From Wenjunlia vitaminophila DSM 41686 (GTDB lineage Bacteria > Actinomycetota > Actinomycetes > Streptomycetales > Streptomycetaceae), in NCBI RefSeq assembly GCF_000380165.1, contig NZ_KB904669.1, positions 62,185-126,184 on the forward strand: a DNA stretch of 64,000 nt, read 5' to 3'. Positions 1 through 64,000 of the stretch are shown here, piece by piece. Every line of letters begins with the position of its first letter. Within the stretch, counting starts at the first letter, position 1. Below the pieces are notes generated by a model. The model did no database searches. It was not told where the DNA came from and saw only the letters and a program-made list of their open reading frames with translations. The translations under genes were made by a program, and so were the position numbers.

Positions 1-321
1 GTCCACGAGGTGCTGCAGCGCAGCGACGCCGACGAGTGCTGGGACCTGTTCCGGAAGTTCACCAAGCGCTTCGCGTTCCGCGGGGACGCCGGTCCGACGG
101 CGGTGCGCGAACTCCTCGACGCCTACGGGGGGAGCCGGATCGTCCACGGCCACAGCCCCATCCCCTACCTGCTCGGCGAGGTCGGCTCGGAGAACGGTGA
201 CGGCGAGGGCTCCACCCGTGTGGACGGCCCCCACGTGTACGCCGAGGACCTGGCGGTGGCCATGGACGGTGGCGTGACCATGGACGGGAGCCTCCTGGTC
301 GCCAGGTTGCCCCTGCGCTGA
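1..321 (+). CDS. Metallophosphoesterase, C-terminal fragment (5' truncated)
   Basis: The reading frame is open from the first base and stops at 321, so only the last 106 residues are visible. The segment R-I-V-H-G-H-S-P-I is the GHxP/GHxH-type metal-binding motif of calcineurin-like phosphoesterases, where the histidine binds the second active-site metal. A short acidic linker and a beta-rich tail follow. The substrate cannot be told from this part. The next gene begins 99 nt downstream on the same strand, so a shared transcript is possible but not shown. Confidence 0.6.
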   Translation, partial: VHEVLQRSDADECWDLFRKFTKRFAFRGDAGPTAVRELLDAYGGSRIVHGHSPIPYLLGEVGSENGDGEGSTRVDGPHVYAEDLAVAMDGGVTMDGSLLVARLPLR

Positions 322-420
322 CCACCCCGGGTGGGCTGCCTGCCGCCCCGGGCGCGGGGGGGTGTCGGTGCGGCCCGCTACGGTCAGTGGGATCCCGAAC
401 CGGGCCCCTGAGCCAGATGG

Positions 421-1482
421 GTGTCAACCGCCATGGCCCCGACCGACAGCACTCCCCCGACCGACGTCCCGCTGGGGACGGTCGTCCGCCGCCTCTTCGT
501 GGAGCACAGCTACCACGTGCTGCCCCACGGCCCCGAGCTGGACATCGAAGCGCTGATCGACACCTACCCCGACGGGAACCGCCTGGTGGCGGCCGCCCCC
601 GACGGCACCTCCCTCACCGTGGCTCCCGGCACCGAGTGGGGCGAGATCGAGGTCACCGTCAGCGTCCACGAGCGGGAGCCGGCCCCGGACCTCGGCCCCT
701 GGGAAGAAGTGGAGGAGGTCAGCCTCCTGATACCCCCGCCCGCCGGCGCCCTGGAACTGCTGCCCATCGGGCAGATGGACTCCGACAGCGTGATCAGTCC
801 CGAGCTGCCGGCGGCCACCGCGCCGACGTGGTGGCGGCTGCGCGTGCACGCCGCGGGTCGCGACGCCGCCCACGGCATGTGGTGCGTCTTCTTCCCGCAC
901 TCCCGCGAACCGGTCGTGGAACGCCACCTGCACACGGCGTGGCCAGCTCCCCGCTCCGCCGCGGAGGTCCTGAAGGAGTCCCACCTGACCACCCTCCTGC
1001 ACCACGGGCGCACGACCGGCGCCACCGACGAGGAGCTGCACGACCGGTGGTGGGACGGCACCGCTCGCGCCGCCCTGGTCGCACTCGCCGGGCGGCCCCC
1101 GATCGAGGAGCTGATGCCGGCCGAGGGGTCACGGCCCGAAGACGTCCGCGTGTTCTGCGTCGAGCACGACGACCTGCGGCGACTCCGGGGCGGCGGCACG
1201 GTGCGGGTCCCCGTGCCCGCCGACGCCTGGCGGAGCCACCTCCAGGTCGGCGACCGCTACGACCTGGTGTGCGGCTCCGGGGACCCGTGCCAACGGGAGG
1301 TCGCGGCGACCGTGACGGGGACGGTCACCTACCCCACGGCCGAGCGGTTGCTCTCCGCCGAGGACGAGGAGTCACTGGTCCACCGCCTCCCCGATCCGGG
1401 GCTGCGCTCCCTGCTGTGGGAGGCGTACGAACGCGGTCACCACGGCATCACCGTGGTGTCCTTCTCCGCCGGGCGGCGCTGA
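421..1482 (+). CDS. Unrecognised acidic soluble protein
   Basis: A 353-aa protein starts with GTG at 421; an in-frame ATG at 433 is an alternative start. Codon use is typical of high-GC actinobacterial genes, and no other frame competes. It has no signal peptide or membrane segment and is rich in Asp/Glu. Trp-containing stretches lie around residues 135-145 and 210-215. I do not recognise a family. The length and the lack of low-complexity sequence make it likely to be a real cytoplasmic protein. Confidence 0.6.
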   Translation: MSTAMAPTDSTPPTDVPLGTVVRRLFVEHSYHVLPHGPELDIEALIDTYPDGNRLVAAAPDGTSLTVAPGTEWGEIEVTVSVHEREPAPDLGPWEEVEEVSLLIPPPAGALELLPIGQMDSDSVISPELPAATAPTWWRLRVHAAGRDAAHGMWCVFFPHSREPVVERHLHTAWPAPRSAAEVLKESHLTTLLHHGRTTGATDEELHDRWWDGTARAALVALAGRPPIEELMPAEGSRPEDVRVFCVEHDDLRRLRGGGTVRVPVPADAWRSHLQVGDRYDLVCGSGDPCQREVAATVTGTVTYPTAERLLSAEDEESLVHRLPDPGLRSLLWEAYERGHHGITVVSFSAGRR

Positions 1483-1697
1483 CGCAGGGAGTTCGACACC
1501 GTTCGTCCCATCACTGAGGGGCACCGCACACCCTAATTTCCCCAACACTCTGTCAGCGCGTCACCTCTCGGCTTTACCATCGAGGCACTGTTACGGCTAC
1601 CCATGTCCAATCCGCCCGCCGAGCCGTCCCAACCGGGCTCGCAGAGCCGCCCCGCACCGGAGCGAAGGCCCGGAGAACGGAGCATCGGGGGAGGCAT

Positions 1698-2639
1698 ATG
1701 AACAGCGCTCCGCACCTGCTGAGTGAAGACCGACCGGAGTTCGAACGGGTTCTTGACGAGGCCCTGCGCGACGAGGACATCAGGGTCGCGCTGGCCGAGG
1801 CCGCCCCGGGGCTGGGCTCCGACCACCTGCGCGGCCTGGCCGTCAACGCCACCGCCACCATCACCGCGTGCGCGGTGACCGAGTACGAGCACTACCTGAA
1901 GATCCGCACCCAGGCCCGGGAGCTCGCCTCCGGCCGGCGACGGGGCCGCCCCGCGACGTCCACCGGGGGCGCGGAGGACCAACGGGCCACGGACGGATCG
2001 TCCGTCCGACGGCTGAGCGGCGCCGTGGACGGGACCGCCGGGGCCGGCGTGGTCGCCGCGGTGGCTGTTCTGACCCCGATCCTCGCGGGCACCTCCGCCC
2101 TGATCCTCCTGGCCAGCGGCTACCTGCTGAAGCTGGCCGATCCCGACCCGGCGGTGGCCGCGCCGCTGCGCTTCGCCGGGTGGCTGTTCGCGGCGATCGC
2201 CGCCACCGGGACGCTGATCGGCATGATCGGGGTGATGTTCACCGCGCTGCGCAACCCCGCGGCGGACACCGCCACCCTCCACGCGGACCGTTCCCCCGAG
2301 GTGGTCGCGGCCCGCGAGTCCTGGCGCCGCGCCCTGCTCGAGCGGGGGGTACGACCGTTCCTGCTCCAGGCGCTGACCACCGGGGATATAGGGCACCCGG
2401 CAGCGGCCGAGCCCACACCGGCGCGCCAGGCCTCCGGCGGGGAGGTCCGCCGCACGCCGTCCCTGGGCTACTCGGCACCGGGATTCACCAGCCCGAACCC
2501 GGACGAACCAGGCGCCCACCGGAGCCCACCGGACTACGCCAGCCCGAGGTACACCAGTCCCAGGTACTCGGGGCCCTCGTACTCCGGCCCCGACTTCGAC
2601 ACGGGTGCGGGCGACGGCCCCGACCCGGGCCACGGCTGA
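1698..2639 (+). CDS. Two-pass membrane protein with Ser/Pro/Tyr-rich tail
   Basis: A 313-aa protein starts with ATG directly after a GGGGGAGG ribosome binding site. The N-terminal ~100 residues are soluble and helical. Two hydrophobic segments follow, at about 112-138 and 153-178, and then a cytoplasmic-type region. The last ~60 residues are low complexity, with repeated Y-x-S-P/G-P units. Similar two-pass proteins with disordered tails are common, uncharacterised products in Streptomyces. A membrane location is well supported by the sequence; the function is unknown. Confidence 0.65.
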   Translation: MNSAPHLLSEDRPEFERVLDEALRDEDIRVALAEAAPGLGSDHLRGLAVNATATITACAVTEYEHYLKIRTQARELASGRRRGRPATSTGGAEDQRATDGSSVRRLSGAVDGTAGAGVVAAVAVLTPILAGTSALILLASGYLLKLADPDPAVAAPLRFAGWLFAAIAATGTLIGMIGVMFTALRNPAADTATLHADRSPEVVAARESWRRALLERGVRPFLLQALTTGDIGHPAAAEPTPARQASGGEVRRTPSLGYSAPGFTSPNPDEPGAHRSPPDYASPRYTSPRYSGPSYSGPDFDTGAGDGPDPGHG

Positions 2640-2746
2640 GCCTCCGCGTCCTGGCCGCGCCACCGAGCGAACCGTACCGGGCGGGGCTAGGGTGTGCCCG
2701 GGGGACGTGTGCGCCGTCCGCCCCCGCCGCGCCAACGGCCTCTCGC

Positions 2747-2771
2747 GGCCGGGAGCGGACGGCTCCCGGCC
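2747..2771. terminator. Hairpin between convergent genes
   Basis: Perfect 10-bp arms (GGCCGGGAGC and GCTCCCGGCC) flank a 5-nt loop. It sits between the membrane protein ending at 2639 and the holin-like gene ending at 2840, so it could terminate both. No T tract is visible, as is usual in high-GC actinobacteria. Confidence 0.5.
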
Positions 2772-2839
2772 CGGCCCGGGCCACACAGCGGGCCCCCGCC
2801 GCCGGGCGGAACGCTCCCGTGGCGCTGGGCGGCCGCACC

Positions 2840-3232
2840 TCAGCGCACCCGGCGGTCCGCGCGGTCCGGGACGGCCACGTTCAGCCCCCAGGACACCACG
2901 CTGATGATCAGCGCCCCCAGGAGCGCGGCCCAGAAGCCGTCCACCTCGAACCCCAGGTCGAGCGCGCTGGAGACCCACGAGGTGAGCCAGAGCATCAACG
3001 CGTTCACCACGAAGGTGATCAGTCCCAGGGTGAGCACGAACAGCGGCAGCGCCATCAGCTTGACCACCGGTTTGACCAGCACGTTGATGACGCCGAAGAC
3101 CAGCGCCACCACCAGCAGCGTGCCCGCGTCCTCCCACCAGTGTTCCTCGGTCAGGGTGATGCCGGTGACGACCCAGGTCGCCACTCCGATCGCGACGGCA
3201 TTGACCAACGTCTTGACGATGATGTTCCTCAT
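2840..3232 (-). CDS. Phage holin family (4_2-type) membrane protein
   Basis: A 130-aa protein starts at the ATG at 3232 (M-R-N-I-I-V-K). Four hydrophobic helices cover nearly the whole chain, and a V-I-N-V-L-V-K-P-V-V-K motif lies between helices 2 and 3, as in the holin 4_2 / YvlD-like family. Despite the name, chromosomal members are not linked to phage; in Gram-positive bacteria they are envelope-associated proteins of unknown activity. The frame extends upstream, but the family alignment and the hydrophobic start favour 3232. It is divergent from the cupin gene. Confidence 0.8.
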   Translation of the reverse strand: MRNIIVKTLVNAVAIGVATWVVTGITLTEEHWWEDAGTLLVVALVFGVINVLVKPVVKLMALPLFVLTLGLITFVVNALMLWLTSWVSSALDLGFEVDGFWAALLGALIISVVSWGLNVAVPDRADRRVR

Positions 3233-3385
3233 GCCCGAAATGCTGACAGGGCAGGCGGTGGCCCGTCGATCGGCCGGGCAGGGTTGAATGGCGCCTGGCA
3301 CCCACGGTGGTCCCGTCCGGACCGCCGGGCGGGCCCGGCCGGGGCGAGGGAACGGCCGGCGAGGACAACGGGGAGGCGGCAGGCG

Positions 3386-3703
3386 ATGAAGGTGTTCCGG
3401 TTGGACGACCTGGAGGCGGAGCGGTCCGCCAACCAGGGGGCGTACCTGCGTTTCCTCACCGAGCGGAACATGTCCGCCGGGCTCTACGCCCTGTCCCCCG
3501 GCGATCAGGACACCCAGCAGCCCCACGCCCAGGACGAGGTGTACCTGGTGATGAGCGGACGCGCCTCGATCACCGTGGGCACCGAGACCACGCATGTCGC
3601 CCGCGGCACCGTGGTCTACGTGCCGGCCGGTGTGCCGCACCGCTTCCACCACATCACCGAGGAGCTGCGGGTCATGGTCGTCTTCTCCCCGCCCGAGGCC
3701 TAG
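3386..3703 (+). CDS. Small cupin-domain protein
   Basis: A 105-aa single-domain cupin. Metal-binding residues are visible as Q-P-H-A-Q-D-E-V-Y-L-V in motif 1 and P-A-G-V-P-H-R-F in motif 2, giving the usual His/Gln/Glu...His set. The ATG at 3386 follows a purine-rich GGGGAGGCGG stretch. Such stand-alone cupins bind a divalent metal and may act as isomerases, dioxygenases or sensors. The substrate cannot be assigned here. tenA begins 88 nt downstream on the same strand. Confidence 0.75.
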   Translation: MKVFRLDDLEAERSANQGAYLRFLTERNMSAGLYALSPGDQDTQQPHAQDEVYLVMSGRASITVGTETTHVARGTVVYVPAGVPHRFHHITEELRVMVVFSPPEA

Positions 3704-3791
3704 GCGGACTCCGCTGACCCGGCGCCCCGCGCACCACCCGTCACCCTTCGACGCCCATGCACCACCGACACCACCTCCCAGGGGAGCACCC

Positions 3792-4466
3792 GTGGCACCA
3801 ACGAGTGAGCAGCCGCTGACCGAGCAGTTGTGGCGGAGCGCCGCACCCGTCTACGACTCGATCCTGGCCCACCCGTTCCTCGGGAAGCTGACCGACGGCA
3901 CCCTCCCCCGGGAGTCCTTCCGGCACTTCGTCGTCCAGGACTCCCACTACCTGCGGGACTACTCCAGGGCCCTGGCCCTGTGCGCGGCCAAGGCGCCGAC
4001 CGACGACGAGGTGAGGACGTTCGCCGAGGACGCGGTGGGGGCCATCGCCGCCGAGCAGGAGATGCACCGGGGGTTCATGGACGACCTGGGTCCGGTCCGC
4101 CCGGACGACGCCGAGGTGCTGCCGACCACGCAGGCGTACACCAGCTACCTGCTGGCCACCGCCTACTCGGGCTCCTACGCCGAGGCGGTCGCCGCGGTGC
4201 TGCCCTGCTACTGGATCTACGCCAGGGTCGGCGCCGAACTGCTGACCAGGTCCTCCCCCGACCCGCTGTACACCCGGTGGATCGCGGCCTACGGCGACGA
4301 GGCGTTCCAGTCGGTGGTGCGCAGGGTGCTGACGCTGACCGACCGTCTCGGCACGGGTCTCTCCACCGCTGAGCGGGACCGGGCGGTGCGGTGCTTCACC
4401 ACCACCGCTCGTTACGAGTGGATGTTCTGGGACGCCGCCTGGCGCCAGGAACGCTGGCCCGTCTGA
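3792..4466 (+). CDS. tenA: TenA family aminopyrimidine aminohydrolase (thiaminase II type)
   Basis: A 224-aa protein, the normal TenA length. The GTG start at 3792 is preceded by GGGGAG with 6-nt spacing. TenA is an all-helical enzyme that hydrolyses aminopyrimidine breakdown products of thiamin to the HMP pyrimidine for salvage. Visible signatures are F-x-x-F-V-V-Q-D-x-x-Y-L near residue 40, the likely catalytic Cys139 in C-Y-W-I-Y-A, and the C-terminal Y-E-W-M-F-W-D segment with the conserved Glu. Clustering with thiC about 3.3 kb away supports a thiamin role. No TPP riboswitch is seen in front of it. Confidence 0.88.
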   Translation: MAPTSEQPLTEQLWRSAAPVYDSILAHPFLGKLTDGTLPRESFRHFVVQDSHYLRDYSRALALCAAKAPTDDEVRTFAEDAVGAIAAEQEMHRGFMDDLGPVRPDDAEVLPTTQAYTSYLLATAYSGSYAEAVAAVLPCYWIYARVGAELLTRSSPDPLYTRWIAAYGDEAFQSVVRRVLTLTDRLGTGLSTAERDRAVRCFTTTARYEWMFWDAAWRQERWPV

Positions 4467-4655
4467 GCTGGAACGTTCCTCCGGTCACCCCGGACGCCCC
4501 CGCGCCGAGCACCCGCGGCGCCCGGCCCCCACCGGCCCCCGCGGAGTCCGTCTTCCCGTAGGGGGCGAATCCGGGGTGCATGGGGTCCGCCAGCCCTTCG
4601 CTGCCAGCGGCGACGGTCGTAAGCTCGTCAGCAGGAGACGAGGAAGGCCGACGAG

Positions 4656-4850
4656 ATGAAGAAACTGTTCGCGCGACTCCCCGCGTGGGTACGCTGGGCG
4701 CTGATCCCGGCGCTGGCCCTCCTGCTGTTCGGGTCGGTGCTGATGAGTGTGATCAGCTTGATCGTCGGCCTGCTGTTCAAGCTGTTGCTGCTGGTGGCGC
4801 TGGTCGCCGCGGTGCTGTTCGCCGTGAAGAAGTTCACCTCCAGGACATAG
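4656..4850 (+). CDS. DUF5326 family small membrane protein
   Basis: A 64-aa protein behind a GAGGAAGG site. It has a basic N-terminus (M-K-K-L-F-A-R-L-P), an amphipathic W-V-R-W segment, two closely spaced hydrophobic helices and a basic tail K-K-F-T-S. This is the layout of DUF5326, a short membrane protein widespread in Streptomyces. Its function is unknown. The cysteine-synthase-like gene starts 14 nt after its stop, so the two are probably co-transcribed. Confidence 0.75.
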   Translation: MKKLFARLPAWVRWALIPALALLLFGSVLMSVISLIVGLLFKLLLLVALVAAVLFAVKKFTSRT

Positions 4851-4864
4851 GCGGTCCCGACACA

Positions 4865-5935
4865 GTGCGGAGATGGAGCGCGGAGGCACTGGACTACCTG
4901 GACCTCGAAGCGCGGGCGGTCCCGCGGGTGCCCCTGCACCGGGTGCCGCTGCCGCCGCAGTGGGACATCGCCCTGCACGTCCACGACGAGTCGGCCCAAC
5001 CCACCGGCAGCGTCAACCACCGGCTGATCCGCGGCCATTTCCGGGAGGCCGTGGAGAGCGGCCGGATCAACGAGGACACCACCGTCGTCACCGCCACGGG
5101 CAGCACGGCCGCCGTGGCCGCCGCCTACTTCGCCCGGCTGCTGGACCTGCCGTTCATCGCCGTGGTGCCGGAGAGGACCTCCGCCGAACGGATAGCCGAA
5201 ATCGAGACGCACGGCGGCAAGTGCGTCCGGTGGGGCCCGGCGGTCACGCTCCAGGACGAGGGCCGCAGGATCGCCGCCGAGAACGACGGCCACTTCCTCG
5301 ACCACTTCGTCGGTACCGACCTGGCGCTCGCCCACGAGGCGGACACCCTCGCCTCCGACCTGTTCGCCAACCTCGCCGAGACCGACCACCCCGTCCCCGA
5401 CTGGATCGTGGTCGGGGCCAGCACCGGGGCGACCTCCTCGGTGCTCGGCCGCCACCTGCGGCACCAGGGCTACCCCACCAAGCTCGCCGTGGTCGATTCG
5501 GAGAACTCCGCCTACTTCCCCGGCTGGATCAGCGGCGCCGCCGACTACACCACCGGAACGGCCACGCGCATCGACGGAGTGGGCCGCCCCCGGGTGGAGC
5601 CTGGTTTCCACTTCCGTCTCGTTGACCTGCTGATACCCGTTCCGGACGCGGCGAGCATCGCCGCCATGCGGCACCTGCGGGCCTGCACGGGACTGGAGTC
5701 CGGCCCGTCCACGGGCACCCACCTGTGGGGCGTGTGGGAGCTGGTCTCCGTCATGCGTCGGGACGGCCTCACCGGCAGCGTCGCCACCGTCCTCGCGGAC
5801 GGCGCCGAGCACCACCGGCACACCTACTGGAACGACGCCTGGGTCACCCGGCAGGGCTGGCACCCGGACCCGTACCTCGCCACCATCGAGGGGTTCCTCG
5901 CCAGCGGCGAGTGGGTGCCCCCCGACGGCCGCTGA
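4865..5935 (+). CDS. Cysteine-synthase-like fold II PLP protein lacking the Schiff-base lysine
   Basis: A 356-aa protein. GTG at 4865 is chosen because it lies just after the preceding gene with AGGCGG upstream and gives an N-terminus matching the family. The fold follows the cysteine synthase/cystathionine beta-synthase pattern: a T-A-T-G-S-T-A-A-V-A-A-A loop and a G-A-S-T-G-A-T-S-S-V phosphate-binding loop. In this family the PLP lysine sits in P-x-G-S-x-K-x-R. Here the motif reads P-T-G-S-V-N-H-R, with Asn encoded at 5015-5017. It is therefore either a non-PLP pseudo-enzyme or one with an altered mechanism. Relatives in actinobacteria are usually annotated as cysteine synthase or desulfhydrase. 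Confidence 0.75.
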   Translation: MRRWSAEALDYLDLEARAVPRVPLHRVPLPPQWDIALHVHDESAQPTGSVNHRLIRGHFREAVESGRINEDTTVVTATGSTAAVAAAYFARLLDLPFIAVVPERTSAERIAEIETHGGKCVRWGPAVTLQDEGRRIAAENDGHFLDHFVGTDLALAHEADTLASDLFANLAETDHPVPDWIVVGASTGATSSVLGRHLRHQGYPTKLAVVDSENSAYFPGWISGAADYTTGTATRIDGVGRPRVEPGFHFRLVDLLIPVPDAASIAAMRHLRACTGLESGPSTGTHLWGVWELVSVMRRDGLTGSVATVLADGAEHHRHTYWNDAWVTRQGWHPDPYLATIEGFLASGEWVPPDGR

Positions 5936-5987
5936 GCCGGCACCCGTCCGGCGACCGAGCCCCGGACCGGCCCCGCTCACAAGGCGT

Positions 5988-7532
5988 TCACCGCCGCCGT
6001 CGCCGTCCCCCGCCCCGCCTCCGCGCGCCCCGACCGGCGCCCACCCCGGCCACCCCGGCCAGCTCGGCCCGCTCGGCCCGCTCGCCCCCGGCCGGAGGGT
6101 CAGCCGACGCGATCAGCGCGGCCAACGCCGTGGTCACCGGCACGGAGGCGACCAGGCCGATGCTGCCCACCAGGGTGCGGACGATCTCCTCCGCCACCAG
6201 TTCGCTGGTCGCCACCGTGGCCACGTCGCTGCGCGCGACCGAGAAGAGCAACAGCATCGGCAGGGCCGCCCCCGCGTAGGCGAGCACCAGCGTGTTCACG
6301 GTGGACGCGATGTGGTCCCGGCCGATCCGCAGCCCCGCCCGGTACAGCGCGGAGGCGGTCAACGCCGGGTTGGCCGCCTTCAGTTCCCACACCGCGGAGG
6401 TCTGGGTGACGGTGACGTCGTCCAGCACCCCGAGCGAACCGATGATGACGCTGGCCAGCAGGAGCCCCTGGATCTCGATGCCCGGGTAGAGGGCGTGTAC
6501 CAGACCGGTCTCGTCGGAGGTGTTGCCGGTCAGCGCCGCCCATTCGACGAACAGCGACCCCAGCAGCCCGATCAGGAGCAGCGAGACCAGCGTTCCCAGC
6601 ACCGCGACGGACGTCCGCGCGGACAGGCCGTGGCACAGGTACAACGCGGCCAGCATGATGGCGCCACCACCGACCACGGCCACCAGCAGCGGATTGGAAC
6701 CCTGGAGGATGGCCGGCAGGATGAACTGGGAGAGCACCCCGAAACTGATCACCAGGGCGATCAGCGCGGTCAGCCCCCTCAGCCGCCCCACCGCGACCAC
6801 CACCAGCGCGAACACCACGGCGAGCACCAGGACCGGAACCCCCCGCTGCACGTCGATGACGGAGTACCGCAACTCCGGTGGCGCCTGCGGGGCGTAGGCC
6901 ACCACCACCCCCTGCCCGTCGTGGTACTGGCGCGACTGGTCGGGCCTGACCACCTCGGTGAAGGTGGTCCCGCCGTCCTTGCCGCTGGTGACCTCGAACG
7001 TCACCAGCCGGCACCGGTCCGCGGCCTGCTCCCCACTGCCCGCGCCACCAGTTCCGGGAGCCGGCTGCTCCCTCGGTTCCCCCTGGCCCGGCGCGGCGTC
7101 CACGGCCGCGCAGGACCGGCCCTCGATCGAGACCACCTTCGCCCGCTCGGTGTGCTGGTCGAATCCCAGCCCCGTGTGCTCGTGCGGCGGCACCCCACCG
7201 GGCCACAGCACCACCAGGCCGGCCAGCACCGCCACCCCGAACGGGATCAGCACGGCCGCGATCACCTTCCGCAGACGCCCGGACACGGGCTCCGCCGGCC
7301 CGTGGGCGTGGGCGTGACCGTGCTGCGCGTGCTGCCCGTGGCCAGGCACGGGCTCGTGGCCGGGCCGCCCGTGACCGTGATCCGGTTGCCGGTGACCGTC
7401 GTGATCAGCAGGCCCGGGGCCCGGTGGTCGGCCCGGGTGCCCGGCCCCGTGGCCCTGCGCGGGGACACCCGGCTCCCACCCTCCCCCCGGCATCGTTCCG
7501 CCGCGCCGTTCCTCGTCACCCGGCTGCCGCAC
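5988..7532 (-). CDS. YibE/F family membrane protein
   Basis: A 514-aa protein with a GTG start at 7532 after GAGGAG. The N-terminal ~70 residues are Gly/His/Pro-rich, with repeated G-H-x-H units that could bind metal. TM1 (about 83-103) is followed by an extracytoplasmic beta domain (about 105-225) and then seven or more membrane helices. The motifs L-L-A-S-V-I-I-G-S-L-G-V-L-D-D-V-T-V-T-Q and A-S-T-V-N-T-L-V-L-A-Y are the hallmark of YibE/F-like proteins. These are polytopic proteins whose transport function has not been established. The tail is Arg/Gly-rich. It is divergent from thiC. Confidence 0.85.
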   Translation of the reverse strand: MRQPGDEERRGGTMPGGGWEPGVPAQGHGAGHPGRPPGPGPADHDGHRQPDHGHGRPGHEPVPGHGQHAQHGHAHAHGPAEPVSGRLRKVIAAVLIPFGVAVLAGLVVLWPGGVPPHEHTGLGFDQHTERAKVVSIEGRSCAAVDAAPGQGEPREQPAPGTGGAGSGEQAADRCRLVTFEVTSGKDGGTTFTEVVRPDQSRQYHDGQGVVVAYAPQAPPELRYSVIDVQRGVPVLVLAVVFALVVVAVGRLRGLTALIALVISFGVLSQFILPAILQGSNPLLVAVVGGGAIMLAALYLCHGLSARTSVAVLGTLVSLLLIGLLGSLFVEWAALTGNTSDETGLVHALYPGIEIQGLLLASVIIGSLGVLDDVTVTQTSAVWELKAANPALTASALYRAGLRIGRDHIASTVNTLVLAYAGAALPMLLLFSVARSDVATVATSELVAEEIVRTLVGSIGLVASVPVTTALAALIASADPPAGGERAERAELAGVAGVGAGRGARRRGGGRRRRR

Positions 7533-7627
7533 GTGGTGGCTCCTCTCCGCGTCCGGCTCCGATCATCTCCGCTACCGCGCGCTGGCGCGGACACCGACCG
7601 ACCCGTTAGCGTGAACGCGTCTTCGCA

Positions 7628-9536
<1,909 letters not shown>

Positions 9537-9542
9537 CCTGCC

Positions 9543-9593
9543 TCCCCGCGGGAACGGTGGAGTCCGAGCGGGGCTCCACCGTTCCCGCGGGGA
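9543..9593. terminator. Perfect 20-bp hairpin, bidirectional terminator
   Basis: Two perfectly complementary 20-nt arms (9543-9562 and 9574-9593) flank an 11-nt loop. The hairpin lies 7 nt after the thiC stop and 13 nt before the end of the opposing nucleotidyltransferase gene, so it can serve both convergent transcripts. Confidence 0.85.
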
Positions 9594-9605
9594 CACCGGC
9601 GCGCC

Positions 9606-10370
9606 TCACCCCGGCAGCAGCCGGCCGATCTCGGTGAGCACCGCGTCCACGTGGGGACGGACCCGCGCCTTCAGCTCCCGGCTCCAGTTCTCCTGGGAGT
9701 AGGGCGTGGTGAGGTAGAGCTCCCTGGCGTGTTCCAGGACGGGGCGCTGTTCCGGGGGGAGCCGGGCGAGTGCCCAGTCAGCGGCGGCGTCCTTCGGCCT
9801 GATCTCGCCGGTGGCGAGCGTGGTCCAGACGCGCGCCAGGGTCAGCACGACGTTGCGGGTGTCGCACTCCAGGTCGTCGAGCAGGCCCGGAACGCCCGAC
9901 ACACTGGCCCGGACCAGGTCGGCGTGGGGAACGCGGTCCAGGACCCGCGCCGGTGGCGGGCCGCTGAGGGCGTGGTCACCGGACAGCACCATCGTGACCA
10001 GCAGGGCGAGGTCCGGCGTGGGCTCCGGCTGAGGGGGGCCACCCACCAGGAACTCGTGACGGAGCCACTCGCCGTAGAGGAAGTCGGCGGTCGGTGGGAA
10101 CCGCCACGGCCGGACCTCGGACTGGACGACCACGGTGAGCTCCACCGGGCGGAGCCCGTCCGGCGAACCGGACCCCGAGACCTCCAACAGCCCATCGAGG
10201 AGCGCCCGCCGTTCCCGGTCGTTCATGCTCCGCCGCGAGACGACGAGGACATCCACGTCACTGGCGGGTTTCAGGCCGCCGAGCACGCCGGACCCGTGGA
10301 GGTACGTCCCGATGGCCTCCGGCCCCAGGACACGGCCGACCAGGCCCGCGACCTCCTCGACCTGGTGCAT
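9606..10370 (-). CDS. AadA-like (ANT(3'')-type) nucleotidyltransferase
   Basis: A 254-aa protein, close to the ~260 aa of AadA aminoglycoside adenylyltransferases. The nucleotidyltransferase active site G-S-G-V-L-G-G-L-K-P-A-S-D-V-D-V-L-V is intact, with the GS and D-x-D metal ligands. F-L-Y-G-E-W-L-R and the C-terminal helical domain with K-D-A-A-A-D-W-A also match AadA. AadA enzymes AMPylate streptomycin and spectinomycin; chromosomal actinobacterial homologs are mostly untested. The start is the ATG at 10370 (M-H-Q-V-E-E-V). It is a stand-alone gene. Confidence 0.8.
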   Translation of the reverse strand: MHQVEEVAGLVGRVLGPEAIGTYLHGSGVLGGLKPASDVDVLVVSRRSMNDRERRALLDGLLEVSGSGSPDGLRPVELTVVVQSEVRPWRFPPTADFLYGEWLRHEFLVGGPPQPEPTPDLALLVTMVLSGDHALSGPPPARVLDRVPHADLVRASVSGVPGLLDDLECDTRNVVLTLARVWTTLATGEIRPKDAAADWALARLPPEQRPVLEHARELYLTTPYSQENWSRELKARVRPHVDAVLTEIGRLLPG

Positions 10371-10508
10371 CGCGCCAGTATGGCGGTCGGCACAGGCCAC
10401 CGCACGTGCGTTTGCGGGACGGCGGGTGTTCCGGAGAAGGGCGCCGCCCCTCCACCGCGTGCCCTCCGCGGGCAACAGCAGGTCGAACGCCCCGGCTGAG
10501 CTGCGCTC

Positions 10509-10545
10509 TTGACCTCAACCTTGGTTGAGGTACAACACTTGGCGC
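10509..10545 (+). promoter_or_regulatory. SoxR/MerR-type operator-promoter, probably leaderless
   Basis: A near-perfect inverted repeat ACCTCAACC-TT-GGTTGAGGT (10512-10531) lies between a -35-like TTGACC (10509-10514) and a -10-like AACACT (10534-10539). The spacer is 19 bp, the over-long spacing typical of MerR-family promoters, and the layout parallels the SoxR site (CCTCAAG...CTTGAGG). A start site 7 nt after the -10 falls on the ATG at 10546. No MerR gene lies next to it, so regulation would be in trans. Confidence 0.65.
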
Positions 10546-10959
10546 ATGAAGATCACAAACAGCAGCACCATTCTCTTCCGCAACACCATGCGCATCACCG
10601 ACGGCCACCTCGACGGCTTCCGGCACGCCATCGCACAGGCGGTGGCATTCGCTCAAGAGCACGGCCCACAGCTCATGGTGGAGGTCTTCATCGACGAGGA
10701 GCGGATGCTGGCACACAGCTTCCAGCTTTACCGCGACTCCGATGCCATCCGCACCCACTGGCGGCTGTCGGACCCGTACATCCGCGAGGTGATGGAGCAC
10801 TGCACCGTGCAGCACTTCGAGATATTCGGTGAACCGGACCACGACATCGTGGCGGCCCTCAAGACCCCGGACGGCGAATCCTTCTCTTTCACCATCTCGC
10901 CCCGCCTCGCCGGCTTCAACCGTCTTGAGACATCCGAATGGGACGAATCGCCCTCTTAA
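10546..10959 (+). CDS. Small soluble protein behind a SoxR-like promoter, function unknown
   Basis: A 137-aa protein beginning M-K-I-T-N-S-S. A TTG upstream at 10525 lies inside the operator and is rejected. The predicted fold alternates beta strands and helices, with an H-x-x-x-F-I-D-E segment. The size and pattern (V-E-V-F-I-D-E ... H-C-T-V-Q-H-F) recall antibiotic-biosynthesis-monooxygenase/ABM-like proteins, but I cannot confirm this. If the promoter call is right, it belongs to a redox- or metabolite-responsive regulon and is made from a leaderless mRNA. Confidence 0.6.
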   Translation: MKITNSSTILFRNTMRITDGHLDGFRHAIAQAVAFAQEHGPQLMVEVFIDEERMLAHSFQLYRDSDAIRTHWRLSDPYIREVMEHCTVQHFEIFGEPDHDIVAALKTPDGESFSFTISPRLAGFNRLETSEWDESPS

Positions 10960-11137
10960 GAGGACCCGACCCTGGTGGTGCTGGACACGCAGAGCATAGG
11001 TGCCCTGGGTCGGGGCCTCGCCGTACGGCCTGCGGGGTTGGTCGGACACCGGGGCGTTCTCGAAAATGCGTGCGAACGCGGGTGAGCCGTGGTACTCCTG
11101 GATCCTGGATCTTGCCTGTTCTCATCCGGAGCCGTCG

Positions 11138-11485
11138 ATGGCCGTTCGCCGTGTCATGCCCATCATCCAGTCAGAAGCCACGCGGGAGAGCCGGGAGTTC
11201 TACGGCCTGCTGGGCTTCGAGGAAGCCATGGATCTCGGCTGGATCGTGACGCTCGTCTCGCCGTCCAATCCAGCAGCGCAGGTCAGCGTGGTGACCAGCG
11301 ACAAGACCGCCCCCGTCACCCCCGACGTGAGCATCGAAGTGGATGACGTGGAGGCGGTTTACGCGGCCGTGCGGGACAGCGGCGCGGAGACCGTTCATCC
11401 CCTGCAGGACGAGGAATGGGGAGTACGGCGGTTCTTCGTCCGTGACCCCAACGGCCGCGTCGTCAACGTTCTGAGCCACCGCTGA
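11138..11485 (+). CDS. VOC superfamily (glyoxalase/bleomycin-resistance-like) protein
   Basis: A 115-aa single-module VOC protein. The ATG at 11138 follows GGAG with 6-nt spacing. Paired beta-alpha-beta-beta-beta halves are evident: R-V-M-P-I-I-Q-S opening the first, and V-S-I-E-V-D-D-V-E-A-V-Y opening the second. The usual terminus F-F-V-R-D-P-N-G-R-V-V-N-V carries Asn where metal-dependent members often have Glu, so metal catalysis is uncertain. Members range from lyases to drug-binding resistance proteins. Confidence 0.8.
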   Translation: MAVRRVMPIIQSEATRESREFYGLLGFEEAMDLGWIVTLVSPSNPAAQVSVVTSDKTAPVTPDVSIEVDDVEAVYAAVRDSGAETVHPLQDEEWGVRRFFVRDPNGRVVNVLSHR

Positions 11486-11521
11486 GACGCTTCTCGCGCC
11501 GGGGGGGCCGGCGCAGCCGGG

Positions 11522-11902
11522 TCAGAGCGGGTTGAGGCGGGCCTTGAGCAGGCAGAACTCATTGCCCTCGGGGTCGGCGAGAACGTGCCAGGGCTCGTCG
11601 CCGGTCTGGCCGATGTCGGCCGGGCGCGCCCCGATCGCCAGGAGGCGTTCGAGCTCGGCGTCCTGATCGCGGTCGGTTGCGTTGACGTCGATGTGCAGCC
11701 GGGGCTTCCCCTGCTCCGGCTCGTCCCTGCGGCTGAGGATGATCGTCGGTTGCGGGCCGCCGAACCCTTCGCGCGGACCGATCTCGAGGGTGCCGTCCTC
11801 CTCGCGGTCGAGCACGACGAAGTCCAGGACCTCGCACCAGAACCGCGCCAGCACCTCGGGGTCGCGGCAACCGAGCACGAGCTCACTGATACGACATGCC
11901 AT
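11522..11902 (-). CDS. VOC-family glyoxalase-like protein
   Basis: A 126-aa protein of the glyoxalase-like subgroup common in actinobacteria: I-S-E-L-V-L-G-C-R-D-P-E-V-L-A-R-F-W at the start, R-L-H-I-D-V-N-A-T-D-R-D in the middle and V-L-A-D-P-E-G-N-E-F-C-L-L at the end. It is convergent with the other VOC gene, 36 nt away. The two proteins differ enough that they are not a recent duplication. The ligand is unknown. Confidence 0.8.
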   Translation of the reverse strand: MACRISELVLGCRDPEVLARFWCEVLDFVVLDREEDGTLEIGPREGFGGPQPTIILSRRDEPEQGKPRLHIDVNATDRDQDAELERLLAIGARPADIGQTGDEPWHVLADPEGNEFCLLKARLNPL

Positions 11903-12093
11903 GGACGAGACCTACTCTCAGCGTGCGAACTACCGGGGCGGCCACGCGTGGCCCTGCGCCTCCCCCCAAGGGGGAAACACGCCCGAAACCGTACCGGTCG
12001 AGGCGAGCGGGTGCGAAGGGTTTTTGTGGGGCCCTCGCCCGGCCGGACCATCCGGCGAGGACCGCGGGCCCGTCCACCGCGGCTCGCCGGAGG

Positions 12094-13416
12094 TCACGCC
12101 CTCCTGGCCGCCGTGCCCGTCCCGTCGGACGTGGCGGCCAGTGCCCCGGCCAGGTCGGACGACGACGCCCAGCGGGCGGCGGCCGGCACGGAAAGACCCG
12201 TGACCAGGAACAACCCGGCCAGCACGAACCACCCGCCGACTCCGCCCTCGATCAACAGGGCGGTCATCAGCGCGGGCGCGAAGACGATGGCCAACGCCGC
12301 GCCCGTGTTGAACACCCCCTGGTACTCGCCGTGGGCCTCCTGCCGGGTCAGGCTCACCGCCAGCCCCCAGCTCCCAGCGACGAAGAGCACCTCACCGATG
12401 ACATGGGCGAGGGTGCCCCCGACCAGCAGCGCGACGGCGAGCGCACCGGAGCGGTGGTAGGTGGCGGCGTACAGCGCGCAGGCGACGGCGAAGGGGATCG
12501 CGGACCAGGCGCAGGCCCTCGCGGCACCCCTCACCGTGTCGCTGCCCCGGCTCGCGCGGTGTTGGAACACCACGATGGTGACGGTGTTCAGGACCATCAG
12601 CACACCGATGATCCACAGAGGAGCGCCGGTGTGGGCGGCGATCCACAGCGGCACCCCACTGGAGAACATCCCCCAGTTCAACGCCAGGACGGTGCACAAC
12701 ACGGTCACCACGAGGAACGGCCGGTCCCTGGTCACCAACGCACGACGTTCGACGCCCCGCTCGGCCAGCGAGGGGACCCGGGGCACGGTCCGCAGGACGA
12801 ACGCGGAGACCAGCGCCGCCGCCGCGTAGAGGAACAGCAGGCCCAGGTAGGCGGGGCGGCTGTCGAGGTACAGCGCCAACCCGCCGACGCCCACCCCGAG
12901 CGCCATCCCCGCACTCTGGGCGACGCGTAACGAGGACAGGTGGCGCACTCGCTCCTCGCCGCTGGACAGGCCCGCCACCAGGGCGATCCGAAGGGCCGGC
13001 ACACTCCGTTCCGCGGTCAGCACCACGCTGCTGACCAGCACGAACGCCCAGGGCTCGGAGGCCCACCCGTAACCGACACACACGAACCCCTGCGCCAGGA
13101 CGAGGAAGACCAGCATCCGCCGCAGCCCGACCCGGTCCGCCAGGTAGCCGATCAGCCCTCCGGTGACCAGCGCGGTCAGGCCGCCGGCCGTCAGACTGAC
13201 GCCGAAAACCGTCGGGCTCAGGCCCAGGGACCGGGTGGCGAAGACCGCGAGGCAGGCGTACCAGCCGCCGCGGCCCGCGGCGAGCACCAGCGTGCCCACG
13301 TGGAGGGACCGCAGGGACACGTGAGGAGGGGACTCCGTGGTCACCACCGCGTGGTCCTGTCCGTGACCGTCGGGGTGACACGGGTCTGGTGGACTCTGCC
13401 CGTCACCGGTCGTCAT
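12094..13416 (-). CDS. MFS transporter
   Basis: A 440-aa protein starting at the ATG at 13416 (M-T-T-G-D-G). Twelve membrane helices are expected. The loop 2-3 signature reads G-Y-L-A-D-R-V-G-L-R-R, the standard MFS motif A (GxLaDrxGrkr). The N-terminal ~45 residues are polar and His-rich. It resembles drug/H+ antiporter-type exporters; the substrate is unknown. An inverted repeat about 100 bp upstream (13518-13556) may be an operator. Confidence 0.8.
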   Translation of the reverse strand: MTTGDGQSPPDPCHPDGHGQDHAVVTTESPPHVSLRSLHVGTLVLAAGRGGWYACLAVFATRSLGLSPTVFGVSLTAGGLTALVTGGLIGYLADRVGLRRMLVFLVLAQGFVCVGYGWASEPWAFVLVSSVVLTAERSVPALRIALVAGLSSGEERVRHLSSLRVAQSAGMALGVGVGGLALYLDSRPAYLGLLFLYAAAALVSAFVLRTVPRVPSLAERGVERRALVTRDRPFLVVTVLCTVLALNWGMFSSGVPLWIAAHTGAPLWIIGVLMVLNTVTIVVFQHRASRGSDTVRGAARACAWSAIPFAVACALYAATYHRSGALAVALLVGGTLAHVIGEVLFVAGSWGLAVSLTRQEAHGEYQGVFNTGAALAIVFAPALMTALLIEGGVGGWFVLAGLFLVTGLSVPAAARWASSSDLAGALAATSDGTGTAARRA

Positions 13417-13517
13417 GGCGCGCCATGGCGTGACTCCCTGCCGCTGTGTCGTGGAACGCGCCGCACCGCCGGGGTGGAGCGGGGCGGGCACGTCGGGGAA
13501 TGCTGACAGGCAACAGT

Positions 13518-13556
13518 CGAATATGCCTCGCAGAAGCGACACAGCACACATATTCG
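13518..13556. promoter_or_regulatory. Inverted repeat upstream of the MFS gene
   Basis: CGAATATG (13518-13525) and CATATTCG (13549-13556) are perfect inverse copies with 23 nt between them, a centre distance of 31 bp, or about three helical turns. It is an AT-richer island in the region upstream of the MFS start, which suggests a regulator site. This is inference from pattern only. Confidence 0.3.
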
Positions 13557-13571
13557 GACACCGGCATGCTG

Positions 13572-13615
13572 CCACCCTGTGGGCCGGCATGTAGTGGCGC
13601 CGGCCCACAGGGTGG
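13572..13615. terminator. Strong hairpin downstream of the DUF397/XRE pair
   Basis: Arms of 16 bp (13572-13587 and 13600-13615), extendable by one C-G pair, surround a 10-12-nt loop. It lies 54 nt past the stop of the minus-strand DUF397 gene and before the MFS promoter region, so it most likely ends the XRE-DUF397 transcript. Confidence 0.7.
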
Positions 13616-13668
13616 TGTGGCTGGTCCCGGTGTCGGTCTTGCCCTCGGTACGGCGCCGTTCGGCGGTT

Positions 13669-13890
13669 TCAGCCGGGGAGCTCGCCGCTCTTGACCGCTG
13701 ACACGAACGACGACCAACCCGCGGCCGAGAAGACCAACGCGGGACCGTGCGGGTCCTTGCTGTCCCGGACAGGGACACCCCAGGGGTGGCCGTCTAGGAC
13801 TTCGAGGCAGCTTCCCTCATCGGGGCCGCTATAGGACGACTTGCGCCAGCCGCTGAATATGGAGGCGTCCGTAATGGTGTGCTCATTCAT
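13669..13890 (-). CDS. DUF397 domain protein
   Basis: A 73-aa protein matching DUF397: W-R-K-S-S-Y-S-G-P-D-E-G-S-C-L-E-V near residue 15, V-R-D-S-K-D-P-H-G-P-A-L in the middle and W-S-S-F-V-S-A-V-K at the end. These are small partners of XRE-DUF5753 regulators, found in dozens of paralogous pairs per Streptomyces genome and linked in studied cases to development or toxin-antitoxin-like behaviour. It overlaps the preceding XRE gene by 8 nt, so translational coupling is likely. Confidence 0.92.
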   Translation of the reverse strand: MNEHTITDASIFSGWRKSSYSGPDEGSCLEVLDGHPWGVPVRDSKDPHGPALVFSAAGWSSFVSAVKSGELPG

Positions 13891-14680
13891 GCTGCTCGTA
13901 GTCCTTCGCTGTCGCTCTCAACAGGGCCAGTGACTCCTTGGACGGCAGAGCATCCCCCAGCGCTTGATGGTATGCGCCATGAAAACGTTCGACAATTGCC
14001 GGCGCGTCATGTACCTGACTCGTGAGCAGAGCCTCAACGTAGGTCACCGGCGGTTGGTCCTCGAACGACATCAAAGAGACCATGCCCTGAAGCAGCGGAT
14101 GGGCGCCCACGCCGAACGGGATCACGTGTACACGAATACGTTCGCTGACCATCAAGCCGATGATATGCGCGATCTGCTCGGCCATGACGTGTGGACTGCC
14201 GATGGGGCGGCGTAACACTCCTTCGTCCAGCACGGCCCACACTACTGGGCTCACCGGGTCGCTAAGGATCTTTGCGCGCTCAAGTCGTGTGACGACAGCC
14301 TTGTCACGTTCCTCATCACCCAGCGGGGGGAAGCTGGCGCCCAGCATGGCACGCGCATACCTCTCCGTCTGGAGGATGCCCGGCACGCACGACAGCGCGA
14401 ACTCGCGGATCATCGTCGCCTGTTGTTCGAACTGCAGTGCCGCCTCAAAATGGCTCCCCACCGGCCTGCTGTTCTCCCCCGGCCGGAAGCGGCTGAGCAC
14501 GTCGCCCGTGTTCAGGGCCTTGTCCAGCCGCCGCGCGTCCTCCTTGGACGGGACCCGGCGGCCCGCCTCGATGTGCGCGATGTGCGAGCGGGTCATCACC
14601 GCTTCGTCGGCCAACTCCTGCTGTGTCATTCCGGCGGCCTCGCGCTGTTCCCTGAGCCAGTCGCCATAGGTGCTTCCCAT
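13883..14680 (-). CDS. XRE-family regulator with DUF5753 domain
   Basis: A 265-aa protein. A helix-turn-helix domain occupies residues ~6-62 (M-T-Q-Q-E-L-A-D-E-A ... H-I-A-H-I-E-A-G-R-R). The DUF5753 domain follows from ~90 to 262, with the signature P-G-I-L-Q-T-E-R-Y-A-R-A. Base composition is less GC-rich than in the flanking genes, for example around 13950-14150, which may indicate transfer. It pairs with the DUF397 gene and faces three small genes across a ~190-bp promoter region. Confidence 0.93.
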   Translation of the reverse strand: MGSTYGDWLREQREAAGMTQQELADEAVMTRSHIAHIEAGRRVPSKEDARRLDKALNTGDVLSRFRPGENSRPVGSHFEAALQFEQQATMIREFALSCVPGILQTERYARAMLGASFPPLGDEERDKAVVTRLERAKILSDPVSPVVWAVLDEGVLRRPIGSPHVMAEQIAHIIGLMVSERIRVHVIPFGVGAHPLLQGMVSLMSFEDQPPVTYVEALLTSQVHDAPAIVERFHGAYHQALGDALPSKESLALLRATAKDYEQHE

Positions 14681-14873
14681 TCCTTGTCAACCTCCAAGTG
14701 ACTATGAATTCGTCACCGTTCAGGTACTGGCGAGCGTACTCAGTCGCCCCAAAACTGGTGCTGCGGAAAGGGATTCGCACATCGGAATGCCAACAAGTGC
14801 CATGCGTGCGTGAACCCCCGCGACGCGCCGACGTCCGGGGGAATGGCCACCGACCCCCTGAAAGGTTGATGAC

Positions 14874-14993
14874 GTGATCGACGTTATCGGGAAACTCGTC
14901 GTGCCGCTGCTGCGGCTGCTCATTCCGGCCACCGGGCGTCACCGGGCACCCGCCCGGCGGCGGCCCCTGCACGCCAGGCCGGTGACCTCGTGA
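14874..14993 (+). CDS. 39-aa small protein, first of three overlapping genes
   Basis: GTG start at 14874, 8 nt after AAAGG. The product has a hydrophobic N-terminal half (V-I-D-V-I-G-K-L-V-V-P-L-L-R-L-L) and a strongly basic C-terminal half (R-H-R-A-P-A-R-R-R-P). Its stop overlaps the next start as GTGA. This layout, a short hydrophobic-then-basic peptide divergent from an XRE/DUF397 pair, recurs in Streptomyces as I recall. It may be a membrane-active or signalling peptide; no function is known. Confidence 0.5.
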   Translation: MIDVIGKLVVPLLRLLIPATGRHRAPARRRPLHARPVTS

Positions 14994-15211
14994 CCGAGAT
15001 CCCCGCCGTCGGCGAGACCGTCCACGACACCGAACACGACCGGATCGGCGTGGTCATGGGCCATGTCGGACCCCATGTCCAGCTCCGTCCCATCGGCGGT
15101 GGGTGCGAGTGGGACGCCGACCCCGCACGTCTGACACGCATCCCGGTGTCCACCGCCCTGCGCGACCGCGTCGCCGAGGCGAACTCCTGGAGCCGGGGGG
15201 ACTGGCGGTGA
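14990..15211 (+). CDS. 73-aa small protein, translationally coupled
   Basis: The GTG at 14990 overlaps the previous stop (GTGA). The product contains a compact beta-rich stretch (V-G-E-T-V-H-D ... R-I-G-V-V-M-G-H-V-G-P-H-V-Q-L-R-P), which reads like a small SH3-like or KOW-like barrel. Its stop overlaps the next GTG in the same way. I do not recognise a named family. The tight coupling argues that it is real. Confidence 0.55.
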   Translation: MTEIPAVGETVHDTEHDRIGVVMGHVGPHVQLRPIGGGCEWDADPARLTRIPVSTALRDRVAEANSWSRGDWR

Positions 15212-15525
15212 GACGTCGCATGACCTGGGGCGAGACCCGTGCGGTCGCCGACGTCACATCACGCCATCACGGCCCCAGCCCCGGCCCCGGGCTCACCGTC
15301 GGTATGGTGGTCTACGACCGGCGCTGGGAGATGCCCGCCACCATCGTCGGCTTTGACGGTCCCTTTGTCTGCCTGACCCGTCCCACCGGGCTCACGTGGC
15401 GCGCACGCCGTGCCTCCCTGCGCCCCGCGACCACGCGTGAGCGTCGCCAACTGCGCGCCATCGCCGTACTCCACGCCAGGAGCCGTGGGGATGGCGCCGT
15501 CCCGCCGGGCTCTGGTGCCCACTGA
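15208..15525 (+). CDS. 105-aa small protein, third of the overlapping set
   Basis: The GTG at 15208 overlaps the previous stop (GTGA). The core V-G-M-V-V-Y-D-R-R-W-E-M-P-A-T-I-V-G-F resembles the central part of the preceding protein (V-H-D-T-E-H-D-R-I-G-V-V-M-G), so the two may be diverged barrel-type paralogs. The tail is Arg-rich. Function is unknown. The set ends about 195 bp before the sortase substrate gene. Confidence 0.5.
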   Translation: MRRRMTWGETRAVADVTSRHHGPSPGPGLTVGMVVYDRRWEMPATIVGFDGPFVCLTRPTGLTWRARRASLRPATTRERRQLRAIAVLHARSRGDGAVPPGSGAH

Positions 15526-15720
15526 CGTACATCCCTGGAAGAACCGCCAATTGGTGCCATCCGATGGCTGAAAACGTGTCGTCATAACATCGTTATGCGG
15601 AACGAGTTGCGACAGATGACAATCCTTGGGACGGATGGTAACAATTGGGCCTTGACTGGTCCTATAAGACGATAGGACGCTGTGCAATCTCCCAGCCCAT
15701 CATCCATCAAGGTTGGTTCT

Positions 15721-16437
15721 ATGCGCACCCTACCCGCAGCCTGTGCGGTCACGGCCGCGGCGGCGGCCACGCTGCTGCTGCCCACGGCCGCGTTCGCTTC
15801 CCCTCCCGGTGACAACGGCACCGTCAAGATCCACGATGCCGAGACCGGCGAGGATCTCAAGGAGAACGACCCGCACGTCTGCGAGTTCTACCTCGACGCG
15901 TTCGGATTCGACGACCAACAGGACGTCGACTGGAAAATAGTTCAGTGGCCGCCCACGGCCGAGGTCAAGGGCAAGCTCGCCAAGTCCGGCTCCATCGTCC
16001 TGGACGACGAGGGGCACGGTCGGACCGAGGACATGACCCTGCCGGACGGCCACTACAAGCTGATCTGGAACTTCGAGGGCGAGAACGGCCGCGCCAAGCA
16101 CAAGGTCTTCTGGACCGACTGCGAGGACGACACGCCGTCGTCTCCCTCCCCCTCCACGTCCACCTCCGCCTCGCCGACGCCGTCGGAGTCCGCTTCGACC
16201 CCGGCCTCGCCGACGCCCAGCAACTCCTCGGCCACTCCGACCGAGTCCTCGGGCACGACCCCCAACGGTTCGGCGACGCCGACGACCCCCGCGCCCGGCC
16301 CCAAGGACGACAAGGGCGACAAGGACGGCAGCCTCGCCGAGACCGGTGCCTCGGTGGTCGGCATCTCCCTGGCGGCCCTGGCGCTGCTGGCCGGTGGCGC
16401 CGCGCTGATCTGGCGTCGCAAGTCACACCAGCACTGA
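15721..16437 (+). CDS. Sortase-anchored cell-wall protein (LAETG)
   Basis: A 238-aa secreted protein. The ATG at 15721, with AAGG upstream, begins a clear signal peptide ending around A-F-A-S; a GTG at 15682 would put a non-signal extension in front. A ~100-residue domain follows, with two Cys (C-E-F-Y and D-C-E-D) likely to pair. Next comes a Ser/Thr/Pro linker of ~60 residues, then L-A-E-T-G, a hydrophobic helix and a basic tail. LAxTG is the preferred site of class E sortases in Streptomyces. The external ligand is unknown. Confidence 0.85.
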   Translation: MRTLPAACAVTAAAAATLLLPTAAFASPPGDNGTVKIHDAETGEDLKENDPHVCEFYLDAFGFDDQQDVDWKIVQWPPTAEVKGKLAKSGSIVLDDEGHGRTEDMTLPDGHYKLIWNFEGENGRAKHKVFWTDCEDDTPSSPSPSTSTSASPTPSESASTPASPTPSNSSATPTESSGTTPNGSATPTTPAPGPKDDKGDKDGSLAETGASVVGISLAALALLAGGAALIWRRKSHQH

Positions 16438-16449
16438 GCACTGCGCACT

Positions 16450-16519
16450 GCGCGCTGAGCACTGCGCGCTGAGCACTGCGCGCTGAGCACTGCGCGCTGA
16501 GCACTGCGCGCTGAGCGCT
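16450..16519. repeat. 14-bp tandem repeat, five copies
   Basis: Five consecutive units of GCGCGCTGAGCACT run from 16450 to 16519, the last with one change. Degenerate half-units extend the array to about 16431 on the left and 16540 on the right. The array starts just after the stop of the LAETG gene and runs up to its terminator, so it would be transcribed as 3' UTR. Confidence 0.9.
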
Positions 16520-16541
16520 GGGCACTGACGACTGACCGCTG

Positions 16542-16600
16542 ACGGCGGCAGCCAGAACCCGGCCCGGAACAGATCCGGGCCGGGTGGGCTGCCGCCGTTT
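16542..16600 (+). terminator. Two-level nested hairpin terminator
   Basis: The outer arms ACGGCGGCAGCC / GGCTGCCGCCGT and inner arms CCCGGCCCGG / CCGGGCCGGG form one long stem with an internal loop, followed by TT. It ends the sortase-substrate transcript. Confidence 0.8.
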
Positions 16601-16773
16601 GCATGTTCTCCGCCACCCCCGCCGCCACCGACACCCGGCCGGAGCGAGGCTCTATTCCCGCTCATGGTCGCGGTTCCACCATGACGCGCCGCGACGCCCC
16701 CCGCGCCACGGGGGGAACGCCGACTGTCTGCTCCACGCACACAGCACGTCAGTACGTAACGGGGGAAAACTGA

Positions 16774-17799
16774 ATGAACACGATGGTGGGTACCCACGAC
16801 TCGACGCTGCCCACTTCCGAGCGGATCACCCGATTACGGGAGCTCTGCCTCGGCCTGCCGGTGGCCGTGCGGGTCGAGCCCGACCCCTCGCTGCCCTTCC
16901 GGGGCGACACCTCCTTCATCGATCTCGGCGCCGTGTCGCTCCTGTCCGTGCACGCGTCACCGAGCGAGCTGCGCAGGACCCGGAAGATGATCGGGTGCTC
17001 CGATCCCGGGATGCTCAGACTCGACCTGTTGCACCACGGCAGGAAGGTCTTCCGTCTGGACCGGCAGGAGACCGAGCTGCGCCCCGGCGAGCTGCTGCTC
17101 TCCGACAGTTCCCAGGAGTTCCACGTCTCCACCGTGGCGGCGGACGGCGACACGTGGGGGACGGTCATGATGTTCCCGCGCACCCTGCTGCCGCTGAGTC
17201 CGCACCTCCTGAAGCACTCGCTCGGCACCCCCCTCCCGGGCCGTGACGGCGTGGGAGCGCTGCTCTCCGGCCTGCTGACCACCCTGACCTCGGACAACGG
17301 TCAGTTCGAGCGCTGTGACACGGACAGCCTGGGCCGGGTGGTGCTGGACCTGCTGGCAGCGATGTGCGTCACCCGGCTCGACGCCTGTGACGCGCCGGCC
17401 CCCGAGTCCGGACGACGCGCCCTACGGGTGCGGATACGCAGCTTCATCCTGCACCACCTCCACGACCCGTGGCTCGATCCGCGCACGATCGCAGCGGCGC
17501 ACAACATCTCCGTGCGTTACCTGCACAAACTGTTCCAGGACGAGGGCTGCACCGTCGCCGAGTGGATACGCCAGCGCCGGCTGGAGCGCTGCCAGCGCGA
17601 CCTGGCCAACCCCGCGCTGTGCCACCGCCCGATCCGCACCATCGCCACATGCTGGGGTTTTCCCAACGCCGCGCACTTCAGCCGGGCGTTCAGGGCCGCC
17701 TACGGCCTGCCACCCCGGGAGTACCGGGAGCGTTCCCTCCACGGCGCAGCGGTGCGTCACCCGGCAAGTGTTGGGCGCTCGGTGGCAACGACTTCCTGA
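16774..17799 (+). CDS. AraC-family transcriptional regulator
   Basis: A 341-aa protein behind a GGGGGA site. Residues ~1-200 form an AraC-binding-2 type cupin-like sensor domain. Residues ~220-325 are a double helix-turn-helix (T-I-A-A-A-H-N-I-S-V-R-Y-L-H-K-L-F; second unit I-R-T-I-A-T-C-W-G-F-P-N-A-A-H-F-S-R-A-F). It is the first gene of a same-strand set with the 102-aa protein and two halogenase-like enzymes, so it is the likely local regulator. The inducer is unknown. Confidence 0.9.
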   Translation: MNTMVGTHDSTLPTSERITRLRELCLGLPVAVRVEPDPSLPFRGDTSFIDLGAVSLLSVHASPSELRRTRKMIGCSDPGMLRLDLLHHGRKVFRLDRQETELRPGELLLSDSSQEFHVSTVAADGDTWGTVMMFPRTLLPLSPHLLKHSLGTPLPGRDGVGALLSGLLTTLTSDNGQFERCDTDSLGRVVLDLLAAMCVTRLDACDAPAPESGRRALRVRIRSFILHHLHDPWLDPRTIAAAHNISVRYLHKLFQDEGCTVAEWIRQRRLERCQRDLANPALCHRPIRTIATCWGFPNAAHFSRAFRAAYGLPPREYRERSLHGAAVRHPASVGRSVATTS

Positions 17800-18068
17800 G
17801 CGCCGCCGACCACCCTGTTAGGGCACGGACCCGAAGGCGGCGAACGCGGGCGCTCGACGCGGCTGTCGCCCGGCGGTTCCCGGCACCACCACCGACCGAC
17901 TCCGAGTGGGGCGAGCCGCGCCCGGGGGCCGCACGGCCTCGCCCACCGTCCCCGTCCCTGGTGTTCGCGTCGCCCGCCGGTGCGCCGACGCGCTCCGGCG
18001 GGCACCGGGGACGACGCGGTCGGGCCGGCGACCGAGCCCGGTCCCCACACCAACGAGGGAGGACGAGG

Positions 18069-18377
18069 ATGCGCTACACCGAGGGACCGCGCCAGCCGGG
18101 CGGCTCGCCCACGGAGGCAGCGGAGTGGTGGTGGACACCCCCCGAGGCCCACGACGTGGCCCTGGCCGCTCCCGGCGGTGCCGCTCCCGGCCGTGCCGGT
18201 TCCGTGTTGGGCACGGTCCGCGCCTGGGTGGACCTGATGGTCCTGCTGACCCCGACCGTGCTCGTCCGGGTGCGGGCGTGGGCCGCCCACAGGGCTCCGA
18301 GGGGCGTGCGCCCGCTGCTCCTCCGGGCCCCCGTGCCCACGGCGAAGAAGCACGTCAAGGACACGAAGACCTCCTAG
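18069..18377 (+). CDS. 102-aa small protein in the halogenase operon
   Basis: ATG at 18069 after a strong GGGAGGA site at 6-nt spacing. The product has an unusual A-E-W-W-W-T-P-P-E stretch near residue 20, a hydrophobic segment around 58-72 (L-M-V-L-L-T-P-T-V-L-V) and a basic C-terminus ending K-K-H-V-K-D-T-K-T-S. Its TAG stop is embedded in the AGGAG site of the next gene, so the two are coupled. No family is recognised. It could be a partner or carrier peptide for the flavoenzymes, or a small membrane protein. The preceding ~270 bp show no gene. Confidence 0.5.
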   Translation: MRYTEGPRQPGGSPTEAAEWWWTPPEAHDVALAAPGGAAPGRAGSVLGTVRAWVDLMVLLTPTVLVRVRAWAAHRAPRGVRPLLLRAPVPTAKKHVKDTKTS

Positions 18378-18391
18378 GAGAAGAAACGTCC

Positions 18392-20131
18392 ATGCATACT
18401 GACGCGGACACCTACGACGTGGCGGTCCTCGGCTCCGGGATGACCGGCGCGCTGATCGGGGCCTGCCTCGCCCGCAACAGCGCCAAGGTCGTGATCATCG
18501 ACTCGGGCACCCATCCACGACTCACCCTTGGCGAGGGGGAGTCCACCCCGCTGTACACCGGCATGCTCCTGCGCCTGATCGCGGAGCGCTACGGAGTCCC
18601 GGAGATCAAGTACCTGGCGTCCTTCGAGGCGGCGCAGTCGAAGATCTCGCGCAACGGGGGCGTGGCCCGGAACTTCGGCTACGTCTACCACCGTGAGGGC
18701 CGGCGGCAGGACCCGCGTGAGGCCCACATGCTCCAGCCCCCCACGATGGGCTTCACCCCGCACCACCTGTTCCGGCAGGACACCGACGCCTGGTTGCTGA
18801 CCGTCGCGGCGAAGTACGGCGCGGACGTTCGGCAGCAGCAGCGCGTCACCGACGTCGACGTGACGGAGGACGCGGTCACCATCGGACTGGACGGCAAGCC
18901 GCCGATCCGCGCCAGGTACGTGGTGGACGCCGGCGGCGAGCGCTCCGTGCTCGCCGAGCGGTTCGCGCTGCGCGAGGGACCGAGCCGGTTCCGCCACCAC
19001 GCCCGGACGCTCGCCAACCACATGCTCGGGGTGCGACCGTACGACGAGATCGCACCGACGCGCCGCTACGGCAACCCCGGCCCCTGGCACGAGGGCAGCC
19101 TGCACCACGTCTTCCACGGCGGCTGGATGTGGGTGTACCCGTACGGCAACCACCCGCGCTCGACCAACCCGCTGTGCGGTGTGGGCCTGCAACTCGACCC
19201 CCGGGTCCACCCGGCGCCGGACTGCTCCCCGGAGGAGGAGTTCCGCCGCTTCGTCGCCCGGTTCCCGGACATCGCCGCACAGTTCGACGGTGCCGTGCCG
19301 GTGCAGGAGTGGGTGCGCACCGAACGCCGCCAGTACTCCTCCAAGCAGGTGATGGGCCACCGGTGGTTCCTGGCCGCCAACAGCGCCGGGTTCGTCGATC
19401 CGCTCTTCTCCGGCGACCTGACCGTCGGTCTGGAGACGGTGCACGCGCTGACGCACCGGCTGCTCGACGCCGTCCGGGAGGACGACTTCGCCACGGAGCG
19501 CTTCGAGGACGTGCGGGACCTGGTGGAGGACCTGCTCGACAACAACGACGACGTGTGCGCCAACGCCTTCGTCTCGTTCCGTGACTTCTCCCTGTGGGAC
19601 GTCTGGTACCGGGTCTGGTACACCCGCCAGATCCTGAGGACGTACGAGATCAACCGCCGGTATGCCAACTTCCTGCGGAACCGGGACACCGCCGAGCTCG
19701 CGGTCCTGGAACGTCCCTGGTGGCGGGGGCGGAAACCGCCGCAGGACGTGCCGTACGCACCGGCGGTGCGCTTCCTGCAGGAGGCCAACGAGCGGTTCCA
19801 GGCGATAGGACGCGGTGAGGCGGGGGCCGAGACCGCCGCCACCGACCTGATGCGGCAGTTGAGCGAGGGCACCTTCACCCCGCCCGTCTTCGGTCTCGGC
19901 GATCCCCGGCTCCAGTGGACGTCCCTGCCCACCCGCAAGATGGCGGAGACCCTGAACTGGACGAGGAGAACGGCCCCGCGGGACATCGCGGAACTCACCC
20001 TGGACGGCCTGTTCCTCTTCATGCGGGTGCGTCTGGCCAGGGGTGAGTCCCATGTGGGGGAGGAGCTCAGGCAGCTCGTGGCCGGCCGGCCCAGGCTCGG
20101 CAGGCGGCTGCGGGTTCCCACGCCGAAGTAG
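18392..20131 (+). CDS. Flavin-dependent halogenase-like oxidoreductase (atypical, lacks catalytic Lys)
   Basis: A 579-aa FAD enzyme of the tryptophan-halogenase superfamily. The N-terminal Rossmann motif is G-S-G-M-T-G (residues 14-19), and G-E-G-E-S-T-P follows at ~47. The halogenase signature GWxWxIP appears as G-W-M-W-V-Y-P (244-250), with Tyr for Ile. Where halogenases carry the chlorine-activating lysine, this protein has Ala92 (G-V-A-R-N-F-G), while its neighbour has Lys. The C-terminal ~200 residues form an extra helical domain. It may perform oxidation or epoxidation rather than halogenation, or act as a partner of the second enzyme. Confidence 0.75.
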   Translation: MHTDADTYDVAVLGSGMTGALIGACLARNSAKVVIIDSGTHPRLTLGEGESTPLYTGMLLRLIAERYGVPEIKYLASFEAAQSKISRNGGVARNFGYVYHREGRRQDPREAHMLQPPTMGFTPHHLFRQDTDAWLLTVAAKYGADVRQQQRVTDVDVTEDAVTIGLDGKPPIRARYVVDAGGERSVLAERFALREGPSRFRHHARTLANHMLGVRPYDEIAPTRRYGNPGPWHEGSLHHVFHGGWMWVYPYGNHPRSTNPLCGVGLQLDPRVHPAPDCSPEEEFRRFVARFPDIAAQFDGAVPVQEWVRTERRQYSSKQVMGHRWFLAANSAGFVDPLFSGDLTVGLETVHALTHRLLDAVREDDFATERFEDVRDLVEDLLDNNDDVCANAFVSFRDFSLWDVWYRVWYTRQILRTYEINRRYANFLRNRDTAELAVLERPWWRGRKPPQDVPYAPAVRFLQEANERFQAIGRGEAGAETAATDLMRQLSEGTFTPPVFGLGDPRLQWTSLPTRKMAETLNWTRRTAPRDIAELTLDGLFLFMRVRLARGESHVGEELRQLVAGRPRLGRRLRVPTPK

Positions 20132-20202
20132 CCGGCCGCAACGCTCCCCTTTCCCCAAGCCCCGGGGGCCCGTGTCCCCCGCCGTACCAACGGAGGAGTT
20201 CC

Positions 20203-21870
20203 GTGCGCGCAACACAGAACGGGTCCGCGCAGTTGTACGACGTCGCCATCATCGGCACCGGCCTTGGCGGCTCCATGCTCGGGGCCATCCTGGCCCGCAA
20301 CGGGGCCCGGGTCCTGCTCCTGGACCAGACCGAACACCCCAAGTTCGCCATCGGCGAGTCCACGATCCCCAACATGCTGGTGAGCCTGCGCACCATGGCG
20401 GCACGGTACGACGTGCCCGAGTTGGTGACCCTGTCCTCCTTCGCGGGATGCCAACGGATCATCGGCCCCTCGAACGGGGTGAAGAACCACTTCGGCTTCC
20501 TCGTTCACCAGGAGGGCAGGCAACAGGACCCCGCGCAGGTCACGATGTACAACTTCACCAAACTGATCTACCCGACGGCGCACTTCTACCGGCAGGACAC
20601 CGACGCCTACCTGCTCCGGGTGGCCGTCGGGTACGGCTGCGCGCTGCGGCAGCGGTTCCGCACGGCGTCGGTCGAGTTCGACGACTCCGGCGTCACCATC
20701 ACCGGGGACTCCGGCGAGGAGTTCCGGTCCCGGTACGTCGTGGACGCCAGTGGCTACCGGTCGGTGATCGCTGAGAAGTTCGGCCTGCGCGAGGACCCGT
20801 GCCGCTACAAGCACCACTCACGGTCGATCTGGAACCACATGATCGACGTGCCCGACACCGACCAGGTCTTCGCCCGCCCGACGGCGGACGCACCCCCGGT
20901 GCCCTGGTACGAAGGAACGATTCACCACCTGTTCGAGCGCGGCTGGTTCTGGGTCATCCCGTTCAACAACGACCCGAGTTCCCGCAACCCGCTGTGCAGC
21001 GTGGGACTCACCCTGGACCCGCGGCGGTACCCCGTGGACCACTCGCTCACCCCGGAACAGGAGTTCTGGGCGCACGCACGGCGCTTCCCCGACATCGCCC
21101 GGCAGTTCGCCGGGGCCCGGCCGGTGCGGGAGTGGGTGCGCACCGACAGGCTCCAGTACTCCTCCAGCCGCACGGTCGGCGACCGGTGGGCCCTGCTGTC
21201 GCACGCCGCGGGCTTCATCGACCCGCTGTTCTCCCGCGGCATGTCCAACACGTGCGAGGTCGTCAACGTGCTGGCGTGGCGGCTGTTGCGCGCGACCCGC
21301 GACGGGGACTTCTCGGCGGAACGCTTCCGCGCGGTGGACCGATTCCAGCAGGCCCTGCTCACCGGCAACGACGAACTGGTCAACGCGGCGTTCATCTCCT
21401 TCGAGGACTACCGCCTGTGGTCGGCGGTGTTCCGGATCTGGGCCTGGGGTTCGAACGCGGGGTCGTTCCGGGCCCACGAGGCGTTCCGGCGGTGGCGGGC
21501 GGACGGTGACGAACGGCACCTGCTCGAGCTGGAGGACGCGGAGAACCCCGAGCTGCACTGGTCCGACCACGAGGGCTACCGGCAGATGTTCAGCACCATG
21601 GTGGAGCGGTGCGGGGCGTACGAGGCCGGGCGGGTCACCGCCCGCGAGGCCGCCGACGCGCTGCACGAGCAACTGGCGTCGGCCTCGTACGTCCCCCGCT
21701 ACTACGGCTGGGACGACCCGACGCTGCGGTTCATCAACCCCACGTCGAAGGTCATGGCCAAGACCATGTGGTGGGCTCTGCGGGAGGCCCCACCGGATGT
21801 CCGGCGGATCATGCTCGGCTTCGGCCGCGAGGCCACGAAGGAGGTCCTGAGAGGCCGCCGGATCTTCTGA
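20203..21870 (+). CDS. Flavin-dependent halogenase-like enzyme
   Basis: A 555-aa protein starting with GTG after GGAGGAG. It has a G-T-G-L-G-G FAD motif (18-23), G-E-S-T-I-P-N (51-57), a candidate catalytic Lys94 in G-V-K-N-H-F-G-F, and a complete G-W-F-W-V-I-P motif (247-253). These are the residues by which FADH2-dependent halogenases are recognised. The substrate is unknown. The protein is homologous along its whole length to the preceding gene, indicating an old tandem duplication. A separate flavin reductase would be needed; none is in the cluster, though a flavodoxin-like protein lies at 31 kb. Confidence 0.8.
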   Translation: MRATQNGSAQLYDVAIIGTGLGGSMLGAILARNGARVLLLDQTEHPKFAIGESTIPNMLVSLRTMAARYDVPELVTLSSFAGCQRIIGPSNGVKNHFGFLVHQEGRQQDPAQVTMYNFTKLIYPTAHFYRQDTDAYLLRVAVGYGCALRQRFRTASVEFDDSGVTITGDSGEEFRSRYVVDASGYRSVIAEKFGLREDPCRYKHHSRSIWNHMIDVPDTDQVFARPTADAPPVPWYEGTIHHLFERGWFWVIPFNNDPSSRNPLCSVGLTLDPRRYPVDHSLTPEQEFWAHARRFPDIARQFAGARPVREWVRTDRLQYSSSRTVGDRWALLSHAAGFIDPLFSRGMSNTCEVVNVLAWRLLRATRDGDFSAERFRAVDRFQQALLTGNDELVNAAFISFEDYRLWSAVFRIWAWGSNAGSFRAHEAFRRWRADGDERHLLELEDAENPELHWSDHEGYRQMFSTMVERCGAYEAGRVTAREAADALHEQLASASYVPRYYGWDDPTLRFINPTSKVMAKTMWWALREAPPDVRRIMLGFGREATKEVLRGRRIF

Positions 21871-21895
21871 CCCGGGCCGGCACGGGGGGGATGAC

Positions 21896-21935
21896 GGCCG
21901 GCGCCGGCGGCGGGGTACCGCCACCGGCGCCGGCC
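21896..21935. terminator. Bidirectional hairpin between halogenase and ABC operons
   Basis: Perfect 12-bp arms (21896-21907 and 21924-21935) enclose a 16-nt segment that can itself pair (GGCGG/CCGCC). It sits between the stops of the two convergent operons. Confidence 0.7.
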
Positions 21936-21938
21936 GGC

Positions 21939-22958
21939 TCAGATCACCTGTTGTCGCCGCCCCAGCCACGTCTGGGCGATGACGACCAGGACCAGGAAGC
22001 CGCCGCTGACCACCTGTTGGTAGGCCGAGTCCAGGGAACCGACCTGGTTGATGATGTTCTGGATCACCTTGAGCAGCAGAACCCCCACCAGGGAGCCGCT
22101 GATGAAGCCGAGGCCGCCGGTGAGCAGGGTGCCGCCGATGACGACCGCGGCGATGGCGTCGAGCTCCATCCCGAAACCGAGGATGGTCACCCCGGAGGCG
22201 AGCCACGCCGCGTTGAGCGCACCGGCCAGGCCGGCGAGCAGCCCCGACAGGGTGTAAACGATGATCTTGGTGCGGGCGACCGGGGCACCCATCAGCGCGG
22301 CGGCGTCCTCGTTGCCCCCGACGGCGTAGACGTGCTGGCCGAACCTGGTGCGGCGCAGCACCACCGCCCCGGCGACGAAGAGCACGACGGTGATCCACAC
22401 GGGGATGCCGATGCCGAGGAGCTCGTCCTGTCCGAGCCTGATGAACAGGGAGTTCTTGTCCACCAGGTAGGTGGTGGCCCCCTCGTCGGTGATGTTCAGC
22501 ATGACGCCCCGGGCGGCGAGCATGGACGCCAGCGTGACGATGAACGGCGCCATCCGGGTCCTGGCGATGAGCACCCCGTTGACCAGGCCGATCAGCCCGC
22601 ACCCGGCGAGGGGGAGCAGCAGTGCCACCAGCGTGCCGTGCCGGGAGCCCCACGCGGCGAGCACCCCGCCGAGGACGAACACCGAGCCCACGGACAGGTC
22701 GATGCCGCCGGTGATGATGACGAAGGTCATCCCGAGGGCGACGATGGCGAGGAACGCCGAGGACAGCGCCATGTTCTCGATGTTGTCGCCGGTGGCGAAC
22801 GAGTCGAAGCTCAACGACGCCACGGCGGCGAGCAGGACCAGCGCGACCAGGGCGCCGTGCTGCTGGGCCAGCGCACTGAGCCGCTCGCCGCGGTTGGTGC
22901 CGGCCTCCGTTCGCGCGGCCGGTGTCACGGCCGGGGGCCGGACCTTCAGGACGGTCAC
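21939..22958 (-). CDS. Sugar ABC transporter permease (YjfF/RbsC type)
   Basis: A 339-aa inner-membrane permease. The GTG at 22958 overlaps the stop of the preceding permease as GTGA. About ten helices are expected. The family signature G-M-T-F-V-I-I-T-G-G-I-D-L-S-V-G-S-V is present, and A-A-A-L-M-G-A-P-V-A-R-T-K lies in the cytoplasmic loop that contacts the ATPase. With its partner permease it matches the two-permease layout of YtfT-YjfF importers. Confidence 0.9.
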   Translation of the reverse strand: MTVLKVRPPAVTPAARTEAGTNRGERLSALAQQHGALVALVLLAAVASLSFDSFATGDNIENMALSSAFLAIVALGMTFVIITGGIDLSVGSVFVLGGVLAAWGSRHGTLVALLLPLAGCGLIGLVNGVLIARTRMAPFIVTLASMLAARGVMLNITDEGATTYLVDKNSLFIRLGQDELLGIGIPVWITVVLFVAGAVVLRRTRFGQHVYAVGGNEDAAALMGAPVARTKIIVYTLSGLLAGLAGALNAAWLASGVTILGFGMELDAIAAVVIGGTLLTGGLGFISGSLVGVLLLKVIQNIINQVGSLDSAYQQVVSGGFLVLVVIAQTWLGRRQQVI

Positions 22959-23923
22959 CTTCTGCCCCTTTCCCGAGCGGCGTAGACCGCGACCACGATC
23001 ACCGCGGCCTGGGCGATCTGGGTCCACGACGGCGACAGGTTGTGTTTGATCAGGGTGGCGTTGAGGAGCTGGATCAGCGCGGCGCCGGCGACGGTGCCGC
23101 CGATCCGCACCCGCCCGCCGCTCAGTGAGGTGCCGCCGACCACCACGGCGGTGATCGCGGAGAGCTCCATCAGGTTGCCCAGCGAGGTCGGGTCGCTGGC
23201 CGAGAGCCTGGCGGTGGCCAGGAAGCCCGCGACGGCGGCGAGCACCCCGGAGCAGACGTAGACGACGATCAGCACCCGACGCACCGGCAGCCCGGCGAGT
23301 TGGGCGGCGGGTCGGCTGTCCCCGACGGCCAGGAGTTGCCGGCCGAAGGTGGTGCGGCGGACGGCGAAGGCGACCAGCAGCGCCAGGGCGACGGCGATCA
23401 GCACCACGTAGGGGATGCCCACCAGGTCGCCGGAGCCGAGCGTGGCCATGGTCGGGTCGTGCACGTCCTCGAGTTGCGGGAGCAGCACCAGCGCCAACCC
23501 GCGGACCCCCACCATGAGCGCCAGCGTGGCGACGATGGGCTGCACCCCGACGAACGCGACCAGCGCGCCGTTGGCCAGTCCGACCGCGGCACCGCCGACC
23601 AGGGCCACCAGCAGGGCGGCCAGCGGTCCGTAGCCGAGGTAGAGGGAGAGCAACGAGGTGGACAGGGCCATCACCGAGCCGACCGACAGGTCGACCCCCT
23701 CGGTGCCGATGACCAGGGCCATCCCCAGGGCGACGATGAGCACGGGGGCGACCTGCACGGCCTGGGTGCGGAAGTTCTCCGTGGACAGGAAGTGGTCGGT
23801 GAACGCGACGTTGAACAGGAGCAGGACGGTGACGCCGAGGTAGACGCCGTACTCCTGCATCCACTGCACGAGCTGGGCGCGGTCGGCGGGTACCCCCCTG
23901 CGTGGCACGACGTCAGTGGCCAT
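22955..23923 (-). CDS. Sugar ABC transporter permease (YtfT type)
   Basis: A 322-aa permease homologous to the next gene, with A-L-G-M-A-L-V-I-G-T-E-G-V-D-L-S-V-G-S-V and a cytoplasmic A-A-Q-L-A-G-L-P-V-R-R-V loop. The ATG at 23923 lies within the end of the ATPase gene (11-nt overlap). The pair would form the heterodimeric membrane channel. It starts with a polar ~24-residue segment before the first helix. Confidence 0.9.
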   Translation of the reverse strand: MATDVVPRRGVPADRAQLVQWMQEYGVYLGVTVLLLFNVAFTDHFLSTENFRTQAVQVAPVLIVALGMALVIGTEGVDLSVGSVMALSTSLLSLYLGYGPLAALLVALVGGAAVGLANGALVAFVGVQPIVATLALMVGVRGLALVLLPQLEDVHDPTMATLGSGDLVGIPYVVLIAVALALLVAFAVRRTTFGRQLLAVGDSRPAAQLAGLPVRRVLIVVYVCSGVLAAVAGFLATARLSASDPTSLGNLMELSAITAVVVGGTSLSGGRVRIGGTVAGAALIQLLNATLIKHNLSPSWTQIAQAAVIVVAVYAARERGRR

Positions 23924-25499
23924 GGACGGCGGCCTCCTCGGCGGACGTGGGGGAGGTGGGGATGGTGGGGGAGGTGTCGTCCGGCGCGGTCGTCGGGGCG
24001 GCGATGGCCCGCATCAGCCGGTCCTCGGTGACGTCGTCCCCGGACAGCTCGGCGACGACGGCGCCGTCCTTGAGCACCACCACCCGGTCGGAACCACTGA
24101 TCAGTTCCTCCACGTCGGAGGAGATGAGCAGCACGCCGAGTCCCTGTTCTGCGAGTTCGTCGATGAGTTTCTGCACCTCGGCCTTGGCTCCGACGTCGAT
24201 GCCCCGGGTCGGATCGTCCAGCAGCAGCACCTTGGGGTGCATGGCCAGCCAACGGGCGAGGAGCACCTTCTGCTGGTTGCCGCCGGAGAGCTCGCCGACC
24301 TTCTGGTGGGGGCTCGACGCCTTGATCCGCAGACGTTTCATGAAGGTCTCGACCACCGCGTCCACCCGGGCCTCGTGGACCAGGCCGAAGCGGGACAGTC
24401 GGGGCAGCGCGGCCAGCGCGATGTTCTCCCGGACGGACAGGCCGGGCACGATGCCCTCCGCCTTGCGGTCCTCCGGCAGGAGGCTGATCCCGGCCCGGAT
24501 GGCGGCCGGGGTGGAGCCGGTGCGCACCGAGATCCCGGCGACGGTGACGCTGCCCCCGGTCACCGGCAGCGCACCGGCGATGGCCTTGGCCGTCTCGCTG
24601 CGGCCGGAGCCGAGCAGCCCGCCGAGCCCCAGCACCTCGCCGGGGTGGATGCGCAGCGAGACGTCACGCAGTTGGTGCGGGCGGGTGAGGCCCTCGGCGT
24701 GCAGCACGGGTTCCCCGTCGTGGTCGCCGGCGGGTGTCGCCGTCGTCTGCCGTCCGACCTCGCCGAGGGGACGGCCCAGCATCAGCGAGACCAGGGTCAG
24801 CCGGTCGGTCTCGGCGAGCGGCCCGGTGTGCACGTGGCGGCCGTCGCGCAACACGGTGACCGTGTCGCACACCGCGTACAGCTCCTCCATCCGGTGGCTG
24901 ACGTAGACCACGGCGATGTCCTGCTCACGCAGCCGCCGGATGACGCCGAACAGAGTCTCCACCTCGCGCGGCTCGAGCGACGAGGTGGGCTCGTCCATGA
25001 TGACGACGCGGGCGTTGACCGACACGGCCCTGGCCAGCGCCACCATCTGCTGGGCTCCGACACCGAGGTGGCGCAGCGGCTGGCGGACGTCGACCCGGAC
25101 GCCGTAGTCGCCCAGGACCCGTTCGGCCTCCCGGTGCATCCGGCCGAAGTCGATCAGGCCGAGGCGGGTGCGTGGTTCCCGGCCGAGGTAGAGGTTGCGG
25201 GCCACGCTCATCAGCGGGACGAGGTTGACCTCCTGGTAGATGGTGGAGATGCCTGCCTGCTGCGCCCGGAGGGGCGTGCCGAACACGGCCGGCTCCCCCC
25301 GGTAGCGCAGTTCGCCCTGGTCCGGCTGGTAGACACCGGTCAGGACCTTGATCAGTGTGGACTTGCCGGCTCCGTTCTCGCCGACGAGCGCGTGCACCTC
25401 GCCTGGGCGGACGGTGAACGTCACGTCGTCGAGAGCCAGAACGCCGGGGAAGCGCTTGGTCAGCCCCCGCACGGCGAGGACTTCAGCGGGTGCGCTCAC
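23913..25499 (-). CDS. Sugar ABC transporter ATP-binding protein (two NBDs)
   Basis: A 528-aa tandem ATPase with a GTG start (M-S-A-P-A-E-V). NBD1 has Walker A G-E-N-G-A-G-K-S-T near residue 40 and a degenerate signature (L-G-V-G-A-Q-Q-M). NBD2 has G-L-L-G-S-G-R-S-E as its P-loop variant and the canonical L-S-G-G-N-Q-Q-K-V signature. This asymmetry is normal for the RbsA/AraG/MglA/YtfR class. It powers uptake through the two permeases downstream. Confidence 0.93.
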   Translation of the reverse strand: MSAPAEVLAVRGLTKRFPGVLALDDVTFTVRPGEVHALVGENGAGKSTLIKVLTGVYQPDQGELRYRGEPAVFGTPLRAQQAGISTIYQEVNLVPLMSVARNLYLGREPRTRLGLIDFGRMHREAERVLGDYGVRVDVRQPLRHLGVGAQQMVALARAVSVNARVVIMDEPTSSLEPREVETLFGVIRRLREQDIAVVYVSHRMEELYAVCDTVTVLRDGRHVHTGPLAETDRLTLVSLMLGRPLGEVGRQTTATPAGDHDGEPVLHAEGLTRPHQLRDVSLRIHPGEVLGLGGLLGSGRSETAKAIAGALPVTGGSVTVAGISVRTGSTPAAIRAGISLLPEDRKAEGIVPGLSVRENIALAALPRLSRFGLVHEARVDAVVETFMKRLRIKASSPHQKVGELSGGNQQKVLLARWLAMHPKVLLLDDPTRGIDVGAKAEVQKLIDELAEQGLGVLLISSDVEELISGSDRVVVLKDGAVVAELSGDDVTEDRLMRAIAAPTTAPDDTSPTIPTSPTSAEEAAVHGH

Positions 25500-25529
25500 C
25501 GCTGCCCTCCTGGGATTGGGTGGTGGGAC

Positions 25530-25562
25530 GCGGGGGGCGGCCGGTGCGGGGCCGCCCCCCGC
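25530..25562 (-). terminator. Intra-operon hairpin between binding protein and ATPase genes
   Basis: A 13-bp GC stem (core GGGGGGCGGCC / GGCCGCCCCCC) with a 7-nt loop lies in the 107-nt gap after the binding-protein stop. In ABC operons such a structure commonly stabilises or partly terminates the mRNA, so that the binding protein is made in excess. That role is inferred. Confidence 0.6.
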
Positions 25563-25606
25563 CGCGGGACGGGTACACGGGGTGGTGCCGACGGGGAGGT
25601 GGTCGG

Positions 25607-26701
25607 TCAGTACGCCTTGCCGAGGTCGGCCTCGGCGTTGTCCGCGGTGTACTCGCTGTCCTGGATGATGATGTTCTGGTGGACTTCCTCGCCCTTGGTG
25701 AACGAGTCCAGGGTCTGGAAGGCCAGCGGCCCGAACCGCGGGTTGGACTCCACCACGCCTTCGATCCAGCCGTCCACGATCCCCTGGACGGCGTTCCGGG
25801 TGCCGTCGATGGTCACGATCTTGACGTCACCGGCCTTCTTGCCCGCGCCCTTGAGGGCGTTGACGGCGCCGAGGCCCATCTCGTCGTTCTCCGCGTAGAT
25901 CCCGGTGATGTCGGGCTTGGACTGGATGAGCTGTTCGGTGACCGACTGGCCCTTCTCCCGGGTGAACTCGCCGGTCTGCTCGAAGACCACCTCCAGGTCG
26001 GGGGCCTTGGCCTTGAGCTGGTCCTTGAAGCCCTTGGTGCGCTGGGTGGTGACGTTGTTCCCGGGGCTGCCCAGCAGGATGGCCACCTTGCCCTTGCCGC
26101 CGGTGGCCTCGATCATCTGGTCGGCAGCGCGCCTGCCCTGCTCGGTGAAGTCGGAACCGATGAAGCTGACGTAGTCCTTGCACGCCGTCGCGTTGATCTG
26201 GCGGTCGATGGTGACGATGGGGATCTTCTTGGCGCTCGCCTGGCGGAGCACCGGGTCCCAGCCGTCGGAGTTGAGCGGGGCGATGACCAGCACGTCGGCG
26301 CCCTTGGAGATGAGGTCCTGCACGTCGCTGATCTGCTTGGAGAACTGCGACTGGGCGTTGGCGGTGAGGAGCTTGACGCCGCGGCTCTTCGCCTCGGCCT
26401 TGATCGACGCGGTCTCGGCGATCCGGAAGGGGTTGGCTTCCTTCTCGGACTGGGAGAAACCCACGGTGGCGTTGGCGAGGTCGATCTTCTTGCCGCCGTA
26501 CGCGTCGATGGTGCAGGTCTCGCCGCTGCCCACGCTGGGGGTGGAGACGACCTGGCTCGCCTCGGCCTGGGGTGTCGTGGGGGTGTCGGTGTCGTCGTCC
26601 TCCGACTTGGCGCATCCGGTGGCCAGCGTCAGGCTCGCCACCAGGCCGGCGACGATCACGGCCCGGGTCGAGGTACGGCGGATTGGTGCGATCGGCTTCA
26701 T
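25607..26701 (-). CDS. Sugar-binding lipoprotein (YtfQ-like)
   Basis: A 364-aa lipoprotein starting at the ATG at 26701. The N-terminus is a lipoprotein signal with lipobox L-A-T-G-C (Cys30), followed by a Thr/Asp-rich linker. The mature part follows the YtfQ pattern: V-G-F-S-Q-S near the start, D-V-L-V-I-A-P-L-N-S-D-G-W-D-P-V-L, a V-T-I-D-R-Q loop, F-T-R-E-K-G-Q near the middle and A-E-N-D-E-M-G-L-G-A-V-N-A-L. YtfQ binds galactofuranose and related sugars; other actinobacterial members bind fructose or pentoses. The substrate here is unproven. Confidence 0.9.
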   Translation of the reverse strand: MKPIAPIRRTSTRAVIVAGLVASLTLATGCAKSEDDDTDTPTTPQAEASQVVSTPSVGSGETCTIDAYGGKKIDLANATVGFSQSEKEANPFRIAETASIKAEAKSRGVKLLTANAQSQFSKQISDVQDLISKGADVLVIAPLNSDGWDPVLRQASAKKIPIVTIDRQINATACKDYVSFIGSDFTEQGRRAADQMIEATGGKGKVAILLGSPGNNVTTQRTKGFKDQLKAKAPDLEVVFEQTGEFTREKGQSVTEQLIQSKPDITGIYAENDEMGLGAVNALKGAGKKAGDVKIVTIDGTRNAVQGIVDGWIEGVVESNPRFGPLAFQTLDSFTKGEEVHQNIIIQDSEYTADNAEADLGKAY

Positions 26702-26787
26702 GACGTCCCCAAAACGGCACGGCACGGCGCGCTGGGGGCGCCGGCGGAGAGGATGTGGACACGCAGTCAGCTCTGCGCTACCGGGTT

Positions 26788-26816
26788 TTATAACGTTGGA
26801 AGACCGTACGTGTAAA
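26788..26816 (-). promoter_or_regulatory. Promoter of the ABC operon with overlapping LacI-type operator
   Basis: Read on the minus strand: -35 TTTACA (26811-26816), a 17-bp spacer, and -10 TTATAA (26788-26793). The interval from the end of the spacer into the -10 contains TTCCAACGTTATAA (26788-26801), an imperfect palindrome centred on AACGTT of the kind bound by LacI-family repressors. A very similar element lies in front of the GH2 gene. The LacI gene lies between the two. Confidence 0.65.
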
Positions 26817-26984
26817 CCCTCGCGGACGATGTCCGGGTATGGACCGTCGAGCCAACCGGTGGGGGCCAGGGGGAACTTCGGGCCCCGGACGGCCCGTCAG
26901 CGAACCGTGGTGCACGACCCGCCGAAGGGGGCGGTACCGACGCGTCCGAAGCCACCGCCGGCACCGCGCGCCCCACGCGGCGGA

Positions 26985-28001
26985 TCACCGCCTGCCGAGC
27001 GTGCTTTCCCGTTCCACCAGGCGAAACTCCGCCGCGATCTCATGCCCGCCCGGCGACTCCGTGCCCTCGAGACTGCGCAGCAGCGACTCCACCGCGAGCC
27101 GCGCGATGGACTGTTTGTCCGGTGAGATCGTGGTGAGGGTGACCGCGCCGAACCGCCCCTCGGCGATGTCGTCGAAGCCGATCACGGCCACGTCCCACGG
27201 CACCCGCAGCCCGCACTCGTGCAGGACCCGCATGGCGCCGATGGCGACCAGGTCGTTGTAGGCGAACACCGCGTCCGGTCGCACCCCGGAGTCCAGCATC
27301 CTGGCCATGGCCTCGGCGCCGTCCTGCCGGTCCCAGCCGCCGACCCGGCCCACCAGGCTGTCCGGGGCCGGGATGCCGGCCTCGGTGAGTTCCTCGCGCC
27401 AGCCCTTCATCCGCAGGTGAGCGGGGCGGTTGGCGGAGTCCGTACGGCCTCCGAGATAGGCGATGGTGGACCTGCCGCGGCCGATCAGGTGACGCACCGC
27501 GACCCGCGCCGCCGCAACGTTGTCGATGGCGATGTGGTCGTACGGCAGGTCGTACTGGCGCTCACCGAGCAGGACCAGGGGGACGTCGTCGCCGTCCCTG
27601 CCGCGCAGGTCCTCGACCTCGAGCTCCAGTGGGCTGAGGATCAGACCGTCGATCACCCGGGCCCGGAAACCCTGGCTGACCAGCACTTCCCGCTCGCGTT
27701 CCCCCCGCGTGTGGTCCAGCAGCACGGTGAGGTCGTGGTCCGCCGCCGCGTCGATGACCGCGCCGGCGAGCTCGGCGAAGTACGGGTTGCCGAGCTCGGG
27801 GACGGCCAGGGCGATGATCCCCGTACGGCCCTTGCGCAGGTGACGCGCAGTCACGTTCGGTTGGTAGCCGAGCTCGTCGATGGCCCGCTGCACGCGCTCC
27901 CGCATCGCAGGGGTGACGTGCGGATACTTGTTGACCACGTTCGAGACGGTCTTGATGGAGACGCCGGCACGCTCCGCGACGTCTTTGAGACTAACCCGCA
28001 C
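26985..28001 (-). CDS. LacI-family transcriptional regulator
   Basis: A 338-aa repressor. The GTG at 28001 follows GGGAG at 6-nt spacing and places the HTH at the extreme N-terminus (V-S-L-K-D-V-A-E-R-A-G-V-S-I-K-T-V-S-N-V-V-N), with the hinge helix near 45-60. The remainder is a periplasmic-binding-protein-like effector domain. It is flanked by the YtfQ-type importer and the divergent PA14-GH2 gene, and AACGTT-centred sites occur at both promoters, so it is the likely local repressor. Confidence 0.93.
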   Translation of the reverse strand: MRVSLKDVAERAGVSIKTVSNVVNKYPHVTPAMRERVQRAIDELGYQPNVTARHLRKGRTGIIALAVPELGNPYFAELAGAVIDAAADHDLTVLLDHTRGEREREVLVSQGFRARVIDGLILSPLELEVEDLRGRDGDDVPLVLLGERQYDLPYDHIAIDNVAAARVAVRHLIGRGRSTIAYLGGRTDSANRPAHLRMKGWREELTEAGIPAPDSLVGRVGGWDRQDGAEAMARMLDSGVRPDAVFAYNDLVAIGAMRVLHECGLRVPWDVAVIGFDDIAEGRFGAVTLTTISPDKQSIARLAVESLLRSLEGTESPGGHEIAAEFRLVERESTLGRR

Positions 28002-28098
28002 TGGGAACTCCCTGCGTTCACTGCGTCCCACCCTCGGGGACGTCTGTCAGGACACTGGACAGCGGGCCTGAGCCGTGTTGTCATGCCAACTGCCGTCC

Positions 28099-28130
28099 TT
28101 CCAACGTTGTACAGATATTCGTTGTACAGA
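28099..28130. promoter_or_regulatory. LacI-type operator plus 11-bp direct repeat, lacI-GH2 intergenic
   Basis: TTCCAACGTTGTAC (28099-28112) shares its first ten bases with the site at the ABC promoter. It merges into a direct repeat of CGTTGTACAGA (28105-28115 and 28120-28130, 15-bp period). The location between the divergent regulator and GH2 genes fits an auto- and target-gene operator. The -35/-10 elements here are not clear. Confidence 0.5.
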
Positions 28131-28173
28131 CTCACGCGACGAGCCGCCACCCTTCCCAGTGATGGAGGATTCC

Positions 28174-30801
28174 GTGCGCACGACCCGACACCGACGACAC
28201 GGGGCACGCCCGGCCGCAATGCTGCTCGCAGCAGGCCTCGGCATCACCGGCCTCACCTGGTCCCCAGCCGCGACGGCCGCGGAGGACCCCGCCCCGGTCC
28301 ACGGACTCAAGGGCGAGTACTACACCCACTCCACCCCCGGGGCTTTCGACTTCCACGAGCTCAAGGCCACCGGATTCGACCCGAACCTCGACTTCGACAA
28401 CCTCGAACCGCGACTGAGCTTCGCCACCGGTCAGGCCGACGACGTCAGCGTCCGGTGGACGGGGAAGATCGTGCCCGAGGAGTCCGGTCCGACGACGTTC
28501 TCGGTCACCGCCGACAACGGCTTCCGGCTCTGGATCGACCAGCAACTCGTCATCGACCACTGGGTCGATGACTGGGACCGGGAACAGGTCTCGCAACCCG
28601 TCGAGTTGACGGCGGGCAGAGCCTACGACATCAAGGTCGAGTACTTCGAACACTACGGCGGCTCCAACTTCCACCTGCGGTGGACCAAGCCCGGAGGGGA
28701 CAAGGAGCCCGTCCCCCGGACGGCCTTCCTGCTCCCCGACGGCTTCGAGTACAACGGGGCGACCGACGTCTCCGTCCTGAGCGACGGCCGCACGCTGAAG
28801 CTCGACTTCGCCCAGAAGCTGGCCGCGCCCCCGTCCGACCTCACCGGTCACCTCGACGCCGTCATCGGCGGCGCCACCTGGCCGCTGGACTCCGCCCAGC
28901 TCGATCCCACCGACCCCACGGCCCTCCTCGTCGGCCTCAAGGAACCCGTCGTGGGCAACAAGGACGGCAACGCCAGGGGCACGGCCGACCTGCGCTACGA
29001 CGGCGAGGGCGGTCTGACCGACCAGAACGGCGCGGTCGTGGACGCGTTCTGGTCCACCGGGGCCAACCGCTCCACCCACGAGCTGCGCACCCGGTGGGCG
29101 GACGAGGTCGGCCCCGACAACGCCCTGCCCGAGTACCCCCGCCCGCAGCTCACCCGGAACAAGTGGAAGAACCTCAACGGCACCTGGGAGTTCGCCGGCG
29201 CGGAGTCCGGCGAGGCGCCCCCGTTCGGCGAGCGCCTCGGCGAGAAGATCCTCGTGCCCTACCCCGTCGAGTCCCAGCTCTCCGGCATCCAGCGGCACGA
29301 GGACCGGATGTGGTACCGCCGCACCTTCACCGTTCCCCCTGGCTGGAAGATCGGCGACGAGCAGCGCCTGCGGCTCAACTTCGGCGCGGTGGACTGGCAG
29401 TCCGAGGTGTACGTCAACGGGACCAGGGTCGCCGAGCACAAGGGTGGCTACGACAAGTTCAGTGCCGACATCACCGACGCGCTGAAGCCCGGCAGCACCC
29501 AGGAGCTGATCGTCGGCGTCTACGACCCGACGGACTCGGGTGCCGGGGAGAACCCCCCGGTCGGCAAGCAGCGCCTCGACCCCAGCGGCATCTGGTACAC
29601 GGCCTCCTCCGGCATCTGGCAGACGGTGTGGATGGAGCCGGTCGCGGCCGACCACATCGACTCGCTCAAGCTCACCCCGGACGTCGCCCGTGAGCAACTG
29701 ACCGTGGAACCGAAGGGCGTCCGCGACGGGCTGCCGGTGCGGGCCACCGCCTACCGCGAGGGCACCAAGGTCGCCGAGGTGACCGGCCGCACCGGTGAGC
29801 CGCTCACCCTGCCGATCGCCGACCCCCGGCTGTGGTCGCCGGACGACCCGTTCCTGTACGACCTGAAGGTCACCGTCGGCGGCAAGCACGGGGACACCGT
29901 GGGCAGCTACTTCGGGATGCGTTCGATAGCCGTGGAGAAGGTGGACGGCACCCCGCGCACCATGCTCAACGGTTCGCCCGTCTTCATGATGGCCACCCTG
30001 GACCAGGGCTTCTGGCCGGACGGGCTGCACACCGCGCCGACCGACGAGGCCCTGGCGTACGACCTGAAGATGCACAAGGAGATGGGCTACAACTCGGTCC
30101 GCAAGCACATCAAGGTCGAACCGGACCGCTGGTTCTACTGGGCGGACAAGCTGGGCCTGCTCGTCTGGCAGGACATGCCGGCCATGACCGCGGGCCGCAC
30201 CCCGGACACCGCCGCCCGCGCCCAGTACGAGCTGGAGATGAAGGAGATGATCGACGAGCACGCCAGCAGCCCGTCGATCGTGATGTGGGTGACCTTCAAC
30301 GAGGGCTGGGGCCAGTACGACCAGGCCAGGGTCGCCGACCAGGCCAAGTCCTGGGACCCCACCCGCCTGGTCAACAACATGAGCGGCCTGAACTGCTGCG
30401 GAGCCGTGGACGGTGGCAACGGTGACATCGCCGACGCCCACAACTACCCCAGGCCCCAGCTCCCCGCACCCGACGGCGTGCGCGCCCTGGTCGCCGGCGA
30501 GTACGGCGGTCTCGGCCTCGCGGTCCCCGGGCACGCCTGGCCGGTGCAGATGTCGTACATCAACGTGGACCCGGCCACCTACACCAACGACTACCTGGCG
30601 CGGCTCGACGACGTGCGGGCACTCGCCTGCCGCGGCGGCAACGGGGCCGTCTACACCCAGATATCCGACGTCGAAGGGGAACTCAACGGTCTGATGACCT
30701 ACGACCGGTCAGTGGTCAAGCCTGACGTGCAGCGGATCAACGCCGCCCACAGGGCGCTGATCAGCGACGCCCAGAACGGCACCCTGGGCTGCGGGGCCTG
30801 A
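28174..30801 (+). CDS. Secreted PA14-GH2 family glycoside hydrolase
   Basis: An 875-aa secreted protein. The GTG at 28174 is preceded by GGAGG at 5-nt spacing, better than the ATG at 28162. The signal peptide has a twin-Arg-like basic start (R-T-T-R-H-R-R-H) and ends near A-T-A-A. A PA14 domain (about 40-165) is followed by the GH2 jelly-roll, Ig-like and TIM-barrel domains. The likely acid/base is Glu710 (F-N-E-G-W-G) and the nucleophile Glu776 (G-E-Y-G-G). GH2 enzymes are beta-galactosidases, mannosidases, glucuronidases and similar. It is probably repressed by LacI, and the released sugar is taken up by the YtfQ-type importer. Confidence 0.9.
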   Translation: MRTTRHRRHGARPAAMLLAAGLGITGLTWSPAATAAEDPAPVHGLKGEYYTHSTPGAFDFHELKATGFDPNLDFDNLEPRLSFATGQADDVSVRWTGKIVPEESGPTTFSVTADNGFRLWIDQQLVIDHWVDDWDREQVSQPVELTAGRAYDIKVEYFEHYGGSNFHLRWTKPGGDKEPVPRTAFLLPDGFEYNGATDVSVLSDGRTLKLDFAQKLAAPPSDLTGHLDAVIGGATWPLDSAQLDPTDPTALLVGLKEPVVGNKDGNARGTADLRYDGEGGLTDQNGAVVDAFWSTGANRSTHELRTRWADEVGPDNALPEYPRPQLTRNKWKNLNGTWEFAGAESGEAPPFGERLGEKILVPYPVESQLSGIQRHEDRMWYRRTFTVPPGWKIGDEQRLRLNFGAVDWQSEVYVNGTRVAEHKGGYDKFSADITDALKPGSTQELIVGVYDPTDSGAGENPPVGKQRLDPSGIWYTASSGIWQTVWMEPVAADHIDSLKLTPDVAREQLTVEPKGVRDGLPVRATAYREGTKVAEVTGRTGEPLTLPIADPRLWSPDDPFLYDLKVTVGGKHGDTVGSYFGMRSIAVEKVDGTPRTMLNGSPVFMMATLDQGFWPDGLHTAPTDEALAYDLKMHKEMGYNSVRKHIKVEPDRWFYWADKLGLLVWQDMPAMTAGRTPDTAARAQYELEMKEMIDEHASSPSIVMWVTFNEGWGQYDQARVADQAKSWDPTRLVNNMSGLNCCGAVDGGNGDIADAHNYPRPQLPAPDGVRALVAGEYGGLGLAVPGHAWPVQMSYINVDPATYTNDYLARLDDVRALACRGGNGAVYTQISDVEGELNGLMTYDRSVVKPDVQRINAAHRALISDAQNGTLGCGA

Positions 30802-30820
30802 TCCCACCAAGTCCCGCGTC

Positions 30821-30854
30821 GGCACGGCCCGCCCCTGCCCGGGCGGGCCGTGCC
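30821..30854. terminator. Hairpin between GH2 and flavodoxin genes
   Basis: 14-bp arms GGCACGGCCCGCCC / GGGCGGGCCGTGCC flank a 6-nt loop, positioned between convergent stops at 30801 and 30953. Confidence 0.75.
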
Positions 30855-30952
30855 TCGCTGCCGCGGCCCTCGGCAGCGGCCCCACTGCCCACGGGGCGGG
30901 TGGTCCTCCCCGGCCACGCGGCCCGCGGGGCCGTGCCGGGTCGCGGGAACGG

Positions 30953-31582
30953 TCAGCCGACCGGCTGCGGCCGGCAGCGGCCCGCGGCCCGGCGGCCGGC
31001 GAGGAGTTGGGCGGTGACCTCGGCCACCCGGGCACCCAGGTGCCGGCAGGTGAGCGCGTCGGAGTGGTGGACCCGGTCGGCGGCGACGTCGGTGTCGGTC
31101 TGGGCGCCCGCGCCGAGGAAGAAGCCGAGGCGGTTCAGGTCGTGCTCGCTGCCGGTGGTGGAGTTCCAGCCGGCAGCGAGGCCCAGGTTCACCCAGTGCA
31201 TGTGGTGCTGGGCGGCGAGGACCGCCATGGCCATCAGGGTCTGGAGCTTGTCCCCGCTCTTGGAGCCGGAGTTGGTGAACCCCGCGGCGACCTTGTCCCG
31301 CCAGGTGCCCTCGACGCAGCGCCGGGAGGTGCGTTCGGCGAACGTCTGGAACCCGGCGGAGACGTTGCCCATGTAGGTGGGGCTGCCGAACACGATGGCG
31401 TCCGCCCCGTCCAGGACGGGCCACTGGTCGTCGGTGAAGTCGTCCACCGCGAGCACGGTGGGGGTGGCGCCGGCCTGGCGGACGCCCTCGGCGACGGCCA
31501 GGGCCAGGACAGCGGTGTGTCCCCGTCCCGAGTGGTAGGCGACGACGACACTGGGACGGATGGTGGTGGTTCCGTCGTTCAT
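30953..31582 (-). CDS. Flavodoxin-like / NAD(P)H-dependent FMN reductase family protein
   Basis: A 209-aa protein. The ATG at 31582 follows GGGAG at 8-nt spacing. The N-terminal FMN phosphate loop reads Y-H-S-G-R-G-H-T, then D-A-I-V-F-G-S-P-T-Y-M-G-N-V-S-A and G-F-T-N-S-G-S, as in WrbA/flavodoxin-like quinone reductases. It would bind FMN in the cytoplasm and reduce quinones or other acceptors. It lies 38 nt downstream of the SRPBCC gene, so it may be the third gene of the ArsR operon. Confidence 0.8.
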   Translation of the reverse strand: MNDGTTTIRPSVVVAYHSGRGHTAVLALAVAEGVRQAGATPTVLAVDDFTDDQWPVLDGADAIVFGSPTYMGNVSAGFQTFAERTSRRCVEGTWRDKVAAGFTNSGSKSGDKLQTLMAMAVLAAQHHMHWVNLGLAAGWNSTTGSEHDLNRLGFFLGAGAQTDTDVAADRVHHSDALTCRHLGARVAEVTAQLLAGRRAAGRCRPQPVG

Positions 31583-31620
31583 GGGGGTTACTCCCGTGGG
31601 TCGTTGCGGCGGGGCCCGGG

Positions 31621-32121
31621 TCAGGGGCGCGCCGGGTAGTCGGCGGCGACCTCCCGGTAGCGGGCACTCCAGCCGGGCAGCTCCGTCCCGGCGAGGTGGC
31701 ACTCGAGTCGGTCGAGGAAGGCGTGCGTGCCCGGCGTGAACTGCCGGCCCCGGCGGACGCTCAGTCCGCGGTGGCTGAAGGTGAGCAGCGTGCCCTCGCC
31801 GGCGGCCTCCAGCACGTACCGGACGACGCCGTCCTCGGTGATGGCCTGCTTCCACTCGTGTTCCAGGACGTGCGGCGGGTCCCAGACCAGGATCCGACCG
31901 GTCATCCACTTCTGCCGGTCAGGGACCGGCGGTCCGGTGGGCAGCATGTCGATGGCGCCGCCGGGGCGGGCGTCGATGACGGTCTCGCCGAACCAGTGGG
32001 CCCGCTGCTCGGGGTCGGTCAGGGCCGACCACACCGCGTCCCTGGAGTAGGGCAGGTACCGGACGAAGGTGATGACGGCGGTGTCCCCGTCGATCTCCAG
32101 CTCGCCGTGTCCGTCACTCAC
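31621..32121 (-). CDS. SRPBCC (AHSA1/START-like) family protein
   Basis: A 166-aa protein. The GTG at 32121 overlaps the ArsR stop as GTGA. The sequence shows the AHSA1 pattern: R-Y-L-P-Y-S-R-D-A-V-W-S-A-L-T-D-P-E-Q-R-A-H-W-F near the start, then P-H-V-L-E-H-E-W and a final W-x-x-x-L-x-R-L-x-x-H-L-like helix. Such proteins bind hydrophobic ligands and are often co-encoded with an ArsR regulator, as here. Confidence 0.85.
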   Translation of the reverse strand: MSDGHGELEIDGDTAVITFVRYLPYSRDAVWSALTDPEQRAHWFGETVIDARPGGAIDMLPTGPPVPDRQKWMTGRILVWDPPHVLEHEWKQAITEDGVVRYVLEAAGEGTLLTFSHRGLSVRRGRQFTPGTHAFLDRLECHLAGTELPGWSARYREVAADYPARP

Positions 32122-32456
32122 GAGTCTCCCTCCGGTGTGGAACGTGGGGGCTGGTGGGTGCGCGCCAGGTGGGCTTCCAGGGCGTCGAGGTGCCCGGACC
32201 AGTAGCGGCGGTAGCGCCCGAGCCACGCGTCGATCTCGGCCAGCGCATCCGCGCGCAACGCGTAGATCCTGCGCTGCGCGTCGGGGCGGACCTCGACGAG
32301 ACCCGCCTCCCGCAGCACCCTCAGGTGCCGGGAGACGGCGGGCTGGCTCAGGCCCGGCAGGGTCGCGACGAGTTCCCCGGCGGACCGCTCGCCCTGGGCC
32401 AGCTCGTCGAGCAGCGCCCTGCGGCTGGGCTCGGCCACGGCTTCGAACACGTCCAT
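32118..32456 (-). CDS. ArsR-family regulator
   Basis: A 112-aa winged-helix protein: A-E-P-S-R-R-A-L-L-D-E-L at the start, then L-S-Q-P-A-V-S-R-H-L-R-V-L-R-E-A-G-L-V as recognition helix and wing. There are no Cys metal-sensing motifs, so it belongs to the non-metal ArsR group that partners SRPBCC proteins. The AT-rich region just upstream (32463-32492), with the imperfect palindrome ATTACCA...TGATTAT, is a plausible promoter/operator for autoregulation. Confidence 0.9.
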   Translation of the reverse strand: MDVFEAVAEPSRRALLDELAQGERSAGELVATLPGLSQPAVSRHLRVLREAGLVEVRPDAQRRIYALRADALAEIDAWLGRYRRYWSGHLDALEAHLARTHQPPRSTPEGDS

Positions 32457-32462
32457 GAGACG

Positions 32463-32492
32463 AGTATTACCATTTGATTATATAAACGCAAG
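32463..32492 (-). promoter_or_regulatory. AT-rich promoter/operator of the ArsR-SRPBCC operon
   Basis: A 30-bp AT-rich island stands out in the high-GC surroundings. On the minus strand it holds a TATAAT hexamer, and the imperfect palindrome ATTACCATTTGATTAT overlaps it. Its position 7-35 bp upstream of the ArsR start fits an autoregulated promoter. A good -35 element was not identified. Confidence 0.45.
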
Positions 32493-32585
32493 CCGATAGA
32501 AGATGTCCGCGGCCCATTTGTCACTGTTCGCTTACTGCCGGCCATCTCCTGGGCAACAACCCGCCGCCGGGGGCGGTCATCGCGG

Positions 32586-33176
32586 ATGATGGTAGGCATG
32601 ACAGCACCCTCGGTCCGTCCGGCTGCGCCCGCGCCCGTGATGCGGGCCGGGAGCGTCTGGTACCGGGTGTGCTTCGTGTGCACGGCCAACATCTGCCGGT
32701 CCCCCATGGCCGCCTCGGTGTTCCGGACGATGGTGGACAACGCCGGGCTCTCCGACCTGGTCAAGGTGAGCAGCGCCGGGACCGGGGGCTGGTTCGAGGG
32801 CGAGGGCGCCGACCTGCGGACCGTCGCGGTGCTGGCCGCCAACGGCTACCCGGACGAGCACGCGGCGCGGCAGTTCAAGCCGGCCTGGTTCGTCGGCCTC
32901 GACCTGGTGGTGGCGCTCGACGAGAGCCATGCCCGGTTCCTGCGGTACCTGGCGCCCACCGCGCGGGACGTCGACAAGGTGCGCCTGCTGCGGTCGTTCG
33001 ACCCGGCGGCCAGGAAGGGCGAGTTGGACGTCCCCGACCCGTACTACGGCGGCATCGAACACTTCCGACGGTGCCTGGAACTGATCGAGGCGGCGTCCGT
33101 GGGGCTGCTCGAGGCAGTGGCCGAGCAGGTCGTGCCGCCCGGCAGACGCGGCAAGCACGCCAAGCCCCAGGACTGA
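32586..33176 (+). CDS. Low-molecular-weight protein-tyrosine phosphatase
   Basis: Up to 196 aa. Starts at 32586, 32598 and 32640 are all possible, and none has a strong ribosome binding site. The P-loop C-T-A-N-I-C-R-S-P is the CX5R motif with the nucleophilic Cys and phosphate-binding Arg; Ala replaces the usual Gly. The general acid Asp is in V-P-D-P-Y-Y-G-G. The C-terminus is basic (G-R-R-G-K-H-A-K). It dephosphorylates tyrosines in the cytoplasm; actinobacterial homologs influence secondary metabolism. It is divergent from the ArsR operon. Confidence 0.88.
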   Translation: MMVGMTAPSVRPAAPAPVMRAGSVWYRVCFVCTANICRSPMAASVFRTMVDNAGLSDLVKVSSAGTGGWFEGEGADLRTVAVLAANGYPDEHAARQFKPAWFVGLDLVVALDESHARFLRYLAPTARDVDKVRLLRSFDPAARKGELDVPDPYYGGIEHFRRCLELIEAASVGLLEAVAEQVVPPGRRGKHAKPQD

Positions 33177-33216
33177 ACAGCCCCGGGGCCGTGTGCCGGC
33201 CCGCACCAACGACGAA

Positions 33217-33252
33217 GCCGGGCCGGCCGCCGTGGGAGGCGGCCGGCCCGGC
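33217..33252. terminator. Hairpin between phosphatase and MMPL genes
   Basis: 14-bp perfect arms (GCCGGGCCGGCCGC / GCGGCCGGCCCGGC) with an 8-nt loop lie between convergent genes. Confidence 0.75.
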
Positions 33253-33310
33253 CTGGTTCTGTTCGCGGTCCTCGGCGAGGGGTCCCCGGGCCGCCCCGGG
33301 GACCCGGTCG

Positions 33311-35512
33311 TCAGTGCCGGCCCGCGGGCTCCGGCTGCCGTTCCGGCTCACCGGCCGGGGGGAGCTGCCCACCCTTGCGGGGGGCGTCGGCGTGGCCGGG
33401 CCACCAGGCCCGGTGACCGATCAGCGCGGTGATGCTGGGCACCAGGAACATCGACATCACGAACGCCGAGATGCAGATGCCCACCGAGACCGAGAAGCCC
33501 ATCTCCGTCATCATGCTCACCCCGGCGAGCATCAGCGAGGCGAACGTGCCGGCAAGGATGATGCCGGCGGACGCGATGGACGGACCGGCGTGCTCGACGG
33601 CCAGCGCCGCCGCCTTCCGCGGTTCGTGCCCGGCCCGGGCCTCCTCCCGGAGCCTGGCCACCATCAGGATGTTGTAGTCGGTGCCGATCGCCACCACGAA
33701 CATGTAGATCAGGATCGGCAACATGAACATCACGCCGGGGTGGCCCACCGGACCCTGGAACACCATCACCGTGGACCCGAGGGTGCCGGTGAAGGTCACC
33801 ACCACGGCGAGCATCAGGTACCAGGGTGCGACCACGCTGCGCAGCAGCAACCCGAGGATCAGGGCGATCAGCAACCCGGCGACCGGGAAGATCACCTTCA
33901 TGTCGCGGTTGGTGGCGTCGCGGACGTCGGTGTAGGCCGCGGTGCCACCGCCCACCACCGCGTCGGTGCCCTCGGGGGTCGTGGCGTGCACGGTGCCCCG
34001 GAGCGGATCGATGGTGTCCAGCGCCTCGATGCTGAACGGGTTGATGTCGAGCACCGCCTGGATCAGCGCGGTCTTGCCGTCCTCGCTGTACCTGGCCAGG
34101 GTCGGCTCGGTGCCCGCGGGGGACCCCTCGGGCGGGTCCACCTCGAGGATGCTGCCGATCTTGTGCTTCCCCTCGAGGCTGGCGGCGAACTTCTCCACCG
34201 TCGCCTTGTCCAGCGCCTTGCCGCTCTTGCTGGTGAGGTACACCTCGGTCGGGGTGTCCATACCGGCCGGGAACGCGGACTTCATGTCGTCCATCGCCTG
34301 CGCCGACTCGGTGTCGCTGGGGAGCTGGCTGAGCTGGTCGTAGTCGGCCTTGAAGCCCACCACGCCCACGGCCAGGGTGAGCATGACCAGGCCGGAGACG
34401 ATCGCGGTCACCGCGGGACGACGCCCGACAACGCCGCCGACCTTGTGCGCGAGGGTGCCCTTGGACTGCTTCTGCCAGCCCTTGGACGGCCAGAACACCT
34501 TGGTGCCGAGCAGCGAGATGACGGCCGGGACCAGGGTCAGCGCGGATATCGCCATCACCAGCACCGCGACCGCGAGACCGGGACCGAGGGAGCGGAAGCT
34601 GCCCAGGGAGGCCAGCAGCATCGCACCGAACGCGATGATGACCGCTCCCGCCGCCGAGGCGATCGCCTCACCGACCCGCTCCACGGAGACCACCATGGCC
34701 TCCTTGCGGTCGTCGCCCGCGCGCAGCCGTTCCCGGTACCGGAACAGCAGGAAGAGGATGTAGTCGGTGCCGATGCCGAAGAGCACCACGGTCAGGATGA
34801 CGGGCAGCGACTGGTCGACGTCCAGGCCCAACCCCTTGGCCACCAGGGCGATCGCCGGCTGGGAGACCATCGAGACCAGGGCCACGCAGACGATCGGCAT
34901 CAGGGCGGCGATCGGACTGCGGTAGATGATCAGCAGCAGAACGATGATCAGGCCGATCGTCACGATGCCCACGATCTGCTCGGCCCGCTTGAACGCGTCC
35001 TCGTTGTCCAGGAGCATCGCCGCCTCGCCGGTGTAACCGACCTCCAGGCCGGTCCCCTTCATCAGCGGCTCTGTCTCGTCCCTGAGCTTCTCCACCACCT
35101 TCGGGACGTCCTGGTCGGAGGTGGTGCCCTTGATCTCCGCCGAAGACAGCATGATCTTGCCGTTGTCGGAGACCTGCATGGGCGTGACGCCGAGCACCCG
35201 CTCGATCTTCGCGCCAGCGAGCTTGTCCGAGATCTCGGCGACCTTGTCCTCGTCCGCCTTGGTGATGTCCCCGCCGTCAGCGCGCTTGAAGACCAGCAAC
35301 GCGGAGGCGTCGCTGTTGTCGGGGAAAGCTTCGTCGGACAGGTCCGAGGCCTGGACCGATTCGTACTTGCTGGGCAGGAAGCTCGTCTGGTCGCTGTTGG
35401 TGACATCGGCGAGCTTGGGGCCGAAGGCCACAAGCGCCACAGCCGCCAACAACCAGACAGCTATCACCTTCCAGGGGTTGTAGACGACGACCCGGCCGAG
35501 TCGTCCGAACAT
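33311..35512 (-). CDS. MMPL-family (RND) transporter
   Basis: A 733-aa polytopic protein starting M-F-G-R-L-G-R-V-V. Two MMPL repeats are visible, each with a helix, a ~150-residue extracytoplasmic loop and five helices. The loops after TM4 and TM10 carry the family markers G-T-D-Y-I-L-F-L-L-F-R-Y-R-E and G-T-D-Y-N-I-L-M-V-A-R-L-R-E-E, with Asp-Tyr pairs involved in proton relay. Likely cargo is a lipid or hydrophobic metabolite. The Pro-rich cytoplasmic tail is short. It is a single-gene unit. Confidence 0.92.
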   Translation of the reverse strand: MFGRLGRVVVYNPWKVIAVWLLAAVALVAFGPKLADVTNSDQTSFLPSKYESVQASDLSDEAFPDNSDASALLVFKRADGGDITKADEDKVAEISDKLAGAKIERVLGVTPMQVSDNGKIMLSSAEIKGTTSDQDVPKVVEKLRDETEPLMKGTGLEVGYTGEAAMLLDNEDAFKRAEQIVGIVTIGLIIVLLLIIYRSPIAALMPIVCVALVSMVSQPAIALVAKGLGLDVDQSLPVILTVVLFGIGTDYILFLLFRYRERLRAGDDRKEAMVVSVERVGEAIASAAGAVIIAFGAMLLASLGSFRSLGPGLAVAVLVMAISALTLVPAVISLLGTKVFWPSKGWQKQSKGTLAHKVGGVVGRRPAVTAIVSGLVMLTLAVGVVGFKADYDQLSQLPSDTESAQAMDDMKSAFPAGMDTPTEVYLTSKSGKALDKATVEKFAASLEGKHKIGSILEVDPPEGSPAGTEPTLARYSEDGKTALIQAVLDINPFSIEALDTIDPLRGTVHATTPEGTDAVVGGGTAAYTDVRDATNRDMKVIFPVAGLLIALILGLLLRSVVAPWYLMLAVVVTFTGTLGSTVMVFQGPVGHPGVMFMLPILIYMFVVAIGTDYNILMVARLREEARAGHEPRKAAALAVEHAGPSIASAGIILAGTFASLMLAGVSMMTEMGFSVSVGICISAFVMSMFLVPSITALIGHRAWWPGHADAPRKGGQLPPAGEPERQPEPAGRH

Positions 35513-35751
35513 GCTTACTCCTCAATACGGCAGGGGGGATGCAGGGTAAGACTCTAGGCATATGTTCGCCCCCCACGGTGACATTTATGGGCGCCCCGGG
35601 GGCAGATCGGCCCAGGGCACGAGCGGCCACCGCGTCTCGTACACCGTAAGGCGGGTGCGGTCTCCTCCCTGAGAAGTAGGGCGGGGCCCCAGGAGGAGTC
35701 TCTCCGGGCAGTACGACACCGCTCCACCGGGCAACGAGGGACAATTCACCG

Positions 35752-36954
35752 ATGACCGCACCACGCCCCCCGGCGGACGGCACCCTCGCGGCGCACGCCG
35801 GTCTTCCGCCCGCCCGCCCCAACGAACCCCCCCTGCCCGGGCCGGTGTTCGCCGCGCACTACCACCTGCCCGGCGAACCGGCCGGCGACTACCGTTACGG
35901 CAGGGACGCCAACCCCACCTGGACCGGCCTGGAGTCCGCACTCGCCACCCTCGAGGCGGGACACCCGGAGGACCGCCCCGCGCCGGACACCGGCGGGGCG
36001 ACGCCCGCCGCGGGCACCGTGGAGTGTGTGACGTTCGCCTCAGGGATGGCCGCCGTCTCCGCCGTGCTGCTGTCCCAGGTCCGGGCCGGGGACACCGTGG
36101 TGCTCCCCACGGACTGCTACTACACGGTACGGCAGCTCGTCCCACGGCTCGAGGGCCACGGCGCACGGGTGCGCCTGGCGCCCACCGCGGGCGAAGGCGC
36201 ACTCCGGGAGCTGCGCGGCGCACGGCTGGTGTGGCTGGAAACCCCGTCCAACCCGGGGCTCGACGTCTGCGACATCCGCCGGATCGCCGACGCCGCGCAC
36301 GCCGAGGGCGCACTCGTCGCCGTGGACAACACCCTGGCCACCCCGCTCGGGCAGCGCCCCCTCCACCTCGGCGCCGACTTCTCCGTGGCCAGCGGCACCA
36401 AGGCCCTGACCGGCCACGGTGACCTGCTCCTCGGCTACGCCGCCGTGCGCGACCCCGCGTTGGCCCAGGAGCTGCGGCACTGGCGCAGGACGGTCGGCGC
36501 CGTCCCCGGCCCCATGGAGAGCTGGCTGGCCCACCGCTCCCTGGCGACCCTGGAGCTGCGCGTCGGGCGGCAGGCGGAGAACGCCCTCGCGGTGGCCACC
36601 GAACTGACCCGGCACCCCGAGGTGACCGGGGTGCGGCACCCCGGTCACCCGGACGACCCCGGCCACCCGGTGGCGGCATGGCAGATGCGCCGCTTCGGCT
36701 GCGTGGTCTCGTTCACCCTGCCGGACCGGGCACACGCCGAGGCGTTCCTGGACTCCCTGCGACTGGTCCACCAGGCGACCAGCTTCGGCGGGGTGCGCAG
36801 TACCGCGGAGCGTCGGGCGCGCTGGGGCGGCGACGCGGTGGCCGCGGGGTTCGTCCGCCTCTCGGTCGGGGTGGAGGACCCGCGCGACCTCGTCGCGGAC
36901 GTGCGCCAGGCCCTCGACCGGGCACGGCACCTGACCGGGGACGAGGGACGATGA
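35752..36954 (+). CDS. Cystathionine gamma-lyase/synthase family PLP enzyme
   Basis: A 400-aa trans-sulfuration enzyme of the Cys/Met metabolism family. Landmarks are Y-R-Y-G-R-D-A-N-P-T (PLP phosphate Tyr/Arg), F-A-S-G-M-A-A near residue 98, L-E-T-P-S-N-P, V-D-N-T-L-A-T-P, and the PLP lysine in S-V-A-S-G-T-K-A-L-T-G-H. Lyase, synthase and methionine gamma-lyase activities cannot be separated from sequence alone. The stop overlaps the NUDIX start (ATGA), so the two are coupled. Confidence 0.9.
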   Translation: MTAPRPPADGTLAAHAGLPPARPNEPPLPGPVFAAHYHLPGEPAGDYRYGRDANPTWTGLESALATLEAGHPEDRPAPDTGGATPAAGTVECVTFASGMAAVSAVLLSQVRAGDTVVLPTDCYYTVRQLVPRLEGHGARVRLAPTAGEGALRELRGARLVWLETPSNPGLDVCDIRRIADAAHAEGALVAVDNTLATPLGQRPLHLGADFSVASGTKALTGHGDLLLGYAAVRDPALAQELRHWRRTVGAVPGPMESWLAHRSLATLELRVGRQAENALAVATELTRHPEVTGVRHPGHPDDPGHPVAAWQMRRFGCVVSFTLPDRAHAEAFLDSLRLVHQATSFGGVRSTAERRARWGGDAVAAGFVRLSVGVEDPRDLVADVRQALDRARHLTGDEGR

Positions 36955-37487
36955 CGGGCACCGGACCCGGGGAGCACGACGCAGGTCCCACGGGCGGCAC
37001 TGGGACGGGGCAGGGGCGTCCCGTGGTCAAGCGCACGGCCCGCGCCATCCTGCTGGACGGCGACGACCTGGTGCTGATCAAGCGCACCAAGCCCCACCGG
37101 GCGCCGTACTGGATCACCCCGGGCGGCGGCGTGGAACCGGGCGACGACACCGTGGTGGACGCCCTGCGCCGGGAGGTGGACGAGGAGTTGGGCGCCACCG
37201 TGACCCACGTGGTGCCGGCGTTCGTGGACACCGTCCCGCACACCACCGAGGACGGACGGCACGGCGTGAAGGTCCAGCACTTCTTCGTCTGCCGGCTGCG
37301 GGCGATGGACCCCGCCCGCCGGCACGGCCCCGAGGTGGAGGAGCCCAACGGCGAGTACGACATCGTCCGCGTCCCGTTCAGCCCGGAGGGAATCGCCTCG
37401 GTGGAGGTGGTGCCGCCGTCGCTGCGCGACTACCTGAGCGCGAACGTGGAGGGGGTGAGGGCCCTGCTCGCCGCCGACCTGGCCTGA
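36951..37487 (+). CDS. NUDIX hydrolase
   Basis: A 178-aa protein; the ATG at 36951 overlaps the upstream stop. The first ~28 residues are a Gly/Thr-rich flexible leader. The Nudix box reads G-V-E-P-G-D-D then R-R-E-V-D-E-E-L-G-A: the REVDEE metal-binding core is intact, while the first Glu of the consensus is Asp. The domain would hydrolyse a nucleoside-diphosphate-linked substrate. Coupling to a trans-sulfuration enzyme may be positional only. Confidence 0.88.
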   Translation: MTGTGPGEHDAGPTGGTGTGQGRPVVKRTARAILLDGDDLVLIKRTKPHRAPYWITPGGGVEPGDDTVVDALRREVDEELGATVTHVVPAFVDTVPHTTEDGRHGVKVQHFFVCRLRAMDPARRHGPEVEEPNGEYDIVRVPFSPEGIASVEVVPPSLRDYLSANVEGVRALLAADLA

Positions 37488-37536
37488 GGGCGCCCCCCTC
37501 CCCCGGGGCTCCGGTTCCGCCCGCGGCGCTGCGCCG

Positions 37537-38349
37537 TCAGGGAGCGGTGCTCCCCGAGACGTCGGCGTGGGGGTGCTGCTCGGGCAGCCGCCAACCGTCG
37601 AACGGCTCGGGTTCGGGCTGTGGCTCGGTGCGCAGTCCGCGTTCCTGCCTGCTCCGGGCCGCCCCGAAGTAGTCGCCGCCCTTGCGCTGGGTGTCGTCGG
37701 TGCCCCAGGCCCGGCCCGCCGAGGTGGGCAGCTTCACCATCCGGGGGATGTGCTTGGAGCAGTGGACGTACGCCTCGATGACCTCGACCTCCACCCACAC
37801 CTGCGGGCGCCGACCGGGGACGGGGTCCACCGGCAGCAGCGGGTACGCCATGCGCATCTCCTGGTCGGTGCGGAACCTGGCGCGGCCGTTGACGTGCAGC
37901 CCGATCCGGTCCCGGGTGAAGTCGATCAGCAGGATGCCGACGTACGGGTTCTCGCTGATGTTGGCGAGGCTGGCCATCACCCCGTTCCCCCGGTACTCCG
38001 GGTAGGCCAGGCTGCGGGCGCCGAGCACCTGGAGGAAACCGGGCGGGCCGGCGCGGAACGTGCTGTCGCACTCCCCCCTGGCGTCCGCGGTGGACAGGAA
38101 GAACATCTCCTGCCGGGCGACGAACTCCTGCATCCGCGGGTTCAGGTGGTCCAGCACCTGGTCGTTGTAGAACCGGTCTGCGCGGGCCGTGGTGCCCATC
38201 TTCTCCTGCAACCGGTGTTCCCCCGGCGACCCGGGGCGGTCCCCGGTCGGGTGCGCCCGGCCGGCGGGCAGGTCCGTGCCGTTGGCCGGCCGGCCGGGGC
38301 GCCCGGTGCGCTCATCTGCGTACAACGTCTCCCCTGTTCCGCGTCCCAT
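37537..38349 (-). CDS. Pyridoxamine 5'-phosphate oxidase (PPOX)-family flavoprotein
   Basis: A 270-aa protein. The first ~50 residues are polar and probably disordered; the split-barrel FMN-binding domain covers ~55-215, with F-F-L-S-T-A-D-A-R-G, P-E-Y-R-G-N-G and S-L-A-N-I-S-E-N-P-Y-V-G-I-L. Members reduce F420, FMN or heme-linked substrates. It starts 15 nt after the flavohemoglobin-like gene, so the two are probably made together as a redox pair. Confidence 0.85.
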   Translation of the reverse strand: MGRGTGETLYADERTGRPGRPANGTDLPAGRAHPTGDRPGSPGEHRLQEKMGTTARADRFYNDQVLDHLNPRMQEFVARQEMFFLSTADARGECDSTFRAGPPGFLQVLGARSLAYPEYRGNGVMASLANISENPYVGILLIDFTRDRIGLHVNGRARFRTDQEMRMAYPLLPVDPVPGRRPQVWVEVEVIEAYVHCSKHIPRMVKLPTSAGRAWGTDDTQRKGGDYFGAARSRQERGLRTEPQPEPEPFDGWRLPEQHPHADVSGSTAP

Positions 38350-38364
38350 CGCTGGTCGCTGGCG

Positions 38365-40131
38365 TCACTCGTCCGCCTCCACCGGGTCGCCCACGAAGTC
38401 GTGGCGTATCCGGTGCGACGGGATGCCGATTCCGGTCAGCGCGTCCACCCCGCTGCGGATCAGTCCGGGCGGCCCGCTGAGGTAGGCGTCGAACGCCTGC
38501 CAGGGGCCGTGTTGGCGCACCAGGTCGGTGAGCGGCTCCGTCCCCTGGCCTTCACCGGGGGTGTCCACCACCGAGTGCAGCGAGAGCCAGGGATGCTGCC
38601 GTTCCAGGCGGACCATGGTCTCCAGGTCGTACAGGTCCTCGCGGCAGCGAGCCCCGTAGTACACCTCCACCCTGCGCCTGATGCCGTACGCCGCGACGTC
38701 CTCGACGATCGCCTCGATGGGGGCTATCCCCGTGCCGCCGGCCAGACACAGCAGTCCGTGGGCCGAGGAGTGGTCCACCACCATGGAGCCGGCCGGAGGG
38801 CCGAGGCGCAGGACGTCCCCGGGCTGGGAGCGGTGCACCAGGGCGGTGCTGACCCAGCCGGCGGGGATCGCCTTGACGTGGAAGGTCAGCAGTCCGTCGG
38901 GGCGGGGCGCGGTGGCGAACGAGTAGTTCCGCCAGACCCGCGGCCACCACGGGGTCTCCAGGGTGGTGTACTGGCCCGCCTGGAACGGGTACGGCTGGTC
39001 GGGCCGCACCGTGAGCACGACGATGTCCCGGGTGCGCCGCTCCAGGGAGACGACCTCCGCCTCCCACCAGGCAGGAGCCACCCGCTCGTCGGCCGCGGCT
39101 GCGTCGATCATGGTCTGCGAGATGGTGGTGTAGGCGCGGACCCAGGCCGCCTCGGTCTCGTCGTCCCACACACCGTCCCCGTAGCGGGACAGCGCGGCGA
39201 TCAGCGCCTCGCCCACCGCCGGGTAGTGCTCCGACCTGGTGCCGTACTTGCGGTGGCCGCGACCGAGGTTGGACAGGTACTGGGTGAGGAACTCCTGGTC
39301 GTCCACGTGCTTGGCCGCGATCAGCAGCGCACGGAACAGCCGGTCGCGCTGGTGGTCCATGGCGGCCGGGAACAGCTCACGCAGGTGGGGGTTGTGCAGG
39401 AACAACGTGGCGTAGAAGTACGAGACCACCTTGTCGGCGAACGGGGCGACGGCCTCCATGGACCGCACGATAAGGGCCGCGTCCTCGGAGGTGGGCCGGG
39501 CGTTGAGGGGGCGCGAGGGGGCCGGGACCGGCGGGGGGACCGGGGCCTGCGCCACCGAGGTCAGGTCCGCGGAACGCGCGGGTGGCGGGGCGGGTGCCGG
39601 TGCCGGCGGCGCGGCCGGGGCGGCGTCGGCCCGTGGTTCCCCCCGGAACAGCGGGTCCACCGAGGAGCCCTGCGACACCGGGGGCACCCAGGGCACGGGG
39701 GGCGCCGGCGGCGGGGCGGAGTCCGCGGCCGTCGGCGGGGCGTCGTGACGGGCCGGTGCGGGTGCTAACGGGGCGCCGTGCGCCGACACCTCGGGCGGTG
39801 GCCCCGCCCTGCGGGCGGCGGCGCGCAGGGCTGACGCCGACCGCAGCCCGGCGAGCGGGTTGGAACGCGGGCGCGCGGGGGCACCGGTCGGTGTCCGGTG
39901 GGCCGGCGACGGGGGGGCGGCGGAACCGGGCGTTGCGGCGGGGGCCGGCGCGGTCGGCCGCGTCGTGTGGACCGGCTGCCCGGGGAGCCCGGGCCTGGAC
40001 GGAGCGAACCAGCTCCAGCTCCCGTCCTGTTCCACCGGGTCCTGCGGAGGGGGCTGTGCGGGTCCGCCCGGGCGCTCCCGGTTCGCCGCAGAATTACCCG
40101 TCCGCGCCGACATGGCTCTCACCGCATCCAT
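38365..40131 (-). CDS. Flavohemoglobin-like protein (globin + FAD/NAD reductase) with long Pro-rich N-terminus
   Basis: A 588-aa protein; an internal ATG at 40113 is an alternative start. Residues ~1-210 are Pro/Ala-rich low complexity. The globin domain (about 215-350) shows Y-F-Y-A-T-L-F (B10 Tyr), D-H-Q-R (E7 Gln) and G-H-R-K-Y-G with the proximal His. The ferredoxin-reductase part (about 355-588) has R-N-Y-S-F-A-T (FAD) and G-G-T-G-I-A-P (NAD(P)). Flavohemoglobins convert NO to nitrate with O2 and NAD(P)H. The N-terminal extension is not part of classical Hmp. Confidence 0.87.
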   Translation of the reverse strand: MDAVRAMSARTGNSAANRERPGGPAQPPPQDPVEQDGSWSWFAPSRPGLPGQPVHTTRPTAPAPAATPGSAAPPSPAHRTPTGAPARPRSNPLAGLRSASALRAAARRAGPPPEVSAHGAPLAPAPARHDAPPTAADSAPPPAPPVPWVPPVSQGSSVDPLFRGEPRADAAPAAPPAPAPAPPPARSADLTSVAQAPVPPPVPAPSRPLNARPTSEDAALIVRSMEAVAPFADKVVSYFYATLFLHNPHLRELFPAAMDHQRDRLFRALLIAAKHVDDQEFLTQYLSNLGRGHRKYGTRSEHYPAVGEALIAALSRYGDGVWDDETEAAWVRAYTTISQTMIDAAAADERVAPAWWEAEVVSLERRTRDIVVLTVRPDQPYPFQAGQYTTLETPWWPRVWRNYSFATAPRPDGLLTFHVKAIPAGWVSTALVHRSQPGDVLRLGPPAGSMVVDHSSAHGLLCLAGGTGIAPIEAIVEDVAAYGIRRRVEVYYGARCREDLYDLETMVRLERQHPWLSLHSVVDTPGEGQGTEPLTDLVRQHGPWQAFDAYLSGPPGLIRSGVDALTGIGIPSHRIRHDFVGDPVEADE

Positions 40132-40589
40132 CGCCTACCCAAGCCTCGAACTGCTCTCTTCCGCGTACTCGATCCCGAATGGACAAGAGCCTCTTCCGCA
40201 TTGCCCCACCGCGTCACCGTATTCGCCACGTCTCAGTTCACGTGCCGAAATCCCTGCCCATACCGGACATCCTTTGTGGAGATTCAGTGAAGGGCACGGT
40301 TTGACCCATGATCTCCGCCTCGGTGGCCGAAATCCCTACACAGGGGACGGGTGCGGACCGCAGGTCAGGAAGCGTTGGGAGGTGGGCGCCACGCCCAGAG
40401 GATCGTTAACTGGTGGGTCGCGCGCCTCCGTGGTCGTTTTCCGTCGCTGATTGCAACCGACCATACCGGGCCGAGTCAAATAAACAACCCCCGGCCCCGC
40501 GCCGCTGTTACACGGGCATGCGCCAGACACACGTCGAAACACCGGCAAAGTCGATAGTCACCGAAGAAATCCAGCCATCTACACCCCGT
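40132..40589. other. 458-bp region without a gene
   Basis: This is the upstream region of the flavohemoglobin-like operon and the downstream side of the HAD gene. It is AT-richer than its surroundings and contains a 12-bp direct repeat GCCGAAATCCCT (40244-40255 and 40326-40337). No convincing -35/-10 pair or hairpin was found. It may hold the operon promoter and a regulator site. Confidence 0.4.
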
Positions 40590-41216
40590 TCACCGCACCA
40601 GGGCATACGCCTCGCGCAGATCGTTCCCGCTGTAGGAATGGCTCGCCAGGTCGTTGACGTGGTGGTCCGCATTGATCGCCACCGCGGTGGGCACCGTGGC
40701 GAACAGCGGAGCGTCCGAAAGCGAGTCCCCGTAGGCCACGCAGCGCTGCGGCGGCACCCCGAACCGGGCGCACAGCTCCTCGGCGACCCGCACCTTGGTC
40801 TCCGGCCGAAGGATTCCGGACGGGTCGAGTTCCGCCCCGGCGAACGGCATCCGTGGAAAGACCGACGCCCGGGCCTCGTGCGCACCCCACTCCCGCAGCC
40901 GCTCCACGAAGAAGTTGGGCGACAGGGAGATCACCGCGCAGAACTCGCCCCGTTCCCGGATGTCCGCCCACACCTCGCGGATGCCGCGCAGCCAGGGCGC
41001 CCCGGCGAACGCCGCCGCGACCTGGGCCTCGCTGAGCGACTCGAACTTCTGGTAGGCGGCCACCGCGTACCCCGGCGCGTCGATCAGCCCGGCCGAGAGG
41101 TCCCGCTCCAGCGCCTGGAAGTGGGCGACGAGCCCCAACTCCCGGGCGATCTCCAGGCAGGCGGACGATCCGCGGATCAGGGTCCCGTCCATGTCGAACA
41201 GATGCAGTCGGCTCAT
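40590..41216 (-). CDS. HAD-family phosphatase (phosphoserine-phosphatase-like)
   Basis: A 208-aa protein; the ATG at 41216 puts the catalytic motif right at the N-terminus (F-D-M-D-G-T-L, nucleophile Asp8 and acid Asp10). Motif II is V-I-S-L-S-P-N, and motif III/IV is Y-G-D-S-L-S-D-A-P-L-F. The helical cap between motifs I and II matches the SerB-type subclass. The substrate is uncertain; many such actinobacterial enzymes are annotated HAD-IB. Confidence 0.88.
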   Translation of the reverse strand: MSRLHLFDMDGTLIRGSSACLEIARELGLVAHFQALERDLSAGLIDAPGYAVAAYQKFESLSEAQVAAAFAGAPWLRGIREVWADIRERGEFCAVISLSPNFFVERLREWGAHEARASVFPRMPFAGAELDPSGILRPETKVRVAEELCARFGVPPQRCVAYGDSLSDAPLFATVPTAVAINADHHVNDLASHSYSGNDLREAYALVR

Positions 41217-41337
41217 GCGGACAGGGTAGGTGGCGTCCTGGAGGCCCCCTCGGGCCCGACGCGGGCGCGGGGCCTCCACCGGTCAACGACGCGCCGCCCC
41301 TCGGCCGTTGCCCCGTACCGGTGTGCCGGCCCGCCCG

Positions 41338-41721
41338 TCAGAGCCTGGACAGCACCCGGCCGGAGAGCACCTGGTACTCCCTCCAACGGTGCACCGGGCG
41401 GGTGGTCTGCCGGCGGGCCACCCGACCCGCGCCGATCGTCTGGCCGTCGCGGAACTGGTCCCTCGCGAGGTCGATCTCGATCCCCGTGGGCAGTCGGTTC
41501 CACCAGTGGTAGCCCAGCCGTTCGCCACGGTGGTGGACGTCGGCGACCATCAGGTCCCCGCCGAACACGTCGTTGAGCAGGAGCGCGGTGATGTCGCCGT
41601 GCCCCCAGCCCGGGTTCTCCCCGGTCCAGCCGGCCCTCGCCGCGTCGTCCGGTGAACAGGTGTCGGCGGCCCAGCTCGCACGCAGGGCATCCTCGATGCC
41701 GGTCAGGGTCCAAGGCGTCAT
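41338..41721 (-). CDS. YunG-like protein
   Basis: A 127-aa protein; the ATG at 41721 (M-T-P-W-T-L-T-G-I) is chosen over the upstream ATG, which adds a short hydrophobic leader. It follows the YunG pattern: A-L-R-A-S-W-A-A-D-T-C-S-P near the start, W-T-G-E-N-P-G-W-G-H-G-D-I-T-A-L-L-L-N-D-V-F-G-G and Y-H-W-W-N-R-L-P-T-G-I-E-I-D-L-A-R-D-Q-F. The Cys of the usual G-Q-C-A-V-T-A segment is Gly here. Function unknown. Confidence 0.7.
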   Translation of the reverse strand: MTPWTLTGIEDALRASWAADTCSPDDAARAGWTGENPGWGHGDITALLLNDVFGGDLMVADVHHRGERLGYHWWNRLPTGIEIDLARDQFRDGQTIGAGRVARRQTTRPVHRWREYQVLSGRVLSRL

Positions 41722-41795
41722 GCCCAGCAGCATGCCCCAGGGCACCGACAGCACCTCCGGCCGCAGCCGCGCACCGGGTCGGGCCCCATGGGCAG

Positions 41796-41993
41796 TGAAA
41801 TGTTTCAGAACTGCCCTATGTCAAAGCGGCCAGCGCCACCCGTCCAGACGCCGCGCCACCGGCGAACCAAGGCTCGCCGAGCCTCAATCCCCTTCTCCAC
41901 CAAGGGTTCTCGGTGCCGCACACCCAATCGCTGCACGGGCGTTGACAGCGCGATTGAGCCAGCGTCACACTTCCAGCCGTATGAAAGGTTTCA
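41796..41993 (+). promoter_or_regulatory. Paired TGAAA-NN-TTTCA operators upstream of the DUF5722 gene
   Basis: Two palindromes, TGAAATGTTTCA (41796-41807) and TGAAAGGTTTCA (41982-41993), stand 186 bp apart in the ~380-bp region between the YunG-like gene and the DUF5722 gene. Both have five-base perfect arms around a two-base centre. GAAA...TTTC palindromes are typical of LacI/ROK-type sugar-gene repressors in actinobacteria. No other gene lies in this interval. Confidence 0.5.
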
Positions 41994-42102
41994 ATTCCTA
42001 GGGGGGCAGCCCTCGGCACCGGCTGTCCCGGCGCCCGAGGACGGACCGGCGGGGCAGCGGCGGATCGCAGGGAACACTCGCTCGGACACACCAGGAGAAA
42101 CG

Positions 42103-45100
42103 ATGGTCCAAGCACGACGAAGACTTCGGCCGGCCGCCGGGCTCCTCGCCCTCGCACTGGCCCTCCCGGTCGCGTGGACGGCCGCCCCCGCCCGGGCGGA
42201 CACCGCGCCGGGCATCACCTCGGTGGCCGCGGACCAGGACACCGTCACCATCACCGGCCGGTCATCCGCTGACGAAGTCGCGCTCTACGCCCTCGAGTCC
42301 TGGCAGGACGCCGCCGACCGCGCCACCGGGGAGCCGGTCGCCACCGTCTCCCCGGGCGACGACGGCGGTTTCACCGCCCGGATCGCCCGCCGGGAGGGCC
42401 AGGACGACCACTTCGACGACAAGTTCCTCGCGGTCGCCGACGACACGGTCCTGGGCACGCCGCACTACGTGGACGACGTGCGCTTCCCCGGCATCACCGA
42501 CACCCCGTACCCGCACGTCGCGGGCAAGAAGGGGTTGCAGGTCGAGATGACCGACGACGCGGAGGAGACCGGCACCGGCCACGCCGCGGTCAACGTCGCC
42601 CTCGACCAGGTGATGCGGGCCGGGCCGAACGCCGCCCAGAACGCCGTCCCCTTCACCTCCCGCGGCCGGACCTACTACTTCGACAAGGCCGCGGTCGGCT
42701 CCCTGGACTCCCAGATCAAGCCGCTGTCGGACAACGGCATCCTGGTCAACCTCATCCTCATCCTGTACCAGAACAACCGCCCGACCTCCGCCTGGCCCGA
42801 GCTGGTGCACCCCGACGCCGAGATCGGAAAGGGCACGGTCTACGCCTTCGACACCAAGACCGCGGAGGGCACCGGCTACCTCACCGCCGCCATGGAGTTC
42901 CTCGCCGACCGGTACACCCGCGCCGACGGCGCCCACGGCCGGGCCAGCGGCTGGATCGTCGGCAACGAGATCGACGCCCAGCGGTACTGGTACAACATGG
43001 GTGCCCAGTCCCTCGACGACTTCCTCGAGTACTACGCCCGCGCCCTGCGGATCACCTGGCAGTCCGTCCGCAAGGCCGACACCAACGGCCGCGTCTACAC
43101 CTCGCTGACCCACTACTGGACGGCGGCGGTCGGCGACGACCACCTGCGCGAGTACCGGGGCCGGGACGTCATCGACGGGCTCAACCGGCTCACCAAGGCC
43201 CAGGGCGACTTCCCGTGGAACCTCGCCCACCACCCGTACCCGGAGAACCTGTTCAACCCGGCGTTCTGGAACGACAGGACCGCCACCGACAGCTTCGACA
43301 GCCAGCGCATCACCTTCAAGAACATCCAGGTGCTGCCCCGCTACATGGCGCGAAGCGAGCAGCTCTACCAGGGACAGCCCCGCCGGATCATCCTGTCCGA
43401 ACAGGGCCTCAACGCCCAGGACTACTCCGAGGAGGCGCTGGACCTACAGGCCGCGGCGTACGCCTACGCCTACTACAAGATCGCGTTCCTGGACGGCATC
43501 GACAGCTTCATCCTCCACCGCCACGTGGACCACCAGCACGAGGGCGGGCTCCACCTCGGCCTGTGGACCTGGGACGACGAGCACGGCGCCGCCGCCATGC
43601 CCGGCGAGCACAAGCCGATCTACGACGTCTACCGGGACATCGACACCGTGCGGTCGCTGGAGGCCACCGAGTTCGCCAAGGAGATCATCGGGATCTCCGA
43701 CTGGGCGGACGTCATCCCCGGTTTCGACCCGGCGGAGCTGGCGGTGCGCTCCGCGCCCGACCCCGTGGGGGTGCGGCACCAGGCCACCCCGGTCGTCGAG
43801 CGCGTGGTCTCCGACTTCACCGACGGCACCGACGGCTGGCGGGCGTCCGACAACTCCTCGGGCGTCAGCCAGGTGGACGGCGCGCTGCGGGTCGGCTTCA
43901 ACGGCTCCGTCCCCGGCTGGTCCCGGTACGCGAAGACCTGGAAGGGCGCCGACCTGGTTCTCGACCAGCCGTTGGACGCCAGCACCCACCCGCAGCTCTC
44001 GGTGTCCGTGCGCGTCCCGGCCGACGCCGACGACCGTTTCCGGCCGGGCAACACCTTCCACGCCAAGGTGCGTGTCTACGGGAAGGACGGGCGGGTCGCC
44101 GCGGGCACCGCACCCCTGTCCGCCCAGGGCGACTTCGAGCGGCTGACCGTGGACCTGTCCGCGTGGGAGTCCCGCTCGGCCGTCTCCCGGATCAAGGTCT
44201 GGGTGCGCGGCTCGGTCGGTGACGACTGGAACGGCTACTTCGACCTGGACCAGGTGAGCCTGGCCGCGGCGGCGGTCCCCTCGCCGACCGACCACAACGT
44301 GGACGTCACCGCGCGGACCGAGGGACGCGGAGAGATCGGTTCGCCCGTGACCCTCACCGTCACCAACCACGACGTGGCGCCCCTGGCGGGCCGGCTCGAG
44401 CTGCGCGCCTGCGCCGGGGTGGCGGTCGATACGCAGGACGTCACCCTGGGGCGGCTCGCCACCGGGCAGAGCCAGACGATCACCACCCGGGTGACGGCCT
44501 TCACCCCGCAGAACCCCGAGTACCCCGTGGTCTGCGCCGCCTACCCGGGCGGTGAGCGCAGGGTGACCTTCCGCCTCCCGCCCGCCTCCCAGCAGGTGCC
44601 CCCGGCCCCGGACGCCTTCGCCAACCGGGAGTTCAACGACGCCTTCGACACCGACAGCACCGGGAGCTACCGGGCGAACCGGGTGCTCCCCGAGGACAGG
44701 GCCCTACCGACGCTGACCGTCCAGGGCGGCACCCTCAACGCCTCCCACCCGACGCAGAGCTGGTTCGGGACCTACGCCGGTGACACCTCGCCGCGCAGCC
44801 CCGCCTTCGCAACCAGCGTCACGGTGCGCCGGTTCCAGGGCACCTCGTCCGACATGGACACCGTCTACACCGGACTGGTGCGGGACGGGACGACCGACGT
44901 GCTGGCCTACTACGTCAACACCCGCAAGGCCGTGGGATTCGAGGTGCGCGGCCCCCAGGTGCCGGGCGGCATCGCGGTGTTCGGCGCCAAGCAGGACGTC
45001 ACCGTCCCCGACGGCGGCAGGTTCGCGCTGAGCGTGGTGGGCGAGCGCGCCGCGATCTACGTGGACTCTGGTGACGGGTGGAAGCTGGTCACCGCCACCA

Positions 45101-45231
45101 CCCTGGACCACCTGCCGGACCTGTCCGACGCCACCGTGCGGGCCCAGTACCGTTACGGCTTCGGTGTGCGCGGCGACGCCGGACCCGCCGCGATCGCCGT
45201 GGACGCGGTCGAGGGACGCAGCATCGCCTGA
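42103..45231 (+). CDS. Large secreted DUF5722 protein, clan GH-A-like glycosidase
   Basis: A 1042-aa protein; the ATG at 42103 follows AGGAG. The signal peptide ([14 protein letters not shown]) ends near A-R-A-D. The DUF5722 region (about 35-545) looks like a TIM-barrel hydrolase, with candidate acid/base Glu289 (V-G-N-E-I-D) and nucleophile Glu433 (L-S-E-Q-G-L). A carbohydrate-binding-type beta domain (~560-715), an Ig-like domain (~720-830) and a final concanavalin-like domain (~840-1040) follow. It probably acts outside the cell on a polysaccharide. The substrate is unknown. Confidence 0.82.
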
Positions 45232-45270
45232 CCCGCGCGACCGGACCGCGACCGCGGCACCTGTCCTCCC

Positions 45271-45316
45271 GCCCCGCTGTTCCCCGACCGCCACCGAGGT
45301 CGGGGAACAGCGGGGC
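45271..45316 (+). terminator. Strong hairpin terminator after the DUF5722 gene
   Basis: A 19-bp perfect stem with an 8-nt loop (GCCACCGA) lies 40 nt after the stop of the DUF5722 gene and before the chloramphenicol phosphotransferase-like gene. Confidence 0.8.
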
Positions 45317-45376
45317 GCCCCCTTGGGGACACGACGTCCGACCGCCCCCGGGCCGCGAACGTTCGCCACAAATCCG

Positions 45377-45412
45377 TTTTGTGTGCGTGCTCGGTGGCCC
45401 TACAGTGGCGCG
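45377..45412 (+). promoter_or_regulatory. Probable leaderless promoter of the CPT-like gene
   Basis: A -10 TACAGT at 45401-45406 lies 7 bp before the ATG at 45413. TTTGTG (45378-45383) sits 17 bp upstream of it as the -35. No Shine-Dalgarno is present. The start site would coincide with the ATG, as in other leaderless actinobacterial genes. Confidence 0.5.
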
Positions 45413-45943
45413 ATGTCGCAAGTCATCGTGCTCAACGGGGGGTCGAGCTCGGGGAAGTCGGGCATCGCCCGGTGCCTCCAGGCGGTCCTGCCCGACCCGT
45501 GGCTGACGTTCGGCATCGACAGCCTCATCGAGGCGATGCCGGCCTCCATCCAGGCGTCCACCGAGGGCATCACGTTCGCCGAGGACGGCGGGGTGTCGGT
45601 CGGGTCGGAGTTCACGGCCCTGGAGGCGGCCTGGATGGACGGGATCGCCGCGATGGCCCGGGCGGGGGCCCACATCATCATCGACGACGTCTTCCTCGGC
45701 GGGGCCGCGTCCCAGCAGCGGTGGCGGAAGGCACTGGACGGGCTCGACGTGCTGTGGGTGGCCGTCAGGTGTGACGGCGCCGTCGCCGCGGGCCGCGAGG
45801 TGGCGCGTGGCGACCGGGTCACCGGGATGGCGGCGTCACAGGCGCAGGTGGTCCACGAGGGCGTCGTCTACGACCTCGAGGTGGATACCACGCGCACGGA
45901 GTCGATGGAGTGTGCCCGAGCCGTGGCCGCCCGCGTGGGCTGA
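45413..45943 (+). CDS. Chloramphenicol phosphotransferase-like (CPT) P-loop kinase
   Basis: A 176-aa protein of the CPT family. The Walker A is [10 protein letters not shown] at the N-terminus. D-S-L-I-E-A-M-P holds the catalytic Asp region, and H-I-I-I-D-D-V-F-L follows. In S. venezuelae, CPT phosphorylates chloramphenicol in the producer; homologs elsewhere may modify other small molecules. No chloramphenicol biosynthesis genes are present in the window. The mRNA is probably leaderless. Confidence 0.82.
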
Positions 45944-45955
45944 ACGCCCCCGCGT

Positions 45956-46000
45956 CCCCGTTCCCCGCGCCCCCGTTCCCCGCGTCACCGTTCCCCGTCC
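45956..46000. repeat. 15-bp tandem repeat, three copies
   Basis: Units CCCCGTTCCCCGCGC, CCCCGTTCCCCGCGT and CACCGTTCCCCGTCC run head to tail, filling most of the 62-bp gap between two convergent genes. Confidence 0.8.
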
Positions 46001-46005
46001 AACGG

Positions 46006-47457
46006 TCAGCAGTTGACGGCCGCGGTGGGTTCCGCGGCGGCGGGCCCGCGGGCGACCACCGAGGTGCCGCCACGACCGGGGCGCAGGCCGAGGAGGCCGA
46101 CGAGGGTGGCGGCGACGGCGGCGACGAACGGCACCAGCAGCGCGGCCCGGTAACCGTGCAGGAGGTCCGCGGCCGTCGAACCGTCGGTGGCGGCGACGTT
46201 GACAGCGCTGGCCGCGGAGAGCCCGAGGGCCGCACCGATCTGGAACGACGTGTAGAGCAGGCCGCCGGCCAACCCCTGCTCCTCCTCCGCGACGCCCTCC
46301 GTCCCCGCGATGGTGAGCGGCCCGTACGCCAGGGAGAAGGCGAGTCCGACGCCGAGCAGACCGGGGAACATCACGGCGTACGACCAGTCGGCGCCGAGCG
46401 GCAGGAACAGGCCGTAGGCGAGCGCCGCGATCAGCAGTCCGCCCAGGATGACCGGGGGCTTGCCGAACCGGTTGACCAGCCGCGGGGTCAGCGTCGGGGA
46501 CAGGACGGCGTCGGCCCCGAGGACGAGCATCGCGAAGCTGGTCTGCAGGGTGGACCAGCCGCGCAGCTCCTGGAGGTACAGCACGAGGAGGAACTGGAAG
46601 CCGAAGAACCCCGCGGCGAAGAGCATCGCCGCGAGGTTGGCCCGCACCAGGCGGCCGTTGCGGAAGAAGTCCAGTCGGACCAGCGGCGCGGACGAGCGGC
46701 GTTCGATGGCTAGGAAGGCCGCGAGGAGGGCCGCGCCGGCCAGCAGCGTGCCGACGCTGACGGCGACCCCGGCGTGGCCGGCGCGCTCGACCGCCAGGAC
46801 GATCAGCACCAGGGCCGCGGTGACGGTGAACGCCCCGGCCAGGTCGATGCCCTGCCCCCGCCGCTGCGGTCGGGGGGACGCCGGGACGAACACCAGGGCC
46901 GCGACCAGGATGACCAGGGAGAGCGCCACGGGGGCGAAGAAGACCCACCGCCAGTTGACGGCGGTGAGCAACCCCCCGGCGACCAGCCCGACGGAGAACC
47001 CCCCGGCGCCGGTCCCCGTGTAGATGAGCAGCGCCCGGTCGCGCTCCGGGCCCTCGGCGAAGCTGGTGGTGATGATGGAAAGGCCGGCCGGGGTCATGAA
47101 CGCCGCGGCGACCCCCGTGACGAACCTGGCGGCGATCAGCATCCACCCCTCGGTGGCGAGGCCACCGAGTCCGGAGAACAGCAGGAAGACCGTGAGCCAC
47201 AGGACGAACATCTGACGACGTCCGAACAGGTCGGCCACTCGCCCACCCAGGAGCATGAAGCCCCCGTAGCCAAGGACGTAGGCGCTCATCACCCACTGGA
47301 GTTCGCCGGTGGGCAACCCCAGGTCGGCACGGATCGACGGCAGGGCCAGGTTGAGCATGGCCACGTCGATGCCTTCCAGGAATATCGCGCCACACAGCAC
47401 GAGCAGGATGCCCCGGTTGCGCACGCGCACCGCGTCCGGGCTCTTCACGGCACTCAT
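46006..47457 (-). CDS. MFS drug-resistance transporter (14-helix DHA2-like)
   Basis: A 483-aa protein; the ATG at 47457 (M-S-A-V-K-S-P) follows AGGGGA. Fourteen helices are expected. Motif A reads L-G-G-R-V-A-D-L-F-G-R-R-Q, and motif C-like Gly-rich stretches follow (G-P-E-R-D-R-A-L-L-I-Y-T-G-T-G-A-G-G). It closely fits the DHA2 drug:H+ antiporter group. The divergent LysR gene 131 bp away is the probable regulator. Confidence 0.9.
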   Translation of the reverse strand: MSAVKSPDAVRVRNRGILLVLCGAIFLEGIDVAMLNLALPSIRADLGLPTGELQWVMSAYVLGYGGFMLLGGRVADLFGRRQMFVLWLTVFLLFSGLGGLATEGWMLIAARFVTGVAAAFMTPAGLSIITTSFAEGPERDRALLIYTGTGAGGFSVGLVAGGLLTAVNWRWVFFAPVALSLVILVAALVFVPASPRPQRRGQGIDLAGAFTVTAALVLIVLAVERAGHAGVAVSVGTLLAGAALLAAFLAIERRSSAPLVRLDFFRNGRLVRANLAAMLFAAGFFGFQFLLVLYLQELRGWSTLQTSFAMLVLGADAVLSPTLTPRLVNRFGKPPVILGGLLIAALAYGLFLPLGADWSYAVMFPGLLGVGLAFSLAYGPLTIAGTEGVAEEEQGLAGGLLYTSFQIGAALGLSAASAVNVAATDGSTAADLLHGYRAALLVPFVAAVAATLVGLLGLRPGRGGTSVVARGPAAAEPTAAVNC

Positions 47458-47588
47458 CAGGTCCCCTTCTAGGGAGATGCAGTCGGTACCTCCAGCCTCG
47501 GCCGCCACCCGGGGTGGAACAACATCGATGATCACAACGTTCGTTCAATCTGTCTTACCGATAATCCTCGACGTGGTTGGAGGCACAC

Positions 47589-48512
47589 GTGGACCGGTAC
47601 GAACTCGAGTGCTTCCTCGTTCTCGCCGAAGAACTGCACTTCGGACGGACCGCGACCCGGTTGCACCTGTCCAGGGCCCGGGTGAGCCAGCTCGTGCAGA
47701 AGCTGGAACGCCGCGTCGGCGCGCCCCTGTTCGCGCGGACCAGCCGGCAGGTCACGCTCACCCGCCTCGGGGAACGGCTGCGCGACGACCTCGGTCCGCA
47801 CCACCGCGCCATCCGGGAGGCCCTGGAGCGGGCCACCGCCACGGCCCGGGGCATGGCCGGCGCGCTGCACGTCGGCTTCTCCACCCCCCTGGCGGGCGAG
47901 ATGACGATGCGGGCGGCCGAGGCCCTGCGCACCGCGCACCCCGACCTGGTGGTGGAGATCTGCGAGGTGCCCATGTCCGACCCGTTCGGGCTGCTGCGCA
48001 GGGGCCAGTTCGACGTCCAGCTCGTGGACTTCCCGGTGCGGGAGAGCGACCTGACGGCGGGGCCCGCGCTGCTGACCGAGGAGCGGGTGCTCGCGGTCGC
48101 CGCCGGGCACCCGTTGAGCGCCCGGCACGCGGTGTCGCTCGAGGACCTCGGCGACGTTCCGCTGCTGACGGTGGACGGCGACGTCCCGGACTACTGGCTG
48201 GAGCACCGGTTCCCCAGCCGCACCCCCAACGGCCGGCCGATCGACCACCGACCGGCCGTGACCAACATGCAGGAGGCGCTGGTGCTCGTCTCCGCCGGCA
48301 AGGGGGCCATGCTGACCGCCGCGCACACCGCCGCCTACCACCGCTGGCCGGGGGTCGCCTACGTTCCGCTGGTGGGCGGCGTCCCCGTCCGGTACGGCCT
48401 GGTGTGGCGGACCGGCAACGGCTCACCGGCCGTCGAGCTCTTCGGCCACCTGGCCGGGAAGGCCGCACGCGCAGTGGTCGGGGAGGACCCGCAACGGGCG
48501 CTGCCCCGCTGA
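47589..48512 (+). CDS. LysR-family transcriptional regulator
   Basis: A 307-aa protein; the GTG at 47589 is preceded by GGAGG at 6-nt spacing (M-D-R-Y-E-L-E-C-F-L). The HTH covers residues ~18-40 (T-A-T-R-L-H-L-S-R-A-R-V-S-Q-L-V-Q-K-L-E) with Arg-Val in place of the usual Pro-Ser. A type-2 periplasmic-binding effector domain follows. It is divergent from the MFS exporter and so likely controls it in response to the exported compound. Confidence 0.92.
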   Translation: MDRYELECFLVLAEELHFGRTATRLHLSRARVSQLVQKLERRVGAPLFARTSRQVTLTRLGERLRDDLGPHHRAIREALERATATARGMAGALHVGFSTPLAGEMTMRAAEALRTAHPDLVVEICEVPMSDPFGLLRRGQFDVQLVDFPVRESDLTAGPALLTEERVLAVAAGHPLSARHAVSLEDLGDVPLLTVDGDVPDYWLEHRFPSRTPNGRPIDHRPAVTNMQEALVLVSAGKGAMLTAAHTAAYHRWPGVAYVPLVGGVPVRYGLVWRTGNGSPAVELFGHLAGKAARAVVGEDPQRALPR

Positions 48513-48625
48513 CCCGCGGACGTCAGCGCCAACCGGCAGGGCACCAGGGGCACATCAGTCAGAATTCCGCTAACCGGGTGAAAAGTGCACGTCAGACAAT
48601 GAGGTCACGGTCCGGCTACTCCAGG

Positions 48626-50287
48626 ATGACCGACATGCCCCTCTCATCCCCGGCCGCCGAGCGGCGGCGCCGCGTGGCCCGGTTCACACCGCTCCTGAGC
48701 ATCGCCCTGACCCTTGCCCTGGCCCCCGCCCAGCCCGTGCAGGCCGCGGGGAGCGGCGCGAACGGGCCCACCGCCACCGAGGCCCGCGTCTCGGCCTACC
48801 TGCGGGACGCACGCGACCGACCCGCGGAGCTCGCCGCGTTCTTCAGGGCCCTGCCCAAGGGTGCGGACCTGCACAACCACCTGTCGGGCGCGGCCACCAC
48901 CGAACTGCTGCTGAGGCTCGCCGTGGAGGACGGCTACTGCATCGACCGGACGACCCTCACCGCGAGCCCACCGCCCTGCACGGGGAACACCCACCCGGCG
49001 GCCGACACGGTCACCGACCGCGCGTTCCGGGAACAGGTCATCCGCGCCTGGTCGATGAAGGACTTCACCCCCAGCCAGGGCGAGACCAGCCACGACCACT
49101 TCTTCGCCACCTTCGGCAAGTTCGGCGCGGTCAGCGGGCGCCACCCGGGACGGCTGTTGGCCCAGGTCGCCACCTCCGCCGCCAAGCAGCACCAGTTCTA
49201 CCTCGAGACCATGCTGACCCCGGCCTCGTCCGCGGCTGCCGCCCTCGCCGCCAAGGTCGGGTACGACAGCGACCTGTCCCGGTTCCGCGACAAACTGCTC
49301 GCCGACGGCGGCATGGACGGCGTCGTCCGGCAGGCGATGGCCGAGACGGACGCGATGATGAAGGAGTTCCGCGCCGCCGCGCACTGCGACACCGACCACC
49401 CCGCCGCCGGGTGCGCCCTGCCGGTGCGGTTCATCTCCCAGGTGGCGCGGGGAGGTCCGCCCGAGCGGGTCTTCACACAGATGGTCCTCGGCATGGAACT
49501 GGCCGAGCGCGACCCCCGTTTCGTCTCGCTGAACCTCGTGCAGCCGGAGGACAATCCGGTGGCGCTCGCCGACTACCGCCTCCACATGCGGATGCTGAAG
49601 TACCTGCGCGGCGTGTACCCCGACGTCCCCCTCACCCTGCACGCGGGAGAGCTCGTTCCCGGGCTGGTCAAGCCCGAGGACCTGCGCTTCCACATCCGCG
49701 AGGCCGTGCTCACCGCCCGAGCCGACCGGATCGGCCACGGCGTGGACATCCGCCACGAGGACGACCACCGGGACCTGCTGCGCCTGATGGCCCGACGGCA
49801 CGTGCTGGTGGAGGTGCCGCTCACCAGCAACGCGCAGGTCCTGGGCGTCACGGGCTGGCGGCACCCCTTCCCGCTCTACCGGCGGTACGGCGTGCCGGTC
49901 GCCCTGGCCACCGACGACCCCGGCGTGGAGCGGACCGACATCAGCCGCGAGTACCAGCGGGCCGCGCTCACCTACGACCTGGACTACCGGACGCTGAAGG
50001 ACCTGGCCCGCACCTCCCTGGAGTACGGCTTCCTGAAGGGCCGCAGCCTGTGGCGCAGCCGCGACGCCTTCCGGGTCGTCCCGCAGTGCGCCGGGGACCA
50101 CCGCGGTGATCCCACCCCGAGCACCCGCTGCGCCCGGTTCCTCGCGTCCAGCCCCAAGGCCGCGGTGGAGTGGAAGCAGGAGGGCGCCTTCCGGGCCTTC
50201 GAACGCAACATCGGTGACCAGTGGTCCAGGAGCACGTCCGCGGCCACGCCCAGGACCGCCGACGAGCTCGTCGCGGCCGGGCACTGA
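48626..50287 (+). CDS. Secreted adenosine deaminase (ADGF-like)
   Basis: Up to 553 aa; ATG at 48626 or 48635 (AGGA is 8 nt before the latter). A signal peptide with R-R-R-R precedes a hydrophobic core ending V-Q-A-A. Zinc-site motifs are D-L-H-N-H-L-S-G-A (HxH), T-L-H-A-G-E (His and catalytic Glu), I-G-H-G and A-T-D-D-P-G. It would deaminate adenosine or a related purine outside the cell. Four further Cys in the N- and C-terminal parts suggest disulfides. Confidence 0.88.
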   Translation: MTDMPLSSPAAERRRRVARFTPLLSIALTLALAPAQPVQAAGSGANGPTATEARVSAYLRDARDRPAELAAFFRALPKGADLHNHLSGAATTELLLRLAVEDGYCIDRTTLTASPPPCTGNTHPAADTVTDRAFREQVIRAWSMKDFTPSQGETSHDHFFATFGKFGAVSGRHPGRLLAQVATSAAKQHQFYLETMLTPASSAAAALAAKVGYDSDLSRFRDKLLADGGMDGVVRQAMAETDAMMKEFRAAAHCDTDHPAAGCALPVRFISQVARGGPPERVFTQMVLGMELAERDPRFVSLNLVQPEDNPVALADYRLHMRMLKYLRGVYPDVPLTLHAGELVPGLVKPEDLRFHIREAVLTARADRIGHGVDIRHEDDHRDLLRLMARRHVLVEVPLTSNAQVLGVTGWRHPFPLYRRYGVPVALATDDPGVERTDISREYQRAALTYDLDYRTLKDLARTSLEYGFLKGRSLWRSRDAFRVVPQCAGDHRGDPTPSTRCARFLASSPKAAVEWKQEGAFRAFERNIGDQWSRSTSAATPRTADELVAAGH

Positions 50288-50313
50288 CCGGGCCGCACCC
50301 CGAACCCACGTCC

Positions 50314-50351
50314 CCGCTGCCGGGGCTGGTCAGAACCAGCCCCGGCAGCGG
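50314..50351. terminator. 17-bp hairpin between convergent genes
   Basis: Perfect arms CCGCTGCCGGGGCTGGT / ACCAGCCCCGGCAGCGG around a CAGA tetraloop lie between the stops at 50287 and 50386. Confidence 0.85.
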
Positions 50352-50385
50352 CACGGGTGGGAACCCAGCGCTGTCGGCACGCGGA

Positions 50386-50868
50386 CTACGCCGTCCCCGC
50401 GAGGCGCTGCCGGGTGCGGGACGGTGCCGACGGGGGGAGGGCGGCCAGGACGTCGGCGAGCGTGCTCCCGGCGAGACTGCTCCGCCACGCCTCGTGCGCG
50501 TCGGCCATCTTCTCGGCGAGGACGCAGGTACGACGGCAGTCCTCGGGGGGCAGCGCCCCCCGTCCCTGTTGACGGATCTCACGGCACTCGTACGGCGAGG
50601 CGGCGCCGTCCACGGCCTCGACGATCTGCAGGAGCGTGATCTCCGAGGCGGGCCGCGCGAGCCGGAACCCTCCCCGCGGGCCCGTGGTCGCGGCGAGCAG
50701 CCCCGCCCTGACGAGCGCCTTGAGCTGCTTGGCGAGGTAGGCCGCCGGCAGGTCGTAGTACTGCGCGAGCTGCGTGGTGGACGCGCTGGACCCCGGGTCG
50801 AGCTGCGCCAGCGTCGTGGCGCAGTGCAGGACCCACTCCGTACTCACAGGCAGCTTCACGCCCCTCAT
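50386..50868 (-). CDS. Rrf2-family regulator
   Basis: A 160-aa protein; ATG at 50868, or a leaderless GTG at 50859 with TAGAAT as the -10. The winged HTH reads T-T-Q-L-A-Q-Y-Y-D-L-P-A-A-Y-L-A-K-Q-L-K-A-L, then G-P-R-G-G-F-R-L-A-R. Three Cys near residues 101, 120 and 124 (Y-E-C-R ... D-C-R-R-T-C) could hold an Fe-S cluster or a thiol sensor. The divergent NmrA-like gene is the likely target. Confidence 0.88.
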   Translation of the reverse strand: MRGVKLPVSTEWVLHCATTLAQLDPGSSASTTQLAQYYDLPAAYLAKQLKALVRAGLLAATTGPRGGFRLARPASEITLLQIVEAVDGAASPYECREIRQQGRGALPPEDCRRTCVLAEKMADAHEAWRSSLAGSTLADVLAALPPSAPSRTRQRLAGTA

Positions 50869-50895
50869 TCTATCCCAGACATTGTGGACCCATTT

Positions 50896-50910
50896 AGTCC
50901 GTGATAGCGT
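50896..50910. promoter_or_regulatory. Putative operator between the Rrf2 and NAD(P)-binding genes
   Basis: GGAC-CCATTTA-GTCC is an inverted repeat at the centre of the 71-bp divergent promoter region. It lies where an Rrf2 dimer could control both genes. Confidence 0.35.
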
Positions 50911-50939
50911 CGGCGACACCACAAGAAGGAGAGACCACC

Positions 50940-51683
50940 ATGCGCATCGCCGTCGCCGGCGCCACCGGGAACATCGGGGCCCTCACCGTCGCCGCACTCG
51001 GGAGGGACGGGCAGGACGTGGTGCGGATCAGCCGCTCCCTCGGCGTGGACCTGACGACCGGTGACGGTCTCGACGAGGCCCTGGCCGACGTCGACGCGGT
51101 CATCGACGTGACCAACGGACCGGCGGCCGACCGGGCCGAGACCGTGGCCTACTTCGGCGCGGCCACGCGGAACATGCTCGCCGCCGAGGAGCGGGCCGGC
51201 GTCCGTCACCACGTGCTGCTGTCGATCGCCGGGATCGACCGCATCGAGGGCAACGCGCACTACGCCGGCAAGCGCGAGCAGGAGCGCCTCGTGGCGACCG
51301 GACCCGTGCCGTGGACCATCGTCCCGGCCACGCAGTTCCACGACTTCGCCGCGACGGTGACGAGCTGGACCGAGCGCGACGGCGTCGCCACCATCGCACC
51401 GCTGCTGGTGCAGCCGGTCGCGCCCGCGGACGTGGCGGACGTCCTCGCCGAGATCGCTGCCGGAGAGCCGCGGGGGCGCCACGTCGATGTCGCCGGGCCA
51501 GAACCGCAGGACCTGGTGGACATGGCCCGCCGCACCAACGAGGCGCGCGGCCGGGCGGTGAAGCTGGTGCCGACCTGGTCCACCGTCTTCGGTCCCGCGA
51601 TGGCCGGGGACGTGCTGCTGCCCGGCGACGACGCCCGCATCGCGCCGACCACCTTCGACGAGTGGCTCGCGGAACAGCGGTAG
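50940..51683 (+). CDS. NAD(P)-binding (NmrA/SDR-like) oxidoreductase
   Basis: A 247-aa protein; the ATG at 50940 follows AGAAGGAGAG. The N-terminal G-A-T-G-N-I-G is the atypical-SDR dinucleotide loop, followed by V-I-D-V-T-N-G and H-V-L-L-S-I-A-G-I-D. The catalytic Tyr/Lys pair of classical SDRs becomes H-Y-A-G-K-R-E. Pairing with a divergent Rrf2 regulator is a known arrangement for redox- or electrophile-responsive reductases. Confidence 0.85.
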   Translation: MRIAVAGATGNIGALTVAALGRDGQDVVRISRSLGVDLTTGDGLDEALADVDAVIDVTNGPAADRAETVAYFGAATRNMLAAEERAGVRHHVLLSIAGIDRIEGNAHYAGKREQERLVATGPVPWTIVPATQFHDFAATVTSWTERDGVATIAPLLVQPVAPADVADVLAEIAAGEPRGRHVDVAGPEPQDLVDMARRTNEARGRAVKLVPTWSTVFGPAMAGDVLLPGDDARIAPTTFDEWLAEQR

Positions 51684-51860
51684 GCCGGCCGCGGCAACCC
51701 TCCACCGCCGCACACACGACCGTCATCCGAACAATGCCCATGGCATGTTCTTCAACAACCGTTGGAGTGGTTCGATTTCGCCCTGTCGACGTTGACTCGT
51801 CATAACCGTGCGTGCCAATCTGGCTGTCCCTGTTGTCACCGAACGCCTGGAGTTGAGGCG

Positions 51861-52883
51861 ATGGACGGCAGCGTATGGCTGGCTGATCACCCGGTACTCG
51901 AGGTTCTGCGACGTAGGCGCGAGAAAGGCCACACCCGGGAGAACCCCGCCGACGACCTGAAGATCGGGCTTGCTGTCGAAGGTGGGGGAATCCGCGGCGT
52001 GGTGTCCGCGGCCATGCTCTGCGCACTCGAGGACCTGGGATTCCTGAACGCGTTCGACTCGGTGTACTCCGCCTCTTCCGGGGCGATCAACAGTGGGTAC
52101 TTCCTCCTGGGCAACACCTGGTACCCGTTGTCCATTTACTACGACGATCTCGCCACTCGCCGATTCGTGGACTTCCGCAGGTTCCTCCGGGGCGAGATCA
52201 TGGATCTCGACTACGCCTTCGAGATCGTCGACAGGGTCAAGCCGCTCGACTACGAGGCCGTCATCGCCTCGCCCACGAAACTGCACATCGCCGTGACCCT
52301 GGTCGACGAACTGCGGACCGAGGCCGCGTGCGACTTCACCGACCGGGCGGACCTGCGCGAGGCCCTCGTGGCGAGTGCCTGGTTACCCGTCGCACTGCAC
52401 GGCACCACCAAGTTCCGGGGCAGGAGGGCCCTGGACGGGGGCGTGCTGACGCCGCACCCGTACCGCCTCGCGCTCGACGACGGCTGCACCCACGTGCTGT
52501 CACTGAGCACCAGGCCGGTCTCACCCCCGCCCGAACAGCTCACCCTCTCGCAGCGATACGGAATTCGCCATCTCAACAAGATCCACGAAGGCCTCGGATG
52601 GGGATACCGGGACGCCATCGTCCGGTACCGGGAGGAACGGCGCACCCTGCAACGCCGCATGACGGAGCCCGGCGACCCCCCGTACGTCCTCGATCTGGCC
52701 CCGCTGCCATGGATGGCACAGGTGAAGCGGCACGAACTGGACCCGGGACGAATTCTCGCCGGGGCACGCGGCGGATACGAGACGATGTACTGCGCGACCG
52801 AACGACAGGACCCACGGCTGGTTCAACAAGGCCGGATTCGAGCGGTGCCGCGTCTGAGCATCGTGAATGGAAACGACGGCTAG
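51861..52883 (+). CDS. Patatin-like phospholipase, paired with a kinase-like gene
   Basis: A 340-aa protein; the ATG at 51861 follows GGAG at 8-nt spacing. The oxyanion motif is G-G-G-I-R-G (41-46). The nucleophile elbow is S-A-S-S-G-A, with Ser72 as nucleophile; the first Gly of GxSxG is Ser. The dyad partner is Asp192 in D-G-G-V. Patatins cleave membrane lipids and are known effectors in several anti-phage systems (CBASS, for example) and as toxins. The last 17 nt overlap the start of a membrane-bound kinase-like gene, so the two form a pair. Confidence 0.88.
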   Translation: MDGSVWLADHPVLEVLRRRREKGHTRENPADDLKIGLAVEGGGIRGVVSAAMLCALEDLGFLNAFDSVYSASSGAINSGYFLLGNTWYPLSIYYDDLATRRFVDFRRFLRGEIMDLDYAFEIVDRVKPLDYEAVIASPTKLHIAVTLVDELRTEAACDFTDRADLREALVASAWLPVALHGTTKFRGRRALDGGVLTPHPYRLALDDGCTHVLSLSTRPVSPPPEQLTLSQRYGIRHLNKIHEGLGWGYRDAIVRYREERRTLQRRMTEPGDPPYVLDLAPLPWMAQVKRHELDPGRILAGARGGYETMYCATERQDPRLVQQGRIRAVPRLSIVNGNDG

Positions 52884-55173
52884 AACCATCGAAATGAGTG
52901 GCTTACGGGTCGTCGTCCGCCTGGTGTCCGGTGTTCACACGGTCACCGCGGCCACCATGTGCGAGGAGGAGCTGCGTTCCTGGCCCGCTGAGGAATGGCA
53001 CCGTCTCTTCCTGGAGTTGCCCTGGGACGCCTACACCTTCCTCGGCGAGTTCGAACTGCCCTGGGGCACGGTCATTGACGACCTGCGCCACTGGTGCGGC
53101 CAGTTCCCGGACCGGCCCGATTCGGCAAGGCGGAGATACAGATCCGTCTTCGGGAACCTCGGCCTGCTGCTGCTGACCCTCGTCTCCCTGCGCCACTCCT
53201 ACGAGCGCCGCTATGGTCTCGCCGGGGCCGCCGACGCACGGCCCCCGCACGACTGCGCCGTCGTGTGCCAGCCCCTGATGTGCGAACCGGCAGTGCGGGA
53301 AGCGCTCGTCGCCCTCTACGCGCCAGGCACGCCGCTGGACGCGGTCGGCGTGGCCGGGCACGCTGCCGACCCGCTCACCCAGGCGGAGTGGAACCGCATG
53401 GATGTGGACAGTCTCCGGTTCCACCGCCACGGAACGACCTCCTTCATCCTGTCCGGCCGGTCGGCGACAACGGTGCACGGGCGCCGACGCTCCCTGGCGC
53501 TGAAGTGCATCACCTATCCGTACCTCAGGGTTCCGGCGATCGTGCGGAACACCCGCCGCTACCGGGAGACGTACTCCGTGCCCGACACCGAGGCACGGCA
53601 CCTGGCCCGGGTGTGGGCGAGCGAAGCCCGGTGGATCATGATGGATCTGGTGCCCGGGGAGACACTGGCCGAGTACCTGCAACGCCAGGTCCGTCCGCAC
53701 GCGCCGCCCGGAGACATCAGGGTGGACCTGCTCGCGCTGCTGGGGCGGGAGCTCTTCGACGCGCTCGCCGACCTCGAGGACGCCGGACTGCGCCACTGCG
53801 ACCTGTCGCCGAGCAACATCATCGTCAGGAGCGGGCCGTCGGGGGAGCTGTCCTTCGTCTTGGTCGACCTCGGCGTCAACTACCTCTACGCACACGAGGT
53901 GCCGGGGTCGGACGGCCCCGACGCCGCCTACGTCGCCCCCGAGGTCCGTACCGACGCCACGCAGAACGACAGGGCCGACCTGTACTCCGCGGGCAGGCTG
54001 CTGATCGCCATCGCCGGTGTGCCCGACGAGCCCGACAGCACCGTCCCGGATGCGTTCTACGCGGAGACCCCCATGTTGGCGCGGTTCCTCGAGGACCTCA
54101 CCGGCCGGGACCCCGACAACCGACTCGTCATCTTCCGGCCCGAAGGACCACGGGGGCGCTACCGACAACTGCTCCACTTCCTCGAGGAGGAACTCCAGGC
54201 GGTCGAGGCCGCCAGGGCCCAGCGGCCGGCCACGGACAAGCGGTGGCTGGCGACCCTGCTCGACCTGCGCACCCCACTGGCCGACGCGCCGGGGCGGCAG
54301 CGTCGCCTGTGGGAGGTCCGGCGCGCACAGTCCCTGTACGCCGACCCGGAACGGGGAATGCACGTGCGCTGGCTGCTCGCCTGGTCCAGGGTGTCGGCCT
54401 ACGCGTGGTACGTCGCCGCCTTCCTCGCCATGACCTGGTGGCTGCGCGACCTCGACTGGAACTGGGGCAACCACCTGACCACCGCGCTGCAACGCGCCGC
54501 GGGGAGTTCCGACGACGAACTGCCCGTCCTCGACGGCGTTCGAGCCGACGACTACCCGATCCCGGACCTGCGCGGGAACCTGCCGATCCGGATGGTGGGA
54601 CTCAGCTTCCTCCTGGCAGGTGTCCGCTTCTACCAGAACACCATTGCCGGCATCACCACCAGGACGACCGGCCGTGGTCTGGGACGGCTGAGCCTCCTGG
54701 CCTCGCTGGCGGAGTTCTCCATGCGGGGCTTCTCCCTGGTGCCGGCCGTGCTGGTGCTGCCACCGACCCTGGTCCAACGTGACTGGTGGCCGATCTGCAC
54801 CGCGATCGGCATCCTCTGCATCTTCCTGTGCAACTTCACCTGCCTGCGCTTCGCCCGCGAGGCCGTTCGCCAGGCCCGCCGAAGGGGTCTGTCCACCGTC
54901 CCCAGCGGCCGGATCGCCGGGCTCGAGGTGTTCAGCAACTGGGCACCGACATCGGGTTTCTACTGCATCTCGGCATCCACCATCGGAACGCTGATCTACG
55001 TCGGGCTGGTCCAGGACGTCTACGTGTACGCGGCGGCCGTCACCGCGATCAACATCGTGCTGTTCTACGTCATCAAGTGCAGTGGCAGCAGCGCCGCGGA
55101 CGTCCGGGTCGCCCTCAGCCGCGCCTGCCTGGCCGCGGAGCGCGTCCGACGGGTACCCACGACGGGGCCCTGA
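52867..55173 (+). CDS. Membrane protein with N-terminal kinase-like domain
   Basis: A 768-aa protein; ATG at 52867 or 52894, both with weak binding sites. Residues ~1-180 are unrecognised. A protein-kinase-like fold covers ~180-440: candidate Lys213 (L-A-L-K-C), catalytic loop H-C-D-L-S-P-S-N (310-317), and D-L-G (334-336) for DFG. Y-V-A-P-E-V matches the APE region. No clear Gly-rich loop is visible. After a linker, five or six membrane helices span ~510-740. It may sense a signal at the membrane and control the overlapping patatin. I know of no characterised homologous pair. Confidence 0.75.
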   Translation: METTARTIEMSGLRVVVRLVSGVHTVTAATMCEEELRSWPAEEWHRLFLELPWDAYTFLGEFELPWGTVIDDLRHWCGQFPDRPDSARRRYRSVFGNLGLLLLTLVSLRHSYERRYGLAGAADARPPHDCAVVCQPLMCEPAVREALVALYAPGTPLDAVGVAGHAADPLTQAEWNRMDVDSLRFHRHGTTSFILSGRSATTVHGRRRSLALKCITYPYLRVPAIVRNTRRYRETYSVPDTEARHLARVWASEARWIMMDLVPGETLAEYLQRQVRPHAPPGDIRVDLLALLGRELFDALADLEDAGLRHCDLSPSNIIVRSGPSGELSFVLVDLGVNYLYAHEVPGSDGPDAAYVAPEVRTDATQNDRADLYSAGRLLIAIAGVPDEPDSTVPDAFYAETPMLARFLEDLTGRDPDNRLVIFRPEGPRGRYRQLLHFLEEELQAVEAARAQRPATDKRWLATLLDLRTPLADAPGRQRRLWEVRRAQSLYADPERGMHVRWLLAWSRVSAYAWYVAAFLAMTWWLRDLDWNWGNHLTTALQRAAGSSDDELPVLDGVRADDYPIPDLRGNLPIRMVGLSFLLAGVRFYQNTIAGITTRTTGRGLGRLSLLASLAEFSMRGFSLVPAVLVLPPTLVQRDWWPICTAIGILCIFLCNFTCLRFAREAVRQARRRGLSTVPSGRIAGLEVFSNWAPTSGFYCISASTIGTLIYVGLVQDVYVYAAAVTAINIVLFYVIKCSGSSAADVRVALSRACLAAERVRRVPTTGP

Positions 55174-55341
55174 ACCCCTCGCCCGGCGGCGGCAAGCCCG
55201 GCGCGGGACGCCCGACGGCTGAAGGACGGGGCGGGCGTACTCCCTTGGTCGCGGCCCGGCCACCAGGTGTCATCCCTTGGTCGACCACGGGCAGACCGCT
55301 GACGGGTGCCCCGCAGTCGGCGGCCTCCCTAGCGTCGAGGG

Positions 55342-56613
55342 GTGACGGTGGAGACCCCAGACGTACGGCCGTGGCGGGGAGCCGTGCGGCCCGTGGAACG
55401 GGCACTGGCGCCCGACCTCGCGCGCGGCGCGATGCTGCTGCTCATCGTGGTCTCGAACACGGCGTTCCACCTGTGGGCGGCGCCCCGCGGACCCTCCGGA
55501 TGGCACCCCGCGGACGGCTCGTTCGCCGACCGCGCCGTCCAGTTCACGATGATCACCACGCTGGACCTGCGCGTGTACCCGCTGTTCGCGTTCCTCTTCG
55601 GGTACGGCATGACGCAGCTCCACCTCCGCCAGACCGCCGCCGGAACCTCCCAGCGCGACGCGGTCGCCCTCCTGCGCCGACGCAGCCTGTGGCTGGTCGC
55701 CATCGGGCTGGCCCACGCCACGCTCCTGATGGCCGGTGACATCCTCGGCTACTACGGGCTGCTGAGCCTGGTGCTCGGCTGGCTCTTCCTGCGGCGCGGC
55801 GACCGTGCCCTCAAGTGGTGGATCGGCGCCGCCACCGCCCAGCTCGTGCTGCTGGCCGGCGCCCCCGTCCTCACGGCCCTGCTCCAGGGAGAGCCGGGGA
55901 CGATGGGGGACGCCGGAGCGGAGGCGGGGTACGAGGCGTACGGGGCGGCGGAGGAGAGCTGGCTCGCCGCGGCCGGCACCCGGCTCACGACCGGGCTGTA
56001 CGTCACCTTCGTCGGCGCGTCCGGGGCCCTGCTCGGCGGTTCCTACGTGATCTTCCTGCTCGGCTTCTGGGCAGCCCGGCGCCGCGTCCTGGAGGACCCG
56101 GGCCGCCACCTGCCCCTGCTGCGCCGCACTGCCGTCATCGGCATCACCGTGGGCTGGCTCGGTGGCCTGCCCGCCGCCCTGGCCCACGTGGGCGCACTCG
56201 ACGTGCCGGACGACGCGCAGAGCGAGGCGGGGGCGCTCACGGTGCTCCGGGACATGACCGGGAACGCCGCCGGGCTCGGCTACGTCGCCGTCGTCGCGCT
56301 GTTCGCCCACTGGTGGGCGGGCCGGCCCGGCCGGTGCGGCTCGAGAGGTGTGGCGGCGCTCCGCGCGGTCGGCAAGCGGTCCCTGTCCTGCTACCTCGCC
56401 CATTCCCTGATCTTCGCGCCACTGCTGGCGGCCTGGGGGCTGGGACTCGGGGCACACCTGTCCAGCGCGACCATGGCGCTCTTCGCCGCCGCGGTCTGGC
56501 TGGTCACGCTGGCCGCGGCGTACGCGTTGGAGCTCGTCGGCCACCGTGGCCCAGCCGAGACGGCACTGCGACGGCTGGTGTACCGGCCGGGAAGGCGGCA
56601 CCGGGACCGGTAG
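55342..56613 (+). CDS. DUF418 family membrane protein
   Basis: A 423-aa polytopic protein starting with GTG. The N-terminal P-D-L-A-R-G-A-M-L-L-L-I-V-V-S-N-T and the C-terminal V-G-K-R-S-L-S-C-Y-L-A-H-S-L-I match DUF418 (YeiB-like), an acyltransferase-3-related family of unknown activity. About ten helices are expected. The start has no good SD; TAGCGT 6 nt upstream may be a -10 for a leaderless transcript. The preceding ~170 bp hold nothing else recognisable. Confidence 0.85.
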   Translation: MTVETPDVRPWRGAVRPVERALAPDLARGAMLLLIVVSNTAFHLWAAPRGPSGWHPADGSFADRAVQFTMITTLDLRVYPLFAFLFGYGMTQLHLRQTAAGTSQRDAVALLRRRSLWLVAIGLAHATLLMAGDILGYYGLLSLVLGWLFLRRGDRALKWWIGAATAQLVLLAGAPVLTALLQGEPGTMGDAGAEAGYEAYGAAEESWLAAAGTRLTTGLYVTFVGASGALLGGSYVIFLLGFWAARRRVLEDPGRHLPLLRRTAVIGITVGWLGGLPAALAHVGALDVPDDAQSEAGALTVLRDMTGNAAGLGYVAVVALFAHWWAGRPGRCGSRGVAALRAVGKRSLSCYLAHSLIFAPLLAAWGLGLGAHLSSATMALFAAAVWLVTLAAAYALELVGHRGPAETALRRLVYRPGRRHRDR

Positions 56614-56727
56614 GCACCCGACGCACGCGGGTCTTCGGCGAGTATGGACCTCACATGGTGGTCACACGGTGCGGGGACGGCGACGAGACCTGACGTCCCG
56701 CGCGAGCCGTTGGGAAGGGCGGGCGCA

Positions 56728-57405
56728 GTGGGAGAACGAGTGCCACGGGCGGCGCTGGTCGGGGCTCTGGTGGAGCTCTTGGTGGCGAGGAGCCCGGAGC
56801 GGGTGCTCCGCGTCGCGGTGGACGGTCCGGACGCGGCAGGCAAGACGACCCTCGCCGACGAGCTGGCCCGGAACCTGTCCGGGCGGCGCGAGGCGATCCG
56901 CGTCGGCATCGACGGGTTCCACCGGCCCCGAAGCGTCCGGCTCCGGCGCGGGAGCCTGTCGCCGGAGGGCTTCTACCACGACTCCTTCGACCACGACGCC
57001 GTCCGCAGGACGGTCCTGGACCCACTGGGCCCCGGTGGGGACCGCCGGTACCGCACTGCCGTGTTCGACCACCGGGTCGACGCGGCGACGGACGAGCCGG
57101 CCCGGGTGGCACCGGAGGGTGCGGTCCTGCTGTTCGACGGAGTGTTCGTGCTCCGGCCCGAACTGCGCGAGCACTGGGACGTGAGCATCTTCGTCGACGT
57201 GAGCGAGGAGGAGGCACTGCGACGGGCGCTGGTGCGTGACGCGGTGGTGATGGGCGGACCGGACGTCGTACGCGAACGTTACGAACGGCGCTACCTACCC
57301 GGGCAGCGGCTCTACCGCGGGACGGCCGCACCCGAACTCGCCGCCGACGTGGTGATCGACAACAACGACCCGGCGCGGCCCCGCGTGGTGAAGTGGACGG
57401 CCTGA
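56728..57405 (+). CDS. Uridine kinase-like P-loop kinase
   Basis: About 225 aa from GTG 56728 (GGGAAGGG 8 nt upstream); GTG 56740 is also possible. The Walker A is V-D-G-P-D-A-A-G-K-T-T. I-D-G-F-H-R-P lies in the substrate lid, then L-L-F-D-G-V-F-V and a C-terminal V-I-D-N-N-D. This is the actinobacterial uridine kinase/PRK-like group; the nucleoside or sugar substrate is not settled. Confidence 0.85.
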   Translation: MGERVPRAALVGALVELLVARSPERVLRVAVDGPDAAGKTTLADELARNLSGRREAIRVGIDGFHRPRSVRLRRGSLSPEGFYHDSFDHDAVRRTVLDPLGPGGDRRYRTAVFDHRVDAATDEPARVAPEGAVLLFDGVFVLRPELREHWDVSIFVDVSEEEALRRALVRDAVVMGGPDVVRERYERRYLPGQRLYRGTAAPELAADVVIDNNDPARPRVVKWTA

Positions 57406-57515
57406 ACCCGCCTCCCGACGCCCCTGGGGCCCGCACGCCCGGTCCCCGCCGACGCGAGCGTGCAGCACGCCCACGACGAACGGCGAGATCGCCAACCGCG
57501 CCGCCGTTCCCGGTG

Positions 57516-58028
57516 CTACACGCCGGCCGTGCCGTCGATGCGCTCGCGGAGCAGGTCCGCGTGCCCGTTGTGGCGGGCGTATTCCTCGATCATGTGGACG
57601 TAGATCCAGCGGAGGTTCACCTCCTGCTCCATGAAACGACCCGTGTCGGCCAGAGCACGACCCGCGCAGTGCTCACGGGCGCGGGCGACCTCCGCGTGCC
57701 ACGTGGCGAGGGCATCACGCAGGGTGGCCCCCGCGGCCAGGTCGAAGCCGCCATCGGGGCCGCGCGGGTCCGCCTGCGGGTCGTAGATGGGCGGGGCCTG
57801 CTCCCCGGCGAACACCCGACGGAACCAGTTCCGCTCCACCTCCGCCATGTGCTGGACGAGGCCCGTCAGGGTGAGGCCGGACGGTGGCACGGACGCGACG
57901 GCGGCCTGCTCGTCGTCCAGGCCCTCGCACTTCATGGCGAGTGTGGCCCGGTGGAAGTCGAGCCAGCTTTCGAGCGTGGTGCGCTCATCGGCGTTCAGGG
58001 GCGGCAGAGGGCGTTCGATGGTACTCAT
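57516..58028 (-). CDS. DinB-family (DUF664) metalloenzyme
   Basis: A 170-aa four-helix-bundle protein. The metal-binding histidines are in L-V-Q-H-M-A-E-V-E and [14 protein letters not shown]664/DinB proteins include thiol transferases acting with mycothiol or bacillithiol. It is convergent with the kinase-like gene. Confidence 0.88.
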
Positions 58029-58110
58029 CGGTCAATTATCGCGACCGCTCGAAGCCGTCGACGGGCAGCGCCGAACAGCTCCTCATCGTCGATCACTCTC
58101 CGATGTTCAC

Positions 58111-58587
58111 ATGGCCCTGGCTGCCCGGACCCCCGATGACGCACTACTGCTGGGGCCGGAAGACATCTCCGGAACCGAGATCGGCCGCATGGTGCGCATT
58201 GGGGGCTGGGATCAAGCGACCGGGACGGCCTTGGTGGTTGACCCCAGGCGAGGGGCCTTGCGCCTGGTCACGGACTACGAGGACTGGCGGTTGTCCGGCG
58301 GCGCCGGGCAGCCTGGTGGGCGCATGCCCTGGAGCGGGCGGCGGGAGGCGAGCCGGCACGGCGCACGTCTGTTCTGTTGCTCACCTGGAAACTGCCACCT
58401 GCCGCATGTCGAGCATGAGTTCTCGTCCGGTTTCGTCGGCACGCGGCGCCCCGGCAGCCCGCCGGAGCGAGGACGGGTCAACCCGCCGGTTCCAGAGCCG
58501 GCCGGGGCTTGTCGGTCGGCGCTGCGGCCGGGGCGCGCCACCAGCGGCGGGACGCCAGTGCGGCCAGGGCGGCGCCGGTGGCGTTGA
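58111..58587 (+). CDS. Doubtful open frame, possible gene relic
   Basis: The first ~70 codons read like a real protein (G-P-E-D-I-S-G-T-E-I-G-R-M-V-R ... L-V-T-D-Y-E-D-W), but the last third overlaps the opposing vanZ gene and becomes Arg/Pro-rich shadow sequence. No ribosome binding site is seen. It could be a short hypothetical gene or the remains of one. Codon bias is weaker than in neighbouring genes. Confidence 0.25.
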   Translation: MALAARTPDDALLLGPEDISGTEIGRMVRIGGWDQATGTALVVDPRRGALRLVTDYEDWRLSGGAGQPGGRMPWSGRREASRHGARLFCCSPGNCHLPHVEHEFSSGFVGTRRPGSPPERGRVNPPVPEPAGACRSALRPGRATSGGTPVRPGRRRWR

Positions 58588-59197
58588 CCAGTACGTCGTC
58601 CACGGAGGACACCCGGTCCAGTTGCAGGACGTACTGGAGCGTCTCGACCAGGACCGAGCAGCCCGCCCCGAGCGCCAGGATCCGCGGCACCGACGCCAGC
58701 GCGGTGAACCGCATCGGGGCGAAGAAGCCGAGCGCCGCGAACACCAGCAGGTTGCCGAGGATCCCGAGCAGCCCCATCGTGAGCAGGTCCACCACCGGGA
58801 CCAGGCTCACCCGGCCGGGGACCTCGCCGGCCCGCGCGCCCGGCATCAGGATCAGCCACACCCACGGCACCGTCCCGTGGACCAAGCCGACCTCGGCCAG
58901 CGACCTGCGCCGCGCCCAGGCCGACTCGGTGCCGACGGCCCTCCGGCGGCGCGCCAGGAGCCACACCACCAGCGCGGACAACGGCAGCGCGGCCACCACG
59001 CTGAGCACCACACCGTTGAAGGTGAAGAGCCAGGCGTGCCACCCGCCGCGCATGACCAGCGGCACGGACCGCACGAGCAACCGCAGCACGAACACGGCGA
59101 CCGCCGCACCGGGGATCCCCAGACCGACGAGCACGATCCAGAAGACGATCCTCCGCGCGCGACGGGCCGGGGCTGACGGTGGTGTGTTCTGGTCCAT
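58478..59197 (-). CDS. VanZ-family membrane protein
   Basis: A 239-aa protein with five predicted helices. The VanZ signature L-Q-Y-V-L-Q-L-D-R-V-S-S-V-D-D-V-L-V-N (E-T-L-Q-Y ... D-D-V-x-x-N) lies near residue 190. VanZ proteins lower susceptibility to teicoplanin-type drugs by reducing binding to the cell surface. A copy of the conserved van promoter unit lies 34 nt upstream (59232-59260) and points at this gene, with a TTCAGT box placed for a leaderless mRNA. Confidence 0.88.
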   Translation of the reverse strand: MDQNTPPSAPARRARRIVFWIVLVGLGIPGAAVAVFVLRLLVRSVPLVMRGGWHAWLFTFNGVVLSVVAALPLSALVVWLLARRRRAVGTESAWARRRSLAEVGLVHGTVPWVWLILMPGARAGEVPGRVSLVPVVDLLTMGLLGILGNLLVFAALGFFAPMRFTALASVPRILALGAGCSVLVETLQYVLQLDRVSSVDDVLVNATGAALAALASRRWWRAPAAAPTDKPRPALEPAG

Positions 59198-59260
59198 GCC
59201 TCAACTGAATACGGAGGGATGTTGCGGTGGCGTATGCGCTTTTCGATACGCTCGCGATAC
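59198..59260 (-). promoter_or_regulatory. VanR-type promoter unit, copy C (vanZ)
   Basis: On the minus strand, 59232-59260 matches copies A and B at 24 of 29 positions, including the two TATCG half-sites 11 bp apart, GTATCGAAAA and GCATAC. The following 34 nt to the vanZ ATG keep GCAACATCCC in common with copy B, and TTCAGT lies at -12 to -7. Confidence 0.8.
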
Positions 59261-59337
59261 ACGGAATCCCCCACTTCAAGGAACCGGCGGGCGCGAGCCG
59301 GCTGTGGCATCCAGGACGATCTCGCCGCGGCGTTGTG

Positions 59338-60510
59338 TCAATCGTGAGGGGATGTCCTGCGTCGCTCAGGTCTGGGCGCCGGCCACGGTCGTTGCGGCGC
59401 ACCACTGCCATGGTGCGGGGACGCTGTGGGCAGTTCCACAGTGATGCGGAGCCCGCCGGCGGAGCGCGGGGTGATGGTGAGCGTTCCGTCGTGTGCGTGG
59501 GTGATGGTCTTGACGATGGCCAGCCCGAGGCCGACGCCCGCCTGGTCGGTGTGTACGCGCTCGGTGCCGCGCTGGAACGGCTCGGTGAGCGTCGAGACCA
59601 GCTCCGGGGTGACCTGCTCGCCGGTGTTTTCGACGGTGAGCACCACCGTCCGGGGGCGGACGCTGGTATTCACCCACACGGTGCCCTGTTCAGGCAGGTT
59701 GTGGACGATCGCGTTCTGCACGAGGTTCATGGTCAGCTGCAGCAGGAGCGCCGGCGATCCGCTCGTGAGGGCGATGTCGCCGAAGGTCTCGATGGTGACG
59801 CCACGCTTTTCCGCGAGGGGGAGGAGCGTTTCGGTGGCTTCTTCCGCCACGAGGGACAGGTCGACGTGTTCGCGGGTGAAGGACCACTGGTCGGCGCGGC
59901 TGAGCAGGAGCAGTGCTTCAGTGAGGTCGATGGCTCGGGTGTTGACGGCGTGGAGGCGGTCGATGAGTGGGTCGGTGGCGCGGTTCGGATCGGCGCGGGC
60001 CACGTCGAGCAGTGACTTCGAGACCGACAGCGGGGTGCGCAGCTCGTGAGAGGCGTTGGCTGCGAATCTCTGCTGTTCGGCGACGTGTGCTTCGAGCTGC
60101 GCGAGCATCGTGTCGAAGGCGTCGGCGAGTTCGCGGAACTCGTCCTTGTGGCCCTGCAGTTGGATCCGGTGGGACAGCGATCCGGCTGCGGCCGTACGGG
60201 TGGCGTGGGTGATGCGGTCCAGGGGGGCGAGCATGCGTCCGGCAAGAATCCATCCTCCCAGCAGGCCGAACACCAGGAGGAACGCCATTACTGCGGCTGC
60301 CATCGGGGCGAAACCGCGCACGAAGTCGACGCCCGGAGTTTGTCTCCATGCCCCCTCTGGGGTGGTTCGCAGCCACCCCTGTTGCAGGAGAAATACTCCA
60401 ATGGCGGTGAGCAGCAAGGCACCCGCGAGCATGAGGAATCCGGCGTAGCTGAGGGTGAGCTTGAGGCGGACGCTCAAGCCGGGCTGCCTATCCACGGTCA
60501 CCACCCCCAT
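59338..60510 (-). CDS. vanS: VanS-like sensor histidine kinase
   Basis: About 390 aa from the ATG at 60510, overlapping the end of vanR by 23 nt; nearby GTGs are possible starts. TM1 is ~20-42, a short extracellular loop ~43-68, TM2 ~69-91, then HAMP. The phospho-acceptor is His155 (N-A-S-H-E-L-R-T-P-L). N-box and G-boxes are N-L-V-Q-N-A-I and G-V-G-L-G-L-A-I-V-K. The short sensor loop is like actinobacterial VanS, which detects glycopeptides. It partners the VanR-like regulator. The gene symbol rests on context. Confidence 0.8.
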   Translation of the reverse strand: MGVVTVDRQPGLSVRLKLTLSYAGFLMLAGALLLTAIGVFLLQQGWLRTTPEGAWRQTPGVDFVRGFAPMAAAVMAFLLVFGLLGGWILAGRMLAPLDRITHATRTAAAGSLSHRIQLQGHKDEFRELADAFDTMLAQLEAHVAEQQRFAANASHELRTPLSVSKSLLDVARADPNRATDPLIDRLHAVNTRAIDLTEALLLLSRADQWSFTREHVDLSLVAEEATETLLPLAEKRGVTIETFGDIALTSGSPALLLQLTMNLVQNAIVHNLPEQGTVWVNTSVRPRTVVLTVENTGEQVTPELVSTLTEPFQRGTERVHTDQAGVGLGLAIVKTITHAHDGTLTITPRSAGGLRITVELPTASPHHGSGAPQRPWPAPRPERRRTSPHD

Positions 60511-61183
60511 GCCCGGCGACGGGTGCTGTGTCGATCCGGTAGCCGACGCCCGGCACGGTGGCGATGACCCAGGGTTCGCCGAGACGCTTGCGCAGCGCCG
60601 AGACCGTGATGCGTACGGCGTTGGTGAACGGGTCGGCGTTCTCGTCCCATGCCCGCTCCAGCAGCTCTTCGGCGCTGACGACACCGCCCTCCGCGGCAAC
60701 GAGGACTTCGAGCACGGCGAACTGTTTCCGCGTGAGCGCGACGTAGCGGCCGTCGCGGTAGACCTCGCGGCGGAACGGATCCAGCCGCAGGCCTTCGATC
60801 TCTCGCACGGGAGGCCTGGCGTGCGCACGCCTGCGGTCGAGCGCCCTGAGCCGCATGACGAGCTCTTGCATCTCGAACGGCTTCGTGAGGTAGTCGTCGG
60901 CGCCGAGTCCGAACCCGGATGCCTTGTCGTCAAGCCGGTCGGCGGCGGTGAGCATGAGGATCGGCATGCCGCTGCCGGAGGCAACGATGCACTTGGCGAT
61001 CTCGTCGCCGGAGGGTCCGGGGATGTCGCGGTCGAGGACGGCGATGTCGTAGGTGTTGATGCTCAGCATTTCCAGAGCGGTGTCGCCGTCACCGGCGATG
61101 TCGGCCGCGATCGCTTCCAGGCGTAGGCCGTCGCGGATGGCCTCTGCCAGATACGGCTCGTCCTCGACAATCAACACACGCAT
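60488..61183 (-). CDS. vanR: VanR-like OmpR-family response regulator
   Basis: A 231-aa protein. The receiver domain has Asp7-Asp8 equivalents (V-E-D-E), phospho-acceptor Asp51 in V-L-D-R-D-I-P-G-P-S-G, and K-P-F. The C-terminal winged HTH ends with V-R-I-T-V-S-A-L-R-K-R-L-G and V-P-G-V-G-Y-R-I. The L-D-R-D-I/L-P-G motif is characteristic of VanR-type regulators. OmpR-class regulators bind direct repeats about one helical turn apart, as found in the van promoter units. Confidence 0.87.
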   Translation of the reverse strand: MRVLIVEDEPYLAEAIRDGLRLEAIAADIAGDGDTALEMLSINTYDIAVLDRDIPGPSGDEIAKCIVASGSGMPILMLTAADRLDDKASGFGLGADDYLTKPFEMQELVMRLRALDRRRAHARPPVREIEGLRLDPFRREVYRDGRYVALTRKQFAVLEVLVAAEGGVVSAEELLERAWDENADPFTNAVRITVSALRKRLGEPWVIATVPGVGYRIDTAPVAGHGGGDRG

Positions 61184-61206
61184 GTCATCAAGGCTACGAG
61201 CCGGCT

Positions 61207-61271
61207 CATATCGTCGGCGTATCGAAAACCGCATACATGCCGGCAACACCGCGCCGCCTTGACTGGCGGGC
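61207..61271 (+). promoter_or_regulatory. VanR-type promoter unit, copy A (femX, vanR divergent region)
   Basis: The 30 bp at 61207-61236 are identical to copy B: TATCG half-sites at 11-bp spacing, a GTATCGAAAA core and terminal GCATAC. Then 35 nt lead to the femX ATG, with GCAACA and a TTGACT box at -13 to -8. It lies 24 bp from the divergent vanR start and may serve both directions. Confidence 0.85.
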
Positions 61272-62414
61272 ATGTTCTCCAGCGAACCAGCACGAACCGG
61301 CTTGAGTCTGACCGTCGCGCCGATCAGCGCCGCCGAGCACTTGGCGTTCGTGCGGGCACAGCGGTCGGTCAGCTTCCTGCAGACCCCGACATGGGGCCGC
61401 GTCAAAGCCGAGTGGCGCAGCGAGTCCCTCGGCTGGTTCGACGGCGGGCAGCTGGTCGGTGCCGGACTCGTTCTGCACCGCCCGGTGCCGCGGCTCGACC
61501 GCTTCACGCTGGCCTATCTGCCCGAGGGCCCGGTCATCGGCTGGACCGGCGAGATCGACGCGTGGCTCGACCCGCTGGCGGCCCATCTCAAGGAGCACGG
61601 CGCGTTCGCGATCCGGCTCGGCCCGCCGGTGTGCACGGACACCTGGAGCGCCGCCCAGGTCAAGGAGGGCATCGCCGACCCGGGCATCAAGCGGCTCACC
61701 GATCTGCCGAGCGAGTGGGCCGACCCGGTCGGCGCCCGCGTGGCCGGCCGGCTCAAAGACGCCGGCTGGCTGCCGCAGAGCCCCAAGGACGGCTTCGGGG
61801 TCGGGCATCCGCAGTTCAAGTACGAGATTCCGCTGGCCGGCAAAACCGAGGACGACCTGCTCAGGGGCATGAACCAGCAATGGCGCCGCAACATCAAGAA
61901 AGCGGCCAAGGAGGGCGTCGAGGTCACGGTCGGTGAGGACCTGAAGGCGTTCCACGACCTGTACGTCCACACCGCCGAGCGCGACCGCTTCACACCCCGG
62001 CCACTGCGCTACTTCGAGACGATGTTCGCGGCACTGAATGCCGAGGACCCTGAGCGGATCAGGCTCTACCTGGCCCGCCACCAGGGCGACCTGGTCGCCG
62101 CCACCATCCTGGTCCGCGTCGGCGCCCACGCGGTGTACGCCTACGGTGCCTCCTCCACCGAGAAGCGCGAGGTGCGCGGCTCCAACGCCTGCCAGTGGGC
62201 GATGATCCGGGACTCGCTGGCGGCCCGCTGCGACGTCTATGACCTGCGTGGCATCACCCCCACCCTCGACTCCGACGACCCGCACGTCGGGCTGATCCAG
62301 TTCAAGGCCGGCACCGGCGGTCAGGCGGTGCGGTACGTCGGCGAATGGGACCTGCCGCTGCGGCCGATGGTCTACCGGGCCTTCGACCTCTACATGAAGC
62401 GGCGCGGGCGATGA
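61272..62414 (+). CDS. FemX/VanK-type peptidoglycan bridge aminoacyltransferase
   Basis: A 380-aa FemAB-family protein with two GNAT-like halves. Signatures are F-L-Q-T-P-T-W-G-R-V-K near residue 35, G-M-N-Q-Q-W-R-R-N-I-K-K-A-A-K-E-G-V in the centre and Y-D-L-R-G-I-T-P then V-G-L-I-Q-F-K near the end. FemX/VanK adds the branch amino acid (Gly in Streptomyces) to lipid-linked peptidoglycan precursors; VanK is needed when precursors end in D-Ala-D-Lac. No SD is present and the ATG is at the predicted transcription start. Confidence 0.88.
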   Translation: MFSSEPARTGLSLTVAPISAAEHLAFVRAQRSVSFLQTPTWGRVKAEWRSESLGWFDGGQLVGAGLVLHRPVPRLDRFTLAYLPEGPVIGWTGEIDAWLDPLAAHLKEHGAFAIRLGPPVCTDTWSAAQVKEGIADPGIKRLTDLPSEWADPVGARVAGRLKDAGWLPQSPKDGFGVGHPQFKYEIPLAGKTEDDLLRGMNQQWRRNIKKAAKEGVEVTVGEDLKAFHDLYVHTAERDRFTPRPLRYFETMFAALNAEDPERIRLYLARHQGDLVAATILVRVGAHAVYAYGASSTEKREVRGSNACQWAMIRDSLAARCDVYDLRGITPTLDSDDPHVGLIQFKAGTGGQAVRYVGEWDLPLRPMVYRAFDLYMKRRGR

Positions 62415-62421
62415 ACCCGAC

Positions 62422-63837
62422 CTACGCGAGCGCGGCGGCCACTTCGTCGAGGCGCGCCCCGCGGGAGGCCTTGACGAGCACCACATCGCCGGCGGCCAGG
62501 TGATTGCGCAGCCAGTCGACGGCCGCGTCGTTGTCGGCCGCCACCACCGCCTGCTCCCCCGCACCGTCGGCGACCGACAGGGCGGCCTCGCCGACCGCGA
62601 CCACCACGTCGGCCCGGGAGGCGGCGTACTCCCCGACTGCGCGGTGCTCGGCCTCGCTGTCGTCGCCGAGCTCGAGCATCTCGCCGAGGACGGCGATGCG
62701 GCGCCCGCCCTCGATCGCGGCCAGCGCGTCCAGGGCGGCGCGGGTTGAGTCGGGGTTGGCGTTGTAGGAGTCGTTGAGCAGCGTCGCGCCGCCGGCGAGG
62801 TGGCGCAGCTCCATGCGCCACTTCGACAGCGAGGCGGTGGCCGGCATCGCCGCGGCCATGTCGAGGGGTACGCCGGCCGCCAGCCCCGCGGCCGCGGCAG
62901 CCGACGCGTTGAGCGCCTGGTGGGCGCCCACGTGCGGCAGCGCGACGGGAGCCGAGGCGTCGGCGGTCCGCAGTGTGAAGGACGGCCGGCCGAGCCGGTC
63001 CAGAGCCAGGCCGTGCACCCGCACGTCGGCGTGGAACGCCCGGCCGAAGGTCAGCACCGGACCGTCGGTGAGCGAGCGCATCGCGGCCACCCGGGGATCG
63101 TCGGCGTTGAGTACGGCGGTGCCGCCGGGCGCCAGCCCCTGCACCAGTTCGCCCTTGGTCTTGGCGATGGCCGCTCGCGATCCGAACTCGCCGAGGTGGG
63201 CCTGGCCGACGTTGAGGACGACGGCGATGTCGGGCGCGACCAGGCCGGTGAGTTCGGCGATGTCGCCGACGTGGCGGGCTCCCATCTCGAGTACGAGGAA
63301 CCGGGTGGCCGCGTCGGCGCGCAGCATGGTGAGCGGCACACCGAGCTCGTTGTTGAACGAGCCGGCCGTGGCGATCGTCGGCCCTGTGCTCGACAACACG
63401 GCCGCCAGCAGGTCCTTGGTACTGGTCTTGCCCTGCGAACCGGTCAGCCCGACAACGGTCAGCCCGTCGCGCAGCCGGCCCACGACGTGGGCGGCGAGCG
63501 CCTGCAGCGCGGCCTGGGCGTCCTCGACGACGACGGTGGGCAGCGGCGTGGGCCGGGAGCCGAGCACGGCCACGGCGCCGGCCCGGCCTGCCTGCTCGGC
63601 GTAGTCGTGGCCGTCGACGTGCTCGCCGGTGAAGGCGACGAAGAGGCTGCCCTGTTCGGCCTGCCGGCCGTCGAGCACGGCCGGCGCGGTCACCGTCACG
63701 GAGCCGTCGCCCGAGATCGTCCCGTCGACGACCGCGGCGATCTCACCGAGGCTGAGCGGGATCACGCCGAGGCCTCGCGGGTCTCGGAGAACGGGTGCGG
63801 GAAACGCGGGATCTGATGGGCCGATCAACATAGTCAT
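62422..63837 (-). CDS. murF: MurF-type UDP-MurNAc-tripeptide:D-Ala-D-Ala ligase
   Basis: A 471-aa Mur ligase; the ATG at 63837 (M-T-M-L-I-G). The P-loop is [22 protein letters not shown] and [11 protein letters not shown] are diagnostic of MurF. A TAGCGT 7 nt before the ATG suggests a leaderless start. In glycopeptide-resistance clusters an extra MurF attaches D-Ala-D-Lac to the tripeptide; whether this is the only MurF of the genome cannot be seen. It is convergent with femX, only 7 nt apart. Confidence 0.92.
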
Positions 63838-63861
63838 GTGCTCGACGCTACCGGCCTGTTG

Positions 63862-63925
63862 CATATCGTCGGCGTATCGAAAACCGCATACGCTCCTGCA
63901 ACATCCCGTCACCTTGACTGTCGGC
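63862..63925 (+). promoter_or_regulatory. VanR-type promoter unit, copy B (last gene; divergent from murF)
   Basis: 30 bp (63862-63891) are identical to copy A. Then 34 nt lead to the ATG at 63926, with GCAACATCCC (shared with copy C) and TTGACT at -12 to -7. It lies between divergent murF and the truncated last gene and is 24 bp from the murF start, the same arrangement as copy A with vanR. Confidence 0.85.
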
Positions 63926-64000
63926 ATGGCCTACAGCGAACCAGCCCGAAAAGCGGCCGACCGCCCCCGATCGCCGGCGAACTCGTCCTCCTCGGCCGCC
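63926..64000 (+). CDS. Start of a further van-regulon gene (3' truncated by window end)
   Basis: Twenty-five codons remain open to the window edge. The first residues, M-A-Y-S-E-P-A-R, resemble the N-terminus of FemX, M-F-S-S-E-P-A-R, so the duplicated promoter carries the first codons with it. The remainder is Arg/Ser/Ala-rich and gives no family. By position it could be the first gene of a vanHAX-type block, but nothing in 75 nt proves this. Confidence 0.55.

Follow-up and report, generated by a model that had tools for sequence, protein, structure and literature searches.

Distortion of the DNA and realignment of the promoter by oxidised SoxR constitute the mechanism known for the E. coli protein. 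The closest described counterpart to the locus presented here is the SoxR regulon of Streptomyces coelicolor, for which six members have been published (SCO7008, SCO1909, SCO1178, SCO2478, SCO4266, and SCO0320ext) and which includes a monooxygenase, an epimerase/dehydratase, a flavoprotein reductase, oxidoreductases, and an ABC transporter (PMC4146615). Monooxygenases are mentioned there in known SoxR regulons, namely SCO1909 of S. coelicolor and PA2274 of P. aeruginosa (PMC4146615). With regard to the protein product, the nearest structure is that of MupZ, which acts in the polyketide pathway for mupirocin and has been linked, together with MupW/MupT, to the formation of a tetrahydropyran ring (PMC7619045).

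The locus shares with the S. coelicolor regulon the box, the promoter type, and the small set of transporter and redox or tailoring genes, with four of the five host sites preceding gene kinds of that regulon. The gene in the window is absent from the published list of six (PMC4146615), and SCO1909 is set apart from it by description, being said to resemble ActVA-ORF6 (PMC4146615), whereas the window protein has no Pfam match.

It is proposed here, with a probability of about 0.85, that positions 10509-10545 form a SoxR-activated promoter of a leaderless transcript, the product of which is a small quinone- or polyketide-modifying enzyme. Layout, rarity, conservation, co-variation, and fold were computed, and from these we infer binding, activation, start site, and substrate. 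A SoxR dimer carrying a [2Fe-2S] cluster would sit on CCTCAA-N6-TTGAGG inside a 19-bp spacer; redox-active compounds would oxidise the cluster, and the oxidised protein would distort the DNA such that RNA polymerase could use the misaligned -35 and -10 elements. The transcript would start at, or one or two bases from, the ATG and be translated without a leader, yielding a small alpha/beta-barrel enzyme that would most likely oxidise or otherwise modify a quinone- or polyketide-like metabolite.

Promoter architecture

The coordinates of the features are collected in Table 1. An earlier note on this DNA had placed a palindrome in the spacer between TTGACC and AACACT, and direct reading of the sequence bears this out; the spacer is over-long and the dyad lies inside it. 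When up to three mismatches are allowed, the 20-mer palindrome occurs once within the window (the whole stretch of 64,000 nucleotides that was analysed), the average in shuffled sequence being 0.03. A generic sigma-70 scan found nothing, as expected, because the scan allows only spacers of 16-18 bp. Six bases separate AACACT from the ATG and the box ends 15 nt before it, a geometry that, together with the conservation of the box-to-start distance, fits a leaderless transcript.

Table 1. Coordinates of the promoter elements and genes discussed in the text.
Feature	Position	Strand	Remark
-35 hexamer TTGACC	10509..10514	+	direct reading; last three bases shared with palindrome
SoxR-box palindrome ACCTCAACC-TT-GGTTGAGGT	10512..10531	.	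20 bp; basis: sequence, conservation, co-variation with SoxR
18-bp core of SoxR-box palindrome, CCTCAACCTTGGTTGAGG	10513-10530		exact match to CCTCAA-N6-TTGAGG
Spacer between TTGACC and AACACT	10515-10533		19 bp
-10 hexamer AACACT	10534..10539	+	direct reading; 19 bp from -35
Predicted leaderless 137-aa gene	10546..10959	+	ATG 10546, stop 10957-10959; product of antibiotic-biosynthesis-monooxygenase fold (model)
Divergent gene, AadA-type aminoglycoside adenylyltransferase C-terminal domain	9609-10373	-	PF13427, E 8e-31
Glyoxalase/bleomycin-resistance-fold gene	11156-11482	+	downstream of 137-aa gene
Glyoxalase/bleomycin-resistance-fold gene	11525-11902	-	downstream of 137-aa gene

The protein product and its relatives

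Of 394 genomes sampled from the host's family, 31 contain a relative of the 137-aa protein, two of them as weak matches only, and a named collection has 71 such loci, in Streptomyces, Nonomuraea, Nocardia, Nocardiopsis, Saccharopolyspora, Prauserella, Amycolatopsis, and others; the closest named homologs belong to Streptomyces. The residues N13, Q42, S58, H71, H85, and C86 are invariant among the homologs.

The gene had initially been described as one of unknown function. What stands of this description is that the protein matches no family in Pfam (none at E up to 1) or NCBIfam and scores below the curated Pfam cut-off of PF03992; what can be added, from a structural model and its fold matches, is a probable antibiotic-biosynthesis-monooxygenase fold. 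Searches of the sequences of solved structures, with both the protein and its alignment, returned no credible relative. A single-sequence structure prediction was discarded (pLDDT 43.7). The AlphaFold model built from a 47-sequence alignment (pLDDT 84.7) has the order beta-alpha-beta-beta-alpha-beta and adopts a ferredoxin-like alpha/beta-barrel, with Z of 9-15 to many members of the PF03992 fold. The best fold match is MupZ (PDB 6fxd; Z 14.9, 117 residues, rmsd 2.3, Foldseek E 3.5e-7, 14% identity), followed by unnamed proteins, SnoaB, and many monooxygenases of the same fold (Z about 10-12). SnoaB, a cofactor-independent oxygenase (PDB 3kg0), shares the fold, with Z 11.1 over 94 residues at 15% identity. 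The protein is thus outside PF03992 by profile score and, as modelled, of the antibiotic-biosynthesis-monooxygenase kind by fold. No SoxR link of MupZ was seen in the accessible parts of the MupZ literature examined.

The chemistry is where the strongest competing explanation lies, namely that the gene is SoxR-controlled but encodes a cyclase, an isomerase, or a binding protein of the same fold instead of an oxygenase. This is a serious contender, falling somewhat short of an even chance. The role ascribed to MupZ (PMC7619045) points in its direction, as do the polyketide cyclases and methylmuconolactone isomerases in the list of fold hits. Against it, most of the hits that bear a name are monooxygenases, either putative or cofactor-independent, weak matches to PF03992 (E 0.0048 at best) were obtained for 19 of the 47 homologs, and monooxygenases are known members of SoxR regulons, as SCO1909 and PA2274 illustrate (PMC4146615).

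SoxR and its boxes in the host genome

A single host protein scores above the SoxR cut-off (TIGR01950, 217 bits versus a cut-off of 116.9), and its alignment with the E. coli SoxR of PDB 2zhg takes in the recognition helix. The CX2CXCX5C cluster motif is present in all 68 SoxR sequences compared, that of the host among them. SoxR was also above the cut-off in all 54 related genomes examined and was found in 368 of 394 genomes of the host's family; since it is this widespread, its co-occurrence with the gene is uninformative and was dropped as evidence.

The pattern CCTCAA-N6-TTGAGG has five sites in the 6.43-Mb host genome, and the reversed control pattern has none. The four sites other than the one in the window precede genes for an SgcJ/EcaC-family protein, an ABC transporter, a zinc/quinone oxidoreductase, and an NADPH-FMN reductase, each with TTGA before the box on the matching strand. 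All five boxes precede genes of the SoxR-regulon type, which lends comparative support to the suggestion in the earlier note that the gene belongs to a small SoxR regulon. As a separate observation, the ATG of the SgcJ/EcaC-family gene (L002, minus strand, site 1501-1518) lies 16 nt after its SoxR box, and this gene may be leaderless too.

Operator letters and the SoxR recognition helix

The recognition helix of SoxR reads SALHFYE or SALHYYE (histidine type, H) in 34 of the 68 sequences and has arginine in place of the histidine (R) in the other 34. Operators of the homologs were picked blind to their half-site letters, by a TTGA anchor and the best self-complementarity, and 6 of 56 rows were dropped for having no dyad in register (L045, L100, L110, L082, L084, and L114). 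Genomes with both SoxR types (seven rows with a dyad, carrying 0, 1, 4, 5, 5, 5, and 7 operator mismatches) were excluded from the comparison. Perfect operators were found in 13 of 23 H-only rows versus 0 of 20 R-only rows (Fisher p 3e-5, rank test 1e-6), these p-values being too small because related genomes were taken as independent. Within the host's family the counts are 11/15 versus 0/9, and outside it 2/8 versus 0/11, where Fisher's test is not significant (0.16) and the rank test gives 0.009.

The same pattern appears at the unrelated FMN reductase gene, for which 37 of 55 genomes were searched, with matches in 32; from these, 30 loci were taken in addition to the host's own. After removal of 6 of these 31 loci for lack of an anchored dyad (G159, G406, G407, G408, G418, and G419), perfect boxes were found in 10 of 14 H-only genomes versus 0 of 11 R-only genomes, with the boxes chosen as those nearest to the classic one, a choice that works against the result. 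In R-only genomes the second base is the main one to change, C being replaced by T. The G333 box is preceded by TGGA, and an arginine-type soxR adjoins the FMN reductase in G115, G173, G286, and G333.

The gene tree has at least two places where rows from R-only genomes, their operators altered, are nested in H groups: G145, and G333/G286/G112, the change being slight in the latter. The H and R types need two changes on the SoxR tree, and the types may have a single origin. It is these nested cases and the second gene, and not the p-values, that carry the co-variation argument. In three Nocardiopsis genomes that carry SoxR of both kinds, the operator resembles the arginine type, and the classic CCTCAA-N6-TTGAGG has no site in the arginine-only genomes G145, G260, G215, G173, G115, and G112. 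A second, arginine-type SoxR at L212 (G012:C1:1116699-1117118) gives a match containing a TGA stop and is possibly a decaying paralog.

These comparisons bear on the improbable alternative that the dyad is bound not by SoxR but by a different MerR-family regulator of the host, such as one resembling TipA. The host does have 13 MerR_1 domain matches, of which SoxR is one, operators of MerR proteins share the same architecture, and the homologs of Actinomycetospora (L100 and L110) have a MerR gene immediately behind them. Set against this are the single host protein that passes the SoxR cut-off, the kinds of genes behind all five boxes, the scarcity of MerR genes near the homolog (6 of 101 loci), and the operator itself, which follows the SoxR recognition helix at two unrelated genes and so favours SoxR over other MerR proteins. 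Of the original designation "SoxR/MerR-like", a SoxR-type promoter is retained as the probable one, and the label can be narrowed to SoxR.

Conservation of gene and promoter

A TTGA-anchored dyad precedes the gene at 76 of the 87 distinct loci with a homolog and persists where protein identity is as low as about 46%. At 68 of the 76 dyad-bearing loci the nearest start codon in frame falls 15-16 nt past the dyad, which makes the predicted leaderless layout a conserved one, and of 70 loci counted for the -10, 68 have A at its second position. The proposal of a leaderless start at the ATG of the 137-aa gene gains comparative support from this distance. The genes neighbouring it in the window (an AadA-type gene in divergent orientation and a pair of glyoxalase-like genes) recur beside no other homolog locus and were dropped as a clue, so that it is the gene plus its promoter that, as judged across loci, is the conserved unit. 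A hairpin 3' of the stop codon was likewise rejected, being no stronger than in shuffles (z -0.66), as were apparent domain fusions at L034, L040, L050, L100, and L110, whose long open frames were taken to run on past the gene itself.

The dyad is missing at 11 of the 87 loci. Copies in Nonomuraea and Actinomycetospora lie directly behind other genes and have no dyad; the MerR gene adjoining the Actinomycetospora homologs (L100 3001-4209, L110 3001-4207) has the helix VTVRTLHHYDE. At L033, L034, and L074 the dyad has been lost with the -35, the -10, and the start codon position kept, the distance between the two hexamers being read as 18 bp and not 19; a possible reading is that these promoters have escaped from control toward constitutive expression.

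On comparative grounds, conservation is the strongest evidence against a chance origin of the dyad. That the inverted repeat arose by chance, the promoter being ordinary or inactive, is extremely unlikely on this ground already, and the exactness of the match and the empty control pattern speak against it further, even though 3 of 100 shuffled windows held a match at up to three mismatches and the few homologs just named keep their hexamers without the dyad.

Significance

On comparative grounds, the 137-aa gene very probably belongs to the SoxR response, to which it would be a new addition. The layout and the regulator are well supported, the start site and induction we infer, and the chemistry is a guess. 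Taken jointly, the two series of operators suggest, with rather better than even odds, that actinobacterial SoxR proteins fall into DNA-reading classes (SALHFYE versus SALRFYE/TALRFYE), that their targets keep the promoter frame and rewrite the half-sites (CCTCAA to CTTCAA, CTTGAA, or CCTCCA) to match the SoxR of the genome, and that the gene spreads among actinobacteria as a self-contained unit of gene plus operator, retuned to the SoxR of the recipient. This two-class pattern might be the part less expected by a specialist. A search of the literature, with few subscription papers within reach, found neither a mention of the 137-aa gene among SoxR targets nor an account of two classes of SoxR operator.

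The finding would add a widespread, unnamed gene family, with a testable enzyme class, to the SoxR response of antibiotic producers. The paired series of SoxR proteins and operators would provide a natural experiment on the joint change of a regulator and its sites, and a search with the classic soxbox alone would miss SoxR targets wherever the only SoxR of a genome is of the arginine type.

Follow-up and report, generated by a model that had tools for sequence, protein, structure and literature searches.

The locus examined here raises the question of what two adjacent halogenase homologs do beside a regulator gene when only one of them retains the catalytic lysine of its family. It lies in a 64,000-nucleotide stretch of Wenjunlia vitaminophila DSM 41686 DNA (hereafter 'the window') and consists of four features on the forward strand, whose coordinates and motifs were all given correctly in the original prediction. 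The first encodes a 341-amino-acid AraC/FeaR-like transcriptional regulator (16774-17799) carrying the Pfam domains HTH_18 and AraC_binding_2. The last two encode full-length paralogs, 41% identical over 541 amino acids (E 3e-140), that we call FDH1 (579 amino acids, ATG start, 18392-20131) and FDH2 (555 amino acids, GTG start, 20203-21870). Located 14 bp upstream of FDH1 is a 102-amino-acid open reading frame (18069-18377) of doubtful coding status. It has a good GC3 value (0.91, with a GC2 of 0.62) and a plausible RBS-like sequence (GGGAGGACGAGG); it matches nothing in Pfam or NCBIfam, lacks a convincing homolog in the loci and 21 genomes searched, and has no counterpart at a sister locus on contig C1 of the same genome.

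The locus had been described as having no PKS, NRPS or reductase gene nearby. This description holds within the window, where about 34 scanned proteins include no PKS or NRPS domain, no prolyl ligase and no PCP, and where no FAD reductase gene adjoins the FDH pair; the nearest flavin-reductase-like gene is of the FMN_red/flavodoxin type and lies ~9 kb away. It fails at the scale of the genome, in which prolyl ligase and PCP genes and a matching PKS cluster with a flavin reductase reside on contig C21. Two other features of the window are a 14-bp tandem repeat of about seven copies (AGCACTGCGCGCTG) followed by a long GC-rich inverted repeat (16430-16542), which sits between an upstream gene of secreted type and the AraC gene, and a gene at 9606-10370 carrying AadA_C, the C-terminal domain of aminoglycoside adenylyltransferases.

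Both proteins belong to the CtcP/PltM family of phenolic halogenases

The best solved relatives of both FDH proteins are CtcP, the tetracycline 7-halogenase (PDB 7v0b, 7xgb), and PltM, the phloroglucinol halogenase of Pseudomonas (PDB 6bza), with PltA and CmlS far behind. The two proteins score 630 and 440 bits against CtcP, which is the best sequence match of each, 309 and 296 bits against PltM, and 76 and 61 bits against PltA. The match of FDH2 to CtcP is full-length (E 3e-188) and that to PltM has an E value of 4e-91, and FDH1 is ~30% identical to PltM in the alignment made with the FDH1 model. Both are similar in length to CtcP, and the similarity to the phenolic subfamily extends through the C-terminal helical region.

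The catalytic lysine of these enzymes is Lys98 in CtcP and Lys87 in PltM, and Arg349 lines the CtcP substrate pocket (PMC12400496). FDH2, a putative phenolic halogenase, carries the flavin motif GTGLGG at residue 18, Lys94 and the sequence GWFWVIP, and it retains the equivalents of CtcP Lys98, Arg349 and Phe101. FDH1 likewise keeps the GxGxxG signature of the flavin-binding fold, as GSGMTG at residue 14. Unlike CtcP, FDH1 lacks the equivalents of Lys98, Arg349 and Gly350, and both proteins differ from CtcP at pocket residues 61 and 456.

FDH1 has lost active-site residues and retains the predicted fold

The proposal that the locus combines one halogenase with one diverged copy is backed by alignment, by a count of conserved sites and by a confident structural model. 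In the column of CtcP Lys98 and PltM Lys87, FDH2 has Lys94 and FDH1 has Ala92, as predicted, and lysine is present in all other members of the clade to which FDH1 belongs. The FDH1 sequence around this column reads GGVARNFGY, compared with GVKRNFGF or a near variant in its orthologs. The WxWxIP motif is also altered in FDH1 (GWMWVYP), in that a tyrosine replaces an isoleucine that is near-invariant in the reference proteins. A catalytic lysine displaced to another position would have undone the original reading of FDH1, and we found no replacement lysine in the aligned segment.

These changes are part of a broader pattern. Among 108 columns that are near-invariant in 50 Lys-bearing relatives, FDH1 departs at 21 and FDH2 at 6, whereas the Lys-bearing references depart at an average of 0.72 and at most 5. 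The FDH1 changes include, in CtcP numbering, Lys98 to Ala, Ile256 to Tyr, Phe258 to Tyr, His338 to Asn, Arg349 to Gly, Gly350 to Asp and Asn353 to Val, along with a two-residue insert in or just before the GEST loop, and many of the changes strike the halogenation machinery.

We modeled FDH1 from an alignment of 20 relatives and obtained a pLDDT of 84 and a pTM of 0.88, whereas a model made without an alignment reached a pLDDT of only 38. The two altered loops, residues 41-50 and 331-340, are modeled with low confidence. The top-ranked PDB match of the model is CtcP (TM 0.86 by query, 0.92 by target), and because the model is confident and resembles CtcP best, the fold is predicted to be intact. 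Given the missing lysine and the other lost active-site residues, FDH1 is very probably a folded protein that does not halogenate, and it probably still binds FAD.

Orthologous pairs reside in pyrrolic polyketide clusters

Across 395 family genomes, including that of the window (G000), sequence searches identified FDH1 orthologs of 50-56% identity in G001, G112, G323, G353, G360, G362 and G373. Most of these genomes also encode, in an adjacent gene, an FDH2 ortholog of 58-63% identity. In G001, G112, G323, G353, G360 and G362, the orthologous pairs stand beside genes for large PKS, prolyl-ligase-like and flavin-reductase-like proteins, and other neighbors include a third halogenase-like gene (FDH3) and genes for transporters and for proteins that resemble acyl-CoA dehydrogenases and carrier proteins. 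The idea of a small pathway without assembly-line genes thus describes the position of the window pair and not its ancestry among pairs embedded in PKS clusters.

The C21 cluster of the same genome encodes a prolyl ligase, a PCP, an acyl-CoA dehydrogenase, a PKS, a halogenase, a flavin reductase and its own Lys-bearing FDH pair. Its AMP ligase (best match 6o6e) most closely resembles L-proline--[L-prolyl-carrier protein] ligase, and its 451-amino-acid halogenase is Mpy16-like (best match 5buk, E 6e-231) and closest to Mpy16 and PltA. Pfam assigns the flavin reductase, the carrier protein, the acyl-CoA dehydrogenase and a PKS of KS-AT-KR-ACP-reductase composition. Such genes are hallmarks of the pyrrolomycin, marinopyrrole and pyoluteorin clusters (PMC12670696). 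Judged by gene content, the orthologs of the window pair belong to pyrrolic type I PKS clusters of this kind, equipped with a predicted prolyl-AMP ligase and flavin reductase. Their likeness to the phenol-ring halogenases McsD-G of pyrrolomycin and Mpy10/Mpy11 of marinopyrrole comes from cluster descriptions, not from sequence. Unlike the pairs in such clusters, the window pair has no PKS beside it (a difference from CtcP as well), adjoins an AraC gene, and includes a member that has lost its lysine.

A phylogenetic tree places FDH1 inside the FDH1 clade of the clusters (99/99) and FDH2 inside their FDH2 clade (100/99). The end branches are long, at 0.99 for FDH1, the longest of its clade, and 0.56 for FDH2, against a median of 0.12, and dN/dS values between the window proteins and their orthologs are near saturation and do not enter the argument. 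FDH2 of C21 and the FDH on C1 are sisters, and therefore the window pair has not been copied recently from the C21 pair. Rather, it is a separate and apparently early-branching member of each clade, with an exact position blurred by the long branches, and on this phylogeny we regard it as a detached, fast-evolving member of both. Our samples of the family, order and class include no closer relative, a search of GTDB contigs returned distant matches only, and plasmid matches do not exceed 44% identity.

The C21 cluster also carries two identical copies of a 16-bp sequence, GTCCGGAACCGACGGT, at positions 2437-2452 (- strand) and 6126-6141 (+ strand) of the extracted locus L017. One copy precedes the acyl-CoA dehydrogenase gene and the other lies in the gap that separates FDH3 from the gene for the carrier protein, and the sequence is possibly an operator of this pyrrole-polyketide cluster. 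Two more CtcP-like halogenases stand alone on contigs C13 and C1 (L019, 8594-10249; L020, 9748-11418), and the genome encodes seven CtcP-like family members in all. The C13 protein falls together with the second of the FDH2-like copies in the five-halogenase clusters of G323 and G362.

The catalytic lysine has been lost at four places in the tree

Halogenase homologs that have lost their motifs are known from related pathways. PltD and McsG lack halogenase motifs (PMC12670696), and PltD is reported, according to a citation of Yi 2022 in the same source, to be an aromatizing dehydratase. FDH3 also lacks WxWxIP. The PltD-like status of the FDH3 clade is presumed from this motif loss, PltD itself being outside the set of sequences in the tree. 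FDH1 resembles PltD and McsG in being a halogenase homolog with lost motifs that is predicted not to halogenate. We considered whether FDH1 is itself a PltD-like FDH3 member and rejected this idea, as the tree assigns it to the FDH1 clade and not to the 10-row FDH3 clade; its motif loss is therefore independent of the PltD-like clade.

Overall, the lysine has been lost at four separate places in the tree, with replacement by Ala (FDH1), Leu (G260 and G341), Arg (G373) or Gln (FDH3-like proteins of G129 and G031), and each Lys-less copy adjoins a Lys-bearing copy. Two species retain the Leu copies, at an NG86 dN/dS of 0.41 (0.23 for the Lys-bearing partner), and two retain the Gln copies, at a value of 0.23 (0.14 for the partner). 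As measured by these ratios, constraint on the Leu and Gln copies is relaxed, yet present. A rule that lysine is lost only in tandem pairs was not significant; most Lys-bearing members are tandem too, and because of this the pattern of lysine loss does not prove a paired function.

The Leu copies belong to orthologous tandem pairs, each with one Leu and one Lys member, that have differing gene surroundings in G341 (L065, 9002-12455) and G260 (L064, 9203-12685); the few L065 neighbors scanned include neither a PKS nor an NRPS. G373 has three FDH genes near a PKS gene (L060, 7602-14265), the last of which has the Arg replacement and a long branch.

A detached tailoring pair as the proposed function

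We consider the chances about even that the locus is a detached, AraC-linked FDH1-FDH2 tailoring pair, in which FDH2 halogenates a free phenol and FDH1 serves either as a partner without halogenating activity or as a flavoenzyme turned to another role. In the mechanism that we propose, FDH2 would receive FADH2 from a reductase whose gene lies outside the locus, such as that on C21, and FADH2, O2 and halide would yield HOX. The HOX would travel to Lys94 and chlorinate or brominate a free, electron-rich phenol; the likeliest candidates are a small resorcinol and the phenol ring of the pyrrolic polyketide attributed to C21. That the substrate would be free agrees with membership of the CtcP/PltM family. 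Owing to changes at Lys98 and Arg349, at the Ile of WxWxIP and at the Gly of the S-x-G loop (CtcP numbering), FDH1 would be unable to guide HOX, although it would keep its fold and FAD-binding motif. Its role may be that of a non-halogenating partner, or of a flavoenzyme repurposed in the way that PltD was, with the substrate of FDH2 as its own. The window pair probably differs slightly in function from its relatives. Three points count against this proposal: no regulatory site was found that would tie the window pair to the C21 product, FDH2 evolves faster than its orthologs, which fits a general relaxation, and FDH1 may be a gene that died recently.

The main rival explanation is indeed decay. 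FDH1 might be a duplicate without function, the pair being a leftover module separated from its PKS cluster, of which FDH2 alone or neither member works. The extreme end branch of FDH1, the loss of residues throughout its active site, the acceleration of FDH2, the Lys-bearing FDH pair already present on C21 and the absence of the locus from the one congener examined are all as expected from such decay. However, FDH1 is open over 579 codons and has a host-like GC3 of 0.93 and an RBS, whereas neutral walks to similar divergence accumulated a mean of 5.6 stop codons (minimum 0 in 60 runs). The Leu lineage described above, in which a Lys-less copy and its Lys-bearing neighbor are both kept in two species, also speaks against decay. 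On balance, we judge decay to be a distinct but lesser possibility than a detached tailoring pair.

Does the AraC regulator belong to the unit?

The closest paralog of the AraC protein in the genome is 55% identical and the next is 47% identical. The 55% paralog (at 122357 on C1) is encoded directly upstream of an FDH2-like gene, and this recurrence is the best evidence that the regulator belongs to the unit. Conservation of the four-gene order had been suggested as a check, and among the sampled relatives the order is present only in this genome; we therefore rejected it as a conserved arrangement, the sister C1 locus having AraC and one FDH without the 102-amino-acid frame or FDH1. Among the matches listed in the 394 other family genomes, no AraC gene stands beside an FDH gene. 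In a search for an AraC operator common to the window, C1 and C21, nothing linking them rose above all shuffled controls, the 16-bp C21 repeat does not match the window above chance, and no shared regulatory site was found that would link the window pair to the C21 product.

An arrangement of a regulator gene and a halogenase gene recalls PltM, which belongs to the same family and whose gene forms a predicted bicistron with the regulator gene pltR; chlorinated phloroglucinols act as signals in that system (PMC5395296). The locus could by analogy encode a signaling module, in which a chlorinated phenol made by the halogenase is sensed by the adjacent regulator, which in turn switches on a biosynthetic cluster. 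The precedent of a regulator gene paired with an inducer-making halogenase (PMC5395296) and the position of the AraC gene and its 55% identical paralog, each immediately upstream of an FDH gene, favor this idea. However, the regulator is of the AraC type, not LysR as in PltR, PltM is a single halogenase, operator-like sites common to the C1 module or C21 were not found, and AraC-FDH adjacency is confined to this genome among the matches listed. The sole strong type III PKS match is on another contig, C68. We regard a signaling module as improbable.

We hold it equally improbable that FDH1 and FDH2 form an obligate heterodimer, with FDH1 in a structural or allosteric role, or that they jointly couple rings as do Mpy10/Mpy11, which are reported to be FADH2-dependent halogenase homologs that couple pyrroles in marinopyrrole biosynthesis (PMC12942903); the genes are adjacent and co-directional, and the protomers of the CtcP dimer are linked by an Arg310-Asp151 salt bridge for which FDH1 offers Asp151 and Val310 and FDH2 Ala151 and Arg310, such that a bridge is possible only between FDH2 and FDH1, but two residues in one pair may match by chance, positions 151 and 310 vary freely among orthologous pairs, PltM is monomeric in solution, and the likeness to Mpy10/Mpy11 is by description, not by sequence. 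The bridge is suggestive at best. The chances given to the signaling and heterodimer readings overlap, since each describes one particular way in which the pair could function. Similarly doubtful is the wider proposal that a halogenase and a Lys-less pseudo-halogenase form an obligate heteromer, or a signal unit sensed by AraC, that was reached separately in several actinobacterial lineages.

Implications for lysine-less halogenase homologs

Halogenase homologs that have lost the catalytic lysine are easily misannotated as halogenases. The FDH1-FDH2 locus offers a clean test of what such proteins do, as the lysine is present in the closest orthologs, an intact partner is encoded by the adjacent gene, and Lys-bearing cluster copies reside in the same genome. 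It could reveal whether lost-lysine copies are dead, have become structural partners or have turned into new catalysts. Furthermore, if the AraC protein senses a halogenated product, the locus would represent a second case of a PltM-family enzyme that makes a regulatory signal.
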